The notes below the pieces were generated by a model. The model had not been told where the DNA came from. It saw only the letters and a program-made list of their open reading frames with translations, and did no database searches. The translations under genes were made by a program, and so were the position numbers. A stretch of DNA of 64,000 nucleotides, from the NCBI RefSeq assembly GCF_009831215.1, contig NZ_WUTW01000004.1, positions 310,001-374,000 on the forward strand, written 5' to 3'. Shown here in pieces: positions 1-64,000 of this stretch (positions within the stretch are counted from its first letter, which is position 1; every line of letters begins with the position of its first letter). Source of the DNA: Actinomadura rayongensis. GTDB taxonomy: Bacteria > Actinomycetota > Actinomycetes > Streptosporangiales > Streptosporangiaceae.

Positions 1-220
1 CGGCCGACACCAGGTGCGCCCGCTCCCTGATCTGTTCCTTGCCCCGGTCCAGGTAGTGCTTGGCGACGATGCCGCCCGCCGTGGACGCGACGCTCATGAA
101 CGCCGCGCCGATGATCGTTCCGTAGACGCCGAGGTACGACGCTCCGACCGCTGCTCCCAAGGTCGCCACTCCACTGGCGATCAATTGGGTGGTGCTCAGC
201 TCCGGCAGCTTGCCCGGCAT
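1..220 (-). CDS. Glycine-rich small membrane protein, truncated by window edge
   Basis: The 5' part of a gene on the minus strand; the 3' part lies outside the window. About 73 residues are visible, starting MPGKLPELSTTQ. A hydrophobic stretch rich in Gly and Ala (about residues 14-50, with AAVGASYLG and IIGAAF) looks like one or two membrane segments, followed by a basic, polar tail. The ATG at 220 has a GGGAG ribosome-binding site a few bases upstream. I do not recognise the family. No neighbour to its left is visible, so nothing can be said about an operon. Confidence 0.6.
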   Translation of the reverse strand, partial: MPGKLPELSTTQLIASGVATLGAAVGASYLGVYGTIIGAAFMSVASTAGGIVAKHYLDRGKEQIRERAHLVSA

Positions 221-663
221 CGACGAACTCTCCCATCACGGTTGACCAGCAGGAATCCCGACAACAGGAACTAACGGGACGACGAGGCTGTTCCAGTACC
301 CGGACGTGAGGTTCGCAACCCGTCGGGACTGGAGTCCCCCCAAACCTTCGGGCACAGTGGGGTAAGGATCCAGGAAGAAAGCGCCGGGCGTCCCCGGACG
401 GGCGCCCGCCCCCGGCAAGCTGGGCCGCAGCCGTCTTTCGGCTCGTGACGAGCGCTGCGGAGCGGCGATGTTCGGACATGCCGGGTACGGTGCTGGCAGC
501 AGGTGTGTCCGAAAGACAGACTCGGGAATCCGGGGGAGGGCACGCATGCGCCCTCGGCAGGGGCCGGACGTCCGGCCGGTGCGAGCATGGCCCGGTCCAC
601 GCTCGCGGCGGCGGGTGCCCGCGGCGCCCTCCGTGCCGTCAGGGACAGGCAGGAAGGACACGC
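221..663. other. Intergenic region between divergent genes
   Basis: This 443-bp stretch separates the leftward membrane-protein gene from sepH. Open frames here have the unbiased, Arg/Pro/Gly-rich composition of shadow frames. The last part holds the sepH ribosome-binding site (AGGAAGG near 652). Promoters for both genes must lie here, but no convincing -35/-10 pair was found by eye. Confidence 0.4.
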
Positions 664-2076
664 ATGCAGGAGCTGCGCCTCGTCGCGGTCAGCGAGGACG
701 GTACGTACCTCGTCCTGGCCACCGCGGGCCGAGGCACCCGGTTCACCCTGCCCGTCGACGACCGTCTGCGGGCGGCGGTCCGCGGGCACTTCTCCCGGCT
801 CGGCCAGTTCGAGATCGAGGTGGAGAGCCCGCTGCGCCCGAAGGAGATCCAGGCCCGCATCCGCTCCGGCGAGACCGCCGAGGAGATCGCCGAGTCGGCC
901 GGGATCCCCGTCGAGCGCGTCCGCTGGTTCGAGGGGCCGGTCCTGCAAGAGCGCGAGTACATGGCGCAGCAGGCGCAGCGCGTGGCGGTCCGCCGTCCCG
1001 GCGACTCCGCGCCCGGACCGGCGCTCGGCGAGACCGTCGAGGAACGGCTCGCGCGCGGCGGCGTGGACCTGGAGGAGGCCGAGTGGGACTCCTGGAAGTG
1101 CGAGGACCGCACCTGGCGCATCCGCCTGTCGTTCTTCGAGGGCGGCCGGCCGCACGCCGCCGAGTGGGTCTTCGACCCGCGCCGCCGGCACGTGTCCCCG
1201 CTGGACGAGATCGCCGCGCGGCTGACCGCCGTGGAGTGGGACGACGAACCGGCCGCCGACACCGTCACGCCGCTGCGCCGTCCCACGATGACGGTGGTGC
1301 CGGACGGGCGTGACACCGCGCCGCCGTCCCGGGGACTGCCCGAGCCGCCGGTCCGGCCGCCGGCGCAGGAGCGTCCGCGCGTGCCCGAGCCGCGTCCCGA
1401 GCCCGCGCCCGAGCCGGTGCGGGCGCCCGCACCCGCCGCCGAGGAGGACGAGGCCGAGCGCGAGTACATCGTGGAGCGCGGCCGGATGGTCGACGCGAGC
1501 CCGGCGTTCCCGCCCGACGAGCCCGAGATCGAGGCCGAGCCCGAGATCGTGGACGAAGCCGAGCCCGAGGACGAGGACGAGGCCCCGGCCGAGCCGGAGG
1601 CGGTCGACGAGCCGTCCGTCGAGCCGTCCGTCGAGGCGGACGAGCCCGAGGCCCCCGAAGACGCCGAGGAGCCGCCCGCGGACGTTCAGGACGTCCCGGA
1701 CGAGGCTCCCGCCGAACCGGAGCCCGAACCCGAACCCGAGCCCGTCGCCGAGGCGGAACCGGAGCCCGAGCCCGAACCCGAGCCGGAGCCGGTCGCGGCG
1801 TCCGAGCCCGAGCCGGTGCCCGAGCCCGAGCCCGCCCCGCAGGAGGAGCCGCCCCGGGTCGCCGCGCCGCAGCGCCCGCAGCATCCCCGGCCCGCGCAGA
1901 AGAAGAAGCCGACGACCCGGCCGTCGATGCCCGCCGCGTCCGACAAGCCGGTCGCCGCGGCGGCGGCCGACACCCCGGCGCAGCGCGCGGCGCGGGGCCG
2001 CCGCAAGCCGAAGGGCAAGCGCGCGTCCGTGCCGTCCTGGGACGAGATCATGTTCGGGGCGCGCCGCCCGGAGTAG
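664..2076 (+). CDS. sepH: Septation protein SepH
   Basis: SepH is an actinobacterial FtsZ-binding protein that promotes Z-ring assembly. The first 150 residues match the family (old name DUF3071). They comprise a start MQELRLVAVSEDG, a small beta-rich part, and a helix-turn-helix-like segment at about residues 58-95 (RPKEIQARIRSGETAEEIA), followed by WFEGPVLQER. A second short block around residues 155-180 includes VDLEEAEWDSWK and VFDPRRRHVSPLDEI. The rest is a long acidic, Pro/Glu-rich linker, then a basic tail ending in WDEIMFGARRPE. The 470-residue length exceeds that of most SepH proteins because of the linker. The ATG at 664 is chosen for its good AGGAAGG site; longer upstream frames look non-coding. 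Its 3' end overlaps the convergent PH-domain gene by 29 bp. Confidence 0.92.
   Translation: MQELRLVAVSEDGTYLVLATAGRGTRFTLPVDDRLRAAVRGHFSRLGQFEIEVESPLRPKEIQARIRSGETAEEIAESAGIPVERVRWFEGPVLQEREYMAQQAQRVAVRRPGDSAPGPALGETVEERLARGGVDLEEAEWDSWKCEDRTWRIRLSFFEGGRPHAAEWVFDPRRRHVSPLDEIAARLTAVEWDDEPAADTVTPLRRPTMTVVPDGRDTAPPSRGLPEPPVRPPAQERPRVPEPRPEPAPEPVRAPAPAAEEDEAEREYIVERGRMVDASPAFPPDEPEIEAEPEIVDEAEPEDEDEAPAEPEAVDEPSVEPSVEADEPEAPEDAEEPPADVQDVPDEAPAEPEPEPEPEPVAEAEPEPEPEPEPEPVAASEPEPVPEPEPAPQEEPPRVAAPQRPQHPRPAQKKKPTTRPSMPAASDKPVAAAAADTPAQRAARGRRKPKGKRASVPSWDEIMFGARRPE
1714..1833 (+). repeat. GAGCCC/GAACCC hexanucleotide-like repeat in sepH
   Basis: A degenerate run of alternating Glu and Pro codons (GAG/GAA with CCC/CCG), interrupted once by a Val-Ala-Glu-Ala insert. 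It encodes the Glu-Pro part of the SepH linker. Length variation between strains would be expected for such a repeat. Confidence 0.7.
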
Positions 2077-3535
2077 CCCCCGGCGGCTCCAGGAACGGCA
2101 GCACCCAGTCCGGGGTGAGCGCGGCGGCGAACGCGACGGCGTCCGGCGCCGCCATGTCCAGGCCCGCGTAGCCGCCGTCGCCCGCGCCGACGGCGGCGTC
2201 CAGCGTGGCGAGCCCGGCGCGCCGCTGGAACAGCGACTGCCGGACGCGCCAGCCGACGACGGCCGTCCGGTCCACGACGACCTGGCGGCGCAGCAGCGAC
2301 CCCGACCGCAGCGTGAACCGGGTGGCGTCGGCGGCGTGGCCGAGCTGCCGGTACCGGTCCAGCCCGAGCGGCACCGCGAGCACCGTCAGGACGGCGCACA
2401 GAACGGCGACGCCGCCCTGCCCGACGGAGGCCGCGACCACCCCGACGCCGAGCGGCGGCGCGGCGGCCCGCACGACGCGGCGGCCCCGCGCGGCGGACGG
2501 ATGCGCGGTCAGCGGCCCGGGAACCGGCCCGAGCACCCGTTCGGCGACGTCCACCGCGTACGCGCGGGGTGCGGCGGGCAGCAGCCGCCCCCGGTGCGCG
2601 GCGTCGCCGAGCCCGGTGACGAGCGCGCCGAGCCGCACCACGCGCGCGGCCCGCTCGAACGGGTTGTCGACCAGCTCGACGCCCCGGACGCGGCGCAGCT
2701 CCAGCGCGACGCTGCGGCGCGTGACGAACCCGCGCTCGGCGACCAGCGACCCGTCCCGCTCCCGGACGGTGAAGTCCCCGTTGAACAGCGTGAACACGAT
2801 GACCGACATGACCGGCATGGCGACCAGCAGGACGGCCGCCGCCGCGACCACCGCCGCCCCCGGCAGCCCGGCGACGTCCTGCCCGAGCCGGGCGATGCGG
2901 TCGCGGGTGACGAGCCCGAGATCGTCCCCGACGTCGTAGAGGAACCCGATCAGGCTCCCCGCCAGCGCGAACGGCGTCAGCAGGTACGCGCCGCTGAGCG
3001 GGGCGTACAGGTACCAGCGGCGCCGCATCCGGGCGAGGACGCGGGCGCGCGGCGGGGCGGGCGCGGCGGTCCGGGCCAGCAGGACGCGGCGCAGCCGGGC
3101 CGCCTCGCGCCGCGACACGGCGTTCAGCTCGCCCTCGCCGCCGTCCGCGCCCGCGTCCACGCGCACGACCGCGAGACCGAGCAGCCGGTGACCGAACGAC
3201 GTGGTGACGTCCACACCGCGGATCCGGTCGCGGGGGATGCTCTTGACCGTCCGCCGGACCAGCGACCGGCGCAGCTCGATCCGGTCGTCCTGGACGGTGT
3301 AGGTGAACGTCGCCCACGCCGTGACGTGGAACGCCAGCCCGAACGCCAGCCCGATCAGCGTGAAGAAGAACGCCGTGGATAAACCGCCGACGAGCAGCCC
3401 GGTCGCCCCGGCGGCGAGCAGCGCCATCAGCTCGCGGGTCGCGCCGACGACGAACGTCAGCGGGTGCAGGCGCTGGCGCCCGGCCGGCGCGACGGCCCCG
3501 CGCTCCCCCGGCGGGCGCGTCGCCGGACCGGTCAT
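2048..3535 (-). CDS. PH-domain membrane protein, YdbT-like
   Basis: A 495-residue membrane protein of the bacterial PH family (YdbT-like). It has three repeated units, each a pair of hydrophobic helices followed by a beta-rich bPH_2 domain. Recognisable PH segments include WATFTYTVQDDRIELRRS with SIPRDRIRGVD near the N-terminus. VRERDGSLVAERGFVTRRS lies in the middle, and FTLRSGSLLRRQVVVDRTAV near the C-terminus. The ATG at 3535 overlaps the stop of the upstream gene (ATGA), so the two are translationally coupled. Such pairs (YdbS/YdbT) are widespread in Gram-positive bacteria, with little known function beyond a link to envelope stress or export. Upstream in-frame Met codons only extend into a shadow of the neighbour. 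Confidence 0.85.
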   Translation of the reverse strand: MTGPATRPPGERGAVAPAGRQRLHPLTFVVGATRELMALLAAGATGLLVGGLSTAFFFTLIGLAFGLAFHVTAWATFTYTVQDDRIELRRSLVRRTVKSIPRDRIRGVDVTTSFGHRLLGLAVVRVDAGADGGEGELNAVSRREAARLRRVLLARTAAPAPPRARVLARMRRRWYLYAPLSGAYLLTPFALAGSLIGFLYDVGDDLGLVTRDRIARLGQDVAGLPGAAVVAAAAVLLVAMPVMSVIVFTLFNGDFTVRERDGSLVAERGFVTRRSVALELRRVRGVELVDNPFERAARVVRLGALVTGLGDAAHRGRLLPAAPRAYAVDVAERVLGPVPGPLTAHPSAARGRRVVRAAAPPLGVGVVAASVGQGGVAVLCAVLTVLAVPLGLDRYRQLGHAADATRFTLRSGSLLRRQVVVDRTAVVGWRVRQSLFQRRAGLATLDAAVGAGDGGYAGLDMAAPDAVAFAAALTPDWVLPFLEPPGATPGGAPRT

Positions 3536-4095
3536 GTGGCGTCGTCGCGCAGGTCGTGGGCGCGGCGGGCGAGGTCGGCGGCGAGCCGGACCGCGACGTC
3601 CACCGGCAGCCCGGTCAGCTCCGACGACCCGGTGTGCGACGCGGTGTTGATCTCGACGGTGGCCAGCCCGAGCAGCCGCTCCAGCCAGCCCTGCCCGGCC
3701 GTGGCGGTCTGGATCCGCCCGACCGGGACGAGCAGCCACTCGCGGTCGAACCAGCCGGTGCGGGTGTAGACGACGTCGGCGCTGACCTCCCAGCGGTGGA
3801 CGCGGTACCGCCAGACGGGCGCGATCGCGGCCGTGAGCGTCCCGGCGACGCCGATGACGATCGGCAGCAGCGCCGCGTGCCGGGCGAGGAGGCCGGGGGT
3901 GCCCGTCCAGTCCGCCGACCCGGCCCAGGCGGCGACGCCGAGCGCGAGCCCGAACGCCAGGCCGAAGACCAGGACGTACTCGATCGTCCAGTGCGCGACG
4001 GCGCGGCGCGAGACGTGGTGGGCGGGCGGGCGCAGGCGCGGCGCCGGGGGGACGTCCCCGCCGTCGTCCCGAGGGGCGCCCCGAACCGCCGTCAC
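3532..4095 (-). CDS. PH-domain membrane protein, YdbS-like
   Basis: A 187-residue protein with two membrane helices (about residues 38-60 and 72-92: VLVFGLAFGLALGVAAW, ALLPIVIGVAGTL). One bPH_2 domain follows (about 95-175; RVHRWEVSADVVYTRTGW, LVPVGRIQTATAGQG). It is the shorter partner of the three-unit protein just downstream, with ATGA coupling. Pairing of a one-unit and a three-unit protein is the usual YdbS-YdbT arrangement. It is divergent from the DrrAB-type exporter genes across about 140 bp. Confidence 0.85.
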   Translation of the reverse strand: MTAVRGAPRDDGGDVPPAPRLRPPAHHVSRRAVAHWTIEYVLVFGLAFGLALGVAAWAGSADWTGTPGLLARHAALLPIVIGVAGTLTAAIAPVWRYRVHRWEVSADVVYTRTGWFDREWLLVPVGRIQTATAGQGWLERLLGLATVEINTASHTGSSELTGLPVDVAVRLAADLARRAHDLRDDAT

Positions 4096-4232
4096 GGGAC
4101 GAGTCTACGTGGGCACGCCCGCCGGGCCGCGTGCGCGCGCGCCGTCAGCGCCGTGTGCGGGAACTGTCAGTGGCGTGGAGCACACTTGGGACATCGGGCG
4201 GCGAACCGCCACGCATCACAGAAGGAGGGGAC

Positions 4233-5207
4233 ATGCCCCACGCGATCCGGGCCGACGGCCTGGAGAAACGCTTCGGCGAGACCGTCGCGCTCGCCGACGT
4301 CTCGCTCAGCGCCGAGGCCGGCACCGTCCTCGGGGTCCTCGGCCCGAACGGCGCCGGCAAGACGACCACGACGCGCATCCTCGCGACGCTGACCGCGCCG
4401 ACGGCGGGTCACGCGGAGGTCGGCGGCTTCGACGTCACCACGCACGCCCACCAGGTGCGGCGGCTCATCGGGCTCACCGGCCAGTACGCCGGGGTGGACG
4501 AGATGCTGACCGGCGCGGAGAACCTGCTGCTCATCGGCCGCCTGCTCGGGATGTCCCGCAAGGACGCCAAGGCCCGCGCGGCCGAGCTGCTGGAGCGGTT
4601 CCGGCTGTCGGACGCCGCCGAGCGCGCCGCCAAGACGTTCTCCGGCGGCATGCGGCGCCGCCTGGACCTGGCCGCCAGCCTGGTCGGACGGCCCCAGATC
4701 CTGTTCCTGGACGAGCCCACCACCGGTCTCGACCCGCGCAGCCGGGGCGACCTGTGGGAGATCGTCCGGGGGCTGACCGACGACGGCGTGACCGTCCTGC
4801 TCACCACGCAGTACCTGGAGGAGGCCGACCAGCTCGCCGACGACATCGTCGTCATCGACCGCGGGCGCGTGATCGCCAGCGGCACGCCGGACGCGCTGAA
4901 GTCCCAGGTCGGCGGGCAGGTCCTGGAGGTCACGCCGGTGCGCGCGGACGACCGCGAGGCCGCCGCGAAGATCGTCGGCGAGCTGGCCGAGGCCGCGCCG
5001 GAGATCCGCGACGCGCTGGTCTCGGTGCCCGTCGCGGACACCGGCGTCATGCCCGCCGTCGTCCGCCGCCTCGACGACGCGGGCATCGCCGTGGCCGAGC
5101 TGTCCCTGCGCCGGTCCAGCCTGGACGAGGTGTTCTTCGCGCTGACCGGCCACCACACCGACGACGCGGCCGGCGACCCCGCCGCGCGAGAGGAGGTCCC
5201 GGCATGA
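4233..5207 (+). CDS. Daunorubicin-resistance-type ABC exporter, ATP-binding subunit
   Basis: A 324-residue ABC ATPase of the DrrA class. Walker A is GPNGAGKTT at residues 37-45. The signature FSGGMRRRLDLAASL lies near residue 140, followed by Walker B ILFLDEPTTGLDPRSRGDLW, the H-loop region (TQYLEEADQLADD) and the DrrA-type C-terminal regulatory extension. The ATG at 4233 follows a strong GAAGGAGGGG site; the longer open frame upstream is ignored. It is coupled (ATGA) to the permease gene and should drive drug or lipid export with it. The SARP-type regulator convergent to this pair makes a secondary-metabolism or self-resistance role plausible, but the substrate is unknown. Confidence 0.92.
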   Translation: MPHAIRADGLEKRFGETVALADVSLSAEAGTVLGVLGPNGAGKTTTTRILATLTAPTAGHAEVGGFDVTTHAHQVRRLIGLTGQYAGVDEMLTGAENLLLIGRLLGMSRKDAKARAAELLERFRLSDAAERAAKTFSGGMRRRLDLAASLVGRPQILFLDEPTTGLDPRSRGDLWEIVRGLTDDGVTVLLTTQYLEEADQLADDIVVIDRGRVIASGTPDALKSQVGGQVLEVTPVRADDREAAAKIVGELAEAAPEIRDALVSVPVADTGVMPAVVRRLDDAGIAVAELSLRRSSLDEVFFALTGHHTDDAAGDPAAREEVPA

Positions 5208-6040
5208 CGACCGCGACCGCCGCCCGGCCGGGTCTCGCCACGCGCGTGACGCCCGTCGAGGCGTTCCGCCAGACCCTGACGCTGACCTGGCGCAACCTGG
5301 TGCAGATCAAGCACAACCCGATGGAACTGGTCGACCTGAGCATCCAGCCGATCATGTTCGTGCTGCTGTTCGCCTACGTGTTCGGCCCCGCGATGGCCGG
5401 GAGCGTGTCGGCGTACATGCCGATCCTCATCCCGGGGATCATCGTGCAGAACGCGCTGTTCGCGTCCATGACGACCGGGACCGGCCTGAACGCCGACGTC
5501 GGCAAGGGCGTGTTCGACCGGTTCCGCAGCCTGCCGATCGCGCGGAGCGCGCCGCTCGCCGGGCGGATCCTCGCCGACACGGTGAAGCAGGTCTGGTCGA
5601 TGGCGATCCTGCTCGGCGTGGGGCTGCTCATCGGGTTCCGGATCGAGACGTCGTGGCTGAACCTCGTCCCGGCGTTCCTGCTGCTCCTGGCGTTCGCGCT
5701 GCTGTTCTCGTGGGCGTCGGTGTTCATCGGGCTCGCCGTGGACGCCCCGGAGAAGGTGCAGATCTTCGGGTTCACGGTCATCTTCCCGATCACGTTCCTG
5801 TCGAACGCGTTCATCCCCGTCTCCGACCGCTACCCCGGCTGGATCCGGGCGATCATGGAGAACAACCCGGTGTCCAAGCTCGGCGACGCGCTGCGGGGCC
5901 TGCTCGTCGGGCACCCGGTCGGCAACCCGGCGGGCGACCAGCCGGTCGGCGGCCCGGCCCTCACCGCGCTGCTGTGGGGCGTGGCGATCGCGGCCGTGTT
6001 CGTGCCGCTGTCGCTGCGCCTCTTCCGCCGCAACACCTGA
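5204..6040 (+). CDS. DrrB-type ABC exporter permease (ABC-2 family)
   Basis: A 278-residue ABC-2 permease with six predicted membrane helices. Recognisable segments are PIMFVLLFAYVFGPAM, MPILIPGIIVQNALFAS, and a cytoplasmic GVFDRFRSLPIARSAPLAGR before the middle helices. FAYVFGPAMAG and IFPITFLSNAFIPVSDRYPG match DrrB/ABC-2 proteins. The start overlaps the stop of the ATPase gene (ATGA at 5204). It forms the membrane channel for the upstream ATPase. Its stop lies only a few bases from that of the convergent SARP regulator. Confidence 0.92.
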   Translation: MTTATAARPGLATRVTPVEAFRQTLTLTWRNLVQIKHNPMELVDLSIQPIMFVLLFAYVFGPAMAGSVSAYMPILIPGIIVQNALFASMTTGTGLNADVGKGVFDRFRSLPIARSAPLAGRILADTVKQVWSMAILLGVGLLIGFRIETSWLNLVPAFLLLLAFALLFSWASVFIGLAVDAPEKVQIFGFTVIFPITFLSNAFIPVSDRYPGWIRAIMENNPVSKLGDALRGLLVGHPVGNPAGDQPVGGPALTALLWGVAIAAVFVPLSLRLFRRNT

Positions 6041-6044
6041 GCCG

Positions 6045-9000
6045 TCAGCCGGGCGTGCGGGCCGGGCCGGACGCGGCGGCGACGTCCGCGAACGTCACGG
6101 CCCGGCCCCGGTCGCGGGCGGCGGCGAACGCGGGCTCGCCGAGGGCGGCGCGGACGGCGGTGTCCACGGCCGTGACGTCCGCGAGCGCCAGGTCGGGCCC
6201 GCCGCGCAGCGCCTCGGCCGTGCCGAGCAGTTCGGCGGCGCGCACGGCGTCGCCGTCGTGCAGGGCCAGCGCGGCGGCGCCGCCGAGCGCGTGCGCGAGG
6301 ACGGGGTAGTCCAGCGCCGCCACGGCCGCGCGCACGGCCCGGTCGCACCGGTCGCGGGCGGCGGCGCCGTCCCCGTCGGCGAGGTCCAGCAGCGCAGCGG
6401 ACGTCAGCACGGTCGCGTGGAACTGCGGCGGGCCGGTGAGCCGGGCGGCGGCGGCCTCGGCGGCGGCGAACCGGGCGCGGGCCTCGTCCCGGCGGCCGAG
6501 CCGCAGCGCGAGGACGCCGAGCCAGTAGGTCATGAGCGCGGCGCCCTCCGGCGCGCCCGCGCGCTCGGCCCGGCGCCGCCCGTCGCGCAGGACGGCCGCC
6601 GCGCGGTCCCGCTCGCCCGCCAGGAACAGGGAGTTCGCGAGCTTCGTCCGGGAGAACGGGTTGGCCGCCTCGCCCTCACCCAGGCTCTCCTGGAGCCGCA
6701 GCGCCTCGGTCAGCAGCCGCACCGCCGCCCGGTGCTCGCCCGCGCGGGCGAGCAGTTCGGCGCGCGCGTCCAGCGTGAACGCCAGGCCCCAGCGGTCGCC
6801 CGCCGTCCGGAACGCCTCCTCGGCGGACGCGTAGTGCCCGGCGAGCCGGGCCGTCCGGCCGAAGTTCCCCGCGATCTGCCCGCACGCGAACGCCGCGACC
6901 CCGCGCACCCACGGGTCGGGGTCGGCGCGGAGCGCGCGCAGCGCCGGCAGCACCTCGCCGTCCGGTTCGGCGGCGATCATCGCCTCGCTCCACCCGCCGC
7001 CGAACAGCTCGAACATGACGGTCACCAGCCGCAGCACGGGATGGGCCGGCCGTTCCCCGGACGCCGCCACGATCGCGTGCGCCTCGCGCAGCCAGGCCAC
7101 GGCGTCGGCCGAGTGCTCGCCGTCCATCAGCGGCATCGCCGAGACCGCGAGGGCGAGCGCGGTCGTCGTGTCGCGCGGGACGTCCGGCAGCGCCAGCGCC
7201 TGCGCCATGTGCTCACGGCTCTCGGCGACCCGGCCGCGCAGGTACCAGTACCAGCCGAGCGCGGCGCAGAACCGGACGGCGGTCCGGGCGTCCCCGGCCG
7301 CGACCGCCCCGCGCAGCGCAGCGTTCAGGTTGTCGTGCTCGGACGTGAGGCGGGCCAGCCAGACGAGCTGGTCCGCGCCGTGCAGGCGCGGCGCGGCCGT
7401 CTCGGCGAGGTCCAGGAAGTACGCCGCGTGCGCGCGCCGCACCGCCGCCTCCTCGCCGGACTCGGCCAGCCGGTCCAGCCCGTAGGCGCGGATCGTCTCC
7501 AGCATCCCGTAGCGGGGCGCGCCGCCGGACGCGTCCACGGTGACGAGCGACTTGCCGACCAGCGCGGTCAGCACGTCCAGGACGTCCGCCCGGTCCAGCC
7601 CGGCGCCCGCCCCGACGATCTCGGCGGCGTCCAGCGTCGCGCCGCCGTGGAACACCGCAAGCCGCCGCCACAGCGCCCGCTCCGGCGCGGCCAGCAGGTC
7701 GAAGCTCCAGTCCACGACGGCGCGCAGCGTCCGGTGCCGGGGCAGCGCCGTCCGGCTGCCCGCGCGCAGCAGCCGGAACCGGTCGTCGAGCCGGTCGGCG
7801 ACCTGCGCCGGGGTCAGCGCGCGCAGCCGCGCGGCGGCCAGCTCGATCGCCAGCGGCACGCCGTCCAGCGCCCGGCAGATCCGCAGGACGTCCGCGGCGT
7901 TGGCGTCGGTGACCGCGAACCCGGGCGCCGCCGCTGCCGCCCGCTCGGCCAGCAGGCGGACGGCCGGGTACTCCAGCGCCGCCGCCGCGTCCACCGGCCC
8001 CGGCGGCGCCGCCAGCGGTCCGACGGGCCACAGCGCCTCGCCGGTGATGCCGAGCGGTTCCCGGCTGGTGGTGAGGATCCGGACGTCCGGGCAGCCCGCC
8101 AGCACCCGGTCGGCGAGCCGCGCCGCCGCGTCCAGCAGGTGCTCGCAGTTGTCCAGGACGAGCAGCAGCCGCCGTCCGCGCAGCGCCCGGACGAGCCGGT
8201 CCAGCGGATCCCCGGCGTCCCGCGCGGGCAGCCCGCCGCGCACGCCCGGTCCGAGGCCCGCGCCGGGCAGCCGCAGCGCCGCGAGGGCGGCCGGGGCGAC
8301 CTCGCCGGGGTCCTCCACCGGCGCCAGTTCGACGTTCCACACCCCGCCGGGGAACTCCGCCGCCCGCGCGCCCGCCTCCAGCGCCAGCCGCGTCTTGCCC
8401 GCGCCGCCCGGCCCGGTGAGCGTGACGAGCCGTCCGGCGGCCAGCAGCCCGGCCACGCGCTCCAGGTCGCGGTCGCGGCCGACGAAGCTGGTCAGCGGCG
8501 CGCGCAGGTTGCCCGGCGGCTCGTCCGGAGTCTCCTGTGGGGGCGCCAGCAGGACCGGGTCCCGCCGCAGCATCGCCACGTGCAGGTCCGCCAGCTCCGG
8601 CGACGGGTCGACGCCCAGCTCGTCGGCCAGCTCCCGGCGCAGCGCCGCGTACTCCGCGAGCGCGTCGGCCTGCCGTCCCGCCGCGTACAGGGCGCGGATC
8701 AGCCGGGCGCGCAGCGGCTCGCGCAGCGGGTCGGCGGCGACCAGCGCCGCCAGCTCGGGGATCAGCCCGGCGTGCCCGCCGAGCGCGAGGTCGGCGTCCA
8801 GCCGCTCCTCCAGCGCCGCCCGGCGCAGCGCCTCCAGCCGCGCGGCGCGCGCGTCGGCGGCCGGACGGCCCCGCGCGTCGGCCAGGGCGGGCCCGCGCCA
8901 CAGGTCCAGCGCCGCGCGCAGTCCGGCGGCGCGGTCGGCGGCGGATCCGGCGCGGCGGGCGGCGGCGACGCGGGTCTCGAACTCGTGGGCGTCCACCGCC

Positions 9001-9275
9001 TCGGGCGGCACCGCCAGCCGGTACCCGGCGGGCGAGGACGGCACCAGGTCGCGCCCGATCGCCGCCCGCAGCCGCGACACGAGCGACTGGACGGCGTTCG
9101 GCGCGGCGGCGGGCACGTCCTCCCCCCACAGCGCGTCGACGAGCGCGTCCACCGGGACGGGGCGTCCGGCGTCCAGCGCGAGCAGGGCCAGCAGCGCCCG
9201 CAGCCGCGCGCCGCCCACCGCGACGGGACGGCCGTCCGCCGTGACCTCCAGCGGGCCGAGGATCGCGATCCGCAC
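6045..9275 (-). CDS. SARP/AfsR-type transcriptional regulator with NB-ARC and TPR domains
   Basis: A 1,076-residue regulator. The N-terminus (VRIAILGPLEV) is an OmpR-type winged-helix DNA-binding domain of about 95 residues. It is followed by the bacterial transcriptional activation domain (about 100-245). A P-loop ATPase (GPGGAGKTRLAL, LLVLDNCEHLL, RILTTSREPLGI) comes next, and then a long TPR-like helical C-terminus. This is the AfsR/SARP architecture that activates antibiotic gene clusters or global secondary metabolism. I chose the GTG at 9275 because SARP proteins start there and GGGGGA lies 10 bases upstream; an ATG at 9293 is the alternative. The drrAB-type genes converge on it and may be a target, but no operator was identified. 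Confidence 0.9.
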   Translation of the reverse strand: MRIAILGPLEVTADGRPVAVGGARLRALLALLALDAGRPVPVDALVDALWGEDVPAAAPNAVQSLVSRLRAAIGRDLVPSSPAGYRLAVPPEAVDAHEFETRVAAARRAGSAADRAAGLRAALDLWRGPALADARGRPAADARAARLEALRRAALEERLDADLALGGHAGLIPELAALVAADPLREPLRARLIRALYAAGRQADALAEYAALRRELADELGVDPSPELADLHVAMLRRDPVLLAPPQETPDEPPGNLRAPLTSFVGRDRDLERVAGLLAAGRLVTLTGPGGAGKTRLALEAGARAAEFPGGVWNVELAPVEDPGEVAPAALAALRLPGAGLGPGVRGGLPARDAGDPLDRLVRALRGRRLLLVLDNCEHLLDAAARLADRVLAGCPDVRILTTSREPLGITGEALWPVGPLAAPPGPVDAAAALEYPAVRLLAERAAAAAPGFAVTDANAADVLRICRALDGVPLAIELAAARLRALTPAQVADRLDDRFRLLRAGSRTALPRHRTLRAVVDWSFDLLAAPERALWRRLAVFHGGATLDAAEIVGAGAGLDRADVLDVLTALVGKSLVTVDASGGAPRYGMLETIRAYGLDRLAESGEEAAVRRAHAAYFLDLAETAAPRLHGADQLVWLARLTSEHDNLNAALRGAVAAGDARTAVRFCAALGWYWYLRGRVAESREHMAQALALPDVPRDTTTALALAVSAMPLMDGEHSADAVAWLREAHAIVAASGERPAHPVLRLVTVMFELFGGGWSEAMIAAEPDGEVLPALRALRADPDPWVRGVAAFACGQIAGNFGRTARLAGHYASAEEAFRTAGDRWGLAFTLDARAELLARAGEHRAAVRLLTEALRLQESLGEGEAANPFSRTKLANSLFLAGERDRAAAVLRDGRRRAERAGAPEGAALMTYWLGVLALRLGRRDEARARFAAAEAAAARLTGPPQFHATVLTSAALLDLADGDGAAARDRCDRAVRAAVAALDYPVLAHALGGAAALALHDGDAVRAAELLGTAEALRGGPDLALADVTAVDTAVRAALGEPAFAAARDRGRAVTFADVAAASGPARTPG

Positions 9276-9373
9276 CCGCCGATTGTCCCCCATCCCGGGC
9301 ACCGGGCCGGGACATGCGGACGCCCCGGCGGTCACGGGGACCACCGGGGCGTCCGGCCGGGAGAACGGGCGGG

Positions 9374-10735
9374 TCAGGCCGCGTTCTCCTTCGGCTTGGC
9401 GTCCGCCGTCGCGGCCAGCTCGAACTCGGCGCGCGGCTGCTCGATGCTGCCGAGCGAGACGGTCTCGCGCTTGAAGAACAGCGCGAGCGTCCAGTCGGCC
9501 AGGACGCGGACCTTGCGGTTGAAGGTCGGGACGCGCGACACGTGGTACGTGCGGTGCATGACCCAGGCCGGGAAGCCCTTGACCTTGATCCCGTAGGTGT
9601 TCGCGACGCCCTTGTGCAGGCCGAGGCCCGCCACCGAGCCCACGCTGTTGTGGACGTACGGCTTCAGCGACTTGCCGCGCAGCGCCCGGACGAGGTTGTC
9701 CGCGAGCACCTTCGACTGCCGCACCGCGTGCTGGGCGTTCGGGGCGCAGAACATGCCGTCCTGGGTCAGGTCCGGCACGGCCGCGTTGTCACCGGCGGTG
9801 AACGCGCGGACGACGCCCTCGACCGTCAGGTACTCGGTCGCCTTCACCTGGCCGCGCTCGTTCAGCGGGAGGTCGGAGTTGCGGACGACCGGCGCCGCCT
9901 TCACCCCGGCCGTCCAGACCAGCGTGCCCGCCGGGAAGCTGCTGCCGTCCGAGCACTCGATCACGCCGCCGACGGCCGACTGCAGGAACGTCTTGAGCTT
10001 GACGTCGATGCCCCGGCCGCGGAGCTGCTCGGCCGTCCAGCGGCCCATGTCCGGGCCGACCTCGGGCAGGATGCGGTCGGCGGCCTCGACGAGGACGAAC
10101 CGCAGGTCCTGCGGGGTGACCTTGCGCATGTACTGGACCGCGCCGCGGGCCATGTCCTCCAGCTCGGCGAGCGCCTCGACGCCCGCGAAGCCGCCGCCGA
10201 CGAACACGAAGGTCAGCGCCTTGCGGCGGATCTCCTCGTCGTCGGTCGACTCGGCGATCTCCAGCTGCGCCAGCACGTGGTTGCGCAGGTGGATCGCCTC
10301 GCCGATGGTCTTGAAGCCGATGCCGTTCTCGGCGAGGCCGGGGATCGGGAGGGTGCGGGAGACCGAACCGGCCGCCATGACGAGGTAGTCGTAGGAGATG
10401 CGCTCCGGCGGCCCGGCGAGGGGCTGGACGATCGCCCATCGCTCGGCGTGGTTCAGCTCGGTCACGCGGGCGTTGCGGACGACGCAGCGGGGCAGCACCC
10501 GGCGCAGCGGCGCGACGACGTGGCGCGGGGAGACGTTCCCCGCGGCGGCCTCGGGAAGGAACGGCTGGTACGTCATGTACGAGTTCGGGTCCACGACGGT
10601 GATGCTGACGTCGCCCGTCTTCAGCTCGCGGCGCAGCTTCTTCTGCAGTCGCAGAGCGGTGTACATGCCCACATAGCCGCCACCCACGATGAGGATGTGG
10701 GGAGCGCCAGGGGTTCCCTCGGCGGTCCTGGCCAT
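9374..10735 (-). CDS. ndh: Type II NADH dehydrogenase (NDH-2)
   Basis: A 453-residue flavoprotein that passes electrons from NADH to membrane quinone without pumping protons. FAD is bound by the N-terminal Rossmann fold (ILIVGGGYVGMYTALRLQKK). The NADH fold lies in the middle (FVFVGGGFAGVEALAELED). The second FAD motif is VRAFTAGDNAAVPD, and the quinone-site region is CAPNAQHAVRQSK. A hydrophobic, membrane-docking C-terminal segment surrounds ADWTLALFFKRETVSLG. The ATG at 10735 has GGAGGG seven bases upstream; a Met at 10774 lies inside the operator region and is less likely. A Rex-type operator sits directly upstream, so expression probably follows the NADH/NAD+ ratio. Confidence 0.93.
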   Translation of the reverse strand: MARTAEGTPGAPHILIVGGGYVGMYTALRLQKKLRRELKTGDVSITVVDPNSYMTYQPFLPEAAAGNVSPRHVVAPLRRVLPRCVVRNARVTELNHAERWAIVQPLAGPPERISYDYLVMAAGSVSRTLPIPGLAENGIGFKTIGEAIHLRNHVLAQLEIAESTDDEEIRRKALTFVFVGGGFAGVEALAELEDMARGAVQYMRKVTPQDLRFVLVEAADRILPEVGPDMGRWTAEQLRGRGIDVKLKTFLQSAVGGVIECSDGSSFPAGTLVWTAGVKAAPVVRNSDLPLNERGQVKATEYLTVEGVVRAFTAGDNAAVPDLTQDGMFCAPNAQHAVRQSKVLADNLVRALRGKSLKPYVHNSVGSVAGLGLHKGVANTYGIKVKGFPAWVMHRTYHVSRVPTFNRKVRVLADWTLALFFKRETVSLGSIEQPRAEFELAATADAKPKENAA

Positions 10736-10760
10736 TGCGGCCCTCCAATGTTCACGGTCG

Positions 10761-10782
10761 GCTTGTGAAGACATTCACAAGC
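10761..10782. promoter_or_regulatory. Rex operator upstream of ndh
   Basis: A perfect inverted repeat of 9-bp arms, GCTTGTGAA and TTCACAAGC, around the spacer GACA. The core TTGTGAA-N4-TTCACAA matches the established Rex-binding consensus. It ends 26 bp before the ndh start codon. In Streptomyces, Rex represses ndh and releases DNA when NADH is high. A -10-like TAGCTT on the minus strand overlaps its edge, consistent with repression. Confidence 0.85.
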
Positions 10783-10809
10783 TAGCCGATGGCACGGACC
10801 AAACGCCAA

Positions 10810-10848
10810 CCGGTATCCATGAAAGAACGCCCGTTCTTTCCGTACCGG
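10810..10848. promoter_or_regulatory. Second, nested inverted repeat in the ndh upstream region
   Basis: Perfect 8-bp arms GAAAGAAC and GTTCTTTC flank GCCC (10821-10840). Outer 6-bp arms CCGGTA (10810) and TACCGG (10843) extend the symmetry. It lies within the 328-bp gap between ndh and the divergent PEBP lipoprotein gene, upstream of the Rex site. The sequence is unlike the Rex consensus, so a different regulator is likely; which one is unknown. Nothing else was recognised in the gap except the approach to the lipoprotein gene. Confidence 0.5.
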
Positions 10849-11063
10849 CAAATTGGACCGCGCCCAGGGCGTGAACTTCGCCACTCCTTCTCCCAGAAAC
10901 GGTCATCCAGCAGCAAACCACGCATGACTAACGTCACACCACGAATCTGCCGGGCGCGCGGAGCCGCGAGCCGAAGTCCCGCCCCACCCCGCCGCACACT
11001 CTATGGTTGGGGCGGACGAGGAAGGGGGCGCCCGCGCGGGCGTGCGACGCGGGACGAAGCATC

Positions 11064-11645
11064 ATGAGCATTGACCGACGCCCGGCCCTGGCCGCGGCGG
11101 GCGCGCTCGCGCTCACCGCGCTGCTGAGCGGCTGCGGAACGGTCGGCCTGCCGGAGAACGCCAGCGCCGAGCTTTCCGACGGTTTCACCGTGACCAGCCC
11201 CGCGTTCCACGATGGCGGCGACTTGCCCACGCGGTTCGCCTGCGCGACGTACTCTGGCTCCGACGCCCTGGGCCGGACCCCGCCGTTGCGGTGGTCCGGG
11301 GCGCCGACGGGCACGCGGTCGTTCGCCATCGTCATGGACGACCCGGACGCCAGCGACGGGGCCTACGTGCACTGGGTGTACGCGGGCATCGACGGCAACA
11401 GGCAGGAACTCGTCGAGGGCACCCATTTGGACAAGACGGTGGAGGGGCTCAACACCGGCAAGAAGGTGGGCTACAGGCCGCCGTGCCCGCCCAAGGGGGA
11501 ACGGCACCGCTACCGGTTCACCATCTACGCCCTGAACTCCCCCGCGCCGTTCGCGAACGGGGCACCGCTCAAGGACTCGCTCGCCGCGATAGCCGAGCAC
11601 GTCATCGCCCGGGGCAGGATCACCGGGAACCTCGGCGGCAGGTAG
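11064..11645 (+). CDS. YbhB/YbcL-family (PEBP-like) lipoprotein
   Basis: A 193-residue protein of the bacterial phosphatidylethanolamine-binding protein (Raf kinase inhibitor-like) family. The N-terminus MSIDRRPALAAAG leads into a hydrophobic segment and the lipobox LLSGC (Cys at about 24), so it is probably a lipoprotein outside the membrane. The family core is clear: FTVTSPAFHDGGDLPTRFAC, TPPLRWSGAP, IVMDDPDAS and YVHWVYAGID. The ligand-site region is GKKVGYRPPCPPKGERHRY. The ATG at 11064 is used; the open frame from 11007 would bury the signal sequence. The ligand is not known. Confidence 0.88.
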   Translation: MSIDRRPALAAAGALALTALLSGCGTVGLPENASAELSDGFTVTSPAFHDGGDLPTRFACATYSGSDALGRTPPLRWSGAPTGTRSFAIVMDDPDASDGAYVHWVYAGIDGNRQELVEGTHLDKTVEGLNTGKKVGYRPPCPPKGERHRYRFTIYALNSPAPFANGAPLKDSLAAIAEHVIARGRITGNLGGR

Positions 11646-11911
11646 GCGCGTTCAGTCATGAGGCCGTCCCGCCCGCGACGCCGCCGGGGTCCCGATCCGG
11701 GACACCGGCCGACAGACAGGCGCCGTCCGGCCGGACTGGCCGTACGGCACACCGCCATGTGAGGGTAGATGTGCACGAAGGGTGTGACAACGGTCATAGC
11801 GGTCGGCCAGAATCAATCTAGGTCCGCGGGAAACCGGCTGCTTGCGACAATGGGCACGGCCCCGTGGTCCGTGCCTGGGACTCTCGCCGGGCCAAGGCAT
11901 TGGGTGGTGGC

Positions 11912-13759
11912 ATGACTTCTTACATCGTGGTCTTCGGCCTGATCGTGGTCGTCGTCCTCGTGGTGATCCTCGTCGCCCTGGGGCTGCGCGCCAGCAGAGC
12001 CGGGCAGGACGACGACGACTGGATGGACGAGGAGCCGCAGCAGAGCCGCGGCAGACGCGCCGCTCCCCCCGTCCCGGACCAGCAGGCCGACGACGGCTAC
12101 GGGCACGACGCCGACGGCTACGGCGCCGGTCCGCAGCCCGGCGCGCCCGCCGAGGCCCCCGAGTTCGACCGCCGCGTCGCCGGCGGTGGCGGCGGGCCGC
12201 TCGCCGCCCCGCCCTCCCCCGCGTCGGCCGCCCCGTCCCGGGGCGGCTCCAGCGACGAGCTGGAGGACGACGACTACTGGGCGACGATCACCTTCGACAA
12301 GCCCAAGTTCCCCTGGCAGCACGACGACGCGGGCGACCGCCGCGAGCCGGACCCGGCGGCCGATCCGCTGAACGTCCAGGCGGCGCAGGCGGCTCCGCAG
12401 CCCGGTCCGCAGACCGGCCCCCAGACCGGTCCGCAGGCGGTCGAGCCGCCCGGCCTCACCCAGCCGGTCCCGGCGGACATGTTCCCGAACGGCGTGCCGG
12501 GCTCCACCGGCCCGCAGCAGGCGCCCGGGTCGTTCGCGCCCGCCGCGTTCGGCGCCGACCCGTCCGCGACGGCCAGCGACCCGCTCCCGGTCGAGCCGCC
12601 GTCCTACGACCAGCCGTCCTACGACCAGCCGGTGTACGAGCAGCAGCAGCCCTCGTACGACCAGCCCTCGTATGACCAGCCGTCGTACGACCAGCCCTCC
12701 TACGGGCGCACCGAGCAACAGGGCTACCCGGACAAGCCGGGCTACGGCGAGTCCTATCCGGACTCCCAGCCGACGTACGGCACGCCGGAGCCCGCGCCGT
12801 CCTACGACTCCTCGCCGTACGGCGGCGACCCGCTCGGCGGGGGGCTGTCGGTGCCGCCCGCCGCGACGCCGTCCCCGGCGTCGTCGTTCGACCGGCCGTC
12901 CGACCCGCTCGGGCTGCCGCTCGGCCGCTCCGAGGAGCCCGCCGCGCCCGCCGCGAGCTGGGACTCCGGGCCGCTCGCCCCGCCGCCCGCGACGCCCCCG
13001 CCCGCGCCGCCGGTCACCCCGCCGGTCACCCCGGCCGCGCCGCAGCCGGCCGCCGCGGACACCGACGGCGGCAGCAAGCTCCCGACCGTGGACGAGCTGC
13101 TCCAGCGCATCCAGTCCGACCGGCAGCGGTCCGCGAGCACCCCGGCCGCGCCCGCCACCCCGGCCTCGTCGGGCGAGACGCAGAGCACGTCCTACGGGAG
13201 CGGGCTGCCCGACCCGCTCGGCGGCGACCCGCTGAGCACCGGGCCGACGTACGGCGGGTCCTCGTCCTCGTGGTCGTCGTCGGCGCCGTCCACGCCGTCC
13301 TACGACACCGAATCGTCCGGAACGTCCAGCGGCGGGTACTCCACCAGCGGCACGGGCGGGTACGGGACGTCCGGCGACGGCTACCCGAGTTCGCCCTACG
13401 GCGACCCGCTGAGCACCGGCCCCACGTACGGCGGGTCGTCCTCCTACGGGACGACGGGCGAGCAGCCGTCCGAGCCGGGCCGCTACGGCGACTTCAGCGG
13501 CAGCAGCTACAGCGGTTCGAGCGACCCCCTCGGCACGGGCGGCACCCCCGCGCCCGCCTACGACCCGAACGCGACCCAGGCGTACGGCGGCGGGTACTTC
13601 GGGCCGTCGTCCGGCAACCAGGACCAGCAGGGCGGCTACCCGGCCGCGCCCGGCACCCCGGCGCCGGAGAACGGCGGCCGGTACGGGTCGTCCTATCCCG
13701 GCCAGGAGCCGCGCTCCCCGCAGGACGACTGGGAGAACCACCGCGACTACCGGCGCTGA
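11912..13759 (+). CDS. Membrane-anchored, intrinsically disordered repeat protein
   Basis: A 615-residue protein starting MTSYIVVFGLIVVVVLVVIL: one N-terminal membrane helix, then a short charged stretch (GQDDDDWMDEEPQQ). Almost all the rest is low complexity, rich in Pro, Ser, Gly, Tyr and Gln. Repeats include SYDQP (six near copies, about residues 230-265) and DPLSTGPTYGGSS (two copies, about residues 445 and 500). One ordered-looking segment is LPTVDELLQRIQSDRQRS (about 390). I recognise no enzyme domain. Such proteins are often misnamed after their repeats. It may be an envelope-associated scaffold, but that is inference. A strong terminator follows. Confidence 0.75.
   Translation: MTSYIVVFGLIVVVVLVVILVALGLRASRAGQDDDDWMDEEPQQSRGRRAAPPVPDQQADDGYGHDADGYGAGPQPGAPAEAPEFDRRVAGGGGGPLAAPPSPASAAPSRGGSSDELEDDDYWATITFDKPKFPWQHDDAGDRREPDPAADPLNVQAAQAAPQPGPQTGPQTGPQAVEPPGLTQPVPADMFPNGVPGSTGPQQAPGSFAPAAFGADPSATASDPLPVEPPSYDQPSYDQPVYEQQQPSYDQPSYDQPSYDQPSYGRTEQQGYPDKPGYGESYPDSQPTYGTPEPAPSYDSSPYGGDPLGGGLSVPPAATPSPASSFDRPSDPLGLPLGRSEEPAAPAASWDSGPLAPPPATPPPAPPVTPPVTPAAPQPAAADTDGGSKLPTVDELLQRIQSDRQRSASTPAAPATPASSGETQSTSYGSGLPDPLGGDPLSTGPTYGGSSSSWSSSAPSTPSYDTESSGTSSGGYSTSGTGGYGTSGDGYPSSPYGDPLSTGPTYGGSSSYGTTGEQPSEPGRYGDFSGSSYSGSSDPLGTGGTPAPAYDPNATQAYGGGYFGPSSGNQDQQGGYPAAPGTPAPENGGRYGSSYPGQEPRSPQDDWENHRDYRR
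12602..12703 (+). repeat. 15-bp tandem repeats encoding SYDQP
   Basis: Six near copies of a 15-bp unit (TCSTACGACCAGCCS-like), with one divergent middle copy encoding VYEQQQP. They lie inside the disordered protein gene, and wobble differences between copies show they are not freshly duplicated. Confidence 0.8.
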
Positions 13760-13805
13760 CGGCGTCCGCGCCGGACCGGCGCGCTCCGGTCTCGCTCTGA
13801 GGGAA

Positions 13806-13834
13806 GGGTCACCGCACCGCGCGGTGACCCTTTT
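13806..13834 (+). terminator. Rho-independent terminator after the repeat protein gene
   Basis: A perfect 10-bp stem GGGTCACCGC/GCGGTGACCC with loop ACCGC, followed directly by TTTT. It lies between the repeat protein gene and the carbonic anhydrase gene. It covers an upstream in-frame GTG of the latter, which argues against that start. Confidence 0.85.
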
Positions 13835-13853
13835 CATTTGGTATGAAAGAGAT

Positions 13854-14615
13854 GTGACAGGTGATTCGTCCGCATCGCGCCCTTCGTCCCAGCGCTGGTG
13901 GGCCCCCTGGGCGAACCGGAAGCGCCGGGCCCCGGCCGATCTCGACGCGCCCGGGGTCTCGCCGAGCGACGTGCTGCTCGACGGCGTCCGCGACTACCAC
14001 GGCACGATGGCGCCGCTCGTCCGGCCGATCATGGCCGAGCTGGCGTTCGCGCAGAAGCCGCAGCACCTCTTCATCACGTGCGTGGACTCGCGCGTGGTGC
14101 CCAACATCATCACCGCGAGCGGCCCCGGCGACCTGTTCATCAACCGCAACGTCGGCAACCTCGTGCCGCGCTTCGGCTCCCGGACGCCGGACGACTCGGT
14201 GGCCGCGACCGTCGAGTACGCGGTGAACGTCCTCGGCATCCGGACGATCACCGTCTGCGGCCACTCCAACTGCGGCGCGATGGCCGCCCTGCTCGCGGGC
14301 GGCACCGAGGTCGAGCACCTGCGCTCGCTGACGCACTGGCTGCGCCACGGCCACCGGAGCCTCGCCCGCTTCCTGGACGAGGGCCCCGACGAGCGCGCGC
14401 CGCTCGCCCGCCTCTGCCAGATCAACGTGGAGCAGCAGCTCGACAACCTGCTCACCTACCCGTGGCTGCGCACGATGGTGGACGCCGGGGACGTCGAACT
14501 GGTCGGCCTCTACCTGGACCTGGAGTCCGCCGAGGTCAGCGCCCTGAACCGCGAGACCCGCGCGTTCGCCCCCGTCGCCGGCACACCTCCGCAGGAACCC
14601 GTCCCGGCCCCCTGA
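13854..14615 (+). CDS. Beta-class carbonic anhydrase
   Basis: A zinc enzyme that interconverts CO2 and bicarbonate; 253 residues. Beta-class zinc ligands and the Asp-Arg dyad are present: FITCVDSRVVPN (Cys, Asp, Arg) and TVCGHSNCGAMAAL (His, Cys). NRNVGNLVP and DDSVAATVEYAV are further family motifs. The GTG at 13854 (VTGDSSASRP) is preferred, with AAGAGA just upstream, because the earlier GTG at 13824 lies inside a terminator hairpin. A basic, Trp-containing N-terminal tail precedes the domain. It could supply CO2 or bicarbonate for the RuBisCO encoded 40 kb away, but is not linked to it here. Confidence 0.93.
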   Translation: MTGDSSASRPSSQRWWAPWANRKRRAPADLDAPGVSPSDVLLDGVRDYHGTMAPLVRPIMAELAFAQKPQHLFITCVDSRVVPNIITASGPGDLFINRNVGNLVPRFGSRTPDDSVAATVEYAVNVLGIRTITVCGHSNCGAMAALLAGGTEVEHLRSLTHWLRHGHRSLARFLDEGPDERAPLARLCQINVEQQLDNLLTYPWLRTMVDAGDVELVGLYLDLESAEVSALNRETRAFAPVAGTPPQEPVPAP

Positions 14616-14723
14616 CGCCCCCTGACGCCGCCCCCTGGCGCCCCGCCCCTAGCCCCTGGCTCCCCGTCCCGAGCCCCTGACGATCCGCCCGGGCCCGTCC
14701 CGGTCCGCGGACGGCCTGCATCA

Positions 14724-14754
14724 GCCCGTCCGGCCCCCGACGGCTCGGACGGGC
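14724..14754 (+). terminator. Hairpin downstream of carbonic anhydrase
   Basis: Perfect 9-bp arms GCCCGTCCG/CGGACGGGC with a 13-base loop, about 110 bp after the carbonic anhydrase stop. There is no T-run. Between the stop and this hairpin lie degenerate CCCCTGACGCC-like repeats. A likely terminator. Confidence 0.5.
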
Positions 14755-14779
14755 CTTCCATCCAACCCCGGACGCGGCA

Positions 14780-14809
14780 GGGCCGCCCCGCTCCGGTGCG
14801 GGGCGGCCC
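14780..14809 (-). terminator. Hairpin downstream of the small membrane protein gene
   Basis: Perfect 12-bp arms GGGCCGCCCCGC/GCGGGGCGGCCC with a 6-base loop, directly after the stop of the minus-strand gene at 14817. There is no U-tract; such strong hairpins commonly end transcripts in actinobacteria. Confidence 0.6.
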
Positions 14810-14816
14810 GTCCCCG

Positions 14817-15026
14817 TCAGCGGCGCACGAGCCGCTCGTCGTCGCGCGCGGCGGCGGGGAGGTTCCCGCCACGCACGTACATGCCGGTCAGCCGCCGCGC
14901 GCGGCGCGCGTGCGCCGAGGACGCCGGCTGGAACAGGGAGTCGTTGCGGCTGGCCCGGGCGAAGTCCACGAGCCAGCCGATGAGCAGGAGGGGCACCAGC
15001 GCGAGCGCCGGCAGAAGGACGATCAT
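14817..15026 (-). CDS. Small membrane protein
   Basis: A 69-residue protein starting MIVLLPALALVPLLLIGW: one N-terminal membrane helix, then a basic tail (ARASRNDSLFQP, AHARRARRLTGMYVRGG). The ATG at 15026 has a GAGAGGAG site upstream. I do not recognise the family. It is convergent with the carbonic anhydrase gene and divergent from the gene at 15303, with which it shares a 276-bp upstream region. Confidence 0.6.
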   Translation of the reverse strand: MIVLLPALALVPLLLIGWLVDFARASRNDSLFQPASSAHARRARRLTGMYVRGGNLPAAARDDERLVRR

Positions 15027-15302
15027 CTGCACTCCTCTCCGCGGGGCTCGTCGCGCCCCGCCGGCCGCCGCCGGTCGTCGCCGCCGACCGGCCGTGTTCC
15101 TCACGGTAGGCCGCGCCACCGCACGACTTTGTGTCCGGCGACCCGAATTCTCCGGTAATTCGCCACACCCCGCCCACAAACGAAAAATCCACCGCTCCGG
15201 CCGCCGGACGAGGCCACGAACGGCCATCCCGCCGGACCGGGATCTCCGCGCTGCCATGCTGCGTCTCACTGAAGAGAGAACCGTCGCGGCAGAGGAGGAT
15301 CA

Positions 15303-17213
15303 TTGACCACCGGGCATGTCGGTGACGTCAGTTTCACGAAGCTCCTGTCCGGTGATCTCGCCGGGACCATCGCGGCGGTCCCGCAGGCGCTGGACAACCA
15401 GTGGCTCGACCGGGAGCTGCTCGGCGCGTCGCTGGCGAAGGGCGGGATGTCCAAGCGCGTCGCCCGGGAGCACGCCGACCGGGCGCGCCGCGAGTACCTG
15501 CGCTCGCTGCTGAACGCCGAGAAGATCATCGTCAACCGGGCGTACTTCTACAACAGCCACGCCGTCTACTCCGACTACCTCACCGAGGGCCCCGACGAGC
15601 GGGCGTTCCGGGAGCTGCTGGCCGGCGCGGTGATCGTCCCGCTGCTCCTCCAGGAGACCTCGCCGCTGCCCGAGGACGACGTGGCGTTCGACGTCGGCGC
15701 GGGCTTCGCGGCGTGGCGCCGGATCGCCGAGAGCACCGAGATCTCCTGCCTGCGGCTGTCCTGGGACGACCGCGAGAACGACCACCTCGCCCGCGCCGCC
15801 TACCGGGGCTACGCGGAATTCCTCACCGGCTTCAACCACTTCGAGGCGTCCGCGCTGCGCCGCGACTTCGACCTGGACCAGGAGGAGGCGGCGAGCGCCC
15901 TCCTCCGGCTCAAGGAGATCGCGCGGTGGGCGTTCGAGGAGACGTCCGAGGACCGCCCGGTGACGCGGCAGCGGGTGTACGAGCGGTTCGTGACCAAGCC
16001 CGGGATCAACGTCGCGGAGCGGCAGTACGACCCGTCCCAGCCGCACGTCGCGACCGTGAAGCAGCTGGTCGACCTGAAGTACAACACCAACCTCGCCGAC
16101 GCGTTCGACGTCTTCACCCTCACCCCGAGCGACACGGCCCGCCGCACCGCGCTCCAGGAGGGCCTAGCCCTCGCCCGGCGGCGGCGCGACGCCGCGCCCC
16201 CGCAGACCACCGACGCGGACGAGCTGATCCACGCGCTGCGGACGCTGGCGTTCGAGGAGGTCCAGGGGCTGCTGGAGGCCGTGCCGACGCTCGACCGGCT
16301 CACGCTGACCGACATCCGCGACGTCCGCGCGGAACGCGAGTGGCGCGCCTACCGCAACGCGCTCGCCGGGCTGCTGGAGCGTCCGTCGGTGCAGGCGCTG
16401 ACGGACCCGGAGATCGGCGTCGTGGCGATCAGCCGCGCCTACCTGGAGATGATGAACAAGGCCGAGGAGATCCACGCGCGGAACTGGGCGCAGGGCGGCG
16501 GGCGGCGCTTCGAGGCGCTGACGGAGATCGCGATCGACATCGGCTCCCTTACGATCAATGTCATGTATCTGAACGGTCACGCGCTGGGGTTCCAGGTCGC
16601 CGGGGAACTCGGCGCGCTGGCCGGGTCGCGGGTGGCGCGGGTGACGCTGCGGCTCGGCATCGGGCGCTTCCTCGCGGGCCGGGCGCGGCACCGGATCGAG
16701 ACCACGGCCCAGCTCCTCGACCTGCGGATGGACGACCCGTACCGGGAGGCCGGGAAGCTGATCGCGTACCTGACCCGGGAGGCGGCCGACACTGATCCCG
16801 GCGTGACCGGCTCCGACCTGTCGAGCGAGGGCGAGGGACGGCGCCGGACGACGCGCTGGCGGAGTACGCCCGGCTGCGCGCGGCGCGGCCGGGCCTGTTC
16901 GGCAACCCGTCGGCGGCCCCGTTCCCCATCCTGGACGAGATCCCGCCGGAGGGCGGCCCGTACGGCGTGCTCTACCGGGACCCGTACGTCACGCTCGTCC
17001 GGGACCCGGTGCGCTTCCCGGACGGGCGGGTCGCCGGTTACGTCCGGACGGTCCCCGCCCACCACGGCGGGTCGGTGGTCTTCCCGGTCTACGCGGGCAA
17101 GGCGGTGCTGCTGCGCGTGTTCCGGCACGCGACGCGGCGCTGGCACGTGGAGTTCCCGCGCGGGTTCGCCGAGGCGGGCGAGACCGGCGCGCAGACGGCG
17201 GCGCGGGAGCTGA
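15303..17213 (+). CDS. Unidentified ~500-residue domain, frameshifted into a Nudix domain
   Basis: A start TTG at 15303 follows AGGAGG at 15293. The first ~512 residues read as a normal protein: VSFTKLLSGDLAGT, KIIVNRAYFYNSHAVY, RFVTKPGINVAERQYD, TVKQLVDLKYNTNLAD and a C-terminal helix region GIGRFLAGRARHRIETTAQ. I do not recognise this domain. After SDLSSEGEG (near 16837) composition turns to Arg/Ser/Thr-rich nonsense up to the stop at 17213. From the same point the other frame becomes coding for a Nudix enzyme. Adding one G to the GGG at 16835-16837 would join both into one ORF of 727 residues ending at 17485. So this is either a single-base deletion, an assembly error or a programmed shift. 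Confidence 0.6.
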   Translation: MTTGHVGDVSFTKLLSGDLAGTIAAVPQALDNQWLDRELLGASLAKGGMSKRVAREHADRARREYLRSLLNAEKIIVNRAYFYNSHAVYSDYLTEGPDERAFRELLAGAVIVPLLLQETSPLPEDDVAFDVGAGFAAWRRIAESTEISCLRLSWDDRENDHLARAAYRGYAEFLTGFNHFEASALRRDFDLDQEEAASALLRLKEIARWAFEETSEDRPVTRQRVYERFVTKPGINVAERQYDPSQPHVATVKQLVDLKYNTNLADAFDVFTLTPSDTARRTALQEGLALARRRRDAAPPQTTDADELIHALRTLAFEEVQGLLEAVPTLDRLTLTDIRDVRAEREWRAYRNALAGLLERPSVQALTDPEIGVVAISRAYLEMMNKAEEIHARNWAQGGGRRFEALTEIAIDIGSLTINVMYLNGHALGFQVAGELGALAGSRVARVTLRLGIGRFLAGRARHRIETTAQLLDLRMDDPYREAGKLIAYLTREAADTDPGVTGSDLSSEGEGRRRTTRWRSTPGCARRGRACSATRRRPRSPSWTRSRRRAARTACSTGTRTSRSSGTRCASRTGGSPVTSGRSPPTTAGRWSSRSTRARRCCCACSGTRRGAGTWSSRAGSPRRARPARRRRRGS

Positions 17214-17485
17214 CGGAGGAGGTCGGCGTCCCCCCGGCGGTCGTCGAGCCGCTCGGCACCCTGCACACCGACACGGGCATGACGTCGGGCGAGGTCGGCC
17301 TGTTCTGGGCGCGGATCGACGCTCCCCCGCGTCCGGGCGGCGGCGAGGGCATCGACCGGGTGCTGCTCGCGGACGCCGCCCGGCTCGGCGCGCTGCTGGA
17401 CGACGGGACGATCACGGACTCGTTCACGCAGGTCGCGGTGCTGAAGGCGGAACGGCGGGGGCTGCCGCCCTTCGGCGGCGGATGA
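16967..17485 (+). CDS. Nudix hydrolase domain (frame probably begins upstream)
   Basis: Nudix enzymes cleave nucleoside diphosphates linked to another moiety. The Nudix box is near-canonical: GFAEAGETGAQTAARELTEEVG. It is preceded by WHVEFPRG and followed by LGTLHTDTGMTSGEVGLFWAR, as in ADP-sugar pyrophosphatase-like members. The first possible start in this frame is the GTG at 16967. However, coding-quality sequence (DDALAEYARLRAARPGLFG) runs back to about 16838, after a stop at 16793, and no start codon lies between. That points to a frameshifted fusion with the upstream domain rather than an independent gene. Its end overlaps the convergent DUF2306 gene by 62 bp. Confidence 0.75.
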   Translation: MLYRDPYVTLVRDPVRFPDGRVAGYVRTVPAHHGGSVVFPVYAGKAVLLRVFRHATRRWHVEFPRGFAEAGETGAQTAARELTEEVGVPPAVVEPLGTLHTDTGMTSGEVGLFWARIDAPPRPGGGEGIDRVLLADAARLGALLDDGTITDSFTQVAVLKAERRGLPPFGGG

Positions 17486-18104
17486 GGTACTCGACGAGGA
17501 CGAGGTTGACGATCCAGCCGAGGGCCTGGCCGACGGGGATCGTGCCGTCGACCAGGGCCTGCCGCCCGCCGGCGGGGGTGCCCTCGATCGCCAGGCGGGC
17601 GAGCAGCAGAAACGGAACAAGGATCCGGGACGTGACGGCGAGGAACGTCAGCGCGTAGTTGCGGGTCATCCAGTCGCGGTGCGCGGCGTGGTCCCCGCGG
17701 CGGGCGGCGCGGACGGCGAGGAACGCCGTCACCGGCCAGAGCAGCGCCGGGATCGTGAGGCCGATCTGCGTGAGGAGCCGTCCCGACAGCAGCGCGACCG
17801 GGACGCCCGCCGCCGCCGACGGCAGCACCCCGGCGAACACGTAGCAGCGGCCGAGGACGCGGTGGACCCGGCGCCGCGCCCGCACGGCGGGCAGGAACTG
17901 GAGCGGGCCGAGGACGAGCGCGACGAACGCCGTGAAGATGTGCGTCACCAGCAGGGCGTAGTGGACGCCGTGCGCCTCGACCCGGCCGCCGTCCATGTCC
18001 AGCGTGGCGTAGGGGACGACCAGGACCGTCCCGACGACGACGGCCACGGCGAACAGCAGCAGCAGCCGGCGCGGGTTGCGCGGCCCCTCCACGGTGTGCG
18101 CCAA
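17424..18104 (-). CDS. DUF2306-like membrane protein
   Basis: A membrane protein of about 226 residues with roughly six helices, resembling the DUF2306 family. It has HYALLVTHIFTAFVALVLGP, LQFLPAVRARRRVHRVLGR and HRDWMTRNYALTFLAVTSRI; the His and Arg residues in these motifs recall heme- or quinone-binding membrane proteins. The family has no firm function. I place the start at the TTG at 18104, four bases after GGGAGG; GTG codons at 18134 and further in are alternatives. The basic, Pro-rich C-terminus overlaps the Nudix gene on the other strand. Confidence 0.75.
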   Translation of the reverse strand: MAHTVEGPRNPRRLLLLFAVAVVVGTVLVVPYATLDMDGGRVEAHGVHYALLVTHIFTAFVALVLGPLQFLPAVRARRRVHRVLGRCYVFAGVLPSAAAGVPVALLSGRLLTQIGLTIPALLWPVTAFLAVRAARRGDHAAHRDWMTRNYALTFLAVTSRILVPFLLLARLAIEGTPAGGRQALVDGTIPVGQALGWIVNLVLVEYLIRRRRAAAPAVPPSAPRPA

Positions 18105-18310
18105 CGGTCCTCCCAGGGTCGCGCGGCGGCGCACGGGACCGGGCCGCCGCTCCGGACGAGCGATCGGCCCTCATCGTCGGCGCACGACCCGCCCGTCCGC
18201 GTCCCCCACCGGGCGACACCCGCCCTAAGCCCCCGGGAGTACGCACCCCGTCCCCGCCTGCGCACAGCGCACGCCCGCATGACGCCCCGAGCCCGCCGGC
18301 GGCGCGGGGG

Positions 18311-18733
18311 TCAGTGGCGGCGGGTGAGGCTGTCCAGGACGAGGCTCGCGCCGATGCCGAGGAGCCAGGTGTCCTTGGCGATCGGGACGCCCTGTTCGGT
18401 CGGGCGGAGGCTGTTCTCGCGGCGCAGGCCGGGCGTCTTCAGGTACAGACCGACGAGGCCGCCCGCGAAGGCGGTGAGCGCCGCCCCCGCGACGAGCGAC
18501 GGGACGAACGGCAGGACGAGCGCGGCGCCGAGCGCGATCTCCGCCTGGGACAGCCGCCGGGTGAACTCCTCGGCGTCCATCTTCCCCAGGAACGGATAGG
18601 TCCCGGCGGCCATGCCGTGGATCCCGGCGGCGGTCTTCTCGTCGGCGCCGGACTTGCTCAGCCCGGAGTTGAGGATGAACGCCCCGGCGGCCAGCCGCGC
18701 GGGCATCTGGTGAAGCAGGGTCAGTTTCGCCAT
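18311..18733 (-). CDS. DoxX-family small membrane protein
   Basis: A 140-residue protein with four predicted helices. It has MPARLAAGAFILNSGLSK, a conserved charged loop (SKSGADEKTAAGIHGMAAGTYP) and LSQAEIALGAALVLPFVPSL. The layout is that of DoxX/DoxD-like membrane proteins. The function in actinobacteria is poorly known; some members act with thiol-redox systems. The start ATG at 18733 lies just downstream of rnpB, which is transcribed in the same direction. Confidence 0.75.
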   Translation of the reverse strand: MAKLTLLHQMPARLAAGAFILNSGLSKSGADEKTAAGIHGMAAGTYPFLGKMDAEEFTRRLSQAEIALGAALVLPFVPSLVAGAALTAFAGGLVGLYLKTPGLRRENSLRPTEQGVPIAKDTWLLGIGASLVLDSLTRRH

Positions 18734-18780
18734 GATGACCCGATTCCCCGGCCGACCCGGCCCAATCACCCAGGTGGGAC

Positions 18781-19173
18781 GGCGGACGAGTCGGCCTGTA
18801 AGCCGGGTTCTGTCCCCGCCTCGCGGCGGGTGACGGCCATCCATCTCGGGCCGCCGTTGCCGACGGCCTCCAGCGGTCTACCCGCAGGCTCGGGCGGGCC
18901 GCCCTCGAACGCCTGCGCGGAGAACTGGCGCTCTCCTTCTTGACCTTGCTCCGGGTGGGGTTTACCGAGCCGCCCACGTCACCGTGGGCGCTGGTGAGCT
19001 CTTACCTCACCGTTTCACCCTTACCACCGGCGCGCCGGTGGCGGTCTGCTTTCTGTGGCACTGTCCCGCGGGTCGCCCCGGGTCGGCGTTACCGACCACC
19101 CTGCCCTGTGGAGCCCGGACTTTCCTCGACGGGGATCGCTCCCCGACGCGACCGTCCGGCCGGCTCGTCCGCC
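18781..19173 (-). ncRNA. rnpB: RNase P RNA (bacterial type A)
   Basis: The catalytic RNA that trims tRNA 5' leaders. Read on the minus strand, the 5' end GGCGGACGAGCCGG pairs with the 3' end CCGACTCGTCCGCC to form helix P1. The typical 3' segment ACAGAACCCGGCTTACAGGC is present, as is the conserved GAGGAAAGTCCGGGCTCC-like block near the 5' end (complement of 19110-19130). The length of about 393 nt suits a GC-rich actinobacterium. Ends are set by P1 pairing and may be a few bases off. Confidence 0.93.
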
Positions 19174-19209
19174 GTACCCAGAGGATAGTGGACGCGGCAG
19201 GAATTCCGG

Positions 19210-20307
19210 TCAGCCGAGGTGGTGGGTGTCGTTGAAGGCGCGCAGGACCGCGGGCCCGTCGGCGTACCACTGGACGGACGACAGCGATGCCACGTCCAGG
19301 TGCATCCGGTAGAGCGCGTTCATCGGCGCGCCGAGCGCCCGCCGGACGAGCAGCTTGATCGGCGTCACGTGCGACACCACGAGCACAAGCTGCTCCCGGT
19401 GCCGCGCCGTCAGCTCGTCCAGCGCCGCGTCCACCCGCCGGGCGGCCTGCGCGAAGCTCTCCCCGCCGGGCGGGGCGACGGCGGGGTCGGCGAGCCAGGC
19501 CCGCAGCGCGTCCGGGTCGCGTTCGCCGACCTCGGCGAACGTCAGGCCCTCCCAGGCGCCGAAGTCGGTCTCGCGGAAGCCGGGCTCGACGCGGACGGGC
19601 GCGCCGGTCGCGGCGGCGACCTCCTCCGCCGTCGCCCGGCAGCGGACGAGCGGGGACGTGACGATCGCGTCGAGCCCGGCCGTCTTGAGGGCCCGCGCGG
19701 CGGCACGGGCCTGCGCGCGACCGTTCTCGGTGAGCGGGAAGTCGCCCGTCCCGGCGAAGCGGCGCTCCACCGACAGCGGCGTCTCGCCGTGCCGGAGCAG
19801 CAGCGTCGTCGTCGGCGCGGTCGTCGCCCCCGACCATCCCGGCGTCGCGGCGGGCGCGGGCGCGGCGCCCGAGCGCTCCCACTCCTCGCCGCGCGCGGCG
19901 GCGTCCATCGCCTCGTTGGCGAGCCGGTCGGCCGCCGCGTTGTCCGCCCGGGGCACCCAGCCGTACGCGACCGACCCGAGCGTCCCGGCGATCTCGCGGG
20001 CCTCCAGCGCCAGCGGGACCAGGTCCGGGTGCTTGACCTTCCAGCGGCCCGCCATCTGCTCCACGACGAGCTTGGAGTCCATCCGGACCTCGACGCGCGC
20101 CCCGGCGTCGATCGACGCCGCGAGCCGCAGCCCCTCGATCAGCCCCCGGTACTCGGCGACGTTGTTGGTGGCGTGCCCGATGGACCGGGCGTGCTCGGCC
20201 AGGACCTCGCCGGTCCGCGCGTCCCGGACGAGCGAGCCGTACCCGGCGGGCCCCGGGTTGCCCCGCGACCCGCCGTCGGCCTCGACGATCAGCGTCCGTC
20301 CGGTCAC
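19210..20307 (-). CDS. Bifunctional RNase HI / acid phosphatase
   Basis: A 365-residue fusion. The N-terminal RNase HI domain (residues 1-140) starts TLIVEADGGSRGNPGPAGYG. It carries the catalytic acids in EADGG, NNVAEYRGL, VRMDSKLVVEQM and RADNAAADRLANEAM. After a short linker comes a phosphoglycerate-mutase-like domain with LLLRHGETPLSVERRF, GLDAIVTSPLVRCRATAEE and LVVSHVTPIKLLVRRALG. This matches the mycobacterial Rv2228c-type enzyme, which removes RNA from RNA-DNA hybrids and has acid phosphatase or alpha-ribazole phosphatase activity. The GTG at 20307 overlaps the stop of the zinc-ribbon gene (GTGA). It is the third gene of the Nif3-C4-RNase H operon. Confidence 0.93.
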   Translation of the reverse strand: MTGRTLIVEADGGSRGNPGPAGYGSLVRDARTGEVLAEHARSIGHATNNVAEYRGLIEGLRLAASIDAGARVEVRMDSKLVVEQMAGRWKVKHPDLVPLALEAREIAGTLGSVAYGWVPRADNAAADRLANEAMDAAARGEEWERSGAAPAPAATPGWSGATTAPTTTLLLRHGETPLSVERRFAGTGDFPLTENGRAQARAAARALKTAGLDAIVTSPLVRCRATAEEVAAATGAPVRVEPGFRETDFGAWEGLTFAEVGERDPDALRAWLADPAVAPPGGESFAQAARRVDAALDELTARHREQLVLVVSHVTPIKLLVRRALGAPMNALYRMHLDVASLSSVQWYADGPAVLRAFNDTHHLG

Positions 20308-21047
20308 AGGCCCGACTCGGCCGTGCGGACGAGGATCCGGCGGCACTCCTCGCACCGGATCACCTCGTCCGGCGCGGCGGCGCGGATGCGGTTCAGGTCG
20401 ACCGTGTTGAGCGTGAGGCGGCACCCCTGGCACGACCCCCGGTGCAGGACGGCTGCGCCGACGCCGCCGAACTGGCCGCGCAGCTTCTCGTAAAGCGCGA
20501 GGAGATCGTCCGGAATATCCCCGGCGACGCCCTTGCGCGCGGCCGTCGTCAGCTCGACCTCCGAGTCGATCTTCTGCTGCGCCTCGTCGCGGCGCGCCTG
20601 GAGCGCGGTCAGCTCCTCCTCGGCCTTCTCCCGCTCGGCGCGCAGCGCGGCGACGCGGGCGTCGGCGGCCTCCCGGCGCTCCATGATCTCCAGCACGACC
20701 TCCTCCAGGTCGGACTGGCGGCGGTGCAGCGACTCGATCTCGGTCTGGAGGCCGCTCAGGTCCTTGGCGGACGTGATCTGCCCCGAGTCCAGCCGCTTCT
20801 GGTCCCGGTCGGCGCGGGCGCGGACCTGGTCCACGTCCTGCTCGGCCTTGCGCTGCTCGCGGTCCAGGTCGCCGACCTCGGTCTCGGCGGCGACGATCGC
20901 GTCGCGCAGCTCGGTGCGGCGGGCCTCCAGCCGCTCGATCTCGGCCAGCTCCGGCAGCGTGCGGCGGCGGTGGGCCAGCCGGTCCAGCGAGCCGTCCAGC
21001 TCCTGGAGGTCGATCAGGCGTTTCTGCGCGTCCGGTGCGGCTTTCAC
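20304..21047 (-). CDS. C4-type zinc-ribbon, coiled-coil protein
   Basis: A 247-residue protein. Residues 10-170 form a long antiparallel coiled coil (LIDLQELDGSLDRLAHRR; RREAADARVAALRAEREKAE). The C-terminus is a C4 zinc ribbon, with Cys pairs in HRGSCQGCRLTL and IRCEECRRILVR. The family is conserved beside Nif3-like and RNase HI genes in actinobacteria and may bind nucleic acid; the exact role is unclear. The GTG at 21047 has a GGAG site and overlaps the end of the Nif3 gene. Confidence 0.88.
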   Translation of the reverse strand: MKAAPDAQKRLIDLQELDGSLDRLAHRRRTLPELAEIERLEARRTELRDAIVAAETEVGDLDREQRKAEQDVDQVRARADRDQKRLDSGQITSAKDLSGLQTEIESLHRRQSDLEEVVLEIMERREAADARVAALRAEREKAEEELTALQARRDEAQQKIDSEVELTTAARKGVAGDIPDDLLALYEKLRGQFGGVGAAVLHRGSCQGCRLTLNTVDLNRIRAAAPDEVIRCEECRRILVRTAESGL

Positions 21048-21862
21048 TTCACTCCTTCGTCGTGCAGGCTCCACGCGTCGGTGACGAGCGTGGACACCCT
21101 GGTCTCCAGTGTGCCCGGACCGAGCCGCTCGGTGAGCCGCCGCTCGGCGTCCGCCAGCCAGGGCCACTCGGTCGCCCAGTGTGCTGCGTCCACGAGGGCG
21201 GGGCCGTCCTGTTCGGCGAATTCGGTCGCGGGATGGTGGCGGAGGTCGGCGGTGAGGTACACGTCGGCGCCGACGGCGCGGGCCGCACCGAGCAGGGAGT
21301 CGCCCGCGCCGCCGCAGACGGCGACGGTCGCGACCGTCCGGCCGGGATCGCCCGCCGCCCGGACGCCCCACGCCGTGGCGGGCAGGCCGCGCGCGACGGC
21401 GGCGGTGAACGCGGCGAGCGTGACGGGCTCGGCCAGGGTCCCGACGCGGCCGAGCCCCCGGCGCGGATCATCGGCGGACGGCACGAGCGGGCGCAGCTCC
21501 CCCGTCACCCCGACCGCGCGGGCCAGCGCGTCCGACACGCCGGGGTAAGCGACGTCGGCGTTCGTATGCGCGGTGAACAGCGCGACGCCGTTGCGGATCA
21601 GGGTGTGGACGGCCCGTCCCTTGGGCGTCGTCGCGGCCACCCCGGTGACCCCGCGCAGCAGCAGCGGATGGTGCGCCACAATCAGGTCGGCGTTCCACGC
21701 GACGGCCTCGGCCACGACCGCAGCCAACGGGTCCACGGCGAACAGCACGCGCCGGACGTCCTGGTCCGGATCGCCGGTGACGGGCCCGACCGCGTCCCAG
21801 GACTCGGCCCAGGCGGGCGGGTACAACTCGTCGAGGGCCGCGAAGACGTCGGAGAGGCGCAC
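21044..21862 (-). CDS. Nif3-like dinuclear metal centre protein
   Basis: A 272-residue member of the Nif3/YbgI/YqfO family, toroidal hexamers with a two-metal site. Metal-ligand motifs are present: WNADLIVAHHPLLLRG near the N-terminus, LFTAHTNADVAYPGVSDALA, and C-terminal DLRHHPATEFAEQ with LVDAAHWATEWPW. A GTP cyclohydrolase 1 type 2 label is common but unproven. I start at the GTG at 21862 (VRLSDVFAALDELYPPAWA); upstream in-frame sequence is Pro/Arg-rich and non-coding. It heads the operon with the zinc-ribbon and RNase HI/phosphatase genes, overlapping the next gene. Confidence 0.9.
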   Translation of the reverse strand: MRLSDVFAALDELYPPAWAESWDAVGPVTGDPDQDVRRVLFAVDPLAAVVAEAVAWNADLIVAHHPLLLRGVTGVAATTPKGRAVHTLIRNGVALFTAHTNADVAYPGVSDALARAVGVTGELRPLVPSADDPRRGLGRVGTLAEPVTLAAFTAAVARGLPATAWGVRAAGDPGRTVATVAVCGGAGDSLLGAARAVGADVYLTADLRHHPATEFAEQDGPALVDAAHWATEWPWLADAERRLTERLGPGTLETRVSTLVTDAWSLHDEGVK

Positions 21863-22074
21863 GACCGGCAGGCTACCGCCCGGCGGGGTGCCGCCGGAGC
21901 GGGCGGAGGTCGGCGCCGGGGGCCGCCGGCGGCTAGGGTGTGGAGGTCGCGGAGTCCCAGGTGAGCGCGTTCCGGCGCGCGGCCGGGGACGGCGCGGCAC
22001 GACCCGGGGCGGCTCCGCCGTCCGTCCGCCCGGTCGGCGGGATCAAAATGCCGGCTCATCGCGTTGGAGTGTGT

Positions 22075-22425
22075 GTGAAGTCACCTTTCCGCCGCCGCAG
22101 GCGCGTCAAGGGGCGCGCGGCCGTCAGGCGCGCGCCCGTGGAGCAGGAGACCGTCGACTGGCCCACCGAGGGCACCGGCAGGTCGTCGCTGATGGGCGCG
22201 ATCCGGGGCGACGGCGAGACCGGCGCCGGGTTCGGCGGCGGCATGTTCGAGGACCTCGCCTCCGCGTTCGAGGGCTCCCGCAAGGTCAAGCAGGAGGAGC
22301 AGGAGGCGCAGAAGGTGCGCCGGCAGGACGACCACCGCCAGGAGGGCGGGGGGCGCGACGACCTGGACTCGGGGCGGATCCGCATCCGGCGCGGGCCGGG
22401 CGGCGGTTCCGGCACGTCCGCCTGA
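22075..22425 (+). CDS. Small charged hypothetical protein
   Basis: A 116-residue hydrophilic protein. It has a basic N-terminus (VKSPFRRRRRVKGR), a middle with WPTEGTGRSSLMGAI and FGGGMFEDLASAFEGS, then a charged helix (KVKQEEQEAQKVRRQDD) and a Gly/Ser-rich tail. No membrane segment or known motif. The GTG at 22075 is chosen for GGAG five bases upstream; an ATG at 22048 is possible. It is divergent from the Nif3 gene and closely followed by another unknown gene. Confidence 0.55.
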   Translation: MKSPFRRRRRVKGRAAVRRAPVEQETVDWPTEGTGRSSLMGAIRGDGETGAGFGGGMFEDLASAFEGSRKVKQEEQEAQKVRRQDDHRQEGGGRDDLDSGRIRIRRGPGGGSGTSA

Positions 22426-22433
22426 TCTGTCCC

Positions 22434-22796
22434 GTGGGGGCCGAGGTACCGCCTGGATGGCCCGGCGAGGTGCGCCCGCCGGGCGCCGAGGGGTTCGAGG
22501 AGACGGCGCTGGCGTGGCTGCTGGAGATCGTCCCGCCCGAGTACCGGCGGTACGGGGTGCTGCGCCGGTATCCGGTCGCGCTCGCGCGGATGGCGCGCCA
22601 GCACGTCGCGGCGTCGGTGACGGCGGCGCGCGAGGGCTTCCGGTCGGCCCGGGTGGAGTTGAGCGCGACGGTGCCGCCGCACGGCGTCGAGGCCGTCTTG
22701 GACGCCTACCGGGCCGAGGGGACGCGGCTCGTGGCGCTGGCGGCGGCGGTCGAGCTGGTGGAGGCGGCGTTGCTGCGCGTCCCGCCGCGCGACTAG
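22434..22796 (+). CDS. Hypothetical protein
   Basis: A protein of about 120 residues, predicted mostly helical: FEETALAWLLEIVPPEYRRY, VLRRYPVALARMARQHVAA, VTAAREGFRSARVELSATVP and VLDAYRAEGTRLVALAAAVE. Codon usage looks genuine. The start is uncertain: the GTG at 22434 lacks a clear ribosome-binding site, and translational coupling to the gene ending at 22425 is likely. I recognise no family. It converges on the galactokinase-like gene, sharing four bases. Confidence 0.55.
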   Translation: MGAEVPPGWPGEVRPPGAEGFEETALAWLLEIVPPEYRRYGVLRRYPVALARMARQHVAASVTAAREGFRSARVELSATVPPHGVEAVLDAYRAEGTRLVALAAAVELVEAALLRVPPRD

Positions 22797-23719
22797 GACG
22801 GTGTGGCCAGGCGGAAGCGCGGCGCCCGGCCGAGACTTTCGGTGATGAGCGCGCGGACGCCCGGCACGGCCGTCAGCGGGACCAGCGCGACGACGCAGCG
22901 GCCGAGCGCCCGTCCGCCTAACGCCCCCGCCGCCCGCGCGGCGGCCAGCGCCTCGTCGGCGGCCCGCGAGCCCGGCAGGTGCGCCTCGGTGAGCAGCGGC
23001 CCGAGTTCGGCGACGTTCCCGGTGCGCAGCACGGCGGCGGCCCGGTCCACGACGCCGAGCGGCGCGGGCCCGGCGGGCGGCGCGGGCGCGTCCGGGCCGA
23101 GGTCGGCGATCAGCAGCCGCAGCCCGGCCGCCGCCAGATCGCACGGCAGGTGCCGGATCTCGCCGCCCGCGACGAACAGCGCGTGCGCCTCCCGCGCCCG
23201 CAGCGACGCCGTGTAGGACGGGTCGTGCGGACGGCGTCCCGGCCCGACCGGCGGCCCGTACAGGTCGCCGAGCGCGAGCGACACCGCGCACCGCGCCGCG
23301 CCGCCGTCCACCAGGCCGAGCGCCTCGGGCAGCTCCCGGTTCAGGACGATCCGCGCGGCGGGCGGCGGCACGGAGTGCGCGGTGAGCGCGGCGACGGCGG
23401 GCACCGCCCACGCGGGGACGGCCCCGGCCGCGACGGTCGCCGCGAGATGGTCGGGCCCGGTGGTGAAGCGGTCGGTGTGCCGGTTCGCCGAGGACAGGTC
23501 GACGCGGCCGTCGCGGGACCGTCCGGCCGCGACGACGGCGCCCCACGGCAGGGCGAGGGCGAGCGCGGCGCCGTCCGGGCCCGCGAGCAGCGTGCAGCCG
23601 CCGCGCACGTGCCGGACGGTCTGCGGCGCGCTCCCGTTGACGCGGCCGAACAGGTCGGCGGTCAGCCGGATCTCCGGCGGCGGGACCGGGTCGGCCGTGC
23701 CGGCGCCGGCGGCGGTCAC
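22793..23719 (-). CDS. Galactokinase-like (GHMP-fold) protein with degraded ATP and sugar sites
   Basis: A 308-residue protein that can be laid along galactokinase. FGRVNGSAPQTVRHVRGG corresponds to the signature GRVNLIGEHTDYNGG but lacks Glu, His and Asp. LPEALGLVDGGAARCAVSLA corresponds to the ATP-binding motif LPxGAGLSSSAAL, with the Ser triplet replaced by DGG. ALGGRALGRCVVALV corresponds to the third motif. KSxxL-like helices near AELGPLLTEAHLPGSRAADE match the GHMP C-terminal half. Catalysis as a sugar kinase is therefore doubtful. The GTG at 23719 overlaps the glycosyltransferase stop (GTGA), placing it last in the synthase operon. A binding or regulatory pseudokinase role is inference. 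Confidence 0.65.
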   Translation of the reverse strand: MTAAGAGTADPVPPPEIRLTADLFGRVNGSAPQTVRHVRGGCTLLAGPDGAALALALPWGAVVAAGRSRDGRVDLSSANRHTDRFTTGPDHLAATVAAGAVPAWAVPAVAALTAHSVPPPAARIVLNRELPEALGLVDGGAARCAVSLALGDLYGPPVGPGRRPHDPSYTASLRAREAHALFVAGGEIRHLPCDLAAAGLRLLIADLGPDAPAPPAGPAPLGVVDRAAAVLRTGNVAELGPLLTEAHLPGSRAADEALAAARAAGALGGRALGRCVVALVPLTAVPGVRALITESLGRAPRFRLATPS

Positions 23720-24954
23720 GTCAGCTTCTCCAGCCGGTCGGCTGCGGCGGCGGCCCCTCCCGCCGCGCGGAAGGAGTCGCGGACGCGGACGGCGGCGGCC
23801 CGGTAGGACGGGCCGGTGAGCACGTCGGCGAGCGCGGCGCGCAGCTCGGGGGCGGTGCACCGGCCGAACCGCACGGACCGTCCGGCGCCGCACGCCTCGA
23901 CCTGCCGGGCGACGACGGGCTGGTCGTCGCGGATCGGCGCGACGACCTGCGGCAGCCCGTGCGCCAGCGCCTCGGTGACCGTGGTGTGGCCGCCGTGCGA
24001 GACGACGGCCGCCACGTGCTCCAGCAGCGCCCGCTGCGGGACGTGCGGGAACACCAGGGCGTTCGGCGGCGGGTCGGGCAGTTGCGCGTCCGTCGCGACG
24101 ATGACGGCCTGGACGTCCATCCCGGCGACGGCGTCGGCGGCGGCCCGGTGGAACCGCGCGGCGGCCGGGCCGTCGGCGCCGCCGAGCGTGACGAGGACGA
24201 CGGGCCGTCCGTCCAGCCGGTCCAGCGGGAAGTCGCCGCGCGGCGGGCGGCCGAGCGCGGGGCCGACGAACGCGACGTGGTCCGGGAAGTAGGACACGTC
24301 CCCGAACAGCGCGGCGGTGCTGTAGACGAGCGCGAGGTGGTCGGAGAACCGCAGGTCGACGAGGTCCTCGATGCCGTTGTCGAGCTGGAACCCGCCGATC
24401 AGGTCGCGGATCCACTCCTCGACGAGCGGCAGCGCGGCGAGCGGCCGGGTGAACTCGGCCGAGGTGGACGCCGACGTCGCCCAGGGCAGCCCGCGCCGCC
24501 GCGCGGCGACCGGGGCGGCGAGGACGTGCTGGTCGGCGACGACGACGTCCGGGCGGAACCGGTCGATCGCGTTCTCGACGCCGGGCAGCATCGCGTGGCC
24601 GAGCGGGACGAGCAGGCGTTCCCATCGGAAGCGCAGCGCGGCGGGCCCGCGCAGGTCGCGGCCCTCGCGGCGGGCGGTGTCCAGGGCGGCGGTCCAGGCG
24701 GGGTCCTCGGCGTGGAAGACCCGCGACCCGCCGCGCAGCAGCGGTTCCAGCCGTCCGCGGTGCCCGGCCCACGCGACGCGGTGGCCGCGCGCGGCCAGCT
24801 CGTCGGCGACGGCGCGGGCGGGCGCGACGGCCCCGGCGACGGGCGGGACGGCGAACAGGAACCGGCGCCGCTCGGGCCCCTCGTCCTCGGGCGGGACGGG
24901 CGCGCTGCCCATGATCGTGTCCAGCGACGGCACCTGGACCCGGCGCGCCCTCAC
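23716..24954 (-). CDS. UGT/MGT-family glycosyltransferase
   Basis: A 412-residue GT-B glycosyltransferase (GT1-like). The N-terminal half begins FLFAVPPVAGAVAPARAVA and contains ARGHRVAWAGHRGRLEPLL. The C-terminal half holds LVTLGGADGP and the donor-binding motif VVSHGGHTTVTEALAHGLPQ, followed by APIRDDQPVVARQVEACGAG. These residues look intact, so a nucleotide-sugar donor is likely used on a lipid or polyketide acceptor. The GTG at 24954 overlaps the stop of the ACP gene (GTGA); an internal ATG (MGSAPVPPEDEG) is an alternative start. It sits between the ACP and the galactokinase-like gene, suggesting a glycosylated acyl product. Confidence 0.88.
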   Translation of the reverse strand: MRARRVQVPSLDTIMGSAPVPPEDEGPERRRFLFAVPPVAGAVAPARAVADELAARGHRVAWAGHRGRLEPLLRGGSRVFHAEDPAWTAALDTARREGRDLRGPAALRFRWERLLVPLGHAMLPGVENAIDRFRPDVVVADQHVLAAPVAARRRGLPWATSASTSAEFTRPLAALPLVEEWIRDLIGGFQLDNGIEDLVDLRFSDHLALVYSTAALFGDVSYFPDHVAFVGPALGRPPRGDFPLDRLDGRPVVLVTLGGADGPAAARFHRAAADAVAGMDVQAVIVATDAQLPDPPPNALVFPHVPQRALLEHVAAVVSHGGHTTVTEALAHGLPQVVAPIRDDQPVVARQVEACGAGRSVRFGRCTAPELRAALADVLTGPSYRAAAVRVRDSFRAAGGAAAAADRLEKLT

Positions 24955-25211
24955 CGCGTCCCCCCGTCGACGTACGCCGCCAGTTCGCCGACGGTCAGCC
25001 CGATCAGCGCGTCGATGTCCAGCGCGGCGAGCAGGCCCGGGACGTCCGCGCCGTAGCGTTCGCGCAGCTGCCCGGCGAGCGCGGCGAACTCGACGCTCTC
25101 CAGCGCGAGGTCGCCGAACAGGGCGGTGCCGGGTCCGATCCGGGCGGCGGCCCGCTCGCCGGCGATCCCGGCGAGCAGGCCGGTGATCTCGGCGACGGTG
25201 GTCGCGGTCAT
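24951..25211 (-). CDS. Free-standing acyl carrier protein
   Basis: An 86-residue acyl carrier protein. It has the four-helix pattern with the phosphopantetheine site in GDLALESVEFAALAGQL; the modified Ser is in LES (usual DSL). Flanking segments TVAEITGLLAGIAG and LIGLTVGELAAYVDGG also match. It starts at the ATG at 25211, 31 bp after the synthase stop, and overlaps the glycosyltransferase gene. The large synthase upstream ends after its KR-like domain without an ACP of its own, so this protein probably carries its acyl chain. Confidence 0.85.
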   Translation of the reverse strand: MTATTVAEITGLLAGIAGERAAARIGPGTALFGDLALESVEFAALAGQLRERYGADVPGLLAALDIDALIGLTVGELAAYVDGGTR

Positions 25212-25242
25212 GTGCTGTCCTCTCGGCGGGCACGGGTACGGG

Positions 25243-28200
25243 TCATGGGGCGGGGGCGAGGACGACGCGCGGCTCGTCCCCGTGCGCCAGCTCGTGCAGC
25301 AGGACGCGCACGGCGGCGTCGGCGTCGCCCGGCCCCCAGTCGGCGGCGAGGACGCGGCAGCCGAGCGCCTCCCGCCAGAGCGGGACGAGCGCGGCGCAGG
25401 CGTCGTGCGCGGCGGCGTGGTCGGCCCGGCCCGCGCCGCCGAGGACGGCGAAGAACCGCAGGCCGCGCGGGACGGCGGCGGCGAGCGCGCGGGCGCCGTC
25501 CACGCGCGTCCGGTAGACGCGGTCGAACAGGCGCGGCGACATGTCGCGGACGAGCCGGTCCGGCGCGAGCCCGGCGGCGTGGACGACCCCGTCCAGGCGG
25601 CCGTGGCGGCGGCGGACGTCGGCGACGAGCGCGCGGACGGCGGCGGCGTCGCGCACGTCCGCCTGGTGGTACCGGACGGACGCGCCGAGGTCGCGCAGCG
25701 TCGAGCGCATCTCCCGCTCGGCGAGGACGCGGCGGACGGCCCGGTCGACGTCCCCGGACGTCCGCCGGGCGAGGACGCGGCGCAGGGCGGCCTCGTCGCG
25801 GGCGGCGGCGAGCGCGGGGTCCTCGGGCGGCGGCTGCGGCGCGCGGCCCGCGAGTTCGAGCCGGCAGCCGGTCGCGGCCAGCGCCCGCGCGACCCGGGCC
25901 GGGACGCCGCGCGCTCCCCCGGTGAGCAGGACGACCGAGCGCCCGTCCAGGCCGAGTCCGCCGCGCGGGGCGGGCAGCGCGGCCGGGACGGCCTCCGGCG
26001 CGAGCCGGGCCGCGCCGGAATGGACGACGGCGACGGGTCCCTCGGCGTCGAGGAGTTCGGCGAGCAGCAGGGCGGCGAGCGCGGCGGGCGCGCGCTCCTT
26101 GGCGTCCACCTCGACCGACCGGACGCGCACGCGCGGGTACTCGCGGGCCAGCGTCCGGGCGAGGCCCTGGAGCCCGGCGCCCGCCTCCCCGCCGGACGCC
26201 AGCAGCACCCAGCGCGGCCCCCCGGCGAGCGCCGCGCGGATCCCCGCGTACGCGCCGGGCAGCACGGGCGCGGCGCCGGGCCGCAGCGCGCCGAGATGGA
26301 TCAGCCCGTCGCACGGGCCGCCCGCGTCGGGCGGCGTGGTGACCCGGGCGCCCTGGCGTTCGAGCAGGTCGGCGAGGGCGAGCGCGACGCCGCCGCCGTC
26401 GTCGGCCACGACGAACCTGCGCCCGGCGAACCGGCCGGGCGCGGGCTCGGGGACGGGCAGCGGCGGCAGGTCCCGGGTCCGGACGACGTGCCGGACGGGC
26501 TCGGCGGGCCGGACGTCGGGCAGCACGACCGCGTCCCGTCCGGCGAACAACGCGGACGCGTCCACCGGCACCCCGGCGGCGGCGAGTTCGGCGAGCGCGA
26601 GCAGCAGGCGCGGCAGGCCGGGCTCCCCGGCGACGTCGCAGGCCACCGCGCGGTGCGGCCGGTCCCCGAGGATCTCCCCGACGAGGCCGGTGAGCGCGTC
26701 GCCCGGCCCGGTCTCCACGAACACCCGCGCGCCCGCCGCGTACATCGCCTCGACCAGCTCCACGAACCGGACGGGCGCGGCGGCCTGCCCGGCGAGCGCC
26801 GCCGCGAGCGCGCCCGGCTCGGCGGGATGCGGGGCGGCGGTCGCGCCGGACCAGACGGGGAACGCGGGCGAGCGCAGGTCGCGTCCGGCCAGGGCGCGGC
26901 GCAGCGGCGCGGCGGCGCCCGCGACGGACGGCCCGTGCAGCGCGCAGTCGACCGCGAGCCGTTCCACCGGCAGGCCGCGCGCGGCGAGCGCCGCGACGGC
27001 CCGGTCCAGCGCGGCCGTCGGGCCGGACACCACGACCTGGCGGGGCGCGTTGTGCTGCGCGACGACCACGTCGGGAATGCCCGCGAGCGCGGCCCGCACC
27101 GTGCCGGGCGCGGCGGCGACGGCGGCCATACCGCCGGGGTCCCCGTCGGCGGCGCACGCGGCGTCGCGCAGCGCGGCGGCGCGGGCGGCGCCGAGCGGGA
27201 CGAGGTCGCTCTCGGCGATCACCCCGGCGGCGCACAGCGCGACCAGCTCGCCGGCGCCGTGCCCGGCGGCCAGGTCGGGCCGGACGCCGAGTTCGGTGAG
27301 CAGCCGATGGACGGCGAGGCCGACCAGCGCGGGCGCGTCCCGCCGCCGGGGCGGCCCCGAAGCCGGGAACAGCGCGGCGACGCCGTCCGGTCCGGCGAGG
27401 CGCAGCAGCCGCCGCAGGCGCGGGAACGCCAGGAACAGGTCGGCGGGCGGACGTGCGGGCGCGCCGTCGTGGCCCGGGTGCAGGAACGCGACGGCGCCGG
27501 GCGCCGGGGTCGCGGGGAACACGCCGGGCGCGGGCCGGGCCGCGCGCACGGCGTCGATCTTGGCGAGCAGGTCGGCGCGTCCGGTGGCGACCAGCGCGGC
27601 CCGCACCGGACCGGTCCAGGCCGCGCACGTGCGGGCGAGGTCGCGCAGCCGGACGCCGTCGCGGCGGGCCAGTGCGGCGAGCCGGGCGAGGGCGGCGTCC
27701 CGGTCGGCGCCCCGGACGAGGAACAGCTCCGCGGGCCAGGCGTCCAGCCCGGACACCGGGTCGGGCGCGCCGTCGTAGCCGGTGAGGACGGCGTGGAAGA
27801 CCGTCCCGCCGAAGCCCGCGCCGCTGACGGCCGCGACCCGCGCGCCCGGCTCGGCGGGCCACGGACGGGCCGCGTCGCCCGTCGCGAACGGCCCACCGCC
27901 GGGGACGGCGTGCGGCGTCGCGGGCAGGATCCCGGTGTGCAGGGCGTGCGCGGCCTTGACCAGCCCGGCCAGGCCCGCCGCGCACCGCGTGTGCCCGATC
28001 CGGGACGTGACGGCGCCGAGCGTCGCGGTGCCGGGCGGGGCGGCGGCGTGGACGGCGGCGAGCGCGTCCGGGTCCACGCCGTGCGCCTCGACCAGCCCGG
28101 CGGCGGGCAGCGGGTCCGCGCCCGTCCCGACGGACGCGACCAGCGCGTGGACGCGGTCGCCGTCGCGCTCGGCGTCGGCGCGGCGCTTCAGCACCAGGCA

Positions 28201-29328
28201 CGCGGCGGCGAACGGACCGCCCCGGGCGCCGTCGAAGGACGCCGCGCCGCCGCACAGCACGGTGTCGCTCGTCCCGGCGGCCAGTTCCTTGCAGGCGGCG
28301 TCGAGCGCGGCGAGCGGGGACGCGCACGCGGCGTCCACGGTGTAGGCGGTGCCGCCGAGGCCGAGCCGGGACGCCAGCCAGGCCGCGATCCCCCCGTCCG
28401 CGCCCACGATCACGGCGGTGCGGGCCCGGTCGAACGGACGGTCGGCGTATCCGGCGTCGGCGAGCGCGCGGCCCGCGACGTCCAGCGCGAGCCGCGCCGG
28501 GTCCCCGCCGGGCGCGGCGGACGGGCGCGGGCGCGTCCCCGCGACGACGTGCGCCCAGTGCCGGGCCGCGTCCGGCGCGCCGGGGAACGCGCACCCGACC
28601 CCGACGACCGCGATGTCGAGCGGCGCGGGCCGGGCGGGCGCGGCGCCGCCGTGGACGCGGGCGTCGATCGCCGCGCGGAACGCCCGCACGACCCCGCCCG
28701 CCGTCTTGTGCCGGACGGCCGGGGACGCGGCCGGGTTCCCGGCGAGCGCGGCGGCCACGTCGGCGGGCAGCCCGGTCTCGCGGGCGAGCGCGAGCTGCAG
28801 GTCCAGGACGATCCCGGCGGCGCCGTCGGCCACCGCCCGCGCCGCCCCGGCCGGGTCCAGGTCGCCCGCCGCGTACACCGGGCGGGCCAGCCGCGACCCG
28901 GCGAGCAGGCGCGGGAGCAGCGAGTCGCGGGCGATGAGGCCGCCGGGCGGCCCGTCGCCGTCCAGCAGGCGCAGCGCGGCGGCGACCTCGCCGAGATCGG
29001 TGACCTCCAGCAGGGCGCGGCGGCCCGCGGCGTACGCGGCGGCGGCGTCGGAGCGCAGGACGGTCCCGGCCAGGACGACGGCGCGGACGGCGGCGGGCAG
29101 CTCGTCCGGCCGCACCCCGCAGCCCGCCGGGACCCGGACGCCGAACGGGCCGCGCCACCAGCGCCCGACCTCGGCGAGCGCGGCCAGCGCGACCTGCCGG
29201 TCGGTGCCGAGGTCCAGGACGCCGAGCCCGCCCGCCCGCGCGACCGCCACCGCGACGCGCGGCGCCGGCCGGCCGAACGGGCCGATGCCGACGATCTCGC
29301 CGGTGGTTTCCCCGGTGGAGCCCGTCAT
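25243..29328 (-). CDS. Reduced type I polyketide synthase-like protein: NPD-KS-AT-KR with inactivated AT and KR
   Basis: 1,361 residues. 1-230: nitropropane-dioxygenase/PfaD-like barrel (VARAGGLGVLDLG). 237-510: ketosynthase, shortened to roughly 270 residues. It keeps its triad, with Cys335 in VDAACASPLAAL, His416 in LVEAHG and His446 in SRIGHTRCAAGLAGL, but lacks the usual FDxxFF and MDPQ blocks. About 605-900: acyltransferase-like (AVAFLHPGHD, AQHNAPRQVVVSGP, VRFVELVEAMY). The GHSxGE motif reads GHGAGE, so the nucleophile Ser is Gly691; His798 remains. 1130-1361: ketoreductase-like with TGGARG. The YxxxN position reads HAAAH (His1304) and the Ser is absent. No ACP is present. The ATG at 29328 follows GAAGGG. 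The domain order resembles PUFA/glycolipid-type synthases. Product unknown; the KS may condense or load chains on the free ACP. Confidence 0.8.
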   Translation of the reverse strand: MTGSTGETTGEIVGIGPFGRPAPRVAVAVARAGGLGVLDLGTDRQVALAALAEVGRWWRGPFGVRVPAGCGVRPDELPAAVRAVVLAGTVLRSDAAAAYAAGRRALLEVTDLGEVAAALRLLDGDGPPGGLIARDSLLPRLLAGSRLARPVYAAGDLDPAGAARAVADGAAGIVLDLQLALARETGLPADVAAALAGNPAASPAVRHKTAGGVVRAFRAAIDARVHGGAAPARPAPLDIAVVGVGCAFPGAPDAARHWAHVVAGTRPRPSAAPGGDPARLALDVAGRALADAGYADRPFDRARTAVIVGADGGIAAWLASRLGLGGTAYTVDAACASPLAALDAACKELAAGTSDTVLCGGAASFDGARGGPFAAACLVLKRRADAERDGDRVHALVASVGTGADPLPAAGLVEAHGVDPDALAAVHAAAPPGTATLGAVTSRIGHTRCAAGLAGLVKAAHALHTGILPATPHAVPGGGPFATGDAARPWPAEPGARVAAVSGAGFGGTVFHAVLTGYDGAPDPVSGLDAWPAELFLVRGADRDAALARLAALARRDGVRLRDLARTCAAWTGPVRAALVATGRADLLAKIDAVRAARPAPGVFPATPAPGAVAFLHPGHDGAPARPPADLFLAFPRLRRLLRLAGPDGVAALFPASGPPRRRDAPALVGLAVHRLLTELGVRPDLAAGHGAGELVALCAAGVIAESDLVPLGAARAAALRDAACAADGDPGGMAAVAAAPGTVRAALAGIPDVVVAQHNAPRQVVVSGPTAALDRAVAALAARGLPVERLAVDCALHGPSVAGAAAPLRRALAGRDLRSPAFPVWSGATAAPHPAEPGALAAALAGQAAAPVRFVELVEAMYAAGARVFVETGPGDALTGLVGEILGDRPHRAVACDVAGEPGLPRLLLALAELAAAGVPVDASALFAGRDAVVLPDVRPAEPVRHVVRTRDLPPLPVPEPAPGRFAGRRFVVADDGGGVALALADLLERQGARVTTPPDAGGPCDGLIHLGALRPGAAPVLPGAYAGIRAALAGGPRWVLLASGGEAGAGLQGLARTLAREYPRVRVRSVEVDAKERAPAALAALLLAELLDAEGPVAVVHSGAARLAPEAVPAALPAPRGGLGLDGRSVVLLTGGARGVPARVARALAATGCRLELAGRAPQPPPEDPALAAARDEAALRRVLARRTSGDVDRAVRRVLAEREMRSTLRDLGASVRYHQADVRDAAAVRALVADVRRRHGRLDGVVHAAGLAPDRLVRDMSPRLFDRVYRTRVDGARALAAAVPRGLRFFAVLGGAGRADHAAAHDACAALVPLWREALGCRVLAADWGPGDADAAVRVLLHELAHGDEPRVVLAPAP

Positions 29329-29467
29329 CCGTCGCCCTTCCGCCATCCCTCGCCCCGCCCGGGGACTCGTGCGAACCGGTCCGCCACACTACGTTCCGTG
29401 ACGATGTGATCGCAGGGACGACACACCAGGGATGGCGGAATCCGCGCGAAACCGGGGGCGGGGCGCG

Positions 29468-30481
29468 TCAGCCGGAGGCGGCGGCCACTCGGCGGGGCGC
29501 GCGGATGCCGTGCCGGACGGTGCCCTCGTCCAGCCAGCGGTCCAGGTGCGCCCACGTGGTGCGGCGGGCGGACCGGCCGGTGAGGACGCCGAGGTGCCCG
29601 CCCGGCGCGACCGCGAACCGCACCTGCGGCGCGCGCGGCAGCAGCCGGGTCAGCGGCCGGACGGACGCGACGGGCGCGACGTCGTCGGACTCCCCCGCCA
29701 CGGCCAGCACCGGCACGCGCACGCCGTCCAGCCCGACGCGGCGGCCACCGATCGCGACGCCGTCCCGGGCGAACGCGTTGCCGCGCAGCAGCGTCCGGTA
29801 GATTTCGGCGGCCGGCGGCCCGGCGGCGAGGTTCGCGAAATGGTCGACGGCCTCGGCCTGGGCGAGGAATTCGGCGTCGTCCAGATGCGTGATCGTCCGG
29901 TAGGGCCGCAGCAGCGAATTGTCGATCCCGGTGAGCCGCCGGGCGCGTTTCAGGGCCGTCTGCGGCAGGGGAACGGTGCGGCGGACGGCGGCGGCGTCCA
30001 CCGGCGTCGCGATCACCGCGACCGACGCGATCGGCAGGTCCGGGTCGGCGGCGGCGGCCAGCAGCGCGGCCAGCCCGCCGAGGCACCAGCCGACGAGCTG
30101 GACGGGCTGCCCGCCCGCGGCGGCGCTGACGGTGCGGACGGCGTCCGGCAGGACGGTCCCGGCCAGGGTCGCAAGGTCCGGGTCGGCGCCGGGATCGAGC
30201 AGGTAGCTCAGCCGTCCGGCGTTCACGACGTGCTCGGCGAGGCTGCACCCCCGGCGCAGGTCGTAGCAGCGCGCGGGCGCGGCGGGCGACGGGACGAACA
30301 GCACGGGCGGCCCGGCGGGCACCACCCCCCGGGGCGGCCGGTACCGGCGGACGAAGCCGTCCGACGTGTCGGCGGGCATGGGCCGCAGGTCGGCCACACC
30401 GCCGTACAGGACCTTGTGGGCGACGTTGACGGCCACGGTGCGCAGCGTCCGGGGGGAGCGAATCATTTCTTTGTCATCCAT
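29468..30481 (-). CDS. PhaC-like alpha/beta hydrolase (acyltransferase/polyester synthase family)
   Basis: A protein of about 337 residues resembling class III-type polyhydroxyalkanoate synthases. The lipase-like box is LVGWCLGGLAAL with a Cys nucleophile, the acid lies in LAVAGESDDVAP and the His in APGGHLGVLTG. VLFVPSPAAPARCYDLRRGCSLAEHV matches the N-terminal PhaC segment in plan. PhaC enzymes move hydroxyacyl chains from thioesters. Beside a KS, ACP and glycosyltransferase it could transfer or release the acyl product; this is inference. It lies 139 bp upstream of the synthase on the same strand. The start is uncertain: ATG at 30481 or 30466. It is divergent from the universal stress protein gene. 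Confidence 0.75.
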   Translation of the reverse strand: MDDKEMIRSPRTLRTVAVNVAHKVLYGGVADLRPMPADTSDGFVRRYRPPRGVVPAGPPVLFVPSPAAPARCYDLRRGCSLAEHVVNAGRLSYLLDPGADPDLATLAGTVLPDAVRTVSAAAGGQPVQLVGWCLGGLAALLAAAADPDLPIASVAVIATPVDAAAVRRTVPLPQTALKRARRLTGIDNSLLRPYRTITHLDDAEFLAQAEAVDHFANLAAGPPAAEIYRTLLRGNAFARDGVAIGGRRVGLDGVRVPVLAVAGESDDVAPVASVRPLTRLLPRAPQVRFAVAPGGHLGVLTGRSARRTTWAHLDRWLDEGTVRHGIRAPRRVAAASG

Positions 30482-30690
30482 CTCCAGGCGGTGTCCGGAC
30501 GCGAGGGCCGATTGGCCGGAGCCGGTCGGTGCTCGCCGTGAGGCATTTCTATCCTGGCCCCCGATCCGGCGAAATCTCCAGCCGATGAAGTGCGTGTTAA
30601 ATAACGTTGACAACCGTCCGGTAAGACGCGAACGCGCGCGCGGAATTCCTGACCGCCCGGTCGTTTCCGCCGGGCCCTAGGCTGGAGCGC

Positions 30691-31143
30691 ATGACCGAGC
30701 AGCCGATCGTGCCGGCCGACGACGGCCCGCGCGTGGTCGTCGCGGGCGTCGACGGCTCCGCGACGTCCCTGCGCGCCGCCGCCTACGCCTGGGGCCTCGC
30801 CCGGCGCAGCGACGCGCGGCTGGTGTTCGTCCACGCGTCCACCGTCGCGTCCCTGTCCACGCTGACGCCCGCGGGCGCGAACGCGGTGCGCGAGGCCGAG
30901 GCGGAGATCACGGCCGAGCTGCGGGCGACCTTCGCGGCGGCGGCCCGGACGTACCCGGGCGTGCGCTACGAGCTGGTGTCCGAGCCGGGCGACGCGTTCG
31001 GCGTCATCTCCCGCGTCGCCGACGAGCGGCGCGCCGACGCGGTCGTCGTCGGGGCGTCCGCGCAGGCCGGGCACCGGCTCATCGGCTCGGTCGCGGTCCG
31101 GCTGGTGCGGACCGGGCGCTGGCCCGTGACCGTCGTGCCCTGA
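30691..31143 (+). CDS. Universal stress protein (UspA family)
   Basis: A 150-residue single-domain UspA protein. The start of the fold is VVVAGVDGSATSLRAAAYAW, and AGVDGS is the usual first motif. The ATP-binding type motif near the C-terminus reads VVGASAQAGHRLIGSVAVRL, then RTGRWPVTVVP. The usual GxxGxxxxxxGSV pattern is only partly kept (GASAQAGHRLIGSV). The ATG at 30691 has GGAG four bases upstream. The 209 bp to the divergent hydrolase gene should hold promoters for both. Confidence 0.88.
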   Translation: MTEQPIVPADDGPRVVVAGVDGSATSLRAAAYAWGLARRSDARLVFVHASTVASLSTLTPAGANAVREAEAEITAELRATFAAAARTYPGVRYELVSEPGDAFGVISRVADERRADAVVVGASAQAGHRLIGSVAVRLVRTGRWPVTVVP

Positions 31144-31144
31144 G

Positions 31145-31765
31145 TCAGCGGCGCCAGCGACGGCGACGGCGCGGACGGGCGTCCGGCCACTCGCGGGACG
31201 CGGCGCCCACCAGCGTCAGCATGCCGACGATCAGCGTTCCGCCCGCGAGGTTCAGCGCGGCGGTCGCGACCATCGCCGCGATGTCCCCGCGCACGGTCAG
31301 CGGCAGCAGCGCCGCGATGACGACGACGAGCGCGCCCGTCCACGCGAACGACCGCACCGGCCGCTCGGCCGTCCCGGACAGGACGTGCAGCAGCGCGGTC
31401 GCCTGCACCGTGACGGCCCCCGCGCACACGCCGTAGGTGAGCCCGGCCGAGCCCGGCCCCGCCTCGGCGTCCAGGAACGCCGGGACCGGGACGCCGAACA
31501 GCGCCCGGCCGAGGAACGCCGCCGAGGCCGCGAGCGCCGCCGCCGCGAACGCCAGCGCGACGCCGCACCACCAGACGCGGCGGACGTCGATCTCCGGTTC
31601 GGCCGCCCACCGCTCGTGCAGGGCGACGAAGTCGTCGTAGCGGCGCACGGCGCGCTCGGGGGCGCGGTCCAGGGCCGTCCGGCAGCGGTACGAGCGCCGG
31701 TAGGAGGCGGGCGGGCGCGTGCCCCGCGCCGCCCGGCGCCGGTGTTCCGACGCGCCTGAGCCCAT
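31145..31765 (-). CDS. Four-helix membrane protein of unknown function
   Basis: A 206-residue protein. The first 75 residues are basic and hydrophilic (YRRSYRCRTALDRAPERAV; DDFVALHERWAAEPEIDV). Four membrane helices follow (VWWCGVALAFAAAALAASAA; LTYGVCAGAVTVQATALLHV; FAWTGALVVVIAALLPLTV; AALNLAGGTLIVGMLTLV), ending in an Arg-rich tail. I do not recognise the family. The ATG at 31765 follows a GGGGAGGGG stretch; a Met at 31789 is possible. It is convergent with the universal stress protein gene, one base apart. Confidence 0.65.
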   Translation of the reverse strand: MGSGASEHRRRAARGTRPPASYRRSYRCRTALDRAPERAVRRYDDFVALHERWAAEPEIDVRRVWWCGVALAFAAAALAASAAFLGRALFGVPVPAFLDAEAGPGSAGLTYGVCAGAVTVQATALLHVLSGTAERPVRSFAWTGALVVVIAALLPLTVRGDIAAMVATAALNLAGGTLIVGMLTLVGAASREWPDARPRRRRRWRR

Positions 31766-31868
31766 GACCCCTCCCCCCGGTTCGGTCATCGGTGAACTAC
31801 CCGCCGTCACCGCGCCGAACGCTCGGCCTTTCCGCTCTTTGTCGTCATTTGAGGCGGGACGCCGAACG

Positions 31869-31907
31869 GCCGAGAGGCCCCGGAGCGGAACTCCGGGGCC
31901 TCTCGGC
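31869..31907 (-). terminator. Strong hairpin after glnII
   Basis: A perfect 17-bp inverted repeat, GCCGAGAGGCCCCGGAG on the left arm, with the 5-base loop CGGAA, 43 bp after the glnII stop. There is no T-run. Immediately before it on the glnII side a 12-bp unit GGCGTGCGAAAC occurs twice in tandem. Confidence 0.75.
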
Positions 31908-31949
31908 GTGCGAAACGGCGTGCGAAACGGCGCGGCGGCGCCGGGGGGA

Positions 31950-32969
31950 TCAGACCTGGCCGGCCTTCTCCAGCGCCTCGCAGCAGGTGTTCACCAGCAG
32001 GCGCGTCACGTTGTACGGGTCGATGTTGGCGTTCGGGCGACGGTCCTCGATGTAGCCCTTCTTCTCCACCTCGACCTGCCACGGGATGCGCACCGAGGCG
32101 CCGCGGTTGGAGACGCCGTAGCTGAACTCGTTGTACGGCGCGGTCTCGTGCAGGCCGGTGAGGCGGTCCGCGATGCCCTCGCCGTACCCGGCGATGTGCT
32201 CCTCGACCTTGCCCTCGGCGCCGAGCGACTCGCACGCGGTGATGATCGCGTCGTAGCTCTCGCGCATCGCCTTGGTGGAGAAGTTCGTGTGCGCGCCCGC
32301 GCCGTTCCAGTCGCCCTTCACCGGCTTGGCGTCGATGCTGGCGGCGACGTCGTGGTCCTCGGCGATGCGGTAGAGCAGCCAGCGCGCGAGCCACAGGTGG
32401 TCGGAGACCTCCAGCGGGCCCGCCGGGCCGATCTGGAACTCCCACTGGCCGGGCATGACCTCGGCGTTGATGCCGGAGACCTTGATGCCCGCGAGGAGGC
32501 ACGCCTCCAGGTGCTCCTCGACGATCTCGCGGCCGAAGACCTCGTCGGCGCCGACGCCGCAGTAGTACGGGCCCTGCGGGGCCGGGAAGCCGGTCTCGGG
32601 GAAGCCGAGCGGACGGCCGGCCTGGAAGAACGTGTACTCCTGCTCGATGCCGAACCAGGCGTCCTGCGCGGCGTACTTCTCGGCGACCGGGCGCAGCTTG
32701 GCGCGGTTGTTGGTCGGGTGCGGCGTGCCGTCCACGAGGTAGACCTCGCAGAGCACCAGCTTGTTGTCGCCGCCGCGGATCGGGTCCGGGACGGACAGGA
32801 CGGGCTTGAGCACGCAGTCCGAGTTGTCACCGGGGGCCTGGTTGGTGCTGGAACCGTCGAATCCCCAGTCCGGCAGGTCCGCGCCGTCGGGGAGGATCCT
32901 GGTCTTGGACCGGAGCTTGGCGGACGGCTCGGTCCCGTCGATCCAGATGTACTCGGCCTTGTAGCTCAA
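31950..32969 (-). CDS. glnII: Glutamine synthetase type II
   Basis: ATP-dependent synthesis of glutamine from glutamate and ammonia; 339 residues, eukaryotic-type GSII. Motifs are clear: start MSYKAEYIWIDGTEPS, then LPDWGFDGSSTNQAPGDNSD, WFGIEQEYTFF, GQWEFQIGPAGPLEVSD, GDWNGAGAHTNFST and NRGASVRIPWQVE. AGGGAA lies upstream of the ATG at 32969. This is the second glutamine synthetase typical of Streptomyces-like actinomycetes, alongside GlnA encoded elsewhere. A candidate GlnR box upstream suggests induction under nitrogen limitation, and a strong terminator follows. Confidence 0.95.
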   Translation of the reverse strand: MSYKAEYIWIDGTEPSAKLRSKTRILPDGADLPDWGFDGSSTNQAPGDNSDCVLKPVLSVPDPIRGGDNKLVLCEVYLVDGTPHPTNNRAKLRPVAEKYAAQDAWFGIEQEYTFFQAGRPLGFPETGFPAPQGPYYCGVGADEVFGREIVEEHLEACLLAGIKVSGINAEVMPGQWEFQIGPAGPLEVSDHLWLARWLLYRIAEDHDVAASIDAKPVKGDWNGAGAHTNFSTKAMRESYDAIITACESLGAEGKVEEHIAGYGEGIADRLTGLHETAPYNEFSYGVSNRGASVRIPWQVEVEKKGYIEDRRPNANIDPYNVTRLLVNTCCEALEKAGQV

Positions 32970-33029
32970 CGTCGGTTCCCTTCGTCATGCCCGCCTGTTG
33001 GTGACCGAGAGCGAGCATGGCAATCGGGC

Positions 33030-33067
33030 ATTTCACACCTGTTGCTCATATGTGAACGCCATGTTAA
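33030..33067 (-). promoter_or_regulatory. Candidate GlnR box upstream of glnII
   Basis: On the minus strand, four 5-mers recur at exact 11-bp spacing: TTAAC-N6-TTCAC-N6-GCAAC-N6-GAAAT. This approximates the actinobacterial GlnR pattern (GTNAC-N6-GNAAC repeats). It lies 61-98 bp upstream of the glnII ATG, where activation would be expected. Confidence 0.5.
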
Positions 33068-33231
33068 ACAGGGCTTGACCTGCCGCTATAGCATGAGAGA
33101 GATGTCACATGGAGCGTTTTAAGGGACTTTGCTTCACATAGGGTTCACCGTCACCAACCGTGGACGCGTGACCGCACGGTGACGATCCGTCGATCTGGAC
33201 AGCCCCCCGGTCGCCCAGCACACTGACCCTC

Positions 33232-33468
33232 GTGGACTTCCGGACGGTCAAGCCCCGCGACTACGACGACGTGATCCATGTGGGCCACTTCTTCTGCATC
33301 GGCCACCGCATCGTCATGGACCTCGCCCATCTGAGCGACGAGGACGCCAAGCCGCTCATCGACTTCGCGTCCGGCATGGTCTTCGGCCGCCAGGGCGCGA
33401 TGGACCGCATCGCCCCGAAGGTCTTCCTGCTCACGCCGCCCGGACTGATGAGCCCGGCCGCGTCCTGA
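33232..33468 (+). CDS. Minimal SepF-like protein
   Basis: A 78-residue protein consisting only of the SepF core domain: FRTVKPRDYDDVIHVGHFFC, HRIVMDLAHLSDEDAKPLID, FASGMVFGRQGAMDRIAPKV and FLLTPPGL. SepF tethers FtsZ to the membrane and polymerises. Full-length SepF adds an N-terminal membrane-binding helix and linker (total about 150-200 residues), which are missing here. Streptomyces has several SepF paralogues besides the one in the division cluster. The GTG at 33232 has no clear ribosome-binding site and may be leaderless. It is divergent from glnII and convergent with a LysR gene. Confidence 0.8.
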   Translation: MDFRTVKPRDYDDVIHVGHFFCIGHRIVMDLAHLSDEDAKPLIDFASGMVFGRQGAMDRIAPKVFLLTPPGLMSPAAS

Positions 33469-33477
33469 CGTCCCGCG

Positions 33478-34338
33478 TCAGGCGTCCGGCAGCATCGCCA
33501 GCAGCGCGGCCGTCGCGGGCGCGGGCGGACGGTCCGCCGCCGTCGCGACCGCCAGCTCGAACGGGATCGCGGGCTCGACGCCGACCGCGACGACGCGCGG
33601 CCCGGCCCGGCGCAGCGCCGACCGGGGCACCAGCGCGACCCCCAGCCCCTCGGCGACGAGGTCGACCAGGTCGGGCATCAGGTCGACCTCGCAGGACGCG
33701 CGGCGGCGCAGCCCGATCGCGGCGCAGTGGCGGTCCACCAGCGCGCGCAGCGCCGAGTCGGCCCGGAACTCCACGAACTCGCGGTCGCCGAGCGCGGCCA
33801 GGCCGACCGACGGCTCCCCCGCGAGCGGATCGCCGGCCGCGACGGCCAGCACCATCGGCTCGGCCGCGAGCGGGACGAGCCGCAGGTGCCGCGCCCGCAC
33901 CGGGAGGCCGAGGAACGCGAGGTCCAGCTCCCCGTCGGCGACGGCGGCGGCCATCGCGTCCACGCTGGCGGTGGACAGCCGCAGCGTGACGCCCGGATAC
34001 GCCCGGTGGTAGCGGGCGATGAGGACGAGCGGGTCGAACGACTGGACGGTCCCGATCGCGAGGCGCCCGCGCAGCAGGCCGCGCACGGCGTCGACGGCGT
34101 CCCTGCCGTCCTGCGCGGCGGCGAGCGCGCGGCGGGCGGCGGGCAGCAGCGCGCGGCCCGCCTCGGTCAGCTCGACCCGGCGGCTGCTGCGGACCAGCAG
34201 CTCGGCGCCCAGCTCCCGTTCCAGCGCGCGGAGCGAACTGGACAGGCTCGACTGGACGAGGTGGACGCGCCGCGCCGCCCGCGTGAAGTGCCGTTCTTCG
34301 GCGATCGCCACGAAATGCCTGAGCTGGCGCAGCTCCAT
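33478..34338 (-). CDS. LysR-family transcriptional regulator
   Basis: A 286-residue LysR regulator. The N-terminal helix-turn-helix is clear: MELRQLRHFVAIAEERHFTR, AARRVHLVQSSLSSSLRALE, ELGAELLVRSSRRVELTEAG. The C-terminal substrate-binding fold begins GRLAIGTVQSFDPLVLI. The ATG at 34338 is the family start. It is divergent from an MFS exporter gene across 95 bp that contain a T-N11-A box, so it probably controls that transporter and itself. The inducer is unknown. Confidence 0.9.
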   Translation of the reverse strand: MELRQLRHFVAIAEERHFTRAARRVHLVQSSLSSSLRALERELGAELLVRSSRRVELTEAGRALLPAARRALAAAQDGRDAVDAVRGLLRGRLAIGTVQSFDPLVLIARYHRAYPGVTLRLSTASVDAMAAAVADGELDLAFLGLPVRARHLRLVPLAAEPMVLAVAAGDPLAGEPSVGLAALGDREFVEFRADSALRALVDRHCAAIGLRRRASCEVDLMPDLVDLVAEGLGVALVPRSALRRAGPRVVAVGVEPAIPFELAVATAADRPPAPATAALLAMLPDA

Positions 34339-34371
34339 GCAGGGATGGTACCGATCGAAGCTATGGGAAGA

Positions 34372-34386
34372 ATCTGTTGGATAGAT
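34372..34386. promoter_or_regulatory. LysR-type T-N11-A box
   Basis: The inverted repeat ATCT-N7-AGAT lies in the 95-bp gap between the divergent LysR and MFS genes and matches the general LysR box. Position supports control of both genes; no binding evidence exists. Confidence 0.4.
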
Positions 34387-34433
34387 GCCTCCGTGGGCGT
34401 TCATCCTGGTCTCTCGTGAGCACCCCAAGGACT

Positions 34434-35615
34434 ATGGACCGATCCACCGAACGTCCCACGGCGCGCGCGGGCGTGCTGTTCGTCGCCTTCGCCTTCACCG
34501 TGGGAATGCTCGGCACGACGCTTCCGACCCCGCTGTACGGCCTCTACCAGCAGCAGTTCGGCTTCTCCAACCTGCTGACGACCGTGATCTACGCGGTCTA
34601 CGCGTTCGGGGTCCTGCTGGCGCTGCTGCTGTTCGGGCGCGCCTCCGACGTGCTCGGCCGCCGCCCGCTGCTGCTGGCCGCGCTCGCGACGTCCGCCCTG
34701 TCCGCCGTGTTGTTCCTCACCGACGGCGGCGTGCCGGTGCTGATCGCCGGGCGGCTGGTGTCGGGTCTGTCCGCCGGCTTCCTCACCGGCACCGGGACGG
34801 TCGCGCTCGTCGAACTCGTCGCCCCCCGGCACCGGCCGCGCGCGGCGATGCTCGCGACGGCCGTCAACATGCTCGGCCTCGGCACCGGCCCGCTGCTGGC
34901 CGGGCTGCTCGCCGAGTACGCGCCCGCGCCGCTGCGCCTGCCGTTCCTCGTGGACCTGGCGCTGCTGGCGGTCGCGGCCGTCGGCGTCTGGCGGACGCCC
35001 GAGACCGTCGCGGCGCCGCGCCGCGAGCTGCCGCGCCCGCAGCGGCCGGGCGTGCCGCCGGAGGTGCGGCCGGTGTTCGTCCCGGCGGCGCTCGCGGTGT
35101 TCGCGGCGTTCTCGGTGTTCGGCCTGCTCACCGCGATCGAGCCGGGCTTCCTCGCGACGCTGCTGCACCTGACGAACCGGGCGGTCGCCGGGACGGTCGT
35201 GTTCTCGATGTTCGCGGGCTCGGTCGTCGGGCAGACGGCCCTGTCCCGCGTGCCGGGACGGCTCGCGCTGCGGCTCGGCTGCCTCGTGCTGATCGCCGGG
35301 CTGGGCGCGATCGCCGTCGCGCTGGCGACCAGCACGCTCGCGCCGCTCGTCCTCGGCACGATCGTCGTGGGCGTCGGGCAGGGCCTCGGGTTCCGCGCCG
35401 GGATGACGGCGATCAGCGAGGCGAGCCCCGCCGCCCGGCGCGCCGAGACGGTCTCCAGCTTCTTCGTCGTCGCCTATGTCGGCATCTCGGTCCCGGTGAT
35501 CCTCGTGGGCGTGGCCGCGCACGCGTGGGGCCTGCGCACGGCGGGCCTGACGTTCACGGGCGCGGTCGCCCTCGTGGCGCTGACGGCGTTCCTGCTCCTG
35601 CTGCGCCGCCGCTGA
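34434..35615 (+). CDS. MFS transporter
   Basis: A 393-residue major facilitator with 12 predicted helices, probably a proton-driven exporter. The N-terminal half has FVAFAFTVGMLGTTLPTPLY, then the loop 2-3 motif GRASDVLGRRPLLL. The C-terminal half includes FSVFGLLTAIEPGFLATLL and VVGVGQGLGFRAGMTAISEA. The ATG at 34434 is preceded by AAGG; a GTG at 34416 is possible. Control by the divergent LysR regulator is likely. The substrate cannot be read from sequence. It ends in a tandem repeat that places stops in all three frames. Confidence 0.88.
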   Translation: MDRSTERPTARAGVLFVAFAFTVGMLGTTLPTPLYGLYQQQFGFSNLLTTVIYAVYAFGVLLALLLFGRASDVLGRRPLLLAALATSALSAVLFLTDGGVPVLIAGRLVSGLSAGFLTGTGTVALVELVAPRHRPRAAMLATAVNMLGLGTGPLLAGLLAEYAPAPLRLPFLVDLALLAVAAVGVWRTPETVAAPRRELPRPQRPGVPPEVRPVFVPAALAVFAAFSVFGLLTAIEPGFLATLLHLTNRAVAGTVVFSMFAGSVVGQTALSRVPGRLALRLGCLVLIAGLGAIAVALATSTLAPLVLGTIVVGVGQGLGFRAGMTAISEASPAARRAETVSSFFVVAYVGISVPVILVGVAAHAWGLRTAGLTFTGAVALVALTAFLLLLRRR

Positions 35616-35637
35616 GCCGCCGCTGAGCCGCCGCTGA
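35605..35637 (+). repeat. Three 11-bp tandem repeats with a stop codon in each frame
   Basis: GCCGCCGCTGA occurs three times exactly in tandem at the end of the MFS gene. The first copy supplies the gene's own TGA; because 11 is not a multiple of 3, the next two TGAs fall in the other two frames. Confidence 0.85.
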
Positions 35638-35641
35638 CCCG

Positions 35642-37093
35642 TCAGCCGCGCGGACGCGGCCGGTCGCCGCGCTCCTGGACGGGACGCTTCTGCTTCGCGC
35701 CGGGCAGCCGCGGCGCGGGCAGCGTCTCGACGTTCCCGATCGCCCGCGCCAGCTCCCGCCCGGTGTTGGGCAGGCTCGGGAACCGGGCGGCGGACGCGAA
35801 TCCGAACGCCGAGGTCAGGTCGCCGAACGTCCGGCGCCGCCAGGCGGTGAGGTTCGGGATCGCGACGCCGGTCAGCCGCTCCAGGAACCGCAGCGGCGAG
35901 GTGTGGTCGAATTTCTCGCTCGCGACCCAGCCGCCCCGCGTCCACGGGGAAACGATCACGCACGGCACGCGGAAGCCGCCGCCGATGGGGAGGCCGCCGA
36001 TGAACTCGTCCGGGGTGCCGTCCGGCGGCGTGGGCGGCGGGACGTGGTCGAACAGGCCGTCGTTCTCGTCGTAGGTGAGGATGAAGACCGTCTTGGCCCA
36101 GACGTCCGGGTTGGACGCGATGGCGTCGATCTTGCTCGCGATGAAGTCGGCTCCGGCGGCGGGCGTGTAGTCGGGGTGCTCGGACTGGTAGCTGGTCGGG
36201 ATGATCCACGAGACCGTCGGGAGGCGGTCGTGGGAGGCGTCGTACTCGAACCGTCCGGCCGAGGACGTGCGCATCGCGCTGCGGTGGAGCGTCGAGCCGA
36301 CCGGCGCGTCCTGGTAGACCTCGAACTGCTCCAGGACGTTGCAGCCGTAGTTGTCGGACTCCTGGTAGACCTTCCACGTCACACCGGCCTCGGTGAGCGC
36401 CTCCGGGTACGTCTTCCACCGGTAGGGCGTGGGGGCGACGTTGCTCGTCACCGGCCCGCCGCGCTCGCCGGACGGGTCGATGCTCGCGCTCATGAGGTAC
36501 AGCCGGTTGGGCCACGTCGGGCCGAACACCGAGCAGTGGTACTGGTCGCAGACGGTGAACTGCTCGGCCAGCGCGAAGTGGAACGGGATGTCCTCGCGGG
36601 TGTAGTAGCCCATCACGTAAGGGCCGTTGACGCCGTCGGCCTTGCGGTGCGCGGGCAGCCAGGCGTCCATCTTCCCGTGGTTCCACGCCGCGTGCTGGAC
36701 GCTCCAGGCGTGGCTGGTGGACGGGATGGCCTGCGCGCTGGTCGTCCCGGTGTCCAGGTGGAACGGCAGGACGTAGCCCGCCGGGTTGACCTCGTCGGGC
36801 TGGTGGAACACCGAGCGCCCGGTGCTGAGCGTGAGGGCGTCCGGGTCGTCGAAGCCGGCGACGCCCGGGAGCGTTCCGAAGTAGTGGTCGAAGCTGCGGT
36901 TCTCCTGCATGAGGATCACCACGTGCTCGATGTCGCCGATCCTGCCGGCGCGGCGCGCGGGGGCGGCGGCGAGCGCGCGGCGGACGTTCGGCGGGAGGAC
37001 GTCGGCGGCGAGGGCGGCGGCGGTGGCGGCCCCGGCGGCGGTCAGGAAGCGGCGGCGGGTGGGCGTTCCGTTGGGCAGGGCGGTGTCGGGCAT
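35642..37093 (-). CDS. Tat-exported phospholipase C (phosphoesterase family)
   Basis: A 483-residue secreted phosphoesterase of the bacterial acid phosphatase/phospholipase C family. The twin-arginine signal TRRRFLTAAGAATAAALAAD precedes the mature part. Family motifs are IEHVVILMQENRSFDHYFGT, a metal-site Glu-Asn-Arg, WNHGKMDAW, FTVCDQYHCSVFGPTWPNR and FILTYDENDGLFDHVPPP. The C-terminal segment VPCVIVSPWTRGGWV and HTSPLRFLERLTG also match. It should release phosphate-containing headgroups outside the cell. The ATG at 37093 is used; a Met at 37135 would extend the signal. A possible phosphate-control box lies upstream. Confidence 0.9.
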   Translation of the reverse strand: MPDTALPNGTPTRRRFLTAAGAATAAALAADVLPPNVRRALAAAPARRAGRIGDIEHVVILMQENRSFDHYFGTLPGVAGFDDPDALTLSTGRSVFHQPDEVNPAGYVLPFHLDTGTTSAQAIPSTSHAWSVQHAAWNHGKMDAWLPAHRKADGVNGPYVMGYYTREDIPFHFALAEQFTVCDQYHCSVFGPTWPNRLYLMSASIDPSGERGGPVTSNVAPTPYRWKTYPEALTEAGVTWKVYQESDNYGCNVLEQFEVYQDAPVGSTLHRSAMRTSSAGRFEYDASHDRLPTVSWIIPTSYQSEHPDYTPAAGADFIASKIDAIASNPDVWAKTVFILTYDENDGLFDHVPPPTPPDGTPDEFIGGLPIGGGFRVPCVIVSPWTRGGWVASEKFDHTSPLRFLERLTGVAIPNLTAWRRRTFGDLTSAFGFASAARFPSLPNTGRELARAIGNVETLPAPRLPGAKQKRPVQERGDRPRPRG

Positions 37094-37195
37094 GGGAGCG
37101 GCACTCCTCGCAGAAAATGCGGATGAACCCGACAAGGAACGATCTATGGCGCGTTCTGCCGCGCGGCGGACGCGGCGTGAATGCGGGGAGAAAAC

Positions 37196-37228
37196 AACCG
37201 GTCACCCGGGATCACCCACGAGTGAACC
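37196..37228 (-). promoter_or_regulatory. Possible PHO box upstream of the phospholipase C gene
   Basis: Three 11-bp units read on the minus strand (GGTTCACTCGT, GGGTGATCCCG, GGTGACCGGTT) loosely resemble PhoP direct-repeat units of Streptomyces, about 100 bp before the phospholipase start. The second and third units are poor matches, so this is tentative. Confidence 0.25.
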
Positions 37229-37266
37229 CTATGTCACTCAACGGCCACACAAAGTAGCCACGCCGG

Positions 37267-38103
37267 TCAGGCGGTGAGCCGATCCGCCAGGTCGGTGAGC
37301 GTCGTGCCGAGCGGCGCGTCGATCCGGACGAGCGCGTCCGCGTCCCCCCGTGTCGGCCCCTGGTTCACGATCGCGACCGGGACGGCCAGCCGCGCCGCCC
37401 GCCGCACGAACCGGTACCCCGACATGACCGTCAGCGACGTGCCGAGGACGAGCAGCGTCCCCGCCCGCTCGGTCAGCGCGAAGCACCGCTCGACCAGCGG
37501 GCGCGCGACGTTCTCGCCGAAGAACACCACGTCCGGCTTGAGGACGCCGCCGCAGCCCGCGCAGTCCACGATGCGGAAGGCGGCGACCTGCGCGTCGGTG
37601 AGGACGACGTCGCCGTCGGGGTTGACGGCTCCGGCGGCGGCCGTCCAGCCGGGGTTGGCGGCGCGCAGCCGGGCGTCCAGGGCCGCGCGGGGCGTGCGGG
37701 CGCCGCAGCCGAGGCAGACGACGCGGTCGAGCGCGCCGTGCAGTTCCAGCACGTCCCGGGCGCCCGCCGCCTGGTGCAGGCCGTCCACGTTCTGGGTGAT
37801 GATCCCGGCGAGCAGGCCGTGCCGCTGGAGCGCCGCGACCGCGCGGTGCCCGGCGTTCGGCGCGGCGCCGGTCACGTGCCGCCAGCCGACGTGGCTGCGC
37901 GCCCAGTACCGCCGCCGGGCGGCCTCGCTCCCGACGAACGTCTGGTAGGTCATGGGCGTGGCGGGCCGGCCGCGCGCCGCCGGGCCCCGGTAGTCCGGAA
38001 TGCCGGACTCGGTGGACAGTCCGGCCCCGCTGAGCACCACGACATCGCCGTCGGCGAGCAGGTCGGCGAGCACGGCGGTCGCATCGGGGGCGAAAACGGT
38101 CAC
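37267..38103 (-). CDS. Sir2-family NAD-dependent protein deacylase
   Basis: A 278-residue sirtuin that removes acyl groups from lysine using NAD+. NAD-binding motifs are VVVLSGAGLSTESGIPDYRG and IITQNVDGLHQAAG. The catalytic His is in VLELHGALDRVVCLGCG. Zinc Cys pairs are CLGCG and CAGCGG, followed by LKPDVVFFGENV and LLVLGTSLTVMSGYRFV. The GTG at 38103 is 14 bp after the thiolase stop, so the two genes probably form one transcript. Confidence 0.93.
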   Translation of the reverse strand: MTVFAPDATAVLADLLADGDVVVLSGAGLSTESGIPDYRGPAARGRPATPMTYQTFVGSEAARRRYWARSHVGWRHVTGAAPNAGHRAVAALQRHGLLAGIITQNVDGLHQAAGARDVLELHGALDRVVCLGCGARTPRAALDARLRAANPGWTAAAGAVNPDGDVVLTDAQVAAFRIVDCAGCGGVLKPDVVFFGENVARPLVERCFALTERAGTLLVLGTSLTVMSGYRFVRRAARLAVPVAIVNQGPTRGDADALVRIDAPLGTTLTDLADRLTA

Positions 38104-38117
38104 GCTTTCATAGTGCC

Positions 38118-39302
38118 TCAGCGTTCGAGGACCAGCGCCACGCCTTGCCCGACCCCGACGCACAGCGCGGCGACGCCCGTCCCGGACCCGGCGGCGGCGA
38201 GCTGATGGGCGACCGCCCCGGCGATCCGGGCGCCGGACGCGCCCAGCGGGTGGCCGATCGCGATGGCCCCGCCGCGCGGGTTCACCACGGCCGGGTCCAG
38301 CTCGGGCCACTCGGCCAGGCAGCCGAGGGCCTGCGCGGCGAACGCCTCGTTCAGCTCCAGGACACCGACGTCGGCGAACGTCCGTCCGGCCCGCTCCAGG
38401 GCCGTCCGGACGGCGCGCACCGGCCCGAGGCCGAAGTACTGCGGCTCGATCGCCGTCACGGCCGACGCCCGCACCCGCGCGAGCGGTTCCCGTCCGGTCG
38501 CCGCGAGGCCCGCCGCGTCGGTGACGAGCAGCGCGGCGGCGCCGTCGTTGAGCGGGGAGCTGTTCCCGGCCGTGACCGTCCCGCCCGGCCGGAACGCGGG
38601 CTTCAGCCGGGCCAGCGCGTCCAGCGAGGTCGTGTCGCGGATCGTCTCGTCGCGCGTCAGGTCCGTGCCGGGCACCGGGACGCTCTCGGCGTCGAACAGC
38701 CCGTCCTTCCACGCGCGGGCGGCCTTGCGGTGGCTGGCCAGCGCGAACGCGTCCTGGTCCGCCTGCGTGATCTCGTGCTTGTCGGCGACCAGCTCGGCGC
38801 CCTCGCCGAGCGCGACCGTCCACTGCGGCTCCATGCGCGGGTTCACCATCCGCCACCCCAGCGTGGTGGAGAACATCTCCGGCGCGCCCGCCGGGAACGC
38901 CCGCTCGGGCTTCGGGACCACCCACGGCGCCCGGCTCATCGACTCGACGCCGCCCGCGACCACGACCGACGCCTCACCGACCGCGACGGCCCGCGCCGCC
39001 TGGATCACCGCCTCCAGCCCGGACGAGCACAGCCGGTTGACCGTCGCGCCCGGCACCGTCACCGGCAGCCCGGCCAGCAGCGCCGCCATCCGCCCGACGT
39101 TGCGGTTCTCCTCCCCCGCGCCGTTGGCGTTCCCGAGGACCACGTCGTCCACCCGCGCCGGGTCCAGCGCGGGCGACCGGGCGAGCAGTTCCCGCACGGC
39201 GTGCGCGGCGAGGTCGTCCGGCCGCACCCGCGCCAGCGCGCCGCCGTACTTCCCGACCGGCGTGCGCACGGCGTCCACGATGAAGACGTCCCGGTAGCCC
39301 AT
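38118..39302 (-). CDS. Acetyl-CoA C-acyltransferase (thiolase)
   Basis: A 394-residue degradative-type thiolase that cleaves 3-ketoacyl-CoA with CoA. The acylated Cys lies in VNRLCSSGLEAVIQAARAV. GGVESMSRAPWV, ELNEAFAAQALG and the His motif GGAIAIGHPLGASGARI follow, then the second Cys in VAALCVGVGQGVAL. All catalytic residues are present. The product could serve fatty-acid oxidation or the beta-ketoadipate pathway; neighbouring genes do not decide. The ATG at 39302 is used. Confidence 0.93.
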   Translation of the reverse strand: MGYRDVFIVDAVRTPVGKYGGALARVRPDDLAAHAVRELLARSPALDPARVDDVVLGNANGAGEENRNVGRMAALLAGLPVTVPGATVNRLCSSGLEAVIQAARAVAVGEASVVVAGGVESMSRAPWVVPKPERAFPAGAPEMFSTTLGWRMVNPRMEPQWTVALGEGAELVADKHEITQADQDAFALASHRKAARAWKDGLFDAESVPVPGTDLTRDETIRDTTSLDALARLKPAFRPGGTVTAGNSSPLNDGAAALLVTDAAGLAATGREPLARVRASAVTAIEPQYFGLGPVRAVRTALERAGRTFADVGVLELNEAFAAQALGCLAEWPELDPAVVNPRGGAIAIGHPLGASGARIAGAVAHQLAAAGSGTGVAALCVGVGQGVALVLER

Positions 39303-39365
39303 GAAACCGAGTCTGGTTCGGGAGCTGGGACGCTGTCAACGCGCGGCGCACGCCGGCCCGCCCGG

Positions 39366-40286
39366 CTAGGCGGCGAGGGACGAGAAGCCGGACGCGTCGC
39401 CCTCGATGACGGTGCTGACGTCCCCGTCGATGCCCACCGGCACGTCCCCGGCCACGGTGATCCGGTGCAGGCGCCGCGGGTGGTCGTCGTAGTCGGCGAC
39501 GGCGTAGTGCTGCGTCGCGCGGTTGTCCCAGATCGCGATGTCACCGGGCCGCCAGGTCCACCGGACGGTGTTCTCCAGCTTGGTGATGTGCCGCTGGAAC
39601 AGCGTGTAGAGGTCCTGGAAGTCGGCCGAGGACAGCCCCCGGATCGACTGCGCGAAGTGGCCGAGCAGCAGCGACGGCTCGCCGGTCTCGGGGTGGACGC
39701 GGACGAGCGGGTGCTCGGTGACGAACGAGGTGTGCCGGAACTCGGCCCGGTACGCCTCCTCCTTGACGTCCACGCCGCCGATCACCGGGCGCTCGATCGC
39801 GTAGTCGAACGCGTTGCTGTGCAGGACGCGCAGCCGCGCCGCCAGCGCCTGGAGCCCGGGGTGCAGGGTCGCGTAGGCGTTGACCGTGTTCGCCCAGACC
39901 GTCGTGCCGCCGTAGGGCGGCAGCGTGATCGCCCGCAGGACGCTGATCGCCGGGACGCGGTCCACGAACGTGACGTCGGTGTGCCAGCTGTTGGCCTTGC
40001 CCTGCTCGGAGTCGATGGGCAGGATCGCCCGGCCGTCGCCGCGCACGGTCGGGTGCGGCGAGGTGACCTCGCCGAGCTGCGCCGCGAAGGCGTACTGGTC
40101 GTCGTCGGTGGCGTGATCCTGGTCACGCAGGAACACGACCCGGTGCTTGAGCAGCGCCGCCCGGAACTCCGCCACGGCCGAGGGAGCGAGGTCCGCGCCG
40201 ATGCGCAGGCCCGAGACGACCGCGCCGATGTTGCCCCCGACGGGCGTGACGTCCAGCGCCGCCCGACTGCCGGTGAACTGGGTCAT
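39366..40286 (-). CDS. TauD/AtsK-type 2-oxoglutarate-dependent dioxygenase (alkylsulfatase)
   Basis: A 306-residue Fe(II)/2-oxoglutarate oxygenase that hydroxylates sulfate esters or sulfonates so that sulfite or sulfate is released. Iron ligands are His and Asp in ANSWHTDVTFVDRVPA and the distal His in DNRATQHYAVADYDD; the cosubstrate Arg follows in HPRRLHRITVAG. The segments VHSNAFDYA-like and RWTWRPGDIAIWDNR resemble AtsK alkylsulfatase more closely than taurine dioxygenase. It diverges from a transporter-arylsulfatase operon, which supports organosulfur scavenging. The start is at the ATG at 40286. Confidence 0.88.
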   Translation of the reverse strand: MTQFTGSRAALDVTPVGGNIGAVVSGLRIGADLAPSAVAEFRAALLKHRVVFLRDQDHATDDDQYAFAAQLGEVTSPHPTVRGDGRAILPIDSEQGKANSWHTDVTFVDRVPAISVLRAITLPPYGGTTVWANTVNAYATLHPGLQALAARLRVLHSNAFDYAIERPVIGGVDVKEEAYRAEFRHTSFVTEHPLVRVHPETGEPSLLLGHFAQSIRGLSSADFQDLYTLFQRHITKLENTVRWTWRPGDIAIWDNRATQHYAVADYDDHPRRLHRITVAGDVPVGIDGDVSTVIEGDASGFSSLAA

Positions 40287-40342
40287 AGGTCATAATCCTC
40301 TCGAAAAGACGCCATCTCGGACGCCGCCCAAACCCGTCTAAC

Positions 40343-40370
40343 TTGATCGGGTAAGTAGGAATACTATACA
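40343..40370 (+). promoter_or_regulatory. Promoter and operator-like repeat for the sulfate-ester operon
   Basis: -35 TTGATC and -10 TATACA are separated by 16 bp, 53 bp before the binding-protein start codon. AGTA-N4-TACT (40354-40365) is an inverted repeat inside the spacer, well placed for a repressor. Minus-strand TATAGT at the same place could serve the divergent dioxygenase gene. Confidence 0.5.
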
Positions 40371-40422
40371 AACGAGGCACCCCGGTAGGTGCCCCGTCGC
40401 GGGCGAGCGAAGAGAGACCCCC

Positions 40423-41985
40423 ATGAACCCAGCCCTGTCCCGACGCGCACTGCTGTCCGGCGCCGCCGGCGGCGCCGCCCTGCTGGCCCTCGCCGGCTGC
40501 ACCTCGGCGGTCGGCGCCCAGAACTCCGGCACCGTCAAGAAGGGCGGGACGTTCCTCGGCGGCATCTCCACCGACCTCGTCCCCGCGAACTTCTTCACCA
40601 ACTCCAACGCCGGCGTCACGACGATCATCGGCCTGGTCTACGAGAGCCTGATCCGCTACCCCGTGGACCGGCTGCGGCCCGAGCCCCGACTGGCCAAGGA
40701 CTGGACGATCTCCCCCGACGGCCGCACGGTCACGCTCCACCTGCGCGACGACGTGACGTTCCACACCGGCCGCCCGTTCACCTCGGCCGACGTCGCCTTC
40801 TCGCTGAGGACCTACGCCGACCCGAAGTGGAACGGCCAGCTCAAGAGCACCGCGCAGGCCATCACGTCGATCGACGCGCGCGACCCGCACACGGCCGTCC
40901 TGCACCTGGCGCACCCGCTCGGCAACATCCTCGACCTGCTGGAGATCGTCCCGATCGTGGACGAGAAGACGTTCGCGGGCGTCGGCGACGGCAGCCGCTA
41001 CGTCGGCACCGGGCCGTTCGTGTTCGAGAGGTGGAGCCCGAACTCGCGCCTGAAGTTCACGAAGAACCCGCACTACTGGGTGCCGGGCCGTCCGTACCTG
41101 GACGCCGTGGACATCGCGGTCATCACCGACGCGACGCCCCTCACCAGCCAGCTCCGCAGCGGGCAGATCGACTACGCCTACGGCAGCAGCTTCCTGGACA
41201 TCGAGCGGCTGGAGAAGTCCGGCAAGTACGACACGATCCAGCTCCGGGGCGCCGAGACGCAGGTGTACGTCGGGACGAACGTCACCGCCGAGGGGCTGTC
41301 GGACGTGCGCGTCCGGCAGGCCATCGCCTACGCCCTCGACCGGGACCGCGTCATCGCCGAGGTCTTCCGGGGCAGCGGCTACACGGCCAACCTGCCGTGG
41401 CCGAAGACGTCCCCCGCCTACGACGCGAAGCTCAACGCGTCCTACGGGCGGAACGTCGCCAGGGCCAAGAGCCTGCTCGCCGAGTACGGCAAGCCCGTCC
41501 CGACGCTGAAGTACAGCTACGTCGGCAAGGACCCGCTGCTCGCGGCGACCGCGCAGATCGTCCAGGCGAACCTGAAGGAGATCGGCGTCACCGTCGCGCT
41601 GGACCCGCTGGACCCGCCGACGTTCGTCGCCCAGCTCATCGGCGGCAAGTTCCCGGGGCTCTGGACGACCTACCACTCGTGGGCGCAGTACACGCCGTCG
41701 ACGCTGACGGTCAGCGCCTATCCGTTCAACGCGCTGAAGAACACCTCGCACTACTCGTCGGCGGCCTACACCAAGGACGCGGACACGGCGTGGCGGCAGG
41801 TCGCGGGCGACGGCGTCAAGGCGCGGGAGGCGTACGCGGCGCTGTCCAAGGACCTGCTGGACGGGCTGTTCCTCATCGAGATCGGCGTGATCGAGGGACG
41901 CTGGGCCGTCAGCGACCGGGTCAAGGGCGTCGCGTACACCAAGCGCTCCGAACTCGTGCTGACCGACGCGCAGCTCACCGCGTGA
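40423..41985 (+). CDS. ABC transporter substrate-binding lipoprotein (family 5)
   Basis: A 520-residue extracytoplasmic binding protein of the oligopeptide/dipeptide type. MNPALSRRALLSGAAGG followed by LALAGC gives a Tat-like lipoprotein signal with the lipid-attached Cys near residue 26. SBP family 5 motifs are VYESLIRYPVDRLRPEPRLA, WTISPDGRTVTLHLRDDVTF, FTSADVAFSL and [15 protein letters not shown]. It is the first gene of a five-gene operon (binding protein, two permeases, fused ATPase, sulfatase). Given the sulfatase and AtsK-type neighbours, the ligand may be a sulfate ester rather than a peptide; this is inference. Confidence 0.9.
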   Translation: MNPALSRRALLSGAAGGAALLALAGCTSAVGAQNSGTVKKGGTFLGGISTDLVPANFFTNSNAGVTTIIGLVYESLIRYPVDRLRPEPRLAKDWTISPDGRTVTLHLRDDVTFHTGRPFTSADVAFSLRTYADPKWNGQLKSTAQAITSIDARDPHTAVLHLAHPLGNILDLLEIVPIVDEKTFAGVGDGSRYVGTGPFVFERWSPNSRLKFTKNPHYWVPGRPYLDAVDIAVITDATPLTSQLRSGQIDYAYGSSFLDIERLEKSGKYDTIQLRGAETQVYVGTNVTAEGLSDVRVRQAIAYALDRDRVIAEVFRGSGYTANLPWPKTSPAYDAKLNASYGRNVARAKSLLAEYGKPVPTLKYSYVGKDPLLAATAQIVQANLKEIGVTVALDPLDPPTFVAQLIGGKFPGLWTTYHSWAQYTPSTLTVSAYPFNALKNTSHYSSAAYTKDADTAWRQVAGDGVKAREAYAALSKDLLDGLFLIEIGVIEGRWAVSDRVKGVAYTKRSELVLTDAQLTA

Positions 41986-41995
41986 GGACGCCGCC

Positions 41996-42955
41996 GTGAC
42001 GTCCTATCTCCTGCGCCGGCTGCCGTCGCTGGCCGCCGTGCTCGCGGTGTCGTCCGTGCTGATCTTCGGGCTGATCCGGCTCGTCCCCGGCGACCCCGCG
42101 ACGACGCTGGCCGGGGCGAACGCGACCCCCGACGCCGTCGCGGCGATCCGGCACCAGCTCGGCCTGGACCAGCCGCTTCTGACGCAGTACCTCCGCTGGC
42201 TCGGCGACCTGGTGACGTTCGACCCCGGACGGTCGTACATCATCGGCGGCGGCATCGGCGCGCTCGTCGGCGACGCGCTCGGCAACACGCTCCTGCTGAC
42301 CGGGAGCGCGCTGCTGCTCGCCGTCGCGTCCGCGCTGCTGCTCGGCCCGCTGTGGGCCGGGACGCGGCGGCGCTGGCTGGAGCACCTGCTGACGGGCGTC
42401 AACACGCTGGCCATCGCGATTCCGACGTTCGTGCTCGGCGTCGCGCTGGCGCTGGTGTTCGGCGTCCTCGTGCCGGTGCTGCCCGCCGGGGGCGTGCCGC
42501 GCGCCGGGCTGCTCGCCGACCCGTCCATCACGGCGCAGTACCTGCTGCTGCCCGCGGTGTGCCTCGGGCTGCCGGTCGGCGCGGTGCTGACCCGGTACCT
42601 CGCCGAGTCGCTGCGGACGGAACTCTCCAAGCCGTACGTCGTGACGGCGCTCGCGGCGGGCGTGGCGCGGCGGCGGCTGCTGTTCCGGCACGCGCTGCGC
42701 AACGTCCTGCCGACGAGCCTCACCGTGCTCGGCCTCCAGACGGGCGCGCTGCTCGGCGGCGCGGTCCTGGTCGAGTTCACCTTCTCCTGGCCCGGCCTCG
42801 GGCTGCTGATCGAGCGCGCGGTGACCGGCCGCGACTACCCGGTCGTGCAGGTGCTGCTCATGCTGTCGGTGACGGTGTTCGCCGTCCTGCAACTGCTGAC
42901 CGACGCCGCGCACGCCCTGCTCGACCCGCGCATCCGGCTCGGGGGTGCCCGATGA
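41996..42955 (+). CDS. ABC transporter permease, DppB-type
   Basis: A 319-residue permease starting at the GTG at 41996 (VTSYLLRRLPSLAAVLAVSS), with six helices. DppB features are LIRLVPGDPATTLAG near the N-terminus and AIPTFVLGVALALVFGVLVP in the middle. The EAA loop reads YVVTALAAGVARRRLLFRHA, then ALRNVLPTSLTVLGLQTG. It pairs with the next gene to form the channel; the two overlap (ATGA). Confidence 0.92.
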   Translation: MTSYLLRRLPSLAAVLAVSSVLIFGLIRLVPGDPATTLAGANATPDAVAAIRHQLGLDQPLLTQYLRWLGDLVTFDPGRSYIIGGGIGALVGDALGNTLLLTGSALLLAVASALLLGPLWAGTRRRWLEHLLTGVNTLAIAIPTFVLGVALALVFGVLVPVLPAGGVPRAGLLADPSITAQYLLLPAVCLGLPVGAVLTRYLAESLRTELSKPYVVTALAAGVARRRLLFRHALRNVLPTSLTVLGLQTGALLGGAVLVEFTFSWPGLGLLIERAVTGRDYPVVQVLLMLSVTVFAVLQLLTDAAHALLDPRIRLGGAR

Positions 42956-43806
42956 CCGATCTCGCGCTGAAAGTCGGGAAGGCCCCGCGCGTCCGGCGGG
43001 GCGCGCTCACGCACGGACGCGGCCTCGCGGGGCTCGTGCTCGTCGGCGCGGTCGTGCTGCTCGGCGTCCTCGCCCCGCTCATCGCGCCGTACGCGCCGCA
43101 GCAGCAGATCCCGGGCGCGAACCTGCTCGGCGCGAGCGGCGCGCACCTGTTCGGCACCGACGAGGTGAACCGGGACGTGTTCTCCCGAGTGCTGTACGGC
43201 GTCCGGATCGACCTCGCGATCTGCCTGGTCGCCGTGCCGTGCGGCGCGCTGCTCGGCGGTCTCGCCGGGCTGGTCGCCGGGCAGGCCGCGCCCGCCGACG
43301 TGCTCGCGCAGCGCGTCTTCGACGTCCTGCTCGCCTTCCCGCCGATCATCCTCGGCATCGCGATCGCGGCCGTCACCGGACCCGGCGTGCTGCCGGTCGT
43401 CTGCGTCGTGGTCGGGGCCGAGGTGCCGCTGTTCGGACGGCTCGTCCGGACGGCCGCGCTGGAGGTCCGCGAACTGCCCTACGTGGACGCCGCCGAGACG
43501 ATGGGCGCGTCCCGGACGTGGGTGCTGCGCAAACACGTCGTGCCCAACATCCTCGACGCGGTGATCGTCCAGCTCGCGCTGTCGGCGTCGGGCGCGGTGT
43601 TCATCGACAGCGCGATGAACTTCATCGGGATCGGCGTCCGGCCCCCGACGCCGTCGCTCGGCGGGGTCCTCGCCGCCGCGATGGGACAGCTCGGCGCGAA
43701 CGCGTTCTACGCGGTCGGGCCGCTGCTGGTGATCGTCGTGCTCGTGCTCGGTTTCCAGCTCATCGCGCAGGCCCTGCTGGCCGCGCGGCGCGGAGGTGCG
43801 CGATGA
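42952..43806 (+). CDS. ABC transporter permease, DppC-type
   Basis: A 284-residue permease with the DppC N-terminal region (PYAPQQQIPGANLLGASG, HLFGTDEVNRDVFSRVLYG). The EAA motif is LPYVDAAETMGASRTWVLRK, then HVVPNILDAVIVQLAL. The ATG at 42952 overlaps the preceding stop, and its own stop overlaps the ATPase start, so translation is coupled along the operon. Confidence 0.92.
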   Translation: MTDLALKVGKAPRVRRGALTHGRGLAGLVLVGAVVLLGVLAPLIAPYAPQQQIPGANLLGASGAHLFGTDEVNRDVFSRVLYGVRIDLAICLVAVPCGALLGGLAGLVAGQAAPADVLAQRVFDVLLAFPPIILGIAIAAVTGPGVLPVVCVVVGAEVPLFGRLVRTAALEVRELPYVDAAETMGASRTWVLRKHVVPNILDAVIVQLALSASGAVFIDSAMNFIGIGVRPPTPSLGGVLAAAMGQLGANAFYAVGPLLVIVVLVLGFQLIAQALLAARRGGAR

Positions 43807-45407
43807 CCCCGGTGCTGCGGATCAGGGACCTGGCCGTCCGGTTCCCCGGCGGGACGGCCGTCCAGGGCGTCGATCTCGACCTGAACCCGGACGAGGTGCT
43901 GGCCGTCGTCGGCGAGTCCGGGTCGGGCAAGTCGGTCACCGCGCTGGCGGTCATGGGGCTGCTGCCCCCGGCCGCGACCGCGTCCGGCAGCGTGACGCTG
44001 GACGGCCGGGAACTGCTCGGCCTGCCCGAGGAGGAACTGCGCCGCGTGCGCGGGGCCCGGATCGCGCTCGTGTTCCAGGAGCCGTCGACGGCGCTCAACC
44101 CGGTCGAACGCGTCGGCTGGCAGATCGGCGAGGTGCTGCGCGCGCACGGGACGTCCTCACGCCGCGAGCGGACGCGCCGGGCGGCCGAGCTGCTGGCGTC
44201 CGTCGGGATCCCGCCCGGGCGGGCGCGCGACTACCCGCACCAGTTCTCCGGCGGGCAGAAGCAGCGGATCGTGCTGGCCCTCGCGCTCGCGGCCGGTCCG
44301 GACGTCCTCATCGCCGACGAGCCCACCACCGCGCTCGACGTGACCGTCCAGGCCGAGATCCTGGCGCTGCTGCGGGAGCTGCGGCGCGAACGGCGGCTGG
44401 CGGTGCTGCTCATCACGCACAACATGGGCGTCGTCGCCGACCTCGCCGACCGGGTCGCGGTCATGCGCGACGGCCGGGTGGTCGAGACTCAGGACGCCCT
44501 CCGCCTGTTCGACGCTCCGGAGACCGAGTACGCGCGGAAGCTGCTGGCGGCGGTGCCGCGCCTGGACGGGGCCGACCACCCGTCACGGGCCGCGCGGCAC
44601 GGCGAACCGGTGTTCGCGGTCTCGGACCTGGTCGTCGACTATCCCGGACGTCGGGCGACCCTCGACGGCATCACGCTGTCGGTCGCGCCCGGCGAGGTGC
44701 TCGGGCTGGTCGGCGAGTCCGGGTCCGGGAAGACGACGCTCGGGCGGGTCGCGGTGGGGCGGCTGCGGCCCACGTCCGGGAGCGCGCGGCTGTTCGGGCT
44801 CGACCTGGCCTCGCTCCGGCGGTCGGAGCTGCGCGCGGTGCGGCGGCGGATCGGGGTCGTCCACCAGGATCCGGCCGCGTCGCTCGACCCGCGCCGGACC
44901 GTCCTGGAGTCGATCACCGAACCGCTCGACGTCCACGGGATCGGCACCCCGGCCTCGCGGGTCGCCCGCGCCGAGGAGCTGCTGGACCAGGTCGCGCTGC
45001 GCCGCGAGCACGGCCGGCGGCTGCCCCGCGAGCTGTCGGGCGGGCAGCGGCAGCGGGTGGCGCTCGCGCGGGCGCTCGTCCTGGAGCCGGACCTGCTGCT
45101 CGCCGACGAGCCGACGAGCGCGCTGGACGTGTCCGTGCAGGCGGCCGTCCTGGATCTGTTCGCCGAACTCCAGGAGCGGCACGGCTTCGCGTGCGTGTTC
45201 ATCAGCCACGACCTCGCGGTCGTGCACCGGGTCGCCGACCGGGTCGCGGTGCTGCGCGGCGGGCGGCTCGTGGAGTCCGGGCCGGCGCGGGACGTCCTGA
45301 CGCGGCCCGCCGACCCGTACACGCGGACGCTCGTGGCGTCCGTCCCGATCCCCGACCCCGTCGCCCAGCGGTCCCGGCGCGGACCCGACCTGGAGGTTCC
45401 GGCATGA
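43803..45407 (+). CDS. Fused double ABC ATPase (DppD-DppF type)
   Basis: A 534-residue protein with two complete ATPase domains. First: VVGESGSGKSVTALAVMGLL, signature FSGGQKQRIVLALALA, DEPTTALDVTVQ. Second: LVGESGSGKTTLGRVAVGRL, signature LSGGQRQRVALARALV, DEPTSALDVSVQ. The first domain carries the oligopeptide-type C-terminal stretch (ETEYARKLLAAVPRL), as does the second (DPYTRTLVASVPIPDP). In many systems these are two genes; the fusion is like YejF/GsiA. The ATG at 43803 and the stop at 45407 both overlap neighbours. Confidence 0.93.
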   Translation: MTPVLRIRDLAVRFPGGTAVQGVDLDLNPDEVLAVVGESGSGKSVTALAVMGLLPPAATASGSVTLDGRELLGLPEEELRRVRGARIALVFQEPSTALNPVERVGWQIGEVLRAHGTSSRRERTRRAAELLASVGIPPGRARDYPHQFSGGQKQRIVLALALAAGPDVLIADEPTTALDVTVQAEILALLRELRRERRLAVLLITHNMGVVADLADRVAVMRDGRVVETQDALRLFDAPETEYARKLLAAVPRLDGADHPSRAARHGEPVFAVSDLVVDYPGRRATLDGITLSVAPGEVLGLVGESGSGKTTLGRVAVGRLRPTSGSARLFGLDLASLRRSELRAVRRRIGVVHQDPAASLDPRRTVLESITEPLDVHGIGTPASRVARAEELLDQVALRREHGRRLPRELSGGQRQRVALARALVLEPDLLLADEPTSALDVSVQAAVLDLFAELQERHGFACVFISHDLAVVHRVADRVAVLRGGRLVESGPARDVLTRPADPYTRTLVASVPIPDPVAQRSRRGPDLEVPA

Positions 45408-47722
45408 CCGTCCCCCCGTACGCCCGCGGCTACGAAGGCTTCCAGGGCCGCGTCGGCCGGACGGCGGCCGAGTCCTCGCCGTGGTGGCCGGACGTCCCGA
45501 CGCCGCGCGCGGGCGCGCCGAACATCGTCGTCGTGCTCGCCGACGACCTCGGCTACTCCGACATCGGCCCGTTCGGCGCCGAGGCGGCCACCCCGACGCT
45601 GGACCGGCTCGCGGCGCGCGGCTACCGGTTCTCCAACTACCACACGACCCCGGTCTGCTCGCCCGCCCGCGCGGCGCTGCTGACCGGCGTGAACCCGCAC
45701 CGGGCGGGGTTCGCGAGCGTCGCGAACTTCGACCCCGGCTTCCCCGGCCTCACGCTCGAACTGGGCGACGACGTCGTCACGCTGCCCGAGGCGCTGCGGG
45801 AGGCGGGCTACGCGACGTTCATGGCGGGCAAGTGGCACCTCACCCGCGACGCGCAGATGAACGACGCGGGGCGCCGTCGCTCCTGGCCCGTCCAGCGCGG
45901 CTTCGACCGCTACTACGGGACGCTGGAGGGGCTGAACAGCTTCTTCGCGCCGAACCGGCTCGTCCGCGACAACAGCCCGGTCGAGGTCGAGCGCTATCCG
46001 GACGACTACTACCTGACCGACGACCTCACCGACGAGGCCATCGGGATGATCCGCTCGCTGCGGGCGTCCGACGACCGTCCGTTCTTCCTCTACTTCGCCC
46101 ACCACGCGATGCACGGGCCGCTCGGCGCCCCGGCCGACGCGCTCGCCCGGCAGCGCGGCCGGTACGACGGCGGCTGGGATCGGCTGCGGGAGGAGCGGTT
46201 CGCGCGGCAGCTCGCGTCCGGGCTGTTCCCGTCGGGGACGCGGCTCGCGCCCCGCAACGCCGAGCCGGGGTTGGACGTGCCCGCCTGGTCGTCGCTGCCC
46301 GCCGCGGAACGGTCGTTGCTCGCCCGGTACATGGAGGTTTATGCGGCGATGGTCGAGAACATCGACCAGAACCTCGGCCGCCTGCTCGCCGCCATCGAGG
46401 AGTACGGGGAGCTGGACAACACCATCGTCGTGTTCACGTCCGACAACGGCGGGACGGCCGAGGGCGGCGCCGCCGGGACGCGGAGCTACTTCAGCCAGTT
46501 CGTCCATGTGGCGGGGCTGCCCGCGTCGTGGGAGCGGGACACGCCGCTGGATCCGTCGCTCATCGGCGGGCCGCAGGCGATGGTCCACTATCCGCGCGGG
46601 TGGGGCATGGCGTCCAACACGCCGTTCCGTCTCTACAAGGGGAACACGTTCGCGGGCGGTGTGCGGGTGCCGTTCGTGCTGTCGTGGCCTGCGGGGCTGC
46701 CGCGCGCCGCAGACGACTCGGGACTACGCCCGCAGTACCAATACGTCACCGACCTGTACCCGACGCTGCTGGAACTCGCTGGCGTGTCACGCCCCGCGAC
46801 CCGTCAGGGCGTGCCCGCGCTGGATCTGGACGGCGCCAGTTTCGCGTCCGTCGCACAATCGGAGCAGGCGGCGAGCACGCACCCCGAGCAGTACGCCGAG
46901 TGGGGCGGCCAGCGCGGCTACTACCGCGACGGCTGGAAGCTGCTGACGCTGCACGCGCCGGGGACGCCGTACGACGACGCGGAATGGGAGCTGTACGACG
47001 TCACCGCCGATCCCACCGAGATCGACGACGTCTCCGCCCAGCACCCGGAACTGACTCGCGAGTTGGCGGACGCATGGGAGAAGGCCGCCTGGCACAACAC
47101 GGTCTTCCCACTGACGGACGCGTCGGGACGGCTGAACGTCCGCCGTCCCGCCGAGGCCGCGCTGACCCGCCCGGTGACCCTTCCGGCGGGCACGCCCGCG
47201 CTGGAGCGCTACCGGTCGTCCAAGCTGATCGCTTTGCGCGACGTGGACATCGAGGTCCGCGCGACGCTCGCCTCCGGCGACGCGGGCGTCCTGGTGGCGC
47301 ACGGCGACCAAGGCGGCGGCTACGTCCTGTTCGTGGAGGACGGCCGCCTGCGCCTGGACTGGAACGACTACGGCGCCCTGCGCTCCCTCGACGCCGGCCC
47401 GGTCTCCCCCGGCCCCGCCTCCTGGGTGCTACGCCTGACGGCCTTGCCCGAGTTCCGCTGGCGGGTGTCGGTCCACTCGGGCGACACCGAACTGGCAGCC
47501 CTGGACGAGGTCGCGATGCTCGTGGGAATGGCACCGTGGACGGGCATCTCCGTCGGCATCGACCGGGGCGGCCCAGTCTCGTGGCCACTACACGAACGCC
47601 ACCGCGCCTTCCCGTTCACCGGCCGCCTGCACCACGTCCGCTACGTGCCGGGCGCGCCCGCCGACTACGCGCCCGGCCGCGTCCACGCCGCCACGGCCGC
47701 GGCGACAGACGTCTACGAGTAG
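45404..47722 (+). CDS. Arylsulfatase, cytoplasmic, with C-terminal extension
   Basis: A 772-residue type I sulfatase. The formylglycine motif is intact: TTPVCSPARAALLTGVNPH, where Cys is oxidised to the catalytic residue. Metal ligands are in IVVVLADDLGYSDIGPFG and IVVFTSDNGGTAEGG, with GKWHLT downstream. No signal peptide is seen, so substrates must be imported, presumably by the coupled ABC transporter; the start ATG overlaps the ATPase stop. After the catalytic domain (about residues 35-575), the last 170 residues form a beta-rich segment (VLVAHGDQGGGYVLFVEDGR). Similar tails occur in large PAS-type sulfatases. Sulfate released here complements the AtsK-like dioxygenase. Confidence 0.92.
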   Translation: MTVPPYARGYEGFQGRVGRTAAESSPWWPDVPTPRAGAPNIVVVLADDLGYSDIGPFGAEAATPTLDRLAARGYRFSNYHTTPVCSPARAALLTGVNPHRAGFASVANFDPGFPGLTLELGDDVVTLPEALREAGYATFMAGKWHLTRDAQMNDAGRRRSWPVQRGFDRYYGTLEGLNSFFAPNRLVRDNSPVEVERYPDDYYLTDDLTDEAIGMIRSLRASDDRPFFLYFAHHAMHGPLGAPADALARQRGRYDGGWDRLREERFARQLASGLFPSGTRLAPRNAEPGLDVPAWSSLPAAERSLLARYMEVYAAMVENIDQNLGRLLAAIEEYGELDNTIVVFTSDNGGTAEGGAAGTRSYFSQFVHVAGLPASWERDTPLDPSLIGGPQAMVHYPRGWGMASNTPFRLYKGNTFAGGVRVPFVLSWPAGLPRAADDSGLRPQYQYVTDLYPTLLELAGVSRPATRQGVPALDLDGASFASVAQSEQAASTHPEQYAEWGGQRGYYRDGWKLLTLHAPGTPYDDAEWELYDVTADPTEIDDVSAQHPELTRELADAWEKAAWHNTVFPLTDASGRLNVRRPAEAALTRPVTLPAGTPALERYRSSKLIALRDVDIEVRATLASGDAGVLVAHGDQGGGYVLFVEDGRLRLDWNDYGALRSLDAGPVSPGPASWVLRLTALPEFRWRVSVHSGDTELAALDEVAMLVGMAPWTGISVGIDRGGPVSWPLHERHRAFPFTGRLHHVRYVPGAPADYAPGRVHAATAAATDVYE

Positions 47723-47990
47723 CTACTTCAGCGCGCGCAGCGCCTTCCTGAGCCGCTTCTCCGGCGCGGGGTGATAGCCCCAGGCGAGCGGGGGCGGCGC
47801 TGTCCGGCCCGCGCGCCGATCGCGTGCTGCTGAAGGACGGCCCACGGCGCGGCGTCGCGTCAATCTCCTCCGCGAGCTTCTCCGCGCCGTGCCACCGGCA
47901 CGGCTCGACGTGAACGACGAACCCGTCCCGGCCGAACAGGCGGCGCGCACCGTCCAGCCAGGCCGGCACTGCCGTGGCGAACGCTTCTTC
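47723..47990 (-). pseudogene. Possible gene remnant
   Basis: On the minus strand one frame reads VPAWLDGARRLFGRDGFVVH and VEPCRWHGAEKLAEEIDA, which looks like real protein. Another frame carries a plausible C-terminus WGYHPAPEKRLRKALRALK ending at 47723. A frameshift between them would join the two. There is no clear start, so this is more likely a decayed fragment than a functional gene. The family is not recognised. Confidence 0.25.
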
Positions 47991-48392
47991 TCACTGACGC
48001 ACGCACTGGCCGCCGCCGAAGTAGTCCGGCCCGGCGGCGCGCAGCTTCGACGCCTGCGCCATGACGAGCAGGCCGTAGAAGGGAATCGCGCTGAGCATGC
48101 CGATGGCGTTGTCGAACTCCTCAGGGGTGAGCCGGTTGCCGGTTTGGCATACGACGGTCCTGGGCGCGTTGCTTCCCAGCTCGTTCTCGATCTGGAGGGT
48201 GTAGGGAGCGTCGCCGCCCTGGCCCGGCCCGCATCCGCCGGCCAGCACCAGCCCGCCGCCGACGTCGACGACCAACCCAGTGGTGCAGGTGGTGCCGGTC
48301 GCAGCGGTGGCCGGGCCGGCGACGGCGGTGGCGAGGCCGAGCGCGGTGACGACTGCGGCGGCGCCCGCCGCGACGGCATTCCTGATGATCAT
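47991..48392 (-). CDS. Small secreted protein
   Basis: A 133-residue protein with a Sec signal peptide (MIIRNAVAAGAAAVVTALGL, cleavage after AVAGPATAA). The mature part contains Cys residues in TTCTTG, AGGCGPG, VVCQTG and GQCVRQ, suggesting two disulfides. Other recognisable pieces are TPEEFDNAIGMLSAIPFYGL and LRAAGPDYFGGG. The ATG at 48392 has a CAGGAGGG site. No family is recognised. It lies at the left side of a patch of small, partly broken genes. Confidence 0.7.
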   Translation of the reverse strand: MIIRNAVAAGAAAVVTALGLATAVAGPATAATGTTCTTGLVVDVGGGLVLAGGCGPGQGGDAPYTLQIENELGSNAPRTVVCQTGNRLTPEEFDNAIGMLSAIPFYGLLVMAQASKLRAAGPDYFGGGQCVRQ

Positions 48393-48694
48393 GATGCTGC
48401 CCTCCTGTACGGCGCGCCGGAATCGAATCCACTTCCGGCCACAGCGGGTCTACCAGGCTCCGCTGCGACACTCCATGCATTGGATTGCACATCTTCCGGC
48501 GAGCAGCTCGTCCTTCCGAACGATTTTCACCCGTACAGCCCTCCTGAACTGCCGATCAGGCGCCGGATGCTACCCCGGGCGAGCGAGGCACCAACATCCA
48601 CCCCTGCACGCTGCCTCGACCGTCCGCGAACACGCACTGGCGGTCGGTGCAGGAACGCACTGCGACACGTCGATTCAACCAGTGTTTCGGAAAT
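48393..48694. other. Intergenic stretch without a recognisable gene
   Basis: About 300 bp between two minus-strand genes, noticeably lower in GC than the flanks. Open frames are short and not protein-like. Apart from the ribosome-binding site of the secreted protein gene near 48400, I see nothing. Confidence 0.4.
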
Positions 48695-49051
48695 CTAGAC
48701 CAACAGACATCGACTGGCGATTGCCATCTTCGGATGGACACATATTTTCAAGTCGATCATCGACGTGCCCGTCCTGAACTCAAGCGCGATACCATATGAC
48801 GATGAATCGGACCACAGGCGAAAGAGCTCTGCACCCTCATAAAAAATATCAAGGTTCGGCCCGTGCGCTTGGTTCAACCGCAACCTGACCGACCTCTCCA
48901 CGACATCGTAGGAAAGGTCGAGCTCTTCACCCGACCCGCCCACCAAACGGATCGCGCGCGTGAATTCACCAGTCCCGGATGCGCGCGGCTCGACGCCCAG
49001 GGCGACAAGAACCTCCTCATCGGAAGGCACGACGAACTCAGAGCGACCCAT
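48695..49051 (-). CDS. Small hypothetical protein
   Basis: A 118-residue acidic protein: MGRSEFVVPSDEEVLVALGV, then beta-strand-like segments (TRAIRLVGGSGEELDLSYDV, VERSVRLRLNQAHGPNLDIF, YGIALEFRTGTSMIDLKICV). The ATG at 49051 has AAAGGGG upstream. It resembles small immunity-type proteins in size and composition, but no family was recognised. It ends a run of minus-strand small genes with tight spacing. Confidence 0.6.
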   Translation of the reverse strand: MGRSEFVVPSDEEVLVALGVEPRASGTGEFTRAIRLVGGSGEELDLSYDVVERSVRLRLNQAHGPNLDIFYEGAELFRLWSDSSSYGIALEFRTGTSMIDLKICVHPKMAIASRCLLV

Positions 49052-49086
49052 CGAAAACCCCTTTCGAGCTGATGAGGGCCGGTCCC

Positions 49087-49182
49087 TCACTCCTCGTCAC
49101 CGACGACGACACGCTGATACTCGTCTCCCGTGTCGAAGAACCGATCAATATACTCGTTTTTGCTCAACGAACCTTCCGTCAA
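49087..49182 (-). CDS. Possible 31-residue small protein
   Basis: The TTG at 49182 follows a perfect AAGGAGG at six bases spacing and opens MTEGSLSKNEYIDRFF, ending QRVVVGDEE. Acidic, soluble, too short to classify. The strong ribosome-binding site and its place in a tight gene series are the only support. Confidence 0.4.
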   Translation of the reverse strand: MTEGSLSKNEYIDRFFDTGDEYQRVVVGDEE

Positions 49183-49194
49183 AATCACCCTCCT

Positions 49195-49332
49195 TCAGAA
49201 CAGCAGTCCGCTCATTTCGGGCGGGGGCGCCGTCGGCCCCACCTCGTCCAGACCTTCCGGAGCAGCCGGAATCAGTCGTCGGACGGACGATTCCAGTCCA
49301 TCCTCACTTTCTGCAACTGCTCCGTGATCCAT
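49195..49332 (-). CDS. Possible 45-residue small protein
   Basis: An ORF from the ATG at 49332 (MDHGAVAESEDGLESSVRRL) to a Pro-rich end (PTAPPPEMSGLLF). It overlaps the 3' end of the frameshifted gene upstream by about 60 bp, and its stop touches the AAGGAGG of the next ORF. No ribosome-binding site is visible, so coupling would be needed. Confidence 0.3.
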   Translation of the reverse strand: MDHGAVAESEDGLESSVRRLIPAAPEGLDEVGPTAPPPEMSGLLF

Positions 49333-49659
49333 GCACGAGTTTCGGCGTCGGAATTACTCCAGAGGTAGCTGAGCGGCCGATTCGCAGCCTCCCAGCCCAG
49401 CCCAGCCCGGCCGCATCATGAGCGGCACGGTTCTGCGACTCGCCACCGGAAGCCGTGCACAAATCCCCGCCAGAAAATGAATTCGATCCAAAGTCTCCCG
49501 ACGCTCACGACCGCCGTTGGACGGCGAAGACAGCGCCCCGATCTCCCTCAGCGCCCTAGTGACAAGTCCGCCAGAAAGTCGATACTCATCAACTGCGGTC
49601 GGCCTTCGCCAAGTCCGGAATCGCCGGAACACCACCACTCCTCCAGTCTCTTCCGTCAA
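49272..49659 (-). pseudogene. Hypothetical gene frameshifted by a pentanucleotide repeat
   Basis: The TTG at 49659 follows AGGAG and opens TEETGGVVVFRRFRTWRRP, reading sensibly to SRRTVPLMMRPGW. There GGGCT is repeated three times, and the frame then runs into a stop at 49354. In the other frame after the repeat, coding resumes: EAANRPLSYLWSNSDAETRA, then WITEQLQKVRMDWNRPSDD to a stop at 49272. Removing two repeat units (10 bp) restores one ORF of 125 residues. So the present allele encodes a truncated protein. The family is unknown; it may be phase-variable or simply broken. Confidence 0.65.
49391..49408 (-). repeat. Pentanucleotide repeat (GGGCT)3
   Basis: On the plus strand CCCAG occurs three times exactly, followed by CCC. 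It lies inside a coding region and its copy number sets the reading frame: one copy gives an intact gene, three copies do not. Confidence 0.8.
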
Positions 49660-50505
49660 TCAACGATCTCCTGGGATCGACGCCGAAGACAATGCGCCAA
49701 AATGGGCGGCGAAGTGTTCAATAAATGCGCGCGACCGCTCACGCATTGCAGGATGCCGAGACTGTGCCATGGACCAGAGCGCGGCCAAACTGGCCACCGC
49801 GCCGTCACGATCCCCGACTAAGGCGCATGCGATGGCCAACTTCCGTCGGCGATCCAATGGCTTCTTGTCATGCCACATGAAACGAAGCACGTCGTCCACC
49901 GAACGAAATTCATTGAAGAACGGCCAGCCGACGCGCATCACGTCGGATTAAATTCGACTGCCGAGCGTTTCGCCACCCACTCCCGGCAGAACACTCCACC
50001 TTTCGTCAACTTCCCCGCCTTGTTCACAATGCAGATCCACGACGCTTCTTCCGATGGTGGCGACATATTTGGCCACATCGGGCGGCAGTGCCAGAAAAGG
50101 ACCTTCCAACCGCGCCACTTCGGGCCACCTGACGGCTACCGCCGGAAGGAACATCGAGCCGTCCGAGCAGGTTTCAGGGCTGCCGAGGCCGATCTGGTAG
50201 ACGATCGTCTCCTGCTGCTGAAGCTGGAACGAGTCGGGGCGCTCATCCGCCCGGCTCCAGCCTGCGCCTACCAGCCGGCCGCCAACATGACGGCGTACCT
50301 CGTCGATCACGGACACCAACGGGAACACCGCCAGAGACACCGTCTGCGCGGAGGAAGCTGTTTCACGCGCACCCCATCGAATCCACCGAAGCCACATGCA
50401 TCTCCAGGCGCCTGGTTCGCTCGATACTTTTACGAGGCACTGGATCACCTTGTTCTGGCCGAGAGTCGCGCTCCGCACTCGTCGGTCATTATTCAGCCAT
50501 GGCAA
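49660..50505 (-). pseudogene. Hypothetical gene interrupted by an in-frame stop
   Basis: One continuous frame on the minus strand broken only by TAA at 49948-49950. The first part includes RLVGAGWSRADERPDSFQLQ, TIVYQIGLGSPETCSDGSMF and VDERWSVLPGVGGETLGSRI. Directly after the stop it resumes as SDVMRVGWPFFNEFRSVDDV, then DRRRKLAIACALVGDRDGAV. The layout loosely recalls DUF4304-like proteins, but I cannot assign it. The 5' start is uncertain (TTG at 50505 or later). A GTG/ATG just after the stop could allow a separate 93-residue product. Confidence 0.5.
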
Positions 50506-50707
50506 TGCGGGATCGGGGGCGAGCCCGGCTCACGTTGGCATCATTGAGGTGGCCCGCTGTCCGCGCAAGGGATCGCCAACGGCCGAGCGGAATGCCGGGC
50601 GTGCCGTAGCGACCGCTCATCGTGTTCCAGCGGTTCGCGGGTGATCGAGGTTCGTCCGCGCCCGGCAGGGTGCGCGGCGGCGGACTGCCGGGACGGGACG
50701 GGATGGG

Positions 50708-50780
50708 TGGGGCTGGCCGGACTCGAACCGACGACCTACGAGGTGTAAGCTCGCCGCGCTACCAACTGCGCCACAGCCCC
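50708..50780 (-). tRNA. tRNA-Val (TAC anticodon)
   Basis: The minus strand folds as a cloverleaf: acceptor GGGGCTG/CAGCCCC, D-arm GCGCAGTTGGTAGCGC, anticodon loop CTTACAC (anticodon TAC) and T-loop GGTTCGAGTCC. Discriminator A; CCA is not encoded. The plus-strand 331-bp gap around it (50506-50836) holds no gene. Confidence 0.95.
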
Positions 50781-50836
50781 TTGACCGCAAAGACGATACC
50801 GTCTTCGGGGGCGTTGGCTGTACTCGGTTGTCGGTG

Positions 50837-51385
50837 TCAAGGGGCGGCCGGGGTGTAGGTCGTGTGCAGGACGCCCGTCGTGAAGGTCTTCTGCTGCGTC
50901 AGGGTCAGCGGGTGGGTCTCGGTGTCGGTGAAGAGGCGTGCGCCCTTGCCCACCACGATCGGGTGGATCAGGAGTTCCAGGCGGTCCAGGAGCTTTTCGG
51001 CCAGGAGCCAGCGAACGAGCGTTGCGCTGCCGGACATGCCGATGTCGCCGGGCAGGGACGACTTCAGGGTGCGGAGCTCCTCGGCGGCGGTGGCGCCGGG
51101 GACGATCGTTGTGTTGGACCAGGTCGCTTCGGTCAAGCTGTTGGAGACCACGTACTTGGGAATCTCGTTGATGAAGGCGGCGAAGGGCTCGTCGGCGCTC
51201 TGCTGCGGCCAGTACTGGGACCACTCGTCGTACATGGTGCGGCCCATGAGGAAGGCGTCGTAGGTCTTCATGCCCGCGCCGATCACCTCCCCCATCTCGT
51301 CGTTGAAGTAGGGGAAGTGCCACTGGTCGGGGCGTTCCACGACGCCGTCCAGCGAGATGAAGAAGTTCGCGACGATCTGTCCCAT
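50837..51385 (-). CDS. Dihydrofolate reductase-family (RibD C-terminal-like) protein
   Basis: A 182-residue reductase-fold protein: MGQIVANFFISLDGVVERPD, DAFLMGRTMYDEWSQYWP, KYVVSNSLTEATWSNTT, GDIGMSGSATLVRWLLAE, LHPIVVGKG-like LIHPIVVGKGARLF. This is the DHFR/RibD-C family common in actinomycetes, distinct from true FolA. It probably uses NADPH, on an unknown substrate. The ATG at 51385 has a CAGGAG site. It is divergent from a TetR gene across 107 bp. Confidence 0.85.
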   Translation of the reverse strand: MGQIVANFFISLDGVVERPDQWHFPYFNDEMGEVIGAGMKTYDAFLMGRTMYDEWSQYWPQQSADEPFAAFINEIPKYVVSNSLTEATWSNTTIVPGATAAEELRTLKSSLPGDIGMSGSATLVRWLLAEKLLDRLELLIHPIVVGKGARLFTDTETHPLTLTQQKTFTTGVLHTTYTPAAP

Positions 51386-51492
51386 GATGACGACTCCTGG
51401 CGGCCTGCACGCCGGTCCTTCCGGCGCGACCCACTATCGCGGCCGGGTACGACAGAACCGAGGGGTCGGCGACGGAAGGCTTGTTCTAAAGT

Positions 51493-52119
51493 GTGAGCGT
51501 GACCGTCCCCACACATCGACGCCTGCCCCGCGGGCGCCACGCGCTGCCCCCCGACGAGGTCGCGCGGACGCAGCGCGCGCGGCTGTTCCTGGCGATGGCG
51601 CAGGCGATGAGTCGGCAGGGGTTCGCGGCCACGTCGGTCGGGGACGTCCTGAAGCTCGCCGGCGTCTCGCGCCAGACGTTCTACCAGCTCTTCTCGTCCA
51701 AGCTCGACTGCTTCATGGCGACGTTCGACGCGGCGACCGAGCTGCTGGAGGCGCGCCTGAACGAGGCCGTGGAGGGCGGCGGCACGCCGCTCGAACGGTT
51801 CGAGCGGGCGATCGACGCGTACGTGACGTCGCTGGCGAGCGAGCCGGGCTACGCGCGGCTGTTCCTCGTGGAGGCGCACGCGGCGGGGCCCGAGGCGATC
51901 AAGCGGCGGCTCCAGTTCCAGTACCGGCTGGCCGACCGCATCGCGGGGCTGTTCGACTCCGGGTCGGAGGACTCGCGGTTCGCGTGCCGGACGATCGCGG
52001 CGGCCGTCGCGTCGATGGTCGTCGGCCCGCTGCTGGACGACGACCCCGAGGCCCTGCGCCGGCTCGCCGACGACATGACGCGGCACGTCCGCAGGCTCAG
52101 CGAGTCCGGCGTCCTTTGA
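51493..52119 (+). CDS. TetR-family transcriptional regulator
   Basis: A 208-residue TetR repressor. The DNA-binding domain is clear: RARLFLAMAQAMSRQGFAAT, SVGDVLKLAGVSRQTFYQLF, SSKLDCFMATFD. The C-terminal ligand domain is helical (YARLFLVEAHAAGPEAIKRR). Start GTG at 51493 or 51499; a -10-like TAAAGT sits immediately upstream, so the mRNA may be leaderless. It could regulate the divergent reductase gene or the convergent CMD/SDR pair. Confidence 0.88.
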   Translation: MSVTVPTHRRLPRGRHALPPDEVARTQRARLFLAMAQAMSRQGFAATSVGDVLKLAGVSRQTFYQLFSSKLDCFMATFDAATELLEARLNEAVEGGGTPLERFERAIDAYVTSLASEPGYARLFLVEAHAAGPEAIKRRLQFQYRLADRIAGLFDSGSEDSRFACRTIAAAVASMVVGPLLDDDPEALRRLADDMTRHVRRLSESGVL

Positions 52120-52183
52120 CGGCCGCCGGGGTGACGGGCGTGACGAAGGTCGCCACGGCCGGGTACCAGCACGGCGAGACGTC

Positions 52184-52738
52184 CTACGCCCGCCGGATCT
52201 GACCGCGCGGCGCGTCCGGCTCGATGCGCAGCGCGCCGATGACGGTCGCCAGCATCTCGTAGTGCCCGGCGAGCATGCACAGCTCGACGCACTCGGGCTC
52301 GGTGAGGTGCCGCCGCAAAGCGGCCCAAACTGCGTCGGACAGGTCGCGGGAAGCGTGCAAAGCGTCCACGGCGGCGAGGACCGCCCGCTCCCGCTCCGTC
52401 CAGCCCGGCGCGGACGGCCCGGCGAGCACCCGCTCCACGTCGGCGGACCGCACCCCGGCGCGGCGGGCGAGCCGGACGTGGTGGTCGAACTCGTACTGAC
52501 ACGACCGCAGGTGGGCGACGCGCAGGATCACCAGCTCGCTCTCCCGGCGCGGCAGAACGCCGCCGGGCATCAGCGACCCGGCGAACAGCAGCCAGGTGTG
52601 GAACAGCCGCGGACGGCGCCCGAGCGTGAGGAACAGGTTGAGCGGCCCCGTCCCGGCGACGCGGCCGGACAGGCGCGCGAACAGCCAAGTGAACGGCCCG
52701 ATCTCGGCGAGCCGGCCGGGCCGGACGCGCGGTGTCAC
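52184..52738 (-). CDS. Carboxymuconolactone decarboxylase-family protein
   Basis: A 184-residue AhpD/CMD-like protein: LFAGSLMPGGVLPRRESELV, ILRVAHLRSCQYEFDHHVRL, ARRAGVRSADVERVLAGP. The usual CxxC of AhpD is reduced to a single Cys (SCQYEFDHH), pointing to the CMD branch that is not a classical peroxidase partner. The GTG at 52738 overlaps the stop of the SDR gene, so they are coupled. Confidence 0.85.
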   Translation of the reverse strand: MTPRVRPGRLAEIGPFTWLFARLSGRVAGTGPLNLFLTLGRRPRLFHTWLLFAGSLMPGGVLPRRESELVILRVAHLRSCQYEFDHHVRLARRAGVRSADVERVLAGPSAPGWTERERAVLAAVDALHASRDLSDAVWAALRRHLTEPECVELCMLAGHYEMLATVIGALRIEPDAPRGQIRRA

Positions 52739-53613
52739 ACGGTCTCCCCGGGCTGCGGCGTGGTGAGCGGGGCGTTCTCGCCGCGCGCGATCTCCAGGGC
52801 GCGGTCCAGGTCGCGCTGGACGATCCGGTCCAGGAACGGCTGCACGGCCATCCGCACCGGCAGCACCCCGCCGACCCACCAGGGCGCGACGACGCGGCGG
52901 GCGCGCCGGGCGATGCCGCGTTCGAGGGCGTCGATGCCGACCTCCAGCGGCGTGACGCCGGCCAGCCCGGACGCCGAGCGCCGCTTGCCGATGAGCGCGG
53001 CGGCGGCCTCGGTGCCGAACCCGCGGCTGGTCATGTCGGTGTCGAGTTCGGCGAAGTAGGCGACGCCGACGCGGGCGCCGGACGGCCGCAGCTCGGCGCG
53101 CAGCGTGTTGCCGAGCGTCTCGACGGCGGCCTTGGACGCGCTGTAGGCGCCGAGCAGCGGGAGCTGGACGGCGGCGGCGGCCGACGCGACCGCGAGCGCG
53201 TACCCGCGCCGGTGCGCGACGTGCGGCCCGGCGGCGCGCAGCGTGTTGTAGGTGCCGGTGGCGTTGACGCGCAGGGTCTGGTCCCAGACGGCCGGGTCGC
53301 CGCCGAGGACGGGCAGCTGCGCGGCGATCCCGGCGTTGGCGACGACGACGTCCAGCCCGCCGAGGGCAGCGACGGTCGACGCGACGGCGGCGTCCACGGC
53401 CGCGCGGTCGGCTACGTCGCACACCGCCCACGGCGCGGACCCGCAGCGCGCCGCGACGTCGGCGAGCAGGTCGGGTTCGAGCCCGGCGAGGGCGACGCGG
53501 GCGCCGCGGGCGTGCAGGCGCTCGGCGAGCGCGGCGCCGATGCCGCGCGCGGAGCCGGTGATGAGGACCCGGCGCCCGGTCAGCGGGGGGAGGCGGCGCG
53601 CGTTCGCAATCAT
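52735..53613 (-). CDS. Short-chain dehydrogenase/reductase
   Basis: A 292-residue SDR oxidoreductase. NAD(P) motif TGSARGIGAALAERL, DVADRAAVDAAV, NAG motif LDVVVANAGIAAQ, catalytic Ser in AVASAAAAVQLP and YxxxK in GAYSASKAAVETLG. SDRs of this type reduce or oxidise hydroxyl/keto groups; the substrate is unknown. It is coupled to the CMD-like gene and starts at the ATG at 53613. Confidence 0.92.
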   Translation of the reverse strand: MIANARRLPPLTGRRVLITGSARGIGAALAERLHARGARVALAGLEPDLLADVAARCGSAPWAVCDVADRAAVDAAVASTVAALGGLDVVVANAGIAAQLPVLGGDPAVWDQTLRVNATGTYNTLRAAGPHVAHRRGYALAVASAAAAVQLPLLGAYSASKAAVETLGNTLRAELRPSGARVGVAYFAELDTDMTSRGFGTEAAAALIGKRRSASGLAGVTPLEVGIDALERGIARRARRVVAPWWVGGVLPVRMAVQPFLDRIVQRDLDRALEIARGENAPLTTPQPGETV

Positions 53614-53658
53614 GCGCGGGACCGTATCACACGCAAACAGGCGTGTTCTTTTGGAAAC

Positions 53659-54564
53659 TCACACCGGGTCCGTGCCGTCCTGCTCGGCGAGGAACCGCTC
53701 GAACTGGGCGGCGATCTCGTCGGCGGTCGGCATGTCCCGCTCGTCGGCGAGCAGGCTCTCGCGCTCGGCCGCGCCCGCGAACGCGTCGTACTGCTGCTCC
53801 AGCGCCCGGACGACCTTCTCCACCTCGGCGTTGCCCGCGACCTGCTCGGCGATCTCGGCGTCGGTGCGGGCGGCGGCGTCGCGCAGCCCGTCCGACGGCA
53901 GGACGAGCCCGGACGCGCCCACGATCGCCTCCAGCCCCGCGACCGCCGCCGCCGGGTACGACGCCTGCGCCAGGTAGTGCGGGACGTGCACGGCGTACCC
54001 CACCGCGTCGTGCCCCGCCTCCCCCAGCCGGAACTCCAGCAGCCCCGAGACGCTGCCCGGCACCTGCATCCGGTCGAACCACGCCGCCTTGTTGACCAGT
54101 TCGGGACGCGTCGCGTGCGACGTCATCCCCACCGGCCGGGTGTGCGGCACGCCCATCGGGATCCCGTGGACCCCGACGACGAGCCGCACCCCGAGCCGCT
54201 TGACGAGGTCGCGCACCGACGCCACGAACCCCTCCCAGAGCCGGTCGGGCTCCGGGCCGGTGAGCAGCAGGAACGGCGTGCCGACCTCGTCGCGCAGCAG
54301 GTGGACGGCGAGTTCGGGCGCGGCGTAGTCCGACCAGTGGTCCTTGTCGAACGTCATGGTCGGGCGCCGCGCCCGGTAGTCGATGAGGGAGTCCACGTCG
54401 AACCGGGCGATGACCCGGTGCTCCAGGGCGTCGAGCAGGTGCTCGCGCAGGAGCTGGCCGGTGGACCCCGCGTCGACGAAGCCGTCGAGGCTGTGGAGGA
54501 GGACCGGCCCGTCCAACGCGGGCAGGTCCCCGTCCAGCTCGTACAGGTCCTCTGGGTTGCGCAC
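53659..54564 (-). CDS. PAC2-family protein (proteasome assembly chaperone-like fold)
   Basis: A 301-residue PAC2 protein: GPVLLHSLDGFVDAGSTGQL, DVDSLIDYRARRPTMTFDKD, LVVGVHGIPMGVPHTRPVGM, AVGYAVHVPHYLAQASYPAA and a helical acidic C-terminus. The family is universal in actinobacteria and shares a fold with eukaryotic proteasome assembly chaperones; the bacterial role is unclear. GTG at 54564 (VRNPEDLYELDGD) is chosen because GGGGGG lies four bases upstream; a TTG at 54582 is the alternative. Confidence 0.9.
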   Translation of the reverse strand: MRNPEDLYELDGDLPALDGPVLLHSLDGFVDAGSTGQLLREHLLDALEHRVIARFDVDSLIDYRARRPTMTFDKDHWSDYAAPELAVHLLRDEVGTPFLLLTGPEPDRLWEGFVASVRDLVKRLGVRLVVGVHGIPMGVPHTRPVGMTSHATRPELVNKAAWFDRMQVPGSVSGLLEFRLGEAGHDAVGYAVHVPHYLAQASYPAAAVAGLEAIVGASGLVLPSDGLRDAAARTDAEIAEQVAGNAEVEKVVRALEQQYDAFAGAAERESLLADERDMPTADEIAAQFERFLAEQDGTDPV

Positions 54565-54638
54565 CGTACCCCCCAAGTCCAACGTCGAATGAACTCAACA
54601 TTAGGACATGGCGGGCTTCTTCCCCGTCCCGCCGAACG

Positions 54639-55598
54639 TCAGCTTCCGGCGCCGAACACGCGGCTGCCGAGGAAGTCGTCGGCGCGCAGCGTGGTCAGCT
54701 CCGCGCGATCGACGGACCCGCCCGCGTCCAGCAGCCGGTTGGCGTGCCGGAGCCTGGCCCGCTCGATCGCGTTGCGCACCGACCGGGCGTTGGCGAACCG
54801 CGGCTGCTTGCGCCGCCGTTCGACGTACTCGCGGAAGACGGGCTCGGCGGCCGGGTCGAGCCGGTAGCCCTCGCGCTCCATCATCATCGTCCCGATCTCC
54901 TCCAGCTCGCCGGCGGCGTAGTCGGGGAAGTCGATGTGGTGCGCGATGCGGCTGCTCATGCCGGGGTTGGACGAGAAGAACGAGTCCATCCGGTCCTTGT
55001 AGCCGGCGAGCACCACCACGAGGTCGTCGCGCTGGTTCTCCATCACCTGCAGCAGGATCTCGATGGCCTCCTGCCCGTAGTCGCGCTCGTTCTCCGCGCG
55101 GTACAGGTAGTACGCCTCGTCAATGAACAGGACGCCGCCCATCGCGCGCTTCAGGACCTCCTTGGTCTTCGGCGCGGTGTGGCCGACGTACTGGCCGACG
55201 AGGTCGTCGCGGGTGACCGACACAAGGTGGCCGCGCCGGACGTACCCGAGCCGGTGCAGCAGCTCGGCGAGCCGGACGGCGACGGTCGTCTTGCCCGTCC
55301 CCGGACTGCCGGTGAAGCACATGTGCAGGTTGGGACGGCCCGAGTCGATCCCGAACCGCTCCCGGACGCGGTCGATCAGCAGCAGCGCCGCGATCTCCCG
55401 GATCCGGGTCTTGACCGGGACGAGCCCGACCAGTTCGCGGTCGAGCGCGTCCAGGACCTCGTCCACCTGCGAGTCGGCGCGTTCTTTGGCGAGGTCGATC
55501 GACGCGTCCGGGGGGAGCGGCTCCCCGGCGGAAGAGGTCTCCTCCTCCGCCGGGGAGCCCGACCCGGGACGCATCCCGAAGCCGACACGCTCGGTCAT
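54639..55598 (-). CDS. cbbX: Red-type RuBisCO activase CbbX
   Basis: A 319-residue AAA+ ATPase that remodels inhibited red-type RuBisCO using ATP. Walker [59 protein letters not shown], Walker [21 protein letters not shown], then [13 protein letters not shown] and the C-terminal [20 protein letters not shown]. The core from [20 protein letters not shown] matches CbbX throughout. An N-terminal extension of about 30 residues ([14 protein letters not shown]) is encoded by a large hairpin. The ATG at 55598 overlaps the rbcS stop (ATGA), so it is third in the rbcL-rbcS-cbbX operon. Confidence 0.95.
55519..55559 (-). promoter_or_regulatory. 14-bp-stem hairpin at the start of cbbX
   Basis: Perfect arms GGCTCCCCGGCGGA and TCCGCCGGGGAGCC with a 13-base loop, 40-80 nt inside the cbbX reading frame. 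It encodes only the non-conserved N-terminal extension. It could end or stabilise part of the rbcLS transcripts. Confidence 0.5.
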
Positions 55599-56019
55599 GA
55601 CGTCGGGTACCGGTCGCCCTGCGGGCGGTCGAGCGCGTACGGGTGGGTCGTGTACTGGGTGCGCCGGTCGGAGACCTCGGTGCGGTCCAGCCGGAACCCG
55701 GGCTCCTCGGCGGGACGCTGGACGATGAACTGCAGCGCGGTCGTCTGGCGTCCGTACCGGGCGTCGTAGGCGTTCAGCCGGATGTAGTGGTTCGGGTAGG
55801 CCTTGCGGCACTCGTTCACTTCCAGCAGGACGCCCGCCGGGTCCTTGAGGTCGAACATCGGCAGGCCCCACATCTCCCAGTAGGAGTTCCGGGGGTGCGG
55901 GTCGTCGGTGAACTCCACCGAGCAGGGCCAGTCCCGGTCCAGGGCGTAGGCGATCTGCTTGGTGATCTCTTCGTCGGTGAAGTCCGGCAGGTACGAGAAG
56001 GTTCCTTGGGTCACGCGCA

Positions 56020-56020
<1 letters not shown>
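55595..56020 (-). CDS. rbcS: RuBisCO small subunit, red type
   Basis: A 141-residue small subunit of form I RuBis[82 protein letters not shown]. The C-terminal extension (about residues 105-141) is longer than in green-type subunits, as is usual for red-type enzymes, where it forms a central hairpin. The start overlaps the rbcL stop by one base (TGATG). It assembles as L8S8 with RbcL. Confidence 0.96.
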
Positions 56021-57650
<1,630 letters not shown>

Positions 57651-57672
57651 GTTGAACCAGGAGGTCGGGCCG

Positions 57673-58539
57673 ATGACCGAGGGACGGTTGCGGACGTTCG
57701 TCACCCTCGCCGAGACGGGCTCGGTCCGCGAGGCGGCGCGGCGGCTGTACGTGACGGAGTCCGCAGTGTCGGCCGCGGTGGCGGGACTGGCCCGTGACCT
57801 GGGCGTTCCGCTCGTCCGGCGGGCGGGGCGGGGGCTCGCGCTGACCCCGCCGGGCGCCGTCTACGCCGGGTACGCGCGGCAGGTGCTCGGGCTGCTGGAG
57901 CAGGGCCGGGCGGCGGCGCGCGGCGCGGCGGACCCGGCGCGCGGGCCGCTGCGCCTCGCGGCGGTCACCACGGCCGCCGACGAGCTGGTCCCCGACCTGC
58001 TCGCCGGGTTCCGGACGCGCTGGCCGGAGGTGGAGCTGACCCTGTTCGTCGGGCCGCGCCGCGCGGTGTTCGACCGGCTCGCCGCGCACGACGCCGACCT
58101 CGTCCTCGCGGGCCGGCCGCCCGCCGAGCTGGCCGCGACCGTCCTCGCCCGGCACCCGAACGACCTCGTGGTCGTCGGCGCGCCGGGCCTGGCCGCCTCG
58201 TTCTCGCTGGACGCGACGCCGTGGGTGATGCGCGAGCCCGGCTCGGGCACCCGCGCGACCGCCGAGGCGTACCTGGCCGAGCACGACGCGGCGCCGCCCC
58301 GGCTCGTCCTCGGGTCCAACGGCGCGGTCGTCGCGGGCGCGGCGGCGGGGCTCGGCGCGGCGCTGGTGTCCCGGGAGGCGGTCGGCGCGCACCTGGCCGA
58401 CGGCCGGCTCGTCGTCATCGACGCGCCCGGCACCCCGCTGGACCGTCCCTGGCACGCCGTCTCCGGCCCCGATCCCACCGCGACCACGCGGTTGTTCGTG
58501 GACCACCTCCTCGGCGCGCCGGGCTGGACGGCGGCCTGA
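57673..58539 (+). CDS. cbbR: LysR-family regulator, probably CbbR
   Basis: A 288-residue LysR protein: MTEGRLRTFVTLAETGSVRE, AARRLYVTESAVSAAVAGLA, RDLGVPLVRRAGRGLALTP, then a C-terminal effector domain (WVMREPGSGTRATAEAYLAE is typical of CbbR/CysB-like proteins). Divergent orientation from rbcL and a repeat-containing gap argue for CbbR, the activator of Calvin-cycle genes. The ATG at 57673 has AGGAGG eight bases upstream. Confidence 0.88.
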   Translation: MTEGRLRTFVTLAETGSVREAARRLYVTESAVSAAVAGLARDLGVPLVRRAGRGLALTPPGAVYAGYARQVLGLLEQGRAAARGAADPARGPLRLAAVTTAADELVPDLLAGFRTRWPEVELTLFVGPRRAVFDRLAAHDADLVLAGRPPAELAATVLARHPNDLVVVGAPGLAASFSLDATPWVMREPGSGTRATAEAYLAEHDAAPPRLVLGSNGAVVAGAAAGLGAALVSREAVGAHLADGRLVVIDAPGTPLDRPWHAVSGPDPTATTRLFVDHLLGAPGWTAA

Positions 58540-58579
58540 CACAATCGGCGCAGCCGATCCGTCCGCCAGGGAGCCGCCC

Positions 58580-59755
58580 ATGCCCGCCGACCGCGCGTAC
58601 GACATCGTCCTGTTCGGTGCCACCGGGTACACCGGCGGGCTCACCGCCGAGTACCTGGCCGCCCACGCCGGCCCGGACGTGCGGTGGGCCGTCGCCGGAC
58701 GGGACCGGGGGCGGCTGGAGGCCGTCCGGGACCGTCTCGCCGCGCTCGACCCCGCGCTCGCCGAGCTGCCGCTGCTGCACGCCGACACCGGCGACACGGC
58801 GTCCATCGAGGCCGTCGCGACCATGACCCGCGTCGTGATCACGACGGTCGGCCCCTACGCGCGGCTCGGCGAACCGCTCGTCGCCGCGTGCGCCCGCGCC
58901 GGGACCGACTACGTGGACCTGACGGGCGAGCCGACGTTCGTGGACGAGATGTACGTCCGCCACCACGAGCAGGCCGTCCGGACCGGCGCGCGGATCGTCC
59001 ACGCCTGCGGGTTCGACTCGATCCCGCACGACCTCGGCGCGTACTTCACCGTCAAGCACCTGCCCGAGGGCGTGCCGCTGCGCGTCGAGGGGTTCGTGCG
59101 GGCGCGCGGGGACGTCTCGGGCGGCACGCTGGAGTCGGCCGTCGGGATCTTCGCCGACCCGGTGCGGATGCTGCGCGCCGAGCGCGCCCGCGCCGCCGCC
59201 GAGCCGCGTCCCGCCGGGCGCCGCGCGCGGATCTCGCGGCGGCCCGTCCCGCACGCGCGGGTGCGCGGCTGGGCGCTGCCGCTGCCGACGATCGACCCGG
59301 CGATCGTCGTCCGGTCGGCCGCCGCGCTGGAGCGGTACGGGCCGGACTTCTCCTACGGGCACTACCTCGCGACGCGGCGGTTCGCGACGGCGGCCGGGCT
59401 CGCGGCGGGCTCGGCGGCGCTGCTGGCCGTCGCGCCGGTGAAGCCCGCGCGGGAGCTGCTGCTGCGGCTGCGGCGGCCGGGCGAGGGGCCGTCGGAGACC
59501 GTCCGCGCGCGCAACTGGTTCCGCGTGACGTTCGTCGGCGAGGGCGGCGGACGGCGCGTGGTGACCGAGGTGTCCGGCGGCGACCCCGGTTACGGCGAGA
59601 CGGCCAAGATGCTCGCCGAGTCGGCGCTGTGCCTGGCGCTGGACGAGCTGCCCGACACGTCCGGGCAGGTCACGACCGCGACCGCGATGGGCGACGCGCT
59701 GATCGAGCGGCTCGTCAAGGCCGGGCTGTCGTTCCGGGTCCTGCGGGCCGGATGA
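58580..59755 (+). CDS. Saccharopine dehydrogenase-like / trans-acting enoyl reductase family protein
   Basis: A 391-residue oxidoreductase. N-terminal Rossmann motif IVLFGATGYTGGLTAEYLA, WAVAGRDRGRLEAVRDRLA, VVITTVGPYARLGEPLVAAC, GTDYVDLTGEPTFVDEMYV, IVHACGFDSIPHDLGAYFTV. Mycobacterial relatives (Rv2953) act as trans enoyl reductases in phthiocerol lipid synthesis; most others are uncharacterised. The ATG at 58580 lies 40 bp after cbbR. Its end overlaps the convergent histidine kinase gene by 41 bp. Confidence 0.88.
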   Translation: MPADRAYDIVLFGATGYTGGLTAEYLAAHAGPDVRWAVAGRDRGRLEAVRDRLAALDPALAELPLLHADTGDTASIEAVATMTRVVITTVGPYARLGEPLVAACARAGTDYVDLTGEPTFVDEMYVRHHEQAVRTGARIVHACGFDSIPHDLGAYFTVKHLPEGVPLRVEGFVRARGDVSGGTLESAVGIFADPVRMLRAERARAAAEPRPAGRRARISRRPVPHARVRGWALPLPTIDPAIVVRSAAALERYGPDFSYGHYLATRRFATAAGLAAGSAALLAVAPVKPARELLLRLRRPGEGPSETVRARNWFRVTFVGEGGGRRVVTEVSGGDPGYGETAKMLAESALCLALDELPDTSGQVTTATAMGDALIERLVKAGLSFRVLRAG

Positions 59756-60845
59756 ACGCCGGGACGGGCACGATCGCCTCGACCGTCGTCCCGACCCCCG
59801 GGCGGCTCGTCACGGTGACGCGTCCGCCGAGCAGTTCGGCGCGCTCGGCCATGCCGCGCAGGCCGTAGGAGTCCAGCGGGATCCCGGCGTCGGGGACGGC
59901 GAAGCCCCGGCCGTCGTCGGCGATCCGCAGCCGCACCCGGTCGCGCTCGTTGTCCAGCAGGATGTCGACGGCGGTGCCGTGCGCGTGCCGCAGCGCGTTC
60001 GCGACCGCTTCCTGCGCGATGCGGTACAGCGCGGTCTGGACGTGGTCGGGCAGCGCGTCGTCCAGTTCGCCGGTCACGGTCACGGTGACGTCCAGGGACG
60101 CGCCGGTCTCGCGCGCCAGCCCGGCGAGCGCCGCCGACAGGCCGAGGTCGTCCAGCACCGGCGGGCGCAGCCCCCCGATCGCGGCGCGGGTCTCGGCGCC
60201 CGCCCGGTCGCACTGCGCGCGGGCGAGGCGGAGCTGTTCGCGGGCCTCGGGGTGGTGGTCGGGCAGGGCGCGTTCGGCCGCCGACAGGTGGAAGCCGAGG
60301 CTGGCCAGGCGCTGCGCGATGCCGTCGTGGATGTCGCGGCTCAGCCGGGTGCGCTCGGCCTCCTGCGCCTCGACCGCGCGCTCGGCGAACCGCTCGGCGG
60401 CGTGCTCGCGCTCCTCGGCCGCGCGCAGCCGCCGCGCCGAGCACAGGACGGGCGCGAACAGCTCGCCGAGCGCGGTGACGAGCGTCACGTCGTCGGGGCG
60501 GCACGGACCCGCGAACCGGATGTCGAGCACCGCGATCGTGGCGTTGCCCCGGTGGACGGGGATGGCGATGCCGCGTCCGTCGGCGTGCGGGCGGGCGCGG
60601 CCGTGCGCGGCGACCCAGCCCGCGTCGCCCATCCCGAGCGGGACCGGCGGGCCGCCCCATTCCAGCCGCCGCCCGTCCTGGTCGACCACGTAGACGTCGC
60701 AGAACGCCACCGCCTCCGCCGACCGGACGACGAGCCCGGACAGCTCGGCGGCCAGTTCCGGCAGGTCCCGGTCCGAGCAGGCGACGGTCACGATCCGCAC
60801 GAGCAGGTCGCGGCCTCGTCCGGCCAGCAGGTCCAGCGCGCTCAC
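59715..60845 (-). CDS. GAF-domain sensor histidine kinase (NarL-partner type)
   Basis: A 376-residue cytoplasmic kinase without membrane segments. Residues 1-130 look like a GAF sensor domain (AFCDVYVVDQDGRRLEWGGP). The dimerisation domain (HisKA_3) holds the phosphorylated His in TRLSRDIHDGIAQRLASLGF. ATP-binding motifs: ALYRIAQEAVANALRHAHG, RLRIADDGRGF, DSYGLRGMAERAELLGGR and PGVGTTVEAIVPV. The GTG at 60845 starts MSALDLLAGRG. The response-regulator gene lies 112 bp upstream on the same strand. Confidence 0.92.
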   Translation of the reverse strand: MSALDLLAGRGRDLLVRIVTVACSDRDLPELAAELSGLVVRSAEAVAFCDVYVVDQDGRRLEWGGPPVPLGMGDAGWVAAHGRARPHADGRGIAIPVHRGNATIAVLDIRFAGPCRPDDVTLVTALGELFAPVLCSARRLRAAEEREHAAERFAERAVEAQEAERTRLSRDIHDGIAQRLASLGFHLSAAERALPDHHPEAREQLRLARAQCDRAGAETRAAIGGLRPPVLDDLGLSAALAGLARETGASLDVTVTVTGELDDALPDHVQTALYRIAQEAVANALRHAHGTAVDILLDNERDRVRLRIADDGRGFAVPDAGIPLDSYGLRGMAERAELLGGRVTVTSRPGVGTTVEAIVPVPAFIRPAGPGTTARP

Positions 60846-60957
60846 TGTGTCCCCCGCTCGCCTACGGCGCGCCTTGAGCCGCGCGCTTCCCTCGTCGCTC
60901 TGGTCGCAAGCTCCCGACGCTCCTCAGTCCACCGCACGGCGCGCGCCTCCGGCGCGC

Positions 60958-61614
60958 TCATCGGAACAGGCCCTCGCGGAGCGCGACCGCGATCGCGGCG
61001 GAGCGGTCGGCGACCTCCAGTTTCCGGTAGAGCGCGCGCAGATGGCTCTTGACCGTCTCCTCGCTCAGGACGAGCCGCGCCGCGATGGCCTTGTTCGAGA
61101 GGCCGCCGACGAGCAGGCTCAGCACCTCGCTCTCGCGCTGGGTGAGGCCGCGGTTGGCGCCCGGCCAGAACTCGCCGCGGGTGAGGCGGGCGGCGGTGAC
61201 GGCCATCCGTCCCGCCAGCGTCGGGTCGACGACCGTCTCGCCGCGCGCGACCTCCTCCAGGCGCCGGACGAGTTCCGGGCCGTCCACGCGTTTCAGCAGG
61301 TAGCCGCCCGCGCCCGCGCGCAGCGCCTCGAAGACGTACTGCTCGTCGTCGTAGACCGACAGGAACACCACGCGGGACCCCGGCGACCGTCCGGTCAGCG
61401 CGCGGCACAGGTCCAGGCCGCTCTCGGGGCCGAGCCGGACGTCCAGGAGCACGACGTCCGGGCGCAGCGTGCTGACCAGCCGGGTCGCGTCCTCGGACGT
61501 GGCCGCCTGGCCCACCACCCGCACGCGGCCCGCGAATCCCGCCAGCATCGCCTGGAGGCCGGCGAGGATCATCTCGTGGTCGTCGACGAGGACGACGCGT
61601 ACGGGGGTGCCCAT
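60958..61614 (-). CDS. NarL/FixJ-family response regulator
   Basis: A 218-residue regulator. Receiver: VRVVLVDDHEMILAGLQAML, phosphoacceptor Asp in PDVVLLDVRLGPESG, conserved Lys in GGYLLKRVDGPEL. LuxR-type helix-turn-helix: LTQRESEVLSLLVGGLSNKA, RLVLSEETVKSHLRALYRK. It is partnered with the GAF kinase downstream. Placed between RuBisCO and phosphoribulokinase genes, it could respond to redox or CO2 supply, which is inference. Confidence 0.93.
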   Translation of the reverse strand: MGTPVRVVLVDDHEMILAGLQAMLAGFAGRVRVVGQAATSEDATRLVSTLRPDVVLLDVRLGPESGLDLCRALTGRSPGSRVVFLSVYDDEQYVFEALRAGAGGYLLKRVDGPELVRRLEEVARGETVVDPTLAGRMAVTAARLTRGEFWPGANRGLTQRESEVLSLLVGGLSNKAIAARLVLSEETVKSHLRALYRKLEVADRSAAIAVALREGLFR

Positions 61615-61763
61615 CGGGGCACGATAACAACCGCAAACTACCCGCCAGTAGCCCCCGCCGGACCGGGTTCACCCCCGCCCTCACCCATCCGGGGGACGAC
61701 CGGTGAGGACGCCCTGCCTAGCGTGTCGGAGGACACATTGACCCCCTGCGAGGAGGAGGCCAG

Positions 61764-62735
61764 GTGCCCCATCGGATCGTGCACATGCTCCGGGCGCGCG
61801 ACGCGGGCCGGCGGCCCGTCATGCTCGCCATCGCCGGCGACAGCGCGGCGGGCAAGACGACCCTCACCAAGGGGCTCGTGGAATGCCTCGGAGAAGACCG
61901 CATGACGGCGGTCTGCGTGGACGACTACCACCGGTACGACCGCAAGGAGCGTGTCGGCAAGCCGTTCACCGCGCTGCACCCCGACTGCAACCACATCGAC
62001 ATCATGGAGCAGCACCTGCAGCTCCTGTCGATGGGCGAGCCGATCCTCAAGCCCGTCTACGACCACGCGACGGGCGAGCTGGTCCGGCCCGAGCTGGTCA
62101 CGCCGAAGGACTTCGTGATCGTCGAGGGCCTGCTGCCGCTGCACACGCGGCTGGCCCGCGCGTGCTTCGACATCACCGTCTACCTGGACCCGCCCGAGCC
62201 GCTGCGCCACTCCTGGAAGCAGCAGCGCGACTGCGGCAAGCGCGGCTACACCCCCGAGCAGGTCCAGGCCGAACTCGACCGGCGCGAGCCCGAGAGCGCC
62301 GCCTACATCCGCCCGCAGCGCCGCTGGGCCGACATCGTCGTGCGGTTCGCGCCCGTCGCCGGACGCGTCGACCCGCCCGGCACCCCGCTGTCCGCCGAGC
62401 TGCTGCTGCGTCCGACGATCGACCACCCCGACCTGGCCGGCGTGCTGGCCGAGGCCGGTCCGGCGGGCGCCGAGACCGCGATGCACCTGAGTCTTCACCG
62501 GGACGACGACGGGCGTCCGGTCGACGCGCTGCACGTCCACGGCTATGTTCAGCCCAACGAATCTGAAATCGTGAAAAAGGCGATCTGGGAACGGGTGGGG
62601 CAGCGCACCGGCGACGGGCGGCTCGACCCCGACGCTCTCGGCCGGTTCGGCGAGGGCACCAGCGACCCGCTGGCGATCACGCAGCTCCTGCTGCTGTACC
62701 ACCTGCTGGACGCCGACCACCGCCAGGCCGCCTGA
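61764..62735 (+). CDS. prk: Phosphoribulokinase
   Basis: A 323-residue kinase that makes ribulose 1,5-bisphosphate, the RuBisCO substrate. P-loop IAGDSAAGKTTLTKGLVECL, VDDYHRYDRKERVGKPFTAL and HPDCNHIDIMEQHLQLLSMG, then KPVYDHATGELVRPELV and the acidic site VIVEGLLPLHTRLARACFDI. FDITVYLDPPEPLRHSWKQQ and RDCGKRGYTPEQVQAEL also match PRK. The sequence is nearer the plant/cyanobacterial class of about 330 residues than the proteobacterial octameric class, by length and motifs. The GTG at 61764 follows GAGGAGGAGG. It sits 4.3 kb from the RuBisCO genes. Confidence 0.93.
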   Translation: MPHRIVHMLRARDAGRRPVMLAIAGDSAAGKTTLTKGLVECLGEDRMTAVCVDDYHRYDRKERVGKPFTALHPDCNHIDIMEQHLQLLSMGEPILKPVYDHATGELVRPELVTPKDFVIVEGLLPLHTRLARACFDITVYLDPPEPLRHSWKQQRDCGKRGYTPEQVQAELDRREPESAAYIRPQRRWADIVVRFAPVAGRVDPPGTPLSAELLLRPTIDHPDLAGVLAEAGPAGAETAMHLSLHRDDDGRPVDALHVHGYVQPNESEIVKKAIWERVGQRTGDGRLDPDALGRFGEGTSDPLAITQLLLLYHLLDADHRQAA

Positions 62736-62742
62736 TCCGGTT

Positions 62743-62761
62743 CCCCGCCCGCGCGGCGGGG
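62743..62761 (+). terminator. Hairpin right after the phosphoribulokinase gene
   Basis: Arms CCCCGCC/GGCGGGG with loop CGCGC, beginning 7 bp after the stop. No T-run. Confidence 0.5.
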
Positions 62762-62824
62762 TACCGGACGGGCTCGCGGGCCGCGCGGGGAGGCCCCGGT
62801 TCGCCGGGCCGCGCGGCACGCCAC

Positions 62825-62869
62825 GACCGGGAGGGCCGCCCGACAGGGCGCTCGGGCGCCCTCCCGGTC
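62825..62869 (+). terminator. Second hairpin in the 62736-63036 gap
   Basis: Arms GACCGGGAGGGC and GCCCTCCCGGTC close a 21-base inner region, followed by TGTGTCTCCT. The rest of this 301-bp gap holds no gene; it must include the protease promoter. Confidence 0.55.
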
Positions 62870-63036
62870 TGTGTCTCCTGCCACGAGCCGCATGCGGACT
62901 GATCCCCGCCCACCGGCCGGCCTCACGCACACGCCGGGGTGCTGACCTCTTACGGACACCTGTCCCACATTGTCCTTTTTGCGGCACTGGCGTCTCATGA
63001 ACGTCGTCAGCGAGAACCCCAGGAATCGAGGTCCGC

Positions 63037-64000
63037 ATGCGGTCCCCCTTACGACTGATCATGGCGTCGGCCATGGCGGCGGTGCTCGCCGCCGCGACGG
63101 CGTCCGCGGCGAACGCCGCACCGGCCGTCCCGGCGGCACCGGCGGCGAAGACCGCCGGGACGAGCGCGAGCACGGCCCGGCTCTCGGACGGCAGCGCGGT
63201 CAACAGCGCCGCCGCGGCGGCGAAGGTCGCCAAGTACTGGACGGCGGCGCGCATGAAGGCCGCCCGTCCCGTCCCCGTCCCGAAGGCGCGCGCCGGGGCC
63301 CTCGGCGCGGCCGGGCCGACCGGGAGGGCGGGGTCGTCGCCGTCGGCCAGGGCCATCGCGTCGGCGGCCAACAAGATGGCGGGCGGGAACCTCAAGCTCG
63401 CGGCGGCCATCACCGAGTCGGCCGTGGTCGGCAAGGTGTTCTTCCACAAGCCGAGCGGCGGGGACTGGGTGTGCTCGGCGAGCGCGCTCAACAGCCCGTC
63501 CAAGCAGCTCGTCATCACCGCCGGGCACTGCGTCCACGAGGGCGCGGGCGGCACGTGGGTGACGAACTGGACGTTCGCGCCCCGCTACCGCAGCGGATCG
63601 CGTCCGTTCGGCACGTTCGCGGCCAAGCAGTTCCGGACGTTCAATTCCTGGATCAGCAGCAGCGACCTCCAGCGCGACGTCGGCATGGTGACGACGTGGC
63701 CGCTGAGCGGGAACAAGCTCGTCAACGTCGTCGGCGGCAACGGCCTGAACTGGAACTGGCCGAAGAACGTCGCGGTGACGATTCTCGGCTACCCGCAGAA
63801 CGCGAACAACGGTGAGATCCAGCAGTGGTGCCAGGGCACCACGTACGACGGCGGGAACTACACGATCGCGCTCAACTGCAACTTCAACGGCGGGTCCAGC
63901 GGCGGCCCCTGGATCATGAGCTTCGACAACGGCACGGGGCTCGGCCAGACCGACGGCGTGATGAGCACGCTCGGCTCGGGCGGCGTGAACCGGGCGTCGT
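63037..64000 (+). CDS. Secreted trypsin-like serine protease, 3' end outside window
   Basis: At least 321 residues of a chymotrypsin-fold protease. The Sec signal peptide starts MRSPLRLIMASAMAAVLAAA with cleavage after ANA. A Pro/Ala-rich propeptide of about 100 residues follows. The catalytic triad is complete: His in QLVITAGHCVHEG, Asp in SSSDLQRDVGMV and Ser in NFNGGSSGGPWIM. CQGTTYDG and ALNCNF carry Cys residues likely to pair. The frame is open to the right edge (GGVNRAS), so only a short C-terminus is missing. The ATG at 63037 is used. It resembles Streptomyces extracellular trypsin-like/V8-like proteases. Confidence 0.9.
   Translation, partial: MRSPLRLIMASAMAAVLAAATASAANAAPAVPAAPAAKTAGTSASTARLSDGSAVNSAAAAAKVAKYWTAARMKAARPVPVPKARAGALGAAGPTGRAGSSPSARAIASAANKMAGGNLKLAAAITESAVVGKVFFHKPSGGDWVCSASALNSPSKQLVITAGHCVHEGAGGTWVTNWTFAPRYRSGSRPFGTFAAKQFRTFNSWISSSDLQRDVGMVTTWPLSGNKLVNVVGGNGLNWNWPKNVAVTILGYPQNANNGEIQQWCQGTTYDGGNYTIALNCNFNGGSSGGPWIMSFDNGTGLGQTDGVMSTLGSGGVNRAS

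Follow-up and report, generated by a model that had tools for sequence, protein, structure and literature searches.

A frame change at a GGGCT array in a small gene of Actinomadura rayongensis, most likely an ordinary one-base indel beside a G-rich repeat

A small gene on the minus strand of a stretch of 64,000 nucleotides of Actinomadura rayongensis (hereafter, the window) changes reading frame at a perfect array of three GGGCT units; an intact homolog from another genus aligns with both of its halves, and the part downstream of the array is itself intact. We interpret this as a recent indel of one net base beside the G-rich repeat, either an ordinary pseudogene mutation or an assembly indel, rather than as a copy-number switch, and we give this reading a probability of about 0.72.

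The array and the two halves of the gene

Three features on the minus strand define the frame change:

49391 to 49408, minus strand: (GGGCT)3 followed by GGG, a perfect pentanucleotide array of 18 bases
49354 to 49659, minus strand: ORF of 101 aa with a TTG start, the first two thirds of the gene, aligning with residues 2-73 of the homolog L104
49272 to 49415, minus strand: open stretch in an offset frame, 47 codons plus a stop, the last third of the gene, aligning with residues 71-110 of L104

On the minus strand the array reads as three perfect GGGCT units and then GGG (CCCAGCCCAGCCCAGCCC on the plus strand), and this 18-mer occurs as a single exact copy in the 6.87 Mb assembly. It is a tandem repeat within a reading frame and its unit is not a multiple of three, as in repeat-mediated phase-variable genes. 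The 101-aa ORF (49659 to 49354) passes through the repeat, leaves the homologous frame there and ends at a stop at 49356-49354. The frame one base ahead of it is open from 49415 to 49275, with a stop at 49274-49272, and is reached either with any 3n+1 units (one, four) or by a single-base change. The first-pass annotation had placed (GGGCT)3 inside a small gene whose protein is truncated by the three units, and had proposed that one unit would carry the frame on for about 40 more residues to a stop. The location and the frame arithmetic were both confirmed: the 101-aa frame does stop soon after the repeat and, judged by frame, the one-unit extension is right as well. The annotation did not mention four units or a single-base change as other routes into this frame.

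The nearest intact relative (L104/L125 in genome G162) is a 130-aa ORF from the same family of organisms, in another genus. In phmmer comparisons with the window's six frames, residues 2-73 of L104 matched the first frame (E 8.3e-14) and residues 71-110 matched the second (E 1.4e-10), the last L104 residue (110) aligning with the last but one of the window. A profile of six other members, built without the window sequence, recovered the tail (E 1.5e-7) and the first part (E 8.7e-4), with no other match below E 1 in any of the six frames. Because an independent homolog matches both halves, the downstream frame is genuinely coding. Further, because L104 spans both frames to the homologous end, the broken small gene is real, with a single frameshift at or beside the repeat parting two otherwise intact halves.

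Further downstream decay had been named as the sign of an ordinary pseudogene and was looked for in the tail. Neither such decay nor a further lesion was seen, and the tail is open to the homologous end, which is compatible with a recent event. GC content by codon position, which was left out as proof of coding, was 0.725 at third positions in the tail, which fits coding, and 0.60 in the first part, which is not clearly coding. Neither the 101-aa ORF nor L104 matched a curated family in Pfam, NCBIfam or PADLOC.

Length changes at the array and chance expectation

The position of the shift was determined by frameshift-aware alignment:

49392, minus strand: one net extra base, with a position that is not resolvable within the G run

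The alignment to L104 placed one extra base at 49392, at the edge of the array, and alignment to the more distant L007 also gave +1 at 49392; the aligner covers shifts of one or two bases, not of whole units. The residues PGWAG are common to L104 and the window, where they are encoded by the repeat itself, and the PGW-to-RP stretch measures 22 bases in the window versus 21 in L104. With the L104 alignment anchored on PGWAG, there is no codon gap from PGWAG to the next conserved RP. This anchor is a single homolog (L104), other members being seen without PGWAG at that place. On this alignment, one net base would be the simplest history, by parsimony and not as proof.

By arithmetic, the PGW-RP distance is 12 bases with one unit and 27 with four. 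The one-unit state, proposed earlier as the "on" state, is not supported: it would shorten the PGWAG-RP stretch by three codons and take away part of PGWAG. Judged from these lengths, it is the poorest fit among the states, and four units would be the credible "on" state. With four units an allele would be two codons longer than L104, and on losing one unit it would show the same net +1. Counted by hand, LPI to RP spans 23 residues in L104 and likewise 23 with four units, versus 21 in the net +1 version, and the length of this linker varies in the family (LPG to RP, 25 residues in L007 and 21 in L009). Since unit loss leaves the same net +1, the LPI-RP length fits four units and the linker is variable, a four-to-three unit change is a live rival of the one-base event. 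When anchored on PGWAG, however, a history by unit change needs two length changes versus one.

The expected frequency of such arrays was assessed in 464 kb, made up of the window and another 400 kb from its contig. This sequence held eight perfect pentamer arrays that reached 15 bases or more, the GGGCT array being the longest. Simulated sequences of the same length contained 3-7 arrays at first order (5 runs), 3-10 at fifth order (5 runs) and, under a third-order Markov model (40 runs), a mean of 6.1 with a range of 2-12; an array of at least 18 bases arose in 12 of the 40 third-order runs. Pentamer arrays of this kind are thus near chance genome-wide and not exceptional. Simulations at the composition of the surrounding low-GC island (48501-50650) gave an array of at least 15 bases in 9 of 3000 and one of at least 18 bases in 0 of 3000; measured against the base composition around it, the GGGCT array is unusual.

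The protein family and the genomic surroundings

When the 101-aa ORF was compared with 149 close relatives (its own genome included), one weak match besides itself was obtained (G042, E 6.5e-4), from which a family of domains, each about 110 residues long, was traced. In the order, at least 55 of 345 genomes were matched in a profile search, the window's own included; both halves of the window's gene were part of the profile and 13 candidates were scored in each genome, so that 55 is a lower bound. The proteins carry a CHNLPG-like motif and an RPMxW...RAW motif in one branch, and members include L005, L006, L007, L083-L087, L104, L130 and L131, among others. No match was found in Pfam for the four members tested or in NCBIfam for the three tested (E 0.1). 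The family is uncurated and actinobacterial, and its copies are often fragmentary.

Apart from the window's own, the profile search returned 64 rows, counted by hand, of which 40 covered the profile nearly whole and without a stop and 24 were partial or had a stop; the rows include weak matches, matches at the ends of contigs and pairs of pieces that belong to one gene. The family commonly has broken copies. Alignment of four other broken copies gave two clear single-base shifts, one in-frame stop (G164) and one loss of similarity (G220, for which the shifts called were not trusted). In two other species of the same genus, a +1 shift (G047, locus L010) and a -1 shift with a possible +1 near the end (G042, locus L003) were observed, neither at a tandem repeat, and these single-base shifts fall at other places than that of the window. 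Arrays of a unit of 4, 5, 7 or 8 bases in three or more copies were found in 0 of 53 distinct family stretches, a set that includes fragments, in places holds more than one stretch per gene, and contains L104 as the sole close relative.

With L104 as the query, 20 of the 345 genomes of the order were matched, among them the window's own and G162; the best of the others reached E 3.2e-15 and 43%, and a second close intact relative was not found among these 345 genomes. The same query matched three Streptomyces plasmid records, with more distant family members; two plasmid members were inspected, one of which adjoins a recombinase-family gene and the other of which lies one gene away from such a gene. 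No confirmed relative was obtained in genome contigs or viral contigs with L104, which also had no match in phages, nor in genome contigs or plasmids with the 101-aa ORF. The 40-residue tail alone matched 35 of the 149 genomes at E 0.1 (its own included), mostly weakly; this list was dropped as a description of the family, the L024 and L025 matches sitting in much longer, unrelated-looking ORFs. Two weak matches in the phylum (G450 and G683) were unconvincing on translation and were likewise dropped.

The broken gene lies in the following surroundings:

48500 to 50650, no strand: low-GC stretch, GC about 56-65% against 74% for the window
49660 to 49941, minus strand: ORF of 93 aa upstream, abutting the broken gene, with no family above the cut-off (DUF5955 at E 0.034, below the cut-off)

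The low-GC stretch adjoins a tRNA-Val gene (50706-50780), beyond it GC remains at 61-70% to about 51550, and it looks acquired. A search with its DNA in 148 other genomes, two candidates being scored per genome, gave three matches, all of 61 bases or less, and there was no match to plasmid records. The stretch carries small unassigned ORFs; the 93-aa upstream ORF and a 185-aa ORF each had one weak match besides themselves. Nothing significant was found when the 93-aa and 119-aa window proteins were compared with L125 by phmmer, and shared gene order is unsupported. Just outside the tRNA-Val gene, at 50689-50703, another pentamer (CGGGA on the plus strand) forms a perfect array of three units, and an ORF at 50837-51385 on the minus strand contains a RibD_C (reductase) domain (Pfam, E 6.7e-21). 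Promoter- and terminator-like sites were uninformative.

Precedents and rival explanations

Short pentamer arrays are known to switch genes in other bacteria. In Haemophilus influenzae hsdM, the four-to-three change of GACGA units is described as occurring at a high rate, equivalent to that of much longer tetranucleotide tracts, and for another gene of this species two strains are reported to carry two units, while a third strain has three and is out of frame (PMC2651432). The mod genes of meningococci are reported to hold tetra- and pentamer tracts that range from 3 to 37 repeats, and the mutation rate of meningococcal opa is given as 0.007 per month at five or fewer repeats versus 0.16 at nine or more (PMC7157529). 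From these pentamer precedents, three units alone therefore neither prove nor exclude switching. The first-pass annotation had further considered such switching rare in actinobacteria, a statement that needs care, as phase-variable tandem repeats have been reported in Mycobacterium tuberculosis; these are promoter repeats, not coding ones (PMC12817950).

Like hsdM, the window has a coding pentamer array, with few units, where the frame changes. The hsdM gene varies among strains and has a measured switching rate according to that source (PMC2651432), whereas for the window a single allele is known and no array was found in the relatives scanned. Likewise, opa has coding pentamer repeats that change the frame, but in the account cited five or more units occur in 83% (63/76) of the genes, which encode a surface protein, in contrast with three units and a role that is not assigned here (PMC7157529). 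A parallel may also be drawn with the "pseudogene" and "H-pseudo / Error" classes of GeneTack as outlined in PMC3711429, with which the window has in common one homolog-supported frameshift in one genome and no conserved shift site seen; it differs from the singleton pseudogenes presented there in having a short tandem array at the shift and an undecayed tail (PMC3711429).

Phase variation by slippage of the pentamer, with four units (or one) as the on state and three as the off state, would account for a perfect array located exactly at the frame change, where 3n+1 units give the second frame, for a tail conserved to the homologous end and for a total linker length that equals that of L104 with four units. 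The net +1 would also result if a four-unit allele lost one unit, and both the four-to-three changes of hsdM at a high rate (PMC2651432) and the meningococcal mod tracts, which are listed from 3 repeats upwards (PMC7157529), provide precedents. Set against this are the two events needed instead of one on the PGWAG anchor, the lack of such an array in any of the 53 family stretches and the small number of units, given the lower opa rate stated for five or fewer repeats (PMC7157529). We consider slippage unlikely overall. Of the earlier proposal, the frame change at the repeat with coding sequence downstream stands, being borne out by the matches of L104 to both halves, and copy-number switching is disfavoured by the net +1 on the PGWAG anchor and by the family stretches. 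The fuller claim, namely a four-to-three pentamer switch of a small gene in a high-GC actinobacterium, within a low-GC island next to a tRNA and absent from the related species searched, is marginally less probable still. If true, it would represent a coding-repeat phase-variable gene in an actinobacterium, outside the classic pathogens.

A sequencing or assembly error in this assembly of 15 contigs, in which the true genome would differ by one base in the G run and the gene would be intact, agrees with a net change of just one base within a G-rich repeat, with an intact tail and with the absence of any other lesion seen. Copies of the family are broken in other genomes too, however, which favours real decay, though some of these may be errors as well; an error is doubtful, yet a more serious contender than slippage. 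Programmed +1 ribosomal frameshifting could in principle yield the full protein from the present sequence, as the second frame runs one base ahead and shares an overlap with the first at the repeat, but in L104 both parts are read in a single frame, and the family's other two clear shifts fall elsewhere, which makes it highly improbable.

In the preferred reading, a gene of an uncurated actinobacterial family would carry one recent net one-base frameshift at the edge of a short G-rich repeat, and the portion of that repeat that encodes PGWAG would be ancestral coding sequence. Such arrays being near chance genome-wide speaks for this reading; the array being unusual for its own island, and the tail showing no further decay, speak against it. 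The product would be truncated or the gene dead, and the cause would be an ordinary indel in a G-rich run, arising either by real mutation or by sequencing or assembly error; a real indel has by itself slightly less than an even chance. The repeat, the frame change, the intact homolog and the intact tail are observed; from them we infer the one-base event, its fixation and the absence of switching.

Taken in this way, the locus most probably holds an ordinary broken gene. What it offers besides is the uncurated protein family behind the gene with the GGGCT array, and an example of how one intact relative can test the claim of a switch.
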